Positions 1-15,154 of a stretch of DNA of 15,154 nt are shown piece by piece (position 1 is the first letter of the stretch; each line of letters begins with the position of its first letter). This stretch comes from Candidatus Peregrinibacteria bacterium RIFOXYB2_FULL_32_7 (GTDB lineage: Bacteria; Patescibacteriota; Gracilibacteria; UBA1369; GWF2-33-10): NCBI GenBank assembly GCA_001787465.1, contig MFXJ01000009.1:1-15154 (forward strand), read 5' to 3'. The notes below the pieces were generated by a model. The model was not told the origin of the DNA and made no database searches. It saw only the letters and a list, made by a program, of their open reading frames with translations. The position numbers were made by a program, and so were the translations under genes.

Positions 1-8
1 TATCACAT

Positions 9-1268
9 GTGCGAAAATTATTAAAACTTTTTTATGAAGACGAGTTTTCAAGATGGAAAGATAAATATAAAGGATTTAAATGTCTTAAAAGAAGCGGAAA
101 ATCAGAGCCAGTGAAATTTGCTGAAGTGGGGAGTGGAGATATTGAATGTTATTTGAATTTTATGAAAAAAGCAGAGGAATTTGCGTGCGTTGGTGGTCCG
201 ATATTAAATGATAAATTATCAGAAGGGGAGAAATATAAGGCTTGGTATGGTTTTGTTGATGATTTATGGGGAGCTGTAATGACGGAGCATAAACTTGAGT
301 TTGATCAATATCTTGAGATTAGGAATGCTTTGGGAGATTATAGAACTTATGATGCGCAAGCTTTTATAGCGGTGAATCCTGGAGATGTGGACGCGATGGT
401 AAACTTATATGAAAATCCTGATCCAAATAATCCATGGAATAAACTTCATCTTGATTGTGAAGCGGCTAAAGCGGTTTTAGCTCGTACAGGGGTTATCGTG
501 GAAGGAGTTCCAATAGAAGGGGGATCAAATTTAGAAGTCGAAGGTTGGGTGAATAAAATAAAGAGATTGATGGAGGAAGATGATAGAGAGCAAATAGTTA
601 CTAGAGAAATACCATGCGGGTCTTCACCTTTAAGCAGAGAGACTTTGGAACAAGTAATTCAGCAAGGTATATATCATCCCCTTACATCTAACAAAAAAAT
701 GTTAATGCTTATTAGGGATATTGATCCAAATGCTCGTGAAAAATCTTTAAAGCGTTTTGAGGCTCTTTTGAAAAAATTTGAAATTGCGTATAAAATTGAT
801 TCAAACCCAGATAGAGATGGTGTAATTAAAATCACAGCTGGAAATCTTGAAATAAATGCTTATATTAAAGATGCTAGTACTATTAATGACGATCCTCATG
901 CGAAGACTTTAGCAGATATGTCTGCAATGCAGGGATTGTGGGATTATTTTTCAGATGAGCAACTTAAAGTATCATTTGAAACATCAGTTAAAGCTTTGAA
1001 AGAAGGAGGAAGTTTTATTTCAGGGCAATTTGTAGATAATTATCCTTCAAAGAAATTTTTGGAAATTATAATGAATTGGTTTTTAATAGGTCGTACAGAA
1101 GAAGAATTAATGGATTTGTTATCGCCAATCGCAAAAGAAAATAATATTCAAATGAGAATATTTAGGACACCAGGAGCGGAAGAAACGCAAATGTTAGTTG
1201 AGGTATATAAACCAAAAGGTGATATAATGCGTAGCGAAAAAGAAGGTTGGACACAATTAGCCGTTTAA
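9..1268 (+). CDS. Class I SAM-dependent methyltransferase-like protein, probably 5'-truncated by the window edge
   Basis: The C-terminal half reads like a Rossmann-fold methyltransferase. A motif-I-like stretch ends in P-C-G-S-S (about residues 202-206). An acidic motif-II strand D-I-D-P-N-A follows at 237, then G-L-W-D-Y-F near 309, a post-strand G-G turn at 333-334, and W-F-L-I-G-R-T-E-E-E-L from about 357. This order resembles methyltransferases related to 3-hydroxypalmitate methyl ester biosynthesis (family knowledge), but the substrate is unknown. The usual G-x-G-x-G loop is altered, so activity is uncertain. The N-terminal ~190 residues contain no domain I recognise. The counted start is GTG at 9, but the two codons visible before it are also open, so the gene probably begins outside the window. 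It ends 28 nt before the histidine kinase on the same strand and may be co-transcribed with it. Confidence 0.6.
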   Translation: MRKLLKLFYEDEFSRWKDKYKGFKCLKRSGKSEPVKFAEVGSGDIECYLNFMKKAEEFACVGGPILNDKLSEGEKYKAWYGFVDDLWGAVMTEHKLEFDQYLEIRNALGDYRTYDAQAFIAVNPGDVDAMVNLYENPDPNNPWNKLHLDCEAAKAVLARTGVIVEGVPIEGGSNLEVEGWVNKIKRLMEEDDREQIVTREIPCGSSPLSRETLEQVIQQGIYHPLTSNKKMLMLIRDIDPNAREKSLKRFEALLKKFEIAYKIDSNPDRDGVIKITAGNLEINAYIKDASTINDDPHAKTLADMSAMQGLWDYFSDEQLKVSFETSVKALKEGGSFISGQFVDNYPSKKFLEIIMNWFLIGRTEEELMDLLSPIAKENNIQMRIFRTPGAEETQMLVEVYKPKGDIMRSEKEGWTQLAV

Positions 1269-1296
1269 TTTTTCATTAATTGTTTTTTTGAAAATT

Positions 1297-3396
1297 ATGG
1301 CTCTCTACATTTTCCTTTTCATCAGCGCAGTATTTAATGTCATCGTTGGATCAGTTATTGGAATTATTATATATTTGAAGGATAAAAAAAATGTAGTGAA
1401 TAGGACTTTTGCTGTTTTTTGTTTTTTTATTACTACTTGGTCAATGGGATATTTTTTCCCGATTGTTCAAAATAGCGAGTCTTTATCTCTTTTATCTTTT
1501 CGATTACTTCATGTCGGAGCGGCGTTTATTGCGGTTGCCCATTTCCATTTTGTGTGCGCAGTTTTGGATATTGTGAAAGAAAAGAAAAAATATATTATTT
1601 TTGCCTATCTTTTTAATCTTTTAATTGTTTTATTTTTTATTCCGACAAAGTTGTTTATCTCCGAAGTTGTACCTAAAGGAGATTTTAATTATTGGGCGAA
1701 TGTCGGCATAGCTTATAAAATTTGGCTTGCTGTCTGGCTTAGTTACGTAGTTGCTTCTGTATATTTGCTTTATGCCGCTTATAAAAAAACTAAAGGAATT
1801 AAGAAACAACAGATTAAATATATTTTGATTGGAGATATGATGACTTTTGGAACTGGGTCGATGAATTATTTTTTATTTTTTGATATTAACGTTACTCCAT
1901 ATTTAACGATTTTTGCTTCCGGACAAATGTTTTCGATTTTTTATATTATTGTTCGTTATAGATTTATTGATATTAAATTAAATTCTTTGGAAGTTTTGAA
2001 AAAAGTTTTTTCCATTATTTTGTCAGTTGTTACAGCTTATCTTATTTATACAATTTATTCTTTTTTCTTTCCTTTTTCAGCTAAATTAGATATTCCAACT
2101 ATTGTCGGCATAGCGATTCTGATAATTTTCTTTTTGATTTTTAATAATGTTGTTAGATTAAAGTTTTTTTATAATTTTTTTCGTTTATCTAATTTTGAAT
2201 ATTTTAAACAAACTGTTTTTGAGTTTAAAAATAGGAATAGTTTCTATCATAGCATTGAAGAATTTCAGATGAATATTAAAAAAACTTTTTGCGATAAATT
2301 ACAAATATCCTCAGCTTTTATTTTGATTTTAGATGAGGAAACGGGACGTAAATATCCTGAACTTATAAAATATTTTTTAAGAGATAAAAGTTTTTTGGTA
2401 ACCGAAGAACTGGAACTTGAGCAGAAAACTAGAAATAAAAAATTTTCTTTTTTTAAAGAACTTAAATCTTTAGGGAAAATTTGTTTCCCATTATTTTTTA
2501 AAAGCGAAAGGAATTTAATTGGGTTCTTTGTTTTAGGTGAGAAACCATTTCAAAATCCTTACACCAAAGAAGAATTAGAAGTTTTGGAATCAACAGCCTA
2601 TCAGATATCACTTTTTCTTGCCGTTATTCTTTATAATTTTGAGTTGCAAAAACAAGTAAAAATAAAAACTCAGGCTTTGAAAGAGCAGAATAAAGAAATG
2701 CAGAAACTGCTTCGTCAGCAATCAGATTTTATTGCTGTTACCGCGCATGAATTTCGAACCCCTCTTTCAATCGCTCTTTTTCAGCTTGATGATACGTTAA
2801 ATTCATCAAAAAATAATATTGATGAAACTGAAAAAAATGATTTGCAAATTATGAAAGCCTCGCTTGATAATTTGAAATCGTTAACGCAGAAATTATTTGA
2901 TGTTCAGCAGTATGATTTGAATAAAGTAAATGTAAAATGCGAGATAGTGAACATCGTTGAATTTTTGGAAAAAATTTATAAGGATTTTATAAATATAATG
3001 TCAGAAAAATCTATTAATTTACATTTTGTTAATAAAATAGAAGGTAAGTGTTATGTTAATATAGATAAATTGCAAATCCGTCAGGTTTTTCATAATGTTT
3101 TGAACAATGCTTTTAAATTTACGCCGAAAGATGGGACGATAGTGATTAAGCTTATTACTATAAATTCACATGTTTTAATATCTGTTTCTGATACTGGACA
3201 GGGTATTTCTGATACGGAAAGAGAACTTATATTTAATAAATTTCAAACAAAAAAAGCGTCTATGGCGATGGGAATTGGTTTAGGACTTTATATATCTAAA
3301 AAGATTATTGAACTTCATAAAGGCGAGATATGGGTTGAGAATGCGGAAATTGGTGGAGCAAAGTTTTGTATTAAACTTAAGATTAGTAATCGGTGA
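1297..3396 (+). CDS. Membrane sensor histidine kinase (N-terminal multi-TM, GAF-like, HisKA-HATPase)
   Basis: This is an integral-membrane sensor kinase of about 699 aa. The N-terminal ~290 residues hold seven to nine hydrophobic segments, like the 7TM sensor region of many histidine kinases. Residues ~300-450 look like a degenerate GAF-type domain, followed by a short coiled linker rich in K, Q and E. The H-box F-I-A-V-T-A-H-E-F-R-T-P-L-S places the phosphorylated His at about 484. The N-box contains L-N-N-A-F-K-F (catalytic Asn ~603), the G1 box D-T-G-Q-G-I starts at ~632 and the G2 box G-I-G-L-G-L at ~659. All catalytic motifs are intact. I chose ATG 1297 over TTG 1288 because it is the better start and directly precedes the first TM segment; neither has a Shine-Dalgarno. 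A receiver-only response regulator converges on it, and the two may form a pair despite opposite strands. The signal sensed is not visible. Confidence 0.9.
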   Translation: MALYIFLFISAVFNVIVGSVIGIIIYLKDKKNVVNRTFAVFCFFITTWSMGYFFPIVQNSESLSLLSFRLLHVGAAFIAVAHFHFVCAVLDIVKEKKKYIIFAYLFNLLIVLFFIPTKLFISEVVPKGDFNYWANVGIAYKIWLAVWLSYVVASVYLLYAAYKKTKGIKKQQIKYILIGDMMTFGTGSMNYFLFFDINVTPYLTIFASGQMFSIFYIIVRYRFIDIKLNSLEVLKKVFSIILSVVTAYLIYTIYSFFFPFSAKLDIPTIVGIAILIIFFLIFNNVVRLKFFYNFFRLSNFEYFKQTVFEFKNRNSFYHSIEEFQMNIKKTFCDKLQISSAFILILDEETGRKYPELIKYFLRDKSFLVTEELELEQKTRNKKFSFFKELKSLGKICFPLFFKSERNLIGFFVLGEKPFQNPYTKEELEVLESTAYQISLFLAVILYNFELQKQVKIKTQALKEQNKEMQKLLRQQSDFIAVTAHEFRTPLSIALFQLDDTLNSSKNNIDETEKNDLQIMKASLDNLKSLTQKLFDVQQYDLNKVNVKCEIVNIVEFLEKIYKDFINIMSEKSINLHFVNKIEGKCYVNIDKLQIRQVFHNVLNNAFKFTPKDGTIVIKLITINSHVLISVSDTGQGISDTERELIFNKFQTKKASMAMGIGLGLYISKKIIELHKGEIWVENAEIGGAKFCIKLKISNR

Positions 3397-3402
3397 TTTA
3401 TA

Positions 3403-3513
3403 ATACGTGATTCGTGATTCGAACAATTCATTCCTTTGGAATGAAACAAACGAACCATCCGCCTTCGTTTCACTACGGACGGACAGGCGAATCACGAACC
3501 ACGAATCACGTAT
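3403..3513. repeat. Intergenic inverted repeat between convergent kinase and regulator
   Basis: A perfect 14-bp arm at 3403-3416 (ATACGTGATTCGTG) pairs with 3500-3513. Further copies of GTGATTC (3414-3420) and GAATCAC (3489-3495) extend the arms imperfectly. The interior holds a small CATTCC/GGAATG hairpin (3429-3443) and the element GCCTTCGTTTCACTACGG (3461-3478), which recurs elsewhere in the window. On the + strand the right arm is followed by a T-rich run (3519-3527), so it may act as a terminator for the kinase transcript. The right arm touches the stop codon of the response regulator. It looks like a dispersed palindromic element and not like a coding sequence. Confidence 0.75.
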
Positions 3514-3887
3514 CACGTGTTATTTTTAAGTAATTCATCTAAAAATTTCACTAGTTCCGTTGGTGGAGTTTCTATCTTTAATAAATATTTATCAACATTA
3601 AAATTTTTAGCTTCTTCTTCTAAATGGAATTGATCGTAGTTTGAGAGAACAATTAATTTTGATTTTGGAAGCAGTTTTTTAATTTTTGGCGTTATATCTA
3701 AGCCGGATTTTTCATGACCTTTGATGGCATGATCAATTAATACGGCGTCGGCATTAAATTTTTTAGCTATTTCTTCTGTTTCTTCCGCTGTCTTCGTCCA
3801 AATAGTTTCATATCCAGCTAGGTCTAATCTTTTTTTATAAAGTCTTCCCAAAGCTTCTTCGTCTTCAAGTAAAAGAATTTTTTTCAT
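3513..3887 (-). CDS. Single-domain response regulator (CheY-like receiver)
   Basis: A stand-alone receiver domain of 124 aa with no output domain. It opens M-K-K-I-L-L-L-E-D-E-E, giving the acidic pocket E8-D9. The phospho-acceptor is Asp52 in the V-L-I-D-H strand, the conserved hydroxyl residue is Ser82 in I-V-L-S-N, and the conserved Lys is K104 in Y-L-L-K. The start is ATG 3887; a longer frame back to TTG 3941 would add 18 residues before the normal receiver start and would overlap the candidate -35 box. It has no Shine-Dalgarno. It lies downstream of the glycosyltransferase on the same strand, with a 94-nt gap that holds its own candidate promoter. It probably acts by protein contact or in a phosphorelay, and the neighbouring convergent kinase is the obvious candidate partner (inference). 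Confidence 0.9.
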   Translation of the reverse strand: MKKILLLEDEEALGRLYKKRLDLAGYETIWTKTAEETEEIAKKFNADAVLIDHAIKGHEKSGLDITPKIKKLLPKSKLIVLSNYDQFHLEEEAKNFNVDKYLLKIETPPTELVKFLDELLKNNT

Positions 3888-3912
3888 AATTTCATAAAAG
3901 TTAGCATAAAAA

Positions 3913-3941
3913 ATTTTAAATGAATTTCTTAAAAAACTCAA
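3913..3941 (-). promoter_or_regulatory. Candidate sigma-70-type promoter for the response regulator
   Basis: On the - strand TTGAGT (3936-3941) and TAAAAT (3913-3918) are separated by 17 nt. Transcription would begin near 3905, shortly before ATG 3887. This suggests that the regulator can be expressed separately from the upstream polysaccharide genes. AT-rich DNA gives false matches easily. Confidence 0.4.
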
Positions 3942-3981
3942 TGTTTATCAAAATTTTAAGATGTTTTGTAAAGCTTAATTT

Positions 3982-5067
3982 TTATATTTTTGTTATGGTT
4001 TTAAATTCATTGATAAATTTTTCTTTAGAGAATTTTTCTGCGTGTTTCGCAATTTTTTCAGCATCATATTTTTTTTCGTTTAAAATAAGCCTACCAAGTC
4101 CGTCTTCAATACTTTTTAAATTATTAGCATCAAAAAATTCTCCAGTTTCGTTTGGAATAATTGTTTCAAGAAGACCGCCTTTATTAAGTCCAAGCACAGG
4201 CTTACCACAGGCCATAGCTTCAACGGCTGTAATTCCAAAATCTTCTTCCCCAGGAAAAATTAAAGCTCGGCAATTTTGCATATATTCACTGACAACTTCA
4301 TCAGATTTGAATCCCAAAAATTCTATATTTGGGGCGGATATTTTTTGCAAATAATTTTTTTGTGGACCATCACCAATAATAATTAATTTTCGACCAATTT
4401 TATTAAATAATTTAATAGCGAGTTCGATGTTTTTGTACGGAGTTAAGGTTGATACAATGAGAAAATAATTTTGATGATTTTTTTGTATTTTAAATCTATT
4501 TAAGCAAACAGGCGGGTAAATAATTTTTGAATCTCTTTGGTAATATTTTTTTATTCTTTTTTGCACATTTCTTGAATTCGTAATATATAAATCAGCTCTT
4601 TTTGAAGCTAATAAATCCCATTGTCTAATTTGACTACTGAAATATCTTATTCCTGCATTTATAATTATATTTTTATTTTGTTCTTTTATGTATGGCTCTT
4701 TCCAATCCCAAATAGAGCGCATTGGTGAATGGCAATAGACAATATGTCTTGTTTTAAGTGGGGTGATGATGCCATGAGTAAAAGCTGAGCTTGAGCTTAT
4801 AACAAGATCATATTCAGAAAAATCCCATTCTTCTACGAAAGTATTTAAAATAGGGAAAAAATATTTATATTTATTTTTTATAAAATTTGGTAATGTTTGT
4901 AATTTTGAAAATTTAATTTTATTTTTGGGAAAAATTTCGCCAACTTTTTTTTCATCATAAAGTAAAGTGTAAATAGGAGCAGAAGGAAAAATTTCGCAAA
5001 GAACTTTTAGAACTTTTTCAGCTCCACCAAGCCTGTTAAGGAAATCATGGACAATAGCGACTTTCAA
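3982..5067 (-). CDS. GT4-family glycosyltransferase (GT-B fold)
   Basis: A retaining GT-B glycosyltransferase of 361 aa, predicted to be cytoplasmic or membrane-associated and to use a nucleotide-sugar donor. The N-terminus K-V-A-I-V-H-D-F-L with the loop L-G-G-A-E-K-V is the typical acceptor-domain start of this family. The C-terminal donor domain has Y-F-L-I-V-S-T-L-T-P-Y-K-N at about 200, L-I-I-I-G-D-G-P-Q, and the E-x7-E signature in E-D-F-G-I-T-A-V-E-A-M-A-C-G-K-P-V near 275-290. The length is normal and the gene is complete. The start is TTG 5065-5067, chosen because the family pattern begins exactly there and no in-frame ATG lies nearby. It follows the Wzy-like gene by 25 nt on the same strand, so it probably belongs to an envelope or capsular polysaccharide operon. 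The sugar and acceptor cannot be read from the sequence. Confidence 0.9.
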   Translation of the reverse strand: MKVAIVHDFLNRLGGAEKVLKVLCEIFPSAPIYTLLYDEKKVGEIFPKNKIKFSKLQTLPNFIKNKYKYFFPILNTFVEEWDFSEYDLVISSSSAFTHGIITPLKTRHIVYCHSPMRSIWDWKEPYIKEQNKNIIINAGIRYFSSQIRQWDLLASKRADLYITNSRNVQKRIKKYYQRDSKIIYPPVCLNRFKIQKNHQNYFLIVSTLTPYKNIELAIKLFNKIGRKLIIIGDGPQKNYLQKISAPNIEFLGFKSDEVVSEYMQNCRALIFPGEEDFGITAVEAMACGKPVLGLNKGGLLETIIPNETGEFFDANNLKSIEDGLGRLILNEKKYDAEKIAKHAEKFSKEKFINEFKTITKI

Positions 5068-5092
5068 GATAGCAAGAGATAGAAAATAGAGG

Positions 5093-6436
5093 TCAATACA
5101 ATTTATTTGTTAAACTTAATAGTGTGAATAAAGTCAGAACAGTACTCGAATCTTCGAAACTATGTAAAAATAAAGCTGATATTGATAAACCGCAAAGAGC
5201 GATGGTGAGATAAAGTTTAGAAAGTTCTACTACGTTAAGGCTTCGAAGAATAAATTTAGAAAGTGTAGTTTTTAAATTCGAATAAATTATTGTTACTAAT
5301 ACTACGATAAATAAAATCATAGCCATTATTCCCATTTCAACGCTAATTTGCAAATACCAATTCTCGGTAATAATAGCAGGAGAATTGTCATTTTCAAATC
5401 TATATGAAGCAGGTCCAGCTGTTCCTAAGCCAAGTCCAAAAGGATGATTTTTTATAGTTTCTAAGCCTAGGAATAAAGCTGAAAAATGCTCTGAAGTTGA
5501 TTCTGGTTTTGTGATCCTCTGAAAAAGCTCTGAATTTGTTTTTAAAATTCCAATAAAAATTATTGCGATTAGAATTGCTGATAAGAGAGAAAATATTGCT
5601 GATTTTTTCAAATTAAAGTTTGAATATTTTTGTTTCAGAAATATTATTGATAGTAGTAAAATCTCTATAATGAAGCCTATCCATGCGCTTCTTGAAAAAG
5701 TTAGAAATAGACTTAAAAGAGCTGATATTATTATAAAAATCCAAATTTTTGATTTTTCCTGAAAAAATTTATAAAAAAGTAATGGCAAAATAATAATTAA
5801 ATATGCGCCATATTGATTTGGTCCAGCAAAAGTTCCAGATAAACGGCAGAAATCGCTATTCTCAATTTTTTGACAAAAAGCTAAAGCTTGATTTGCATAC
5901 CAGGTACTCCAATCATTTCGAAATCCAAAAAAAGTTAAATTTTCAGGATTAATAAGGAAAATTATCAAACCAAATATAATTGAAGCAGTAGCTGAATATA
6001 TAGCTATATTGAATAAAATTTGAATATTTTGTTTGTTAAAATTATTGAAGGTGAAAATCAAAAAAGTGATAAGGAAGAAAAAATCATATCGAAATCCGAA
6101 AAGCCACTGAGGAAAGCCAGAGGGAGGAGATGCCCAAAAATATGAACTTAGGCCGAAGATGATGTAGATAATGATTATATTCGTGATTTGCTTTGTTTGT
6201 TTGTCTGTAGTGAAACGAAGGCGGATGATTCGATTTTTAAGAAAATTTATTGAAAATAAGATGGCGATAATTATTATGAGAATCTCTTTCCAAGTTGTTA
6301 TAAAAAATCCAAGCTTTGGAATATTTTGTAAATTTAATCCGTATTTAAAGATAGTCGTTAAGATTGCATGAAAGGGAAGCCCAGCAAGAAGAAGAGCAGT
6401 GAGGTAAAAAGATACTTTGTTTAATGTTTTTGTCAT
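5093..6436 (-). CDS. O-antigen ligase / Wzy-type polymerase-like membrane protein
   Basis: A polytopic inner-membrane protein of about 447 aa with roughly ten to twelve hydrophobic segments. It carries Wzy_C-type features: F-S-R-S-A-W-I-G-F after a TM pair, then a large loop with H-P-F-G-L-G-L-G-T-A-G (about residue 330) and W-Y-L-Q-I-S-V-E-M-G before the last TM group. Family members polymerise lipid-linked glycans or ligate them to acceptors outside the membrane. I prefer ATG 6436, directly before the first TM segment. ATG 6514 overlaps the comF stop (ATGA) and would add 26 residues of low-complexity, intergenic-looking sequence; the AGGAG before it is only one base away, too close to act as a normal ribosome site. 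A dispersed repeat is embedded in frame in an early cytoplasmic loop (see the repeat entry at 6180). The glycosyltransferase follows in the same transcript. Confidence 0.85.
   Translation of the reverse strand: MTKTLNKVSFYLTALLLAGLPFHAILTTIFKYGLNLQNIPKLGFFITTWKEILIIIIAILFSINFLKNRIIRLRFTTDKQTKQITNIIIIYIIFGLSSYFWASPPSGFPQWLFGFRYDFFFLITFLIFTFNNFNKQNIQILFNIAIYSATASIIFGLIIFLINPENLTFFGFRNDWSTWYANQALAFCQKIENSDFCRLSGTFAGPNQYGAYLIIILPLLFYKFFQEKSKIWIFIIISALLSLFLTFSRSAWIGFIIEILLLSIIFLKQKYSNFNLKKSAIFSLLSAILIAIIFIGILKTNSELFQRITKPESTSEHFSALFLGLETIKNHPFGLGLGTAGPASYRFENDNSPAIITENWYLQISVEMGIMAMILFIVVLVTIIYSNLKTTLSKFILRSLNVVELSKLYLTIALCGLSISALFLHSFEDSSTVLTLFTLLSLTNKLY
6180..6232. repeat. Copy of the dispersed palindromic repeat inside the polymerase gene
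   Basis: Positions 6207-6232 match the reverse complement of 3451-3476 at 25 of 26 bases. The similarity continues more weakly through 6180-6206, where the other copy has C and this one mostly T, and where a TTTG-rich expansion is present. The gene stays open across it. On the - strand it encodes a basic, polar stretch containing R-L-R-F-T-T-D-K-Q-T-K-Q between two TM segments. Confidence 0.75.
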
Positions 6437-6510
6437 CAGTTGAATTGTAGATGAAGGAAAGAAAGAAGGAAAGAATGAAAAATTAATAATTGGTAATTGA
6501 GGTGAGGGTA

Positions 6511-7209
6511 TCATTCTCCTCTTCCAATCACTACAGCTACCACTTCTATGGCACCTGCTGTTTTAAGCATTTTCGCGCATTCATTTAATGTCGTTCCAGT
6601 TGTTGCGATATCGTCAATAAGAATAAATTTTTTGTTCAATGCTTTAATTTTGTCTTCAATTTGAAAGGCGTTATGAAGATTTTTCAGCCTTAAATCCCTA
6701 TCGAGTTCAGCTTGTGATTTTTGATATTTTATTCTTTTGATTAAATTTTTATCAATAAAAATTTGTAAATTTTCAGATATAGTATCGGTCAAAAGTTCAG
6801 CTTGATTGAATCCTCTCCATTTTTCTTTTTTAAGGTGAAGAGGAATAGGGATTAGAATATAGTTTTTATAATTTTTGATATATTTTCGAATCGTATCGCT
6901 TAAAAAATCTCCCAAAAATTTATTTAAATCTTTAATAAATCGATATTTAAAAGTTTTAATTACTTTTTGAATTAAATGTTCTTTTTCATATTTTGCCGCT
7001 ACTAATAATTTATCGAAATAAATTTTTGTATTTTGACAATTTCCGCAAAGATTTCCTTCGGTTTTGGTTTTTTTACAATTAGGACAAATTTGATATTTTT
7101 GAAGATGGATTTTATTTTGACAATTTTTGCAAATCCAAACGCTTTCTTGGTTACAACCTAGGCATTGAATGGGAAAGAGAAGATTTAAAAAAATAGATTT
7201 TAAATTCAA
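6511..7209 (-). CDS. ComF-family protein (zinc-finger plus phosphoribosyltransferase-like domain)
   Basis: A 232-aa protein with four CxxC pairs in the first 60 residues (C16/C19, C27/C30, C42/C45, C55/C58), typical of the double zinc-ribbon start of ComF proteins. A phosphoribosyltransferase-like domain follows, with the W-R-G-F-N-Q-A-E-L motif and the PRPP-binding signature I-L-I-D-D-I-A-T-T-G-T-T-L (D199-D200, G205). ComF relatives support uptake of single-stranded DNA in natural competence, probably at the inner face of the membrane; the biochemical reaction is not settled. The start is TTG 7207-7209, inferred from the usual short N-terminal helix before the first Cys pair. Its stop overlaps a possible upstream start of the Wzy-like gene. 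A candidate promoter lies inside the end of the neighbouring island. Confidence 0.9.
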   Translation of the reverse strand: MNLKSIFLNLLFPIQCLGCNQESVWICKNCQNKIHLQKYQICPNCKKTKTEGNLCGNCQNTKIYFDKLLVAAKYEKEHLIQKVIKTFKYRFIKDLNKFLGDFLSDTIRKYIKNYKNYILIPIPLHLKKEKWRGFNQAELLTDTISENLQIFIDKNLIKRIKYQKSQAELDRDLRLKNLHNAFQIEDKIKALNKKFILIDDIATTGTTLNECAKMLKTAGAIEVVAVVIGRGE

Positions 7210-7233
7210 CAGTATTATTTTTTGAAAATTTAA

Positions 7234-7245
7234 AATGGTGGGCCA
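7234..7245. repeat. Left copy of the 12-bp direct repeat bounding the R-M island (attachment-site-like)
   Basis: AATGGTGGGCCA here is identical to 11957-11968, where it forms the 3' end (with CCA) of the tRNA-Ile2 gene plus two flanking bases. The unit is GC-rich within AT-rich DNA, so a chance match 4.7 kb away is unlikely. It marks the distal end of the presumed integrated segment. No other part of the tRNA is clearly preserved here. Confidence 0.7.
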
Positions 7246-7383
7246 AAAGAAACTCTACTTGAACTATATAAATATATAATAGAAAACTATGAAGAGTCAA
7301 TTTTGTTTAAAAATTCTTCATCGAAGTCTTTGGAAAGCATTAAACAGTTTACAGATCAAAACTCTATTGAGGTAAAAATGTGA
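7246..7383 (+). pseudogene. Start-less tail of an unrecognised gene at the left end of the island
   Basis: A reading frame is open from the direct repeat to TGA at 7381-7383. It gives about 45 residues beginning K-E-T-L-L-E-L-Y-K-Y-I-I-E-N and ending S-I-E-V-K-M. The composition looks protein-like, but there is no ATG or GTG start and no recognisable domain. The open frame runs back through the repeat (N-G-G-P) to a stop at 7231-7233. This is the same frame in which the DinD-like gene enters the right-hand repeat, so the two pieces would form one open frame in a circularised element. It may also be a random open stretch or the stump of another gene. Confidence 0.4.
7271..7300 (-). promoter_or_regulatory. 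Candidate outward-facing promoter for comF
   Basis: On the - strand TTGACT (7295-7300) is followed by TATATT (7271-7276, 18-nt spacer) or TATATA (7273-7278, 16-nt spacer). It points out of the island, across the left direct repeat, towards comF 60-70 nt away. The -35 box is close to consensus. The overlap with a possible gene tail on the other strand and the local AT-richness limit certainty. Confidence 0.4.
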
Positions 7384-7395
7384 AAAATATATAGT
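7367..7395 (+). promoter_or_regulatory. Candidate promoter for the R-M operon
   Basis: TTGAGG (7367-7372) and TATAGT (7390-7395) are separated by 17 nt. Transcription would start near 7402, leaving a leader of about 20 nt before ATG 7422 with no Shine-Dalgarno. Confidence 0.35.
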
Positions 7396-7421
7396 GAAGT
7401 AAACGCATTTTAAATTAAATA

Positions 7422-10400
7422 ATGAATTTAAAAGAATATATTTCTAACCTTACAAAGCATTATAATAGCAAAATAGCTACAGAGCATAGTTATAGAGGTT
7501 CTTTGGAAGATTTGATTAAGTTTTTAGTTTCGAATGTAAGTGTAACAAATGAGCCGAAAAGGCAGGCTTGCGGAGCTCCTGATTATATTATTGCAAAAAA
7601 TGAAATTCCTATAGCTTATATAGAAGCCAAAGATATCGGAGTGAATCTTGATGTTATTGAAAAAACAGAGCAAATAAAAAGATATATTCAGAGTCTTGAT
7701 AATATTATTTTGACTGATTATTTAGATTTTCGACTTTTTGTTGATGGTGTGAAAGTTTATAGCGTCAACATAGCTCATATTGAAAATGGAGTTTTGAAGG
7801 AAAATAGTGAGAATTTTGTAGCTTTTGAGAATTTGATTAGAGATTTTTGTTCGTATACAGGCAAAACAATCAAATCACCGTCAAAGCTTGCAAAAATGAT
7901 GGCGGACAAAGCCAAACTTATGCAGGAAGTTATATACAAAGCTTTGTTAATAGATGATAGCAAAAATAATTCACTTCAATCACAACTTGAAGCGTTCCGA
8001 AAAGTTCTTATTCACGATATGAAAGAAGAGGAGTTTGCTGATATTTATGCTCAGACAATAGCTTATGGCCTTTTTGCAGCTAGGCTTCATGATGAGACAA
8101 AAGATAACTTTTCAAGACAAGAGGCGGTGTTTCTTGTACCTAAGACAAATCCGTTTTTGAGACAATTATTCTCATATATTGCATGTCCTGATCTTGACGA
8201 GAGAATCACTTGGATAGTTGATGCTCTTGCTGATGTTTTCAGTTACTGCGACGTATCAGAAATTCTTGCAAGTTTCGGTGATTCAAAAGGAATTAATGAT
8301 CCGTTTATACATTTTTATGAAACATTTTTAAGTGAATATAATCCAAAATTGCGTAAATCAAGAGGTGTTTATTATACTCCTGAGCCTGTTGTGAATTTCA
8401 TTGTAAGAGTGGTAGATGACATTCTGAAAACAGACTTCAATTTACCTGCTGGACTTGCCGATACAACTAAAACAGAAATTACAGTTGATATTCAAGGCAA
8501 AAAAAAGAAAGAACTGGTTCACAAAGTTCAAATTCTTGATCCCGCTACAGGAACAGGAACTTTTCTTTGCGAGGTTGTGAAACACATTGCCAAACGCTTT
8601 GAAGGACAGGAAGGAATTTGGTCGGATTATGTGGAGAAAGAGCTTATGCCTCGTTTGAATGGCTTTGAACTTCTCATGGCTCCTTACGTTATGTGTCATC
8701 TCAAGCTTGATCTGCTTCTTACACAAAAAGGTTACAAGCCAAAGAATCCAGATCGTTTCAAAGTTTATCTCACAAACAGCCTTGAAGAAGCTCATCCTGA
8801 TACGGGAAGCTTATTTACAAGTTGGTTGTCAAATGAAGCTTCAGAAGCAAACACAATCAAAAGAGATGCTCCTGTGATGGTGGTGATAGGAAATCCGCCT
8901 TATAGTGTGAGTTCCAGTAACAAAGGAGAGTGGATTCTTGATCTTATAAAAGATTACAAAAAAGATTTGAATGAAAGGAAAATTAATCTTGATGATGATT
9001 ATATCAAATTTATTCGTTATGCTGAATATTTCATTGAAAAAAACAGACAGGGTGTAATTGCTATGATTACAAACAATTCATTTATTGATGGAATTACTCA
9101 TAGGCAAATGAGAAAGCATTTACTTGAGACTTTTGACCAAATTTATATTTATGATCTTCATGGAAACAGTAAGAAAAAAGAAATTTGTCCTGATGGCTCA
9201 AAAGATGAAAATGTATTTGATATTCAGCAGGGCGTTTCAATAAATATTTTTGTTAAGACATCAATTCCCAAGAAATTAGCAGATGTTTATCATTACGAGA
9301 GTTTTGGAAAGAGGGAAGTTAAATACAACAGATTAAATGAGGAAAATGTTTCTGAGATTAAATGGAAAAAATTAAATTATAAAGAGCCTTATTACTTTTT
9401 TGTACCAAAGAATTTTGAAGACATAAAGAATTACGAGCAAGGATTTAAAGTGAATGAAATATTTAAAAATTATAACTCAGGTATAGAGTCAGGAAAAGAT
9501 AATTTTATTATAAAAACAAATGAAAACGAATTAAGTCTTTTAAAAAGTGATTTACAGCTTTTAAATGAAAAAGAGTTATCAGAAAAATACGAAATTAGTA
9601 TTGATAAAATACAACAGGTTTTAGGAGATTTAAAAAATGCAAGTGAAGTAGTTATTTTATATAGACCATTTGATTTAAGGCATACATTTTTAAGTCCTAA
9701 TAGTGAGGGTGTTTTTTGGCGACCAAGATTTTCTATAATGAAACATTTTTTAAAAAGTAATCTTGGTTTTATTGCAAAACGAGGGTTTAACGAAGACGGT
9801 TCGGCACCAGTATTTATTACTAAATTTATATTTGATAGAAGAGGTTGGTCAAGACCAGGAATGCAAGGTGCGGAAAGTATTTTTCCTCTCTACCTCTACC
9901 CAGACCAACCCAAAGAAGACCTATTCCAAAACGAACAAATTTCACGCAAACCAAATCTAAATGATGAAATCGTCACTCAAATCGCAGAAAAAATAAAACT
10001 CCCATTCATCGAAGATTCAAAATTAGTTACAGAAGAAAACAAAGGAAAAGTATTCTGCCCTGAAGATTTGCTTGATTATATTTATGCAGTTCTCCACTCT
10101 CTAAGCTATAGAGAAAAATATAAAGAATTCCTGAAAATAGATTTTCCACGAGTTCCATATCCTGACAATACAGAAAATTTCTGGAAATTAGTTGAGAAAG
10201 GAAGAGAACTTCGAGCTTATCATCTTATGGAGCATCTTAATTTAAATAACTTCATTACTCGCTATCCTGTCGGCAGTGATAATTTGGTAGAGAAAGTGTT
10301 TTTCGAAGGATCTGAAATAGGTAAGGTATGGATAAATAGCACTCAATATTTTGAAAATGTGCCGAAAATATCTTGGGATTTCTATGTCGGAGGCTACCAG

Positions 10401-10538
10401 CCAGCCCAAAAATGGCTTAAGGACCGTAAAGGAAGGAATTTAAGCTTCGAAGATATAATGCACTATCAGAAAATAATAATTGCATTGAAGGAGACGGATA
10501 GAATTATGAGGGAGATTGATGAAATTGGTAATTTATAA
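7422..10538 (+). CDS. Single-chain restriction-modification enzyme (PD-(D/E)XK nuclease + N6-adenine methylase + specificity region)
   Basis: A fused restriction-modification protein of 1038 aa. The N-terminus has a Mrr-like PD-(D/E)XK site: G-A-P-D with D54, then I-E-A-K with E68 and K70. A helical linker leads to the gamma-type adenine methylase. This has R-G-V-Y-Y-T-P-E-P-V-V near 310, SAM motif I D-P-A-T-G-T-G-T-F at 373 and catalytic motif IV N-P-P-Y at 491-494. The C-terminal ~400 residues form the target-recognition part, with R-P-F-D-L-R-H-T and a conserved end around E-D-I-M-H-Y-Q-K. It resembles the methylase and specificity parts of type ISP enzymes, but there is no helicase/ATPase between nuclease and methylase, so it fits a type IIG-like design. 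ATG 7422 has no Shine-Dalgarno. The RhuM gene follows after 19 nt. GC content shifts sharply inside the gene (see findings). The recognition sequence is unknown. Confidence 0.9.
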   Translation: MNLKEYISNLTKHYNSKIATEHSYRGSLEDLIKFLVSNVSVTNEPKRQACGAPDYIIAKNEIPIAYIEAKDIGVNLDVIEKTEQIKRYIQSLDNIILTDYLDFRLFVDGVKVYSVNIAHIENGVLKENSENFVAFENLIRDFCSYTGKTIKSPSKLAKMMADKAKLMQEVIYKALLIDDSKNNSLQSQLEAFRKVLIHDMKEEEFADIYAQTIAYGLFAARLHDETKDNFSRQEAVFLVPKTNPFLRQLFSYIACPDLDERITWIVDALADVFSYCDVSEILASFGDSKGINDPFIHFYETFLSEYNPKLRKSRGVYYTPEPVVNFIVRVVDDILKTDFNLPAGLADTTKTEITVDIQGKKKKELVHKVQILDPATGTGTFLCEVVKHIAKRFEGQEGIWSDYVEKELMPRLNGFELLMAPYVMCHLKLDLLLTQKGYKPKNPDRFKVYLTNSLEEAHPDTGSLFTSWLSNEASEANTIKRDAPVMVVIGNPPYSVSSSNKGEWILDLIKDYKKDLNERKINLDDDYIKFIRYAEYFIEKNRQGVIAMITNNSFIDGITHRQMRKHLLETFDQIYIYDLHGNSKKKEICPDGSKDENVFDIQQGVSINIFVKTSIPKKLADVYHYESFGKREVKYNRLNEENVSEIKWKKLNYKEPYYFFVPKNFEDIKNYEQGFKVNEIFKNYNSGIESGKDNFIIKTNENELSLLKSDLQLLNEKELSEKYEISIDKIQQVLGDLKNASEVVILYRPFDLRHTFLSPNSEGVFWRPRFSIMKHFLKSNLGFIAKRGFNEDGSAPVFITKFIFDRRGWSRPGMQGAESIFPLYLYPDQPKEDLFQNEQISRKPNLNDEIVTQIAEKIKLPFIEDSKLVTEENKGKVFCPEDLLDYIYAVLHSLSYREKYKEFLKIDFPRVPYPDNTENFWKLVEKGRELRAYHLMEHLNLNNFITRYPVGSDNLVEKVFFEGSEIGKVWINSTQYFENVPKISWDFYVGGYQPAQKWLKDRKGRNLSFEDIMHYQKIIIALKETDRIMREIDEIGNL

Positions 10539-10557
10539 AATTTATAAAATTTGAATT

Positions 10558-11583
10558 ATGAATCAAAAATTAGAACTTTTTAATAACTTCGTCATTTTTC
10601 AGACATCTACTGGAAAAGTAAATATTGATGTATTTTTTCAAAATGAAACGCTTTGGTTAACGCAAAAAAAAATGGCTGAACTTTTTGAAGTCAATGTTCC
10701 TGCTATTTCCAAGCATTTGAAGAATATTTTTGAAGAAAAAGAATTGGATGAAAAAGTGGTTGTTTCCATTTTGGAAAACACCACTCAGCATGGTGCTATA
10801 AAAGACAAAACACAAATCACTATAAGCAAATATTATAATTTAACTGCTATTTTAGCCGTTGGTTATCGGGTGAATTCACATCGAGCAATAGAATTTAGAA
10901 AATGGGCAACAAAAATTTTACATGAATATGTGATTAAAGGATTTGCGATGGATGATGAACGATTGAAGCAGATTAAACATTTTGGACAGGATTATTTTGA
11001 CGAAATGCTTGAGCGGATTCATGAAATCCGAATGAGTGAGCGCAGACTTTACCAGAAAATTACTGATATTTATGCACTTTCAGCTGATTATGACAATCAA
11101 GCAGATATTACAAAACAATTTTTTGCTAGTGTACAAAATAAGCTTCATTTCAGCATAACAGGAAAAACTGCTGCTGAGATTATTTATAATGAAGCTGACC
11201 ATAGAAAGATTTTTATGGGACTGCAAACATGGAAGAACGTTCCACATGGCAAAATTTTAAAAAGTGATGTAACAATTGCCAAAAATTATTTAAATGAAGA
11301 GCATGTAAAAAAGTTGGAGCAGATTGTTTCGGCATATCTTGATTTGGCGGAAACAAGAGCGAGAAACAGTCAAATTATGAATATGAAAGACTGGGATGTT
11401 TTTTTGCAACAATTTCTTGAACTTTCCAACACACCAATTCTTACAAATTTGGGCAGGGTTTCTATGCTTGAAGCTAAGCTCAAAGCTGAGGCGGAGTATG
11501 ATAAATTTCGGGTGATTCAGGATAGAAGCTTTGAGAGTGATTTTGATAGGGTGTTGAAACAAATTGAATCTTCTAAGCCATAA
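10558..11583 (+). CDS. RhuM-family protein (DNA-binding, island-associated)
   Basis: A 341-aa protein matching the RhuM family along its length. The N-terminal part has the typical L-W-L-T-Q-K-K-M-A-E-L-F and V-P-A-I-S-K-H-L-K-N-I-F, which looks like a helix-turn-helix (about residues 32-58). K-Y-Y-N-L-T-A-I-L-A-V-G-Y-R-V-N follows, then the F-R-K-W-A-T motif shared with phage regulatory proteins. The C-terminal half includes A-K-N-Y-L-N-E-E-H and the L-T-N-L-G-R-V-S segment. The protein was named as virulence-associated in a Salmonella pathogenicity island, but its biochemical role is not established. Family members often sit inside or beside R-M loci. Here it lies between the R-M gene (19-nt gap) and the DinD-like gene (4-nt gap), so co-transcription is likely. 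A regulatory or anti-phage accessory role is inference only. Confidence 0.88.
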   Translation: MNQKLELFNNFVIFQTSTGKVNIDVFFQNETLWLTQKKMAELFEVNVPAISKHLKNIFEEKELDEKVVVSILENTTQHGAIKDKTQITISKYYNLTAILAVGYRVNSHRAIEFRKWATKILHEYVIKGFAMDDERLKQIKHFGQDYFDEMLERIHEIRMSERRLYQKITDIYALSADYDNQADITKQFFASVQNKLHFSITGKTAAEIIYNEADHRKIFMGLQTWKNVPHGKILKSDVTIAKNYLNEEHVKKLEQIVSAYLDLAETRARNSQIMNMKDWDVFLQQFLELSNTPILTNLGRVSMLEAKLKAEAEYDKFRVIQDRSFESDFDRVLKQIESSKP

Positions 11584-11587
11584 AATT

Positions 11588-11958
11588 ATGAACAATCAAG
11601 AAAATAAACTTGTTTTATTTCAATCAAAAAAGATTCGACGTATTTGGCACAATGAAGAATGGTTTTATTCTGTTGTGGATGTTGTTGAAGCCCTAACCGA
11701 TAGTCCTACGCCAAGACAATATTGGGGAAAGATTAAAAAGGGAATTTATCGATCTTCAGTTGTCCCCAATTTGGGTACGACTGAAATTTCCAATCAAGAA
11801 AAACCAAAAGCTATGATAGAACATACAAATGTAGCTAGACGTGGAGGAGTTGTTGCTGGAAATGCACGAAAGCAGGCGGAAAGTGAATTGGGACGAAGTG
11901 TGATTTCAAAAGAAAATTATCTACAAGATGGAATGAGAAAGCGATTGAAGAAGTCTAA

Positions 11959-11980
<22 letters not shown>
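11588..11980 (+). CDS. BRO-N/DinD-like protein, internally shortened; 3' end runs into tRNA-Ile2
   Basis: A 130-aa reading frame from ATG 11588, four bases after the RhuM stop. Residues ~10-45 match a BRO-type N-domain (I-R-R-I-W-H-N-E-E-W-F-Y-S-V-V-D-V-V-E-A-L, then P-R-Q-Y-W-G-K-I-K-K). From about 59 the sequence jumps to what is normally the far C-terminal part of DinD-like proteins: T-T-E-I-S, A-R-R-G-G-V-V-A-G-N-A-R-K, S-K-E-N-Y-L. Full-length relatives have about 150-200 residues between these blocks (my recollection of the family), so an in-frame internal deletion is likely and the protein may not function. The last ~7 codons lie antisense within the tRNA gene and look like read-through beyond the natural end (R-K-R-L-K-K). 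DinD relatives are DNA-damage-inducible proteins; the role here is unknown. It could be scored as a pseudogene. Confidence 0.7.
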
Positions 11981-12035
<55 letters not shown>

Positions 12036-12047
12036 TAAGACAATGAA

Positions 12048-12076
12048 TTTATAGCATGGTTTTTGGAAAAATCCAA
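12048..12076 (-). promoter_or_regulatory. Promoter of tRNA-Ile2
   Basis: On the - strand TTGGAT (12071-12076), a 17-nt spacer, and TATAAA (12048-12053) preceded by TGC, giving an extended -10. The predicted start lies about 6 nt before the mature tRNA 5' end. It is back to back with the tRNA-Val promoter. Confidence 0.6.
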
Positions 12077-12094
12077 GATGCAAATAGAAAAAAC

Positions 12095-12122
12095 TTGGGT
12101 TATTTATAAATTTTGTTATAAT
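12095..12122 (+). promoter_or_regulatory. Promoter of tRNA-Val
   Basis: TTGGGT (12095-12100), a 16-nt spacer, and a perfect TATAAT (12117-12122). The start would be near 12129, leaving a 5' leader of about 30 nt for RNase P to remove. Confidence 0.6.
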
Positions 12123-12158
12123 TCATGAGATTTAAGATTTTTTATCAATATTAATAAT

Positions 12159-12235
12159 GGACAATTAGCTCAGCTGGCTAGAGCGCATCGTTGACATCGA
12201 TGAGGTCACTGGTTCAAGTCCAGTATTGTCCACCA
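12159..12235 (+). tRNA. tRNA-Val (GAC)
   Basis: A 77-nt cloverleaf with encoded CCA: acceptor GGACAAT/ATTGTCC, D-stem GCTC/GAGC, anticodon arm CATCG-TTGACAT-CGATG with anticodon GAC, and T-arm ACTGG-TTCAAGT-CCAGT. All stems pair. The CCA end is also the first half of a hairpin arm in the adjacent repeat. Confidence 0.95.
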
Positions 12236-12258
12236 GCCTTCGCTAAAGCTACGGCTGG
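12233..12258. repeat. Hairpin repeat R1, built on the CCA end of tRNA-Val
   Basis: CCAGCC (12233-12238) pairs with GGCTGG (12253-12258) around the loop TTCGCTAAAGCTAC. The left arm starts with the CCA of tRNA-Val. The core GCCTTCGCTAAAGCTACGG (12236-12254) shares GCCTTCG and CTACGG with the element at 3461-3478. No T-run follows, so this is not a classical terminator. Confidence 0.7.
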
Positions 12259-12287
12259 CAGGCCAAGCTTATGCTTAAGGTATACGG

Positions 12288-12312
12288 TGGCGTGCCATTC
12301 GTAGCTTTAGCG
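12288..12312. repeat. Direct repeat R2 in the tRNA spacer
   Basis: A 25-bp segment identical to 12344-12368, ending CGTAGCTTTAGCG. It contains the reverse complement of most of the R1 loop. Its flanks no longer form a clean hairpin. Confidence 0.75.
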
Positions 12313-12343
12313 TAAGCTGGTTAATTTATGATGCTAAAATATA

Positions 12344-12377
12344 TGGCGTGCCATTCGTAGCTTTAGCGAAGAATGGC
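12344..12377. repeat. Direct/hairpin repeat R3, built on the CCA end of tRNA-Gln
   Basis: 12344-12368 repeats R2 exactly. GCCATTC (12350-12356) pairs with GAATGGC (12371-12377), and the latter overlaps the last four bases (GCCA) of tRNA-Gln on the - strand. Read in the tRNA-Gln direction the loop is TTCGCTAAAGCTAC, the same loop as R1 read in the tRNA-Val direction. Confidence 0.75.
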
Positions 12378-12447
12378 TGCCAGGCTAGGATTCGAACCTA
12401 GATAACAAGGGCCAGAACCTTGAGTCCTACCATTAGACCACCTGGCA
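12374..12447 (-). tRNA. tRNA-Gln (CTG)
   Basis: A 74-nt cloverleaf with encoded CCA: acceptor TGCCAGG/CCTGGCA with the U1 typical of Gln tRNAs, D-stem GTCT/GGAC, anticodon arm CAAGG-TTCTGGC-CCTTG with anticodon CTG, and T-arm CTAGG-TTCGAAT-CCTAG. A possible -10 TAAAAT on the - strand lies at 12469-12474, but no convincing -35 accompanies it. Confidence 0.95.
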
Positions 12448-12735
12448 AGAATAAAGAAAAAAGGAAAAATTTTACAGTTCTGAAATTTGTTGCTGACGGT
12501 GTCTATCTAAGCATTTTTTTTTCTGAAAAACAAGAAATAGAGATGCGAATAAGGTTTTTTATCTTATAAAAAAGATGAGATTCGAAATTAAGAAATAAAT
12601 AAGAAATATGGCAAGATAATATTTTTGAAGAAAAGGCAAATTTCTGATAAAATATTTAGATTTACGCAAAAATTAAGCGTGAATCGTATTTAATTTTTAT
12701 AAAAATAAAAAATTTATTTCCTAATAAAAATAAAA
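12448..12735. other. Intergenic region between tRNA-Gln and the surface protein gene
   Basis: 288 nt with no plausible gene. It carries the possible tRNA-Gln promoter at the left, an AT-only palindrome TTTTTTAT-CTT-ATAAAAAA (12555-12573) of unknown role, the promoter described at 12625-12653, and an A/T-rich leader. Nothing resembling a riboswitch or other structured RNA is evident by eye. Confidence 0.5.
12625..12653 (+). promoter_or_regulatory. Extended -10 promoter of the surface protein gene
   Basis: TTGAAG (12625-12630), a 17-nt spacer, and TAAAAT (12648-12653) preceded by TGA, making an extended -10. Transcription would begin near 12660 with a 5' leader of about 75 nt, A/T-rich and lacking a Shine-Dalgarno before ATG 12736. 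Confidence 0.6.
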
Positions 12736-15154
12736 ATGGAAAACAAAAATTGGAGGCTGAAGGCCTTAATTGGCGGTTTAGTTACAGTTGTATTAATAGT
12801 AGCAGTAGCTACTTATTTCGACGTATTCTCTAATTTAGACGTTAAGCAAATTGCTCAAAGTCTAAATAAGAATTTACAGGCTAATTCTTTTGTAGGTGGT
12901 GATATTACTCTTACTGATAAGACTTGGTCGAATATGGTAGTTACGCCTGGAAGTGATTTTATTCCAATTTACGCTATTAAATTTATTAATACCGCAAGTG
13001 CTGGGAATTTAACAAGAGTGCAGGTTAAATTGACAGCTTCTGATGGAGCGTCTTTTGATGTTGGCGCTAATACTTCTAATGTGCTTCGCGATATAAATGA
13101 TGGAGGAATAACTTTATGGAAAAATCTTGATCAAGGAACTGAATTTGGTGTTACTGATCAATTTACCTCGGTGAATCCTGCTAATTATGTTGATAATGCT
13201 GGTAATTATAGAATTAATTTGAATTTAAATTTTCCGCAAGATTTAAATGATAATGATATATATTTTGTTGCCATTAAGACAGATGAGTATGGAATAATTG
13301 CTAATAGTAGGTTTCAGGTTGGCATTAATTCTATTACGACTAGTGGTACATCACCTACCATTACACCAGTGCTGTCTAATCAAATACAAATGGACGCTGG
13401 TTCAGGAGTATCAAAAGTTGTAGTTGATGGATCTTTAAGTAGTGCGGGCACAACTATCGATATATATTTTAGTCAATCGATGGATCCTAATGTAATTACT
13501 TGGGCTGATAATGGAGAAGGAGATTATTATGCTAACCAAATTTTTTGGGCAGAAGATCCTGACACTTTTACGTCTCATAATTTTGGAACAAATGCTTTAG
13601 CGACATTCGGACAAAATAAAGTTGCTAATGATAAAGTTACAATTACACTTGGAGCTTCGCCAACTATTGCTGATGGTGACGAGATATGGGTTGGTTTTCC
13701 AACTAGCAGTAATAATTGGCTTAGCGAACCTATAACTATAGATGTTACAGGACCAAGTCTTACTGCCGCATATTTATATACTGATAACAATTTTGATCAG
13801 CAGGCTAGTCAGCAAGGTGAAACTTTGCTTCTTTTGTTTAGTGAAGATATTGACGTCTCTACTATACAACCTATGAATTTAGCTAGTAGAGTTACTTCTA
13901 GTTTTGGTAGTTTTGGCGATCAAGCTAGTGTGTTTTGGGTAAATAATAAAATGTTACAAGTTATTTTGGGTTCCAATGCTGTTAATACCGTTGGAGCAAC
14001 TTTGACTCTTTCTAATCAAGTTACAGATTTAAATAGCAATCCAGCTTCTACTGCGCCAGGACCTCAAATTGTGGCTGCGACTGTACGTGGACCAACTTAT
14101 GTAGCTATGGATGATATAGATACGCAGAATTGGGGAATTGATGGGCAAGATATATATGTAGAATGGGGTGGAACTACATATGAAGATCAGACTCTTCATT
14201 TTAATGTATATATTTTACCATCAAACGTATTATTTGATAGAGACGTTCATACTAAGTTAAATAACGACCCTATCCCTATTAATAAAACAGGTTTTAGTGG
14301 TAATAATGGTGTATTAAACGCGCATCCATCTGCTTATATTGAGACAGAACGTATGCTTAAAGGCGATAGCCGTTCAAATTACAGTAATTTTAGCACATTT
14401 TTTGAATTTAAGTCTGGCGAACTATATAAAGCTTATGTGGAAGCGTGTAATGCGGACGAAGATCAATGTTCAATTCCTTCAGAAAGTTCAAGTAAATCTT
14501 TCATAGAAGATAGTGATTTAGGAGGCGATTTCTTTAGTCAGCAAGGATGGCAAACAACTTTTGTTGAAGGATCTGTTCCTTCGGGCGGAAGTACAGTAAG
14601 TACTAATCATAAAGTATTTGCTTTGAAATTTTCTGCTCCGATGAATTCAAGTACAATTACTGGTAGTAGTTTAACTTTAACTGATGATGCAGCCCCAGTT
14701 ACTGGAGCTGTTAGTTATGATAGCGAGGAATGGGTAGCTTTTTTCAAAATTAATAGCGAATATGGAAGTTTTTCAGCTGGTAGTAATTTAATACTTACGC
14801 TTCTTGACGCACAGGATATGAGTGGTAATAATGTGTCATTTACTAATTATTATACGGTTGGTAGCAGTGCTGATAATACTGCGCCGATAGTATCGTGGAC
14901 AGAGCCTGATGATGAAACTACTGATGTATCAACTTTGACTGATGGTATTAGAATTGCTTTTAATGAGGCATTGGATCCGACGACCGTAACATCAAGCTCA
15001 TGGGCGGCAACACCTAGTGTTACAGTATCAACTATTTATGATCCATTTTTTCAAGGTATTGCTTTAGAATTTGATAATTCTGCTTTGCAAGGAAATACAG
15101 CCTATACGATAACTTTATTAGGTAATGTGATTAAAGATGGGGCTGGAAATTCTT
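12736..15154 (+). CDS. Membrane-anchored surface protein with Big_5/SbsA-like Ig-type repeats (3' end outside the window)
   Basis: The frame is open from ATG 12736 to the window end, over 800 codons, with no stop seen. Residues ~8-28 form one hydrophobic segment (L-K-A-L-I-G-G-L-V-T-V-V-L-I) after a basic start, acting as a signal peptide or signal anchor; the rest is predicted outside. The body is rich in S, T, N, G and D and nearly free of Cys. A strand motif recurs at about residues 239, 362, 625 and 736: I-Y-F-S-Q-S-M-D, L-L-F-S-E-D-I-D, L-K-F-S-A-P-M-N, I-A-F-N-E-A-L-D. Each is followed by T/V-rich sequence, the hallmark of SbsA/Big_5 Ig-like domains. The last unit begins with T-A-P-I-V-S-W-T-E-P. 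Such proteins are cell-surface or S-layer components; the partner is unknown. It has its own promoter, separate from the tRNA genes. Confidence 0.88.
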   Translation, partial: MENKNWRLKALIGGLVTVVLIVAVATYFDVFSNLDVKQIAQSLNKNLQANSFVGGDITLTDKTWSNMVVTPGSDFIPIYAIKFINTASAGNLTRVQVKLTASDGASFDVGANTSNVLRDINDGGITLWKNLDQGTEFGVTDQFTSVNPANYVDNAGNYRINLNLNFPQDLNDNDIYFVAIKTDEYGIIANSRFQVGINSITTSGTSPTITPVLSNQIQMDAGSGVSKVVVDGSLSSAGTTIDIYFSQSMDPNVITWADNGEGDYYANQIFWAEDPDTFTSHNFGTNALATFGQNKVANDKVTITLGASPTIADGDEIWVGFPTSSNNWLSEPITIDVTGPSLTAAYLYTDNNFDQQASQQGETLLLLFSEDIDVSTIQPMNLASRVTSSFGSFGDQASVFWVNNKMLQVILGSNAVNTVGATLTLSNQVTDLNSNPASTAPGPQIVAATVRGPTYVAMDDIDTQNWGIDGQDIYVEWGGTTYEDQTLHFNVYILPSNVLFDRDVHTKLNNDPIPINKTGFSGNNGVLNAHPSAYIETERMLKGDSRSNYSNFSTFFEFKSGELYKAYVEACNADEDQCSIPSESSSKSFIEDSDLGGDFFSQQGWQTTFVEGSVPSGGSTVSTNHKVFALKFSAPMNSSTITGSSLTLTDDAAPVTGAVSYDSEEWVAFFKINSEYGSFSAGSNLILTLLDAQDMSGNNVSFTNYYTVGSSADNTAPIVSWTEPDDETTDVSTLTDGIRIAFNEALDPTTVTSSSWAATPSVTVSTIYDPFFQGIALEFDNSALQGNTAYTITLLGNVIKDGAGNS

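Follow-up and report, generated by a model that had tools for sequence, protein, structure and literature searches.

How did a block of restriction and other defence-associated genes come to lie directly against the 3′ end of a tRNA gene, and which type of recombinase placed it there? In the window (i.e. the whole analyzed stretch of 15,154 nucleotides, containing zero N), an integrative element had been predicted from the letters alone, bounded by a 12-bp direct repeat. This repeat, AATGGTGGGCCA, was found as exact copies at 7234-7245 and 11957-11968. The right copy lies at the 3′ end of the intact tRNA, as originally described, with 10 of its 12 bp being tRNA sequence (TGGCCCACCA) and 2 bp lying outside. 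The 4.7-kb segment 7246-11956 is very probably an integrated mobile island. Its features and immediate surroundings are:

6511-7209, minus strand: comF, chromosomal flank beyond the far side of the island (name taken from the original prediction and domain make-up)
7234-7264, plus strand: putative distal attachment junction (chromosomal half-site B plus element half-site P′), with core AATGGTGGGCCA at 7234-7245 and TTGAAC at 7259-7264, 14 bases past TGGTGGGCC
7234-7380, plus strand: 49-codon open frame, starting exactly at the left core (NGGPKETLLELYKY...)
7422-10538, plus strand: type IIG (ISP-like) restriction-modification (RM) gene, 1038 aa, assigned by PADLOC, Pfam, and motif patterns
10558-11583, plus strand: rhuM (PF13310; PADLOC candidate PDC-S05), 341 aa, full length
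11588-11980, plus strand: dinD-like remnant (PDC-S13), an open frame whose final codons run antisense into the tRNA (NGGPSWT, then stop)
11957-11982, plus strand: putative proximal attachment junction (P plus B′), with core at 11957-11968 and T-loop TTGAAC at 11977-11982, 9 bases past TGGTGGGCC
11959-12035, minus strand: intact tRNA gene with CAT anticodon, the putative target site
12159-12235, plus strand: tRNA-Val(GAC), chromosomal flank

The defence and island-type content expected between the repeats was recovered, consisting of the type IIG RM gene, rhuM, and an internally deleted dinD. For the RM protein, PADLOC returned REase_MTase_IIG with 1060.7 bits. Pfam matches over the cut-off were PF02384 (N6_Mtase), PF07669 (Eco57I), and PF18135 (Type_ISP_C), and an HSDR_N nuclease match was slightly below. 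Pattern matches comprised a PD-(D/E)xK-like motif at residue 53, DPATGTG at 373, and NPPY at 491. Nuclease, methyltransferase, and specificity regions are fused in this one protein, as in the type IIG layout. Both the RM gene and RhuM apparently are intact, and the RM protein may be active in restriction. A close RhuM relative (83% identity) in the protein database is labelled Candidatus Gracilibacteria. For dinD, 31 homologous loci were searched, of which 28 matched both ends and three gave no match pair. Compared with these 28, the gene has an internal deletion of 459-477 bp that is in frame overall; against the two homologues with the highest C-terminal identity, the deletion is 474 bp (about 158 codons). 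This gene is probably dead.

The 49-codon frame could be the C-terminal tail of a gene that spans attP in the circular form. It had no match beyond its own genome among the 89 genomes of the order, none in phages or the protein database, and in Pfam just a weak PBECR3 match under the cut-off. The tail was absent from the 24 C-termini of dinD homologues compared, a point against a gene spanning attP.

Two further ideas about the gene content were discarded. RM, rhuM, and dinD do not form a fixed cassette, as a rhuM match (E≤1e-6) was found in 0 of 20 RM loci. A preference of dinD for tRNA sites was also dropped: a tRNA was present in the fetched flanks of 5 of 30 dinD loci, near our own rough expectation. 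In one case (L092/L125; G030, 14642-15548 of L125), the dinD 3′ end adjoins the 3′ end of a tRNA-Pro in the manner seen in the window; no repeat of at least 8 bp was found there.

Scanning the whole window for AATGGTGGGCCA with one mismatch allowed gave just the two copies, while shuffled sequences contained 0.03 copies on average under the same scan and reached two in 0 of 200 cases. The genome's own assembly (1,111,106 bases in 116 contigs, 74% complete) contains these two exact copies and no others. In a post hoc comparison, the 212-bp gap between comF and the RM gene was subjected to 20,000 dinucleotide shuffles; no shuffle gave a 12-bp match to the tRNA tail, and six gave an 11-bp match. 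Nevertheless, 111 different 12-mers are present more than once in the window, and the 12-mer pair alone is weak evidence. It exceeds chance because of the arm beside the left copy. As the boundary of the element, the 12-bp repeat was borne out as the shared core of both junctions, while the informative part turned out to be the arm.

In the CAT tRNA, the T-loop hexamer TTGAAC lies 9 bases past TGGTGGGCC. Four relatives (G013, G067, G059, and G075) carry genes of large serine recombinases (LSRs) that run into the 3′ end of the CAT tRNA, and the far end of each element repeats TGGTGGGCC. At the far ends, the spacing from TGGTGGGCC to TTGAAC is 14 bases in the window, G013, and G067, and both 14 and 16 bases in G075. 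Divergent arms read TCGAAC after 13 bases in G059 and TAGAAC at the same offset in a second copy in G013. A spacing of 14 bases in the far arm versus 9 in the tRNA places the attP motif 5 bp further out, and the window shows this outward displacement of the T-loop hexamer. For the LI integrase, the accessible part of Rutherford et al. (2013; PMC3783163) places the zinc-ribbon motif at positions 16-24 of the attP half-site and 5 bp nearer the centre in attB. The proximal arm on the dinD side had, by eye, no clear likeness to the ends of the relatives' LSR genes.

The displacement was then measured at 30 of 46 LSR-tRNA loci, namely those with at least 500 bp upstream, using each locus's own core and T-loop hexamer. 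A shift of +5 was found at 6 of the 30 loci, any other shift between -10 and +15 at one locus at most, and a shift of 0 at none. Since G013, G067, and G075 had prompted the test, half of these six are not independent. The new cases are (i) G041 at a tRNA-His, where the +5 place lies ~100 bp from the 22-bp copy of that locus; (ii) G044 at a tRNA-Ser; and (iii) G059:C13, at a second place whose core has a mismatch. The criterion used detected no +5 arm at the other 24 loci, where either the arm has diverged or the far end is outside the fetched DNA.

Searching the 353 genomes of the class for TGGTGGGCC-N{10,20}-TTGAAC yielded six exact matches in five genomes, i.e. the window's own (G000), G067, G075 (two), G013, and G049. 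All six lie on a contig with a CAT tRNA, within about 11 kb of it, and N equals 14 in five matches and 16 in one. The reversed pattern had two matches. As the motif was built post hoc from the window, G067, G075, and G013, G049 is the one new independent match, and the independent result is the motif's specificity.

Across the order, PF07508 had 69 listed places in 44 of 89 genomes; 60 were fetched and nine omitted, and the stop codon lay inside the DNA in 57. At least 43 of these 57 LSR genes overlap a convergent tRNA 3′ end, a floor given that the 130-nt overlap limit misses at least one deeper overlap (G058:C26, tRNA-Ser). A tRNA lies within 100 bp of 46, counting three intron-split CAT genes found by BLAST. 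The other 11 had no tRNA within 100 bp under the rule used, among them the more deeply overlapping G058:C26. The tRNAs concerned were those for Trp, Leu, Thr, Ala, Ile2/Met-CAT, Ser, Cys, Asn, Pro, Gln, Gly, Val, His, and Arg. All eight LSR genes at a CAT tRNA stop inside it at offset -21, as does the window's dinD frame (11959 to 11980), an agreement that chance would give for one frame in three.

A tree of 58 LSRs places five of the Ile2 enzymes (G059:C13, G013, G002, G067, and G075) in one cluster with support 100/100. The other three enzymes at CAT tRNAs (G042, G084, and G011) fall outside this cluster, with a long branch for G042. On this tree, three changes are needed for the Ile2 label and 29 for all 15 labels ('none' included), versus a shuffled mean of 40.9 (0 of 200 shuffles as low), indicating that targets cluster yet changed repeatedly. 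No close relatives of the G067 LSR were found in viral contigs.

From these data, a broader picture appears reasonably likely. Most LSRs of this order would use tRNA 3′ ends as attB, and their zinc-ribbon would read the T-loop, which would allow retargeting among isotypes (14 amino-acid labels). The tRNA would supply the last codons and the stop of the LSR gene, and the islands would shuttle restriction systems among other cargo, with the window as one that lacks the recombinase gene.

Cargo was compared among six annotated LSR islands with a partial ORF scan; restriction systems were detected in three of them and in none of the other three. These are (i) G067, with Eco57I-type and MmeI-type methyltransferases, ResIII, and a PD-(D/E)xK nuclease; (ii) G042, with a Bse634I-type nuclease, Vsr, and a piece of a C5-methylase; and (iii) G044 at a tRNA-Ser, with type III mod and res as well as a PF00589 integrase. 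Among otherwise unassigned ORFs, the remaining islands carry RelA/SpoT and YaaC (G075), a primase-polymerase and a subtilase (G041), and a small terminase (G013). A further locus, L105 (Peribacteraceae), encodes a Fic protein and a relative of the window's RM protein, the best segment being 56% identical, and has an LSR frame ending inside a tRNA-Arg. It resembles the window in the type IIG RM family, the tRNA 3′ end, and a gene reading into the tRNA, but differs in having the LSR and the Fic protein; rhuM, dinD, and the far end were not found there.

The target tRNA itself was analyzed at 49 loci, hand-picked as the best matches to the window's tRNA with G010 omitted, and followed for up to 18 kb downstream. 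Seven of them (G034, G009, G013, G049, G050, the window, and G020) had a downstream repeat that spans the tRNA 3′ end and is 11 bp or longer; none of the valid controls (reverse strand and upstream, the upstream stretches often being shorter and the G049 upstream value excluded) reached 11 bp. Some of these repeats are probably due to chance, e.g. that of G020, which sits within an ORF. The longest repeats of G049 and G022 resemble other tRNA ends. A convergent LSR gene lies directly downstream of the CAT tRNA at four of the 49 loci (G011, G042, G002, and G013).

Several arrangements at this tRNA were observed besides. At L247 (G049:C70), four copies of TGGTGGGCC lie at 0, 395, 2036, and 3011 bp from the CAT tRNA, together with a 417-aa ORF that looks SEC-C/nuclease-like by eye. 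At L135 (G050), the CAT tRNA is separated from a 12-bp copy of its 3′ end by a 1.2-kb segment with two small ORFs. The genomes G049 and G050 both lack a PF07508 match; having the motif and no PF07508 match, G049 is a second case without an LSR. A group I intron (Rfam RF00028) splits the CAT tRNA between nt 34 and 35 at L211 (7313-7549), L215 (4775-4986), and L218 (5753-5962), and according to the BLAST list this tRNA is split likewise in more relatives. TGA read-through was seen in members of the class; along with the Gracilibacteria label of the RhuM relative, it suggests that the genome belongs to the Patescibacteria.

ARAGORN labels the CAT tRNA as Met; we infer that it is the lysidine-type Ile2. 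In the window, comF and tRNA-Val(GAC) enclose the island and this tRNA. A comF match was found in 56 of 59 genomes (own included). The tRNA-Val(GAC) is divergent from and near comF at 6 of 17 relative loci scanned (out of 29 fetched), and near but co-oriented at two more of the 17, with orientation read by eye. That the two genes are neighbours in relatives and flanks in the window makes an insertion plausible by synteny. In G001, the sole other genome of the same family among those listed, the tRNA is identical (77/77) and lies beside a tRNA-Val, without a downstream repeat of at least 11 bp. There, a typA-like gene follows the CAT tRNA, and comF is found on another contig by a dnaA-like gene (names assigned by eye). 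With comF and the tRNA on separate contigs in this sole same-family relative, it offers no base-level empty site; neither such a site nor a circle was seen in the genomes compared. Two observations concern the same neighbourhood: a short direct repeat (GGCGTGCCATTCGTAGCTTTAGC-like) lies between tRNA-Val and tRNA-Gln at 12288-12370 of the window, and at L286 (G013:C33) an LSR gene and the tRNA-Val 3′ end overlap on the comF contig of G013, giving another island site in the region corresponding to the window's.

Might the 12-bp pair have arisen by chance, or as a target-site duplication when transposition or recombination placed defence genes by the tRNA? The many recurring 12-mers of the window would fit such an origin, as would the tRNA-downstream repeats of relatives that are probably fortuitous, like the one inside an ORF in G020. 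We consider it extremely unlikely: motif and arm together gave only six matches in 353 genomes, all beside a CAT tRNA, and tRNA-end repeats of at least 11 bp occurred at seven of 49 loci and in no valid control. It is also very improbable that an Xer/IntI-like tyrosine recombinase inserted the island at the tRNA 3′ end in the manner of classical genomic islands. A search for such an enzyme had been proposed with the original prediction, and the genome does encode two elsewhere, on contigs C2 and C50; in G003 and G052, the CAT tRNA has a related integrase at distances of 71 bp and 1.2 kb, respectively. But the repeat includes no more than the final 10 bases of the tRNA, the +5 spacing of the far arm is that found beside the CAT tRNA in LSR elements, and the C2 enzyme is followed by integron-like repeats, none of which were seen by eye at the window's edges. 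The relatives and the arm indicate a large serine recombinase in place of a tyrosine recombinase.

The C2 enzyme belongs to an arrangement of its own. At L127 (G000:C2, 919-5855) and L144 (G052, 1933-10716), a tyrosine recombinase is followed by an array of small ORFs with intervening repeats that we take to be attC. These arrays look like a chromosomal integron, and the integrase had a match at E≤1e-40 in 46 of the 89 order genomes, own included.

The absence of an integrase noted originally agrees with the island's ORFs, which include no LSR, and PF07508 had no match in the available 74% of the genome. A variant compatible with the LSR explanation holds that the island never had such a gene and is a satellite-like or accretion segment that used a resident LSR element at the same tRNA. 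We regard it as a tentative possibility. It is favoured by the tandem array in G013, where an LSR element precedes a 1-kb segment with another att copy at its end, by the G049 array with its cores at the four positions given above in a genome lacking a PF07508 match, and by the end of the dinD frame, which falls within about two codons of the core and leaves no LSR trace. However, in the sole relative found with both the RM family and an LSR (L105), the LSR is inside the island, and loss of an LSR is indistinguishable from original absence in one genome.

Taken together, the window most likely holds a CIME-like defence island of the LSR type that lacks a recombinase gene and preserves attL and attR. 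At the level of sequence, this is supported by both junctions, the shared core, the +5 spacing, and the relatives' LSR genes at the same tRNA. An integrative element that is defective or moved in trans, as first suggested, is consistent with the recombinase-bearing relatives that share the far-end motif at this tRNA. In the proposed mechanism, an LSR of the Ile2 type would join a circular element (attP) to the tRNA 3′ end (attB). The tRNA would retain its sequence (P-B′ junction, 11957-11982), while the comF side would gain the other attP half (B-P′ junction, 7234-7264). The zinc-ribbon would read TTGAAC in both sites, as the T-loop in attB and displaced outward by 5 bp in attP. Subsequently, the LSR gene may have been lost; alternatively, in line with the tandem arrays of G013 and G049, the island may have relied from the start on a resident LSR element. 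Lacking the gene, the island would be a CIME-like remnant or a satellite, mobile only if a matching LSR acts in trans.

If the broader picture is true, these enzymes form a serine family that acts systematically on tRNA 3′ ends and follows a simple rule, a T-loop hexamer placed 5 bp further out in attP. This would explain how small genomes gain defence islands without tRNA loss, make islands without an integrase recognizable by their ends alone, and provide a source of LSRs with predictable, widely shared targets. A marginal-looking 12-bp repeat can be resolved via the arms of relatives.

Among the papers listed by open-access keyword searches, no title or opening of an abstract described a tRNA-targeting LSR family or such islands in Patescibacteria, and 'tRNA' was not found when the main text of PMC10083194, the LSR discovery paper, was searched for this word. 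For Mycobacterium abscessus, the accessible part of PMC10654092 reports that 16 of 23 attB sites of tyrosine integrases overlap with tRNA or tmRNA genes and that the named serine-integrase islands lie elsewhere. In the accessible text of the literature compared (PMC4701971, PMC10654092, and PMC5704250), tyrosine integrases are the ones that use tRNA sites, and insertions by serine integrases lie elsewhere.

A CIME has lost its integration and transfer genes and kept attL and attR (PMC5704250, accessible part). The window likewise keeps attL and attR without an integration gene at a tRNA 3′ end, and this tRNA is a hotspot with tandem accretion in relatives. The two differ in that the window fits the att/integrase part only, decay from a conjugative or mobilizable element not being part of the fit, and in the integrase type indicated, which is serine instead of tyrosine. 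Streptococcal serine-integrase elements in rumA have their core inside the 3′ part of the integrase gene, and integration swaps the C-terminal codons (PMC4701971, accessible part). The core within the 3′ end of the integrase gene is common to both systems, whereas the streptococcal target is a protein gene and the targets here are tRNA genes of many isotypes. LSRs of the LI/A118 type (PMC3783163, accessible part) share the short core and a distal motif that is displaced by 5 bp in attP relative to attB, and the relatives' enzymes combine PF00239, PF07508, and PF13408; here, in contrast, the target is a tRNA 3′ end and the motif is the T-loop.
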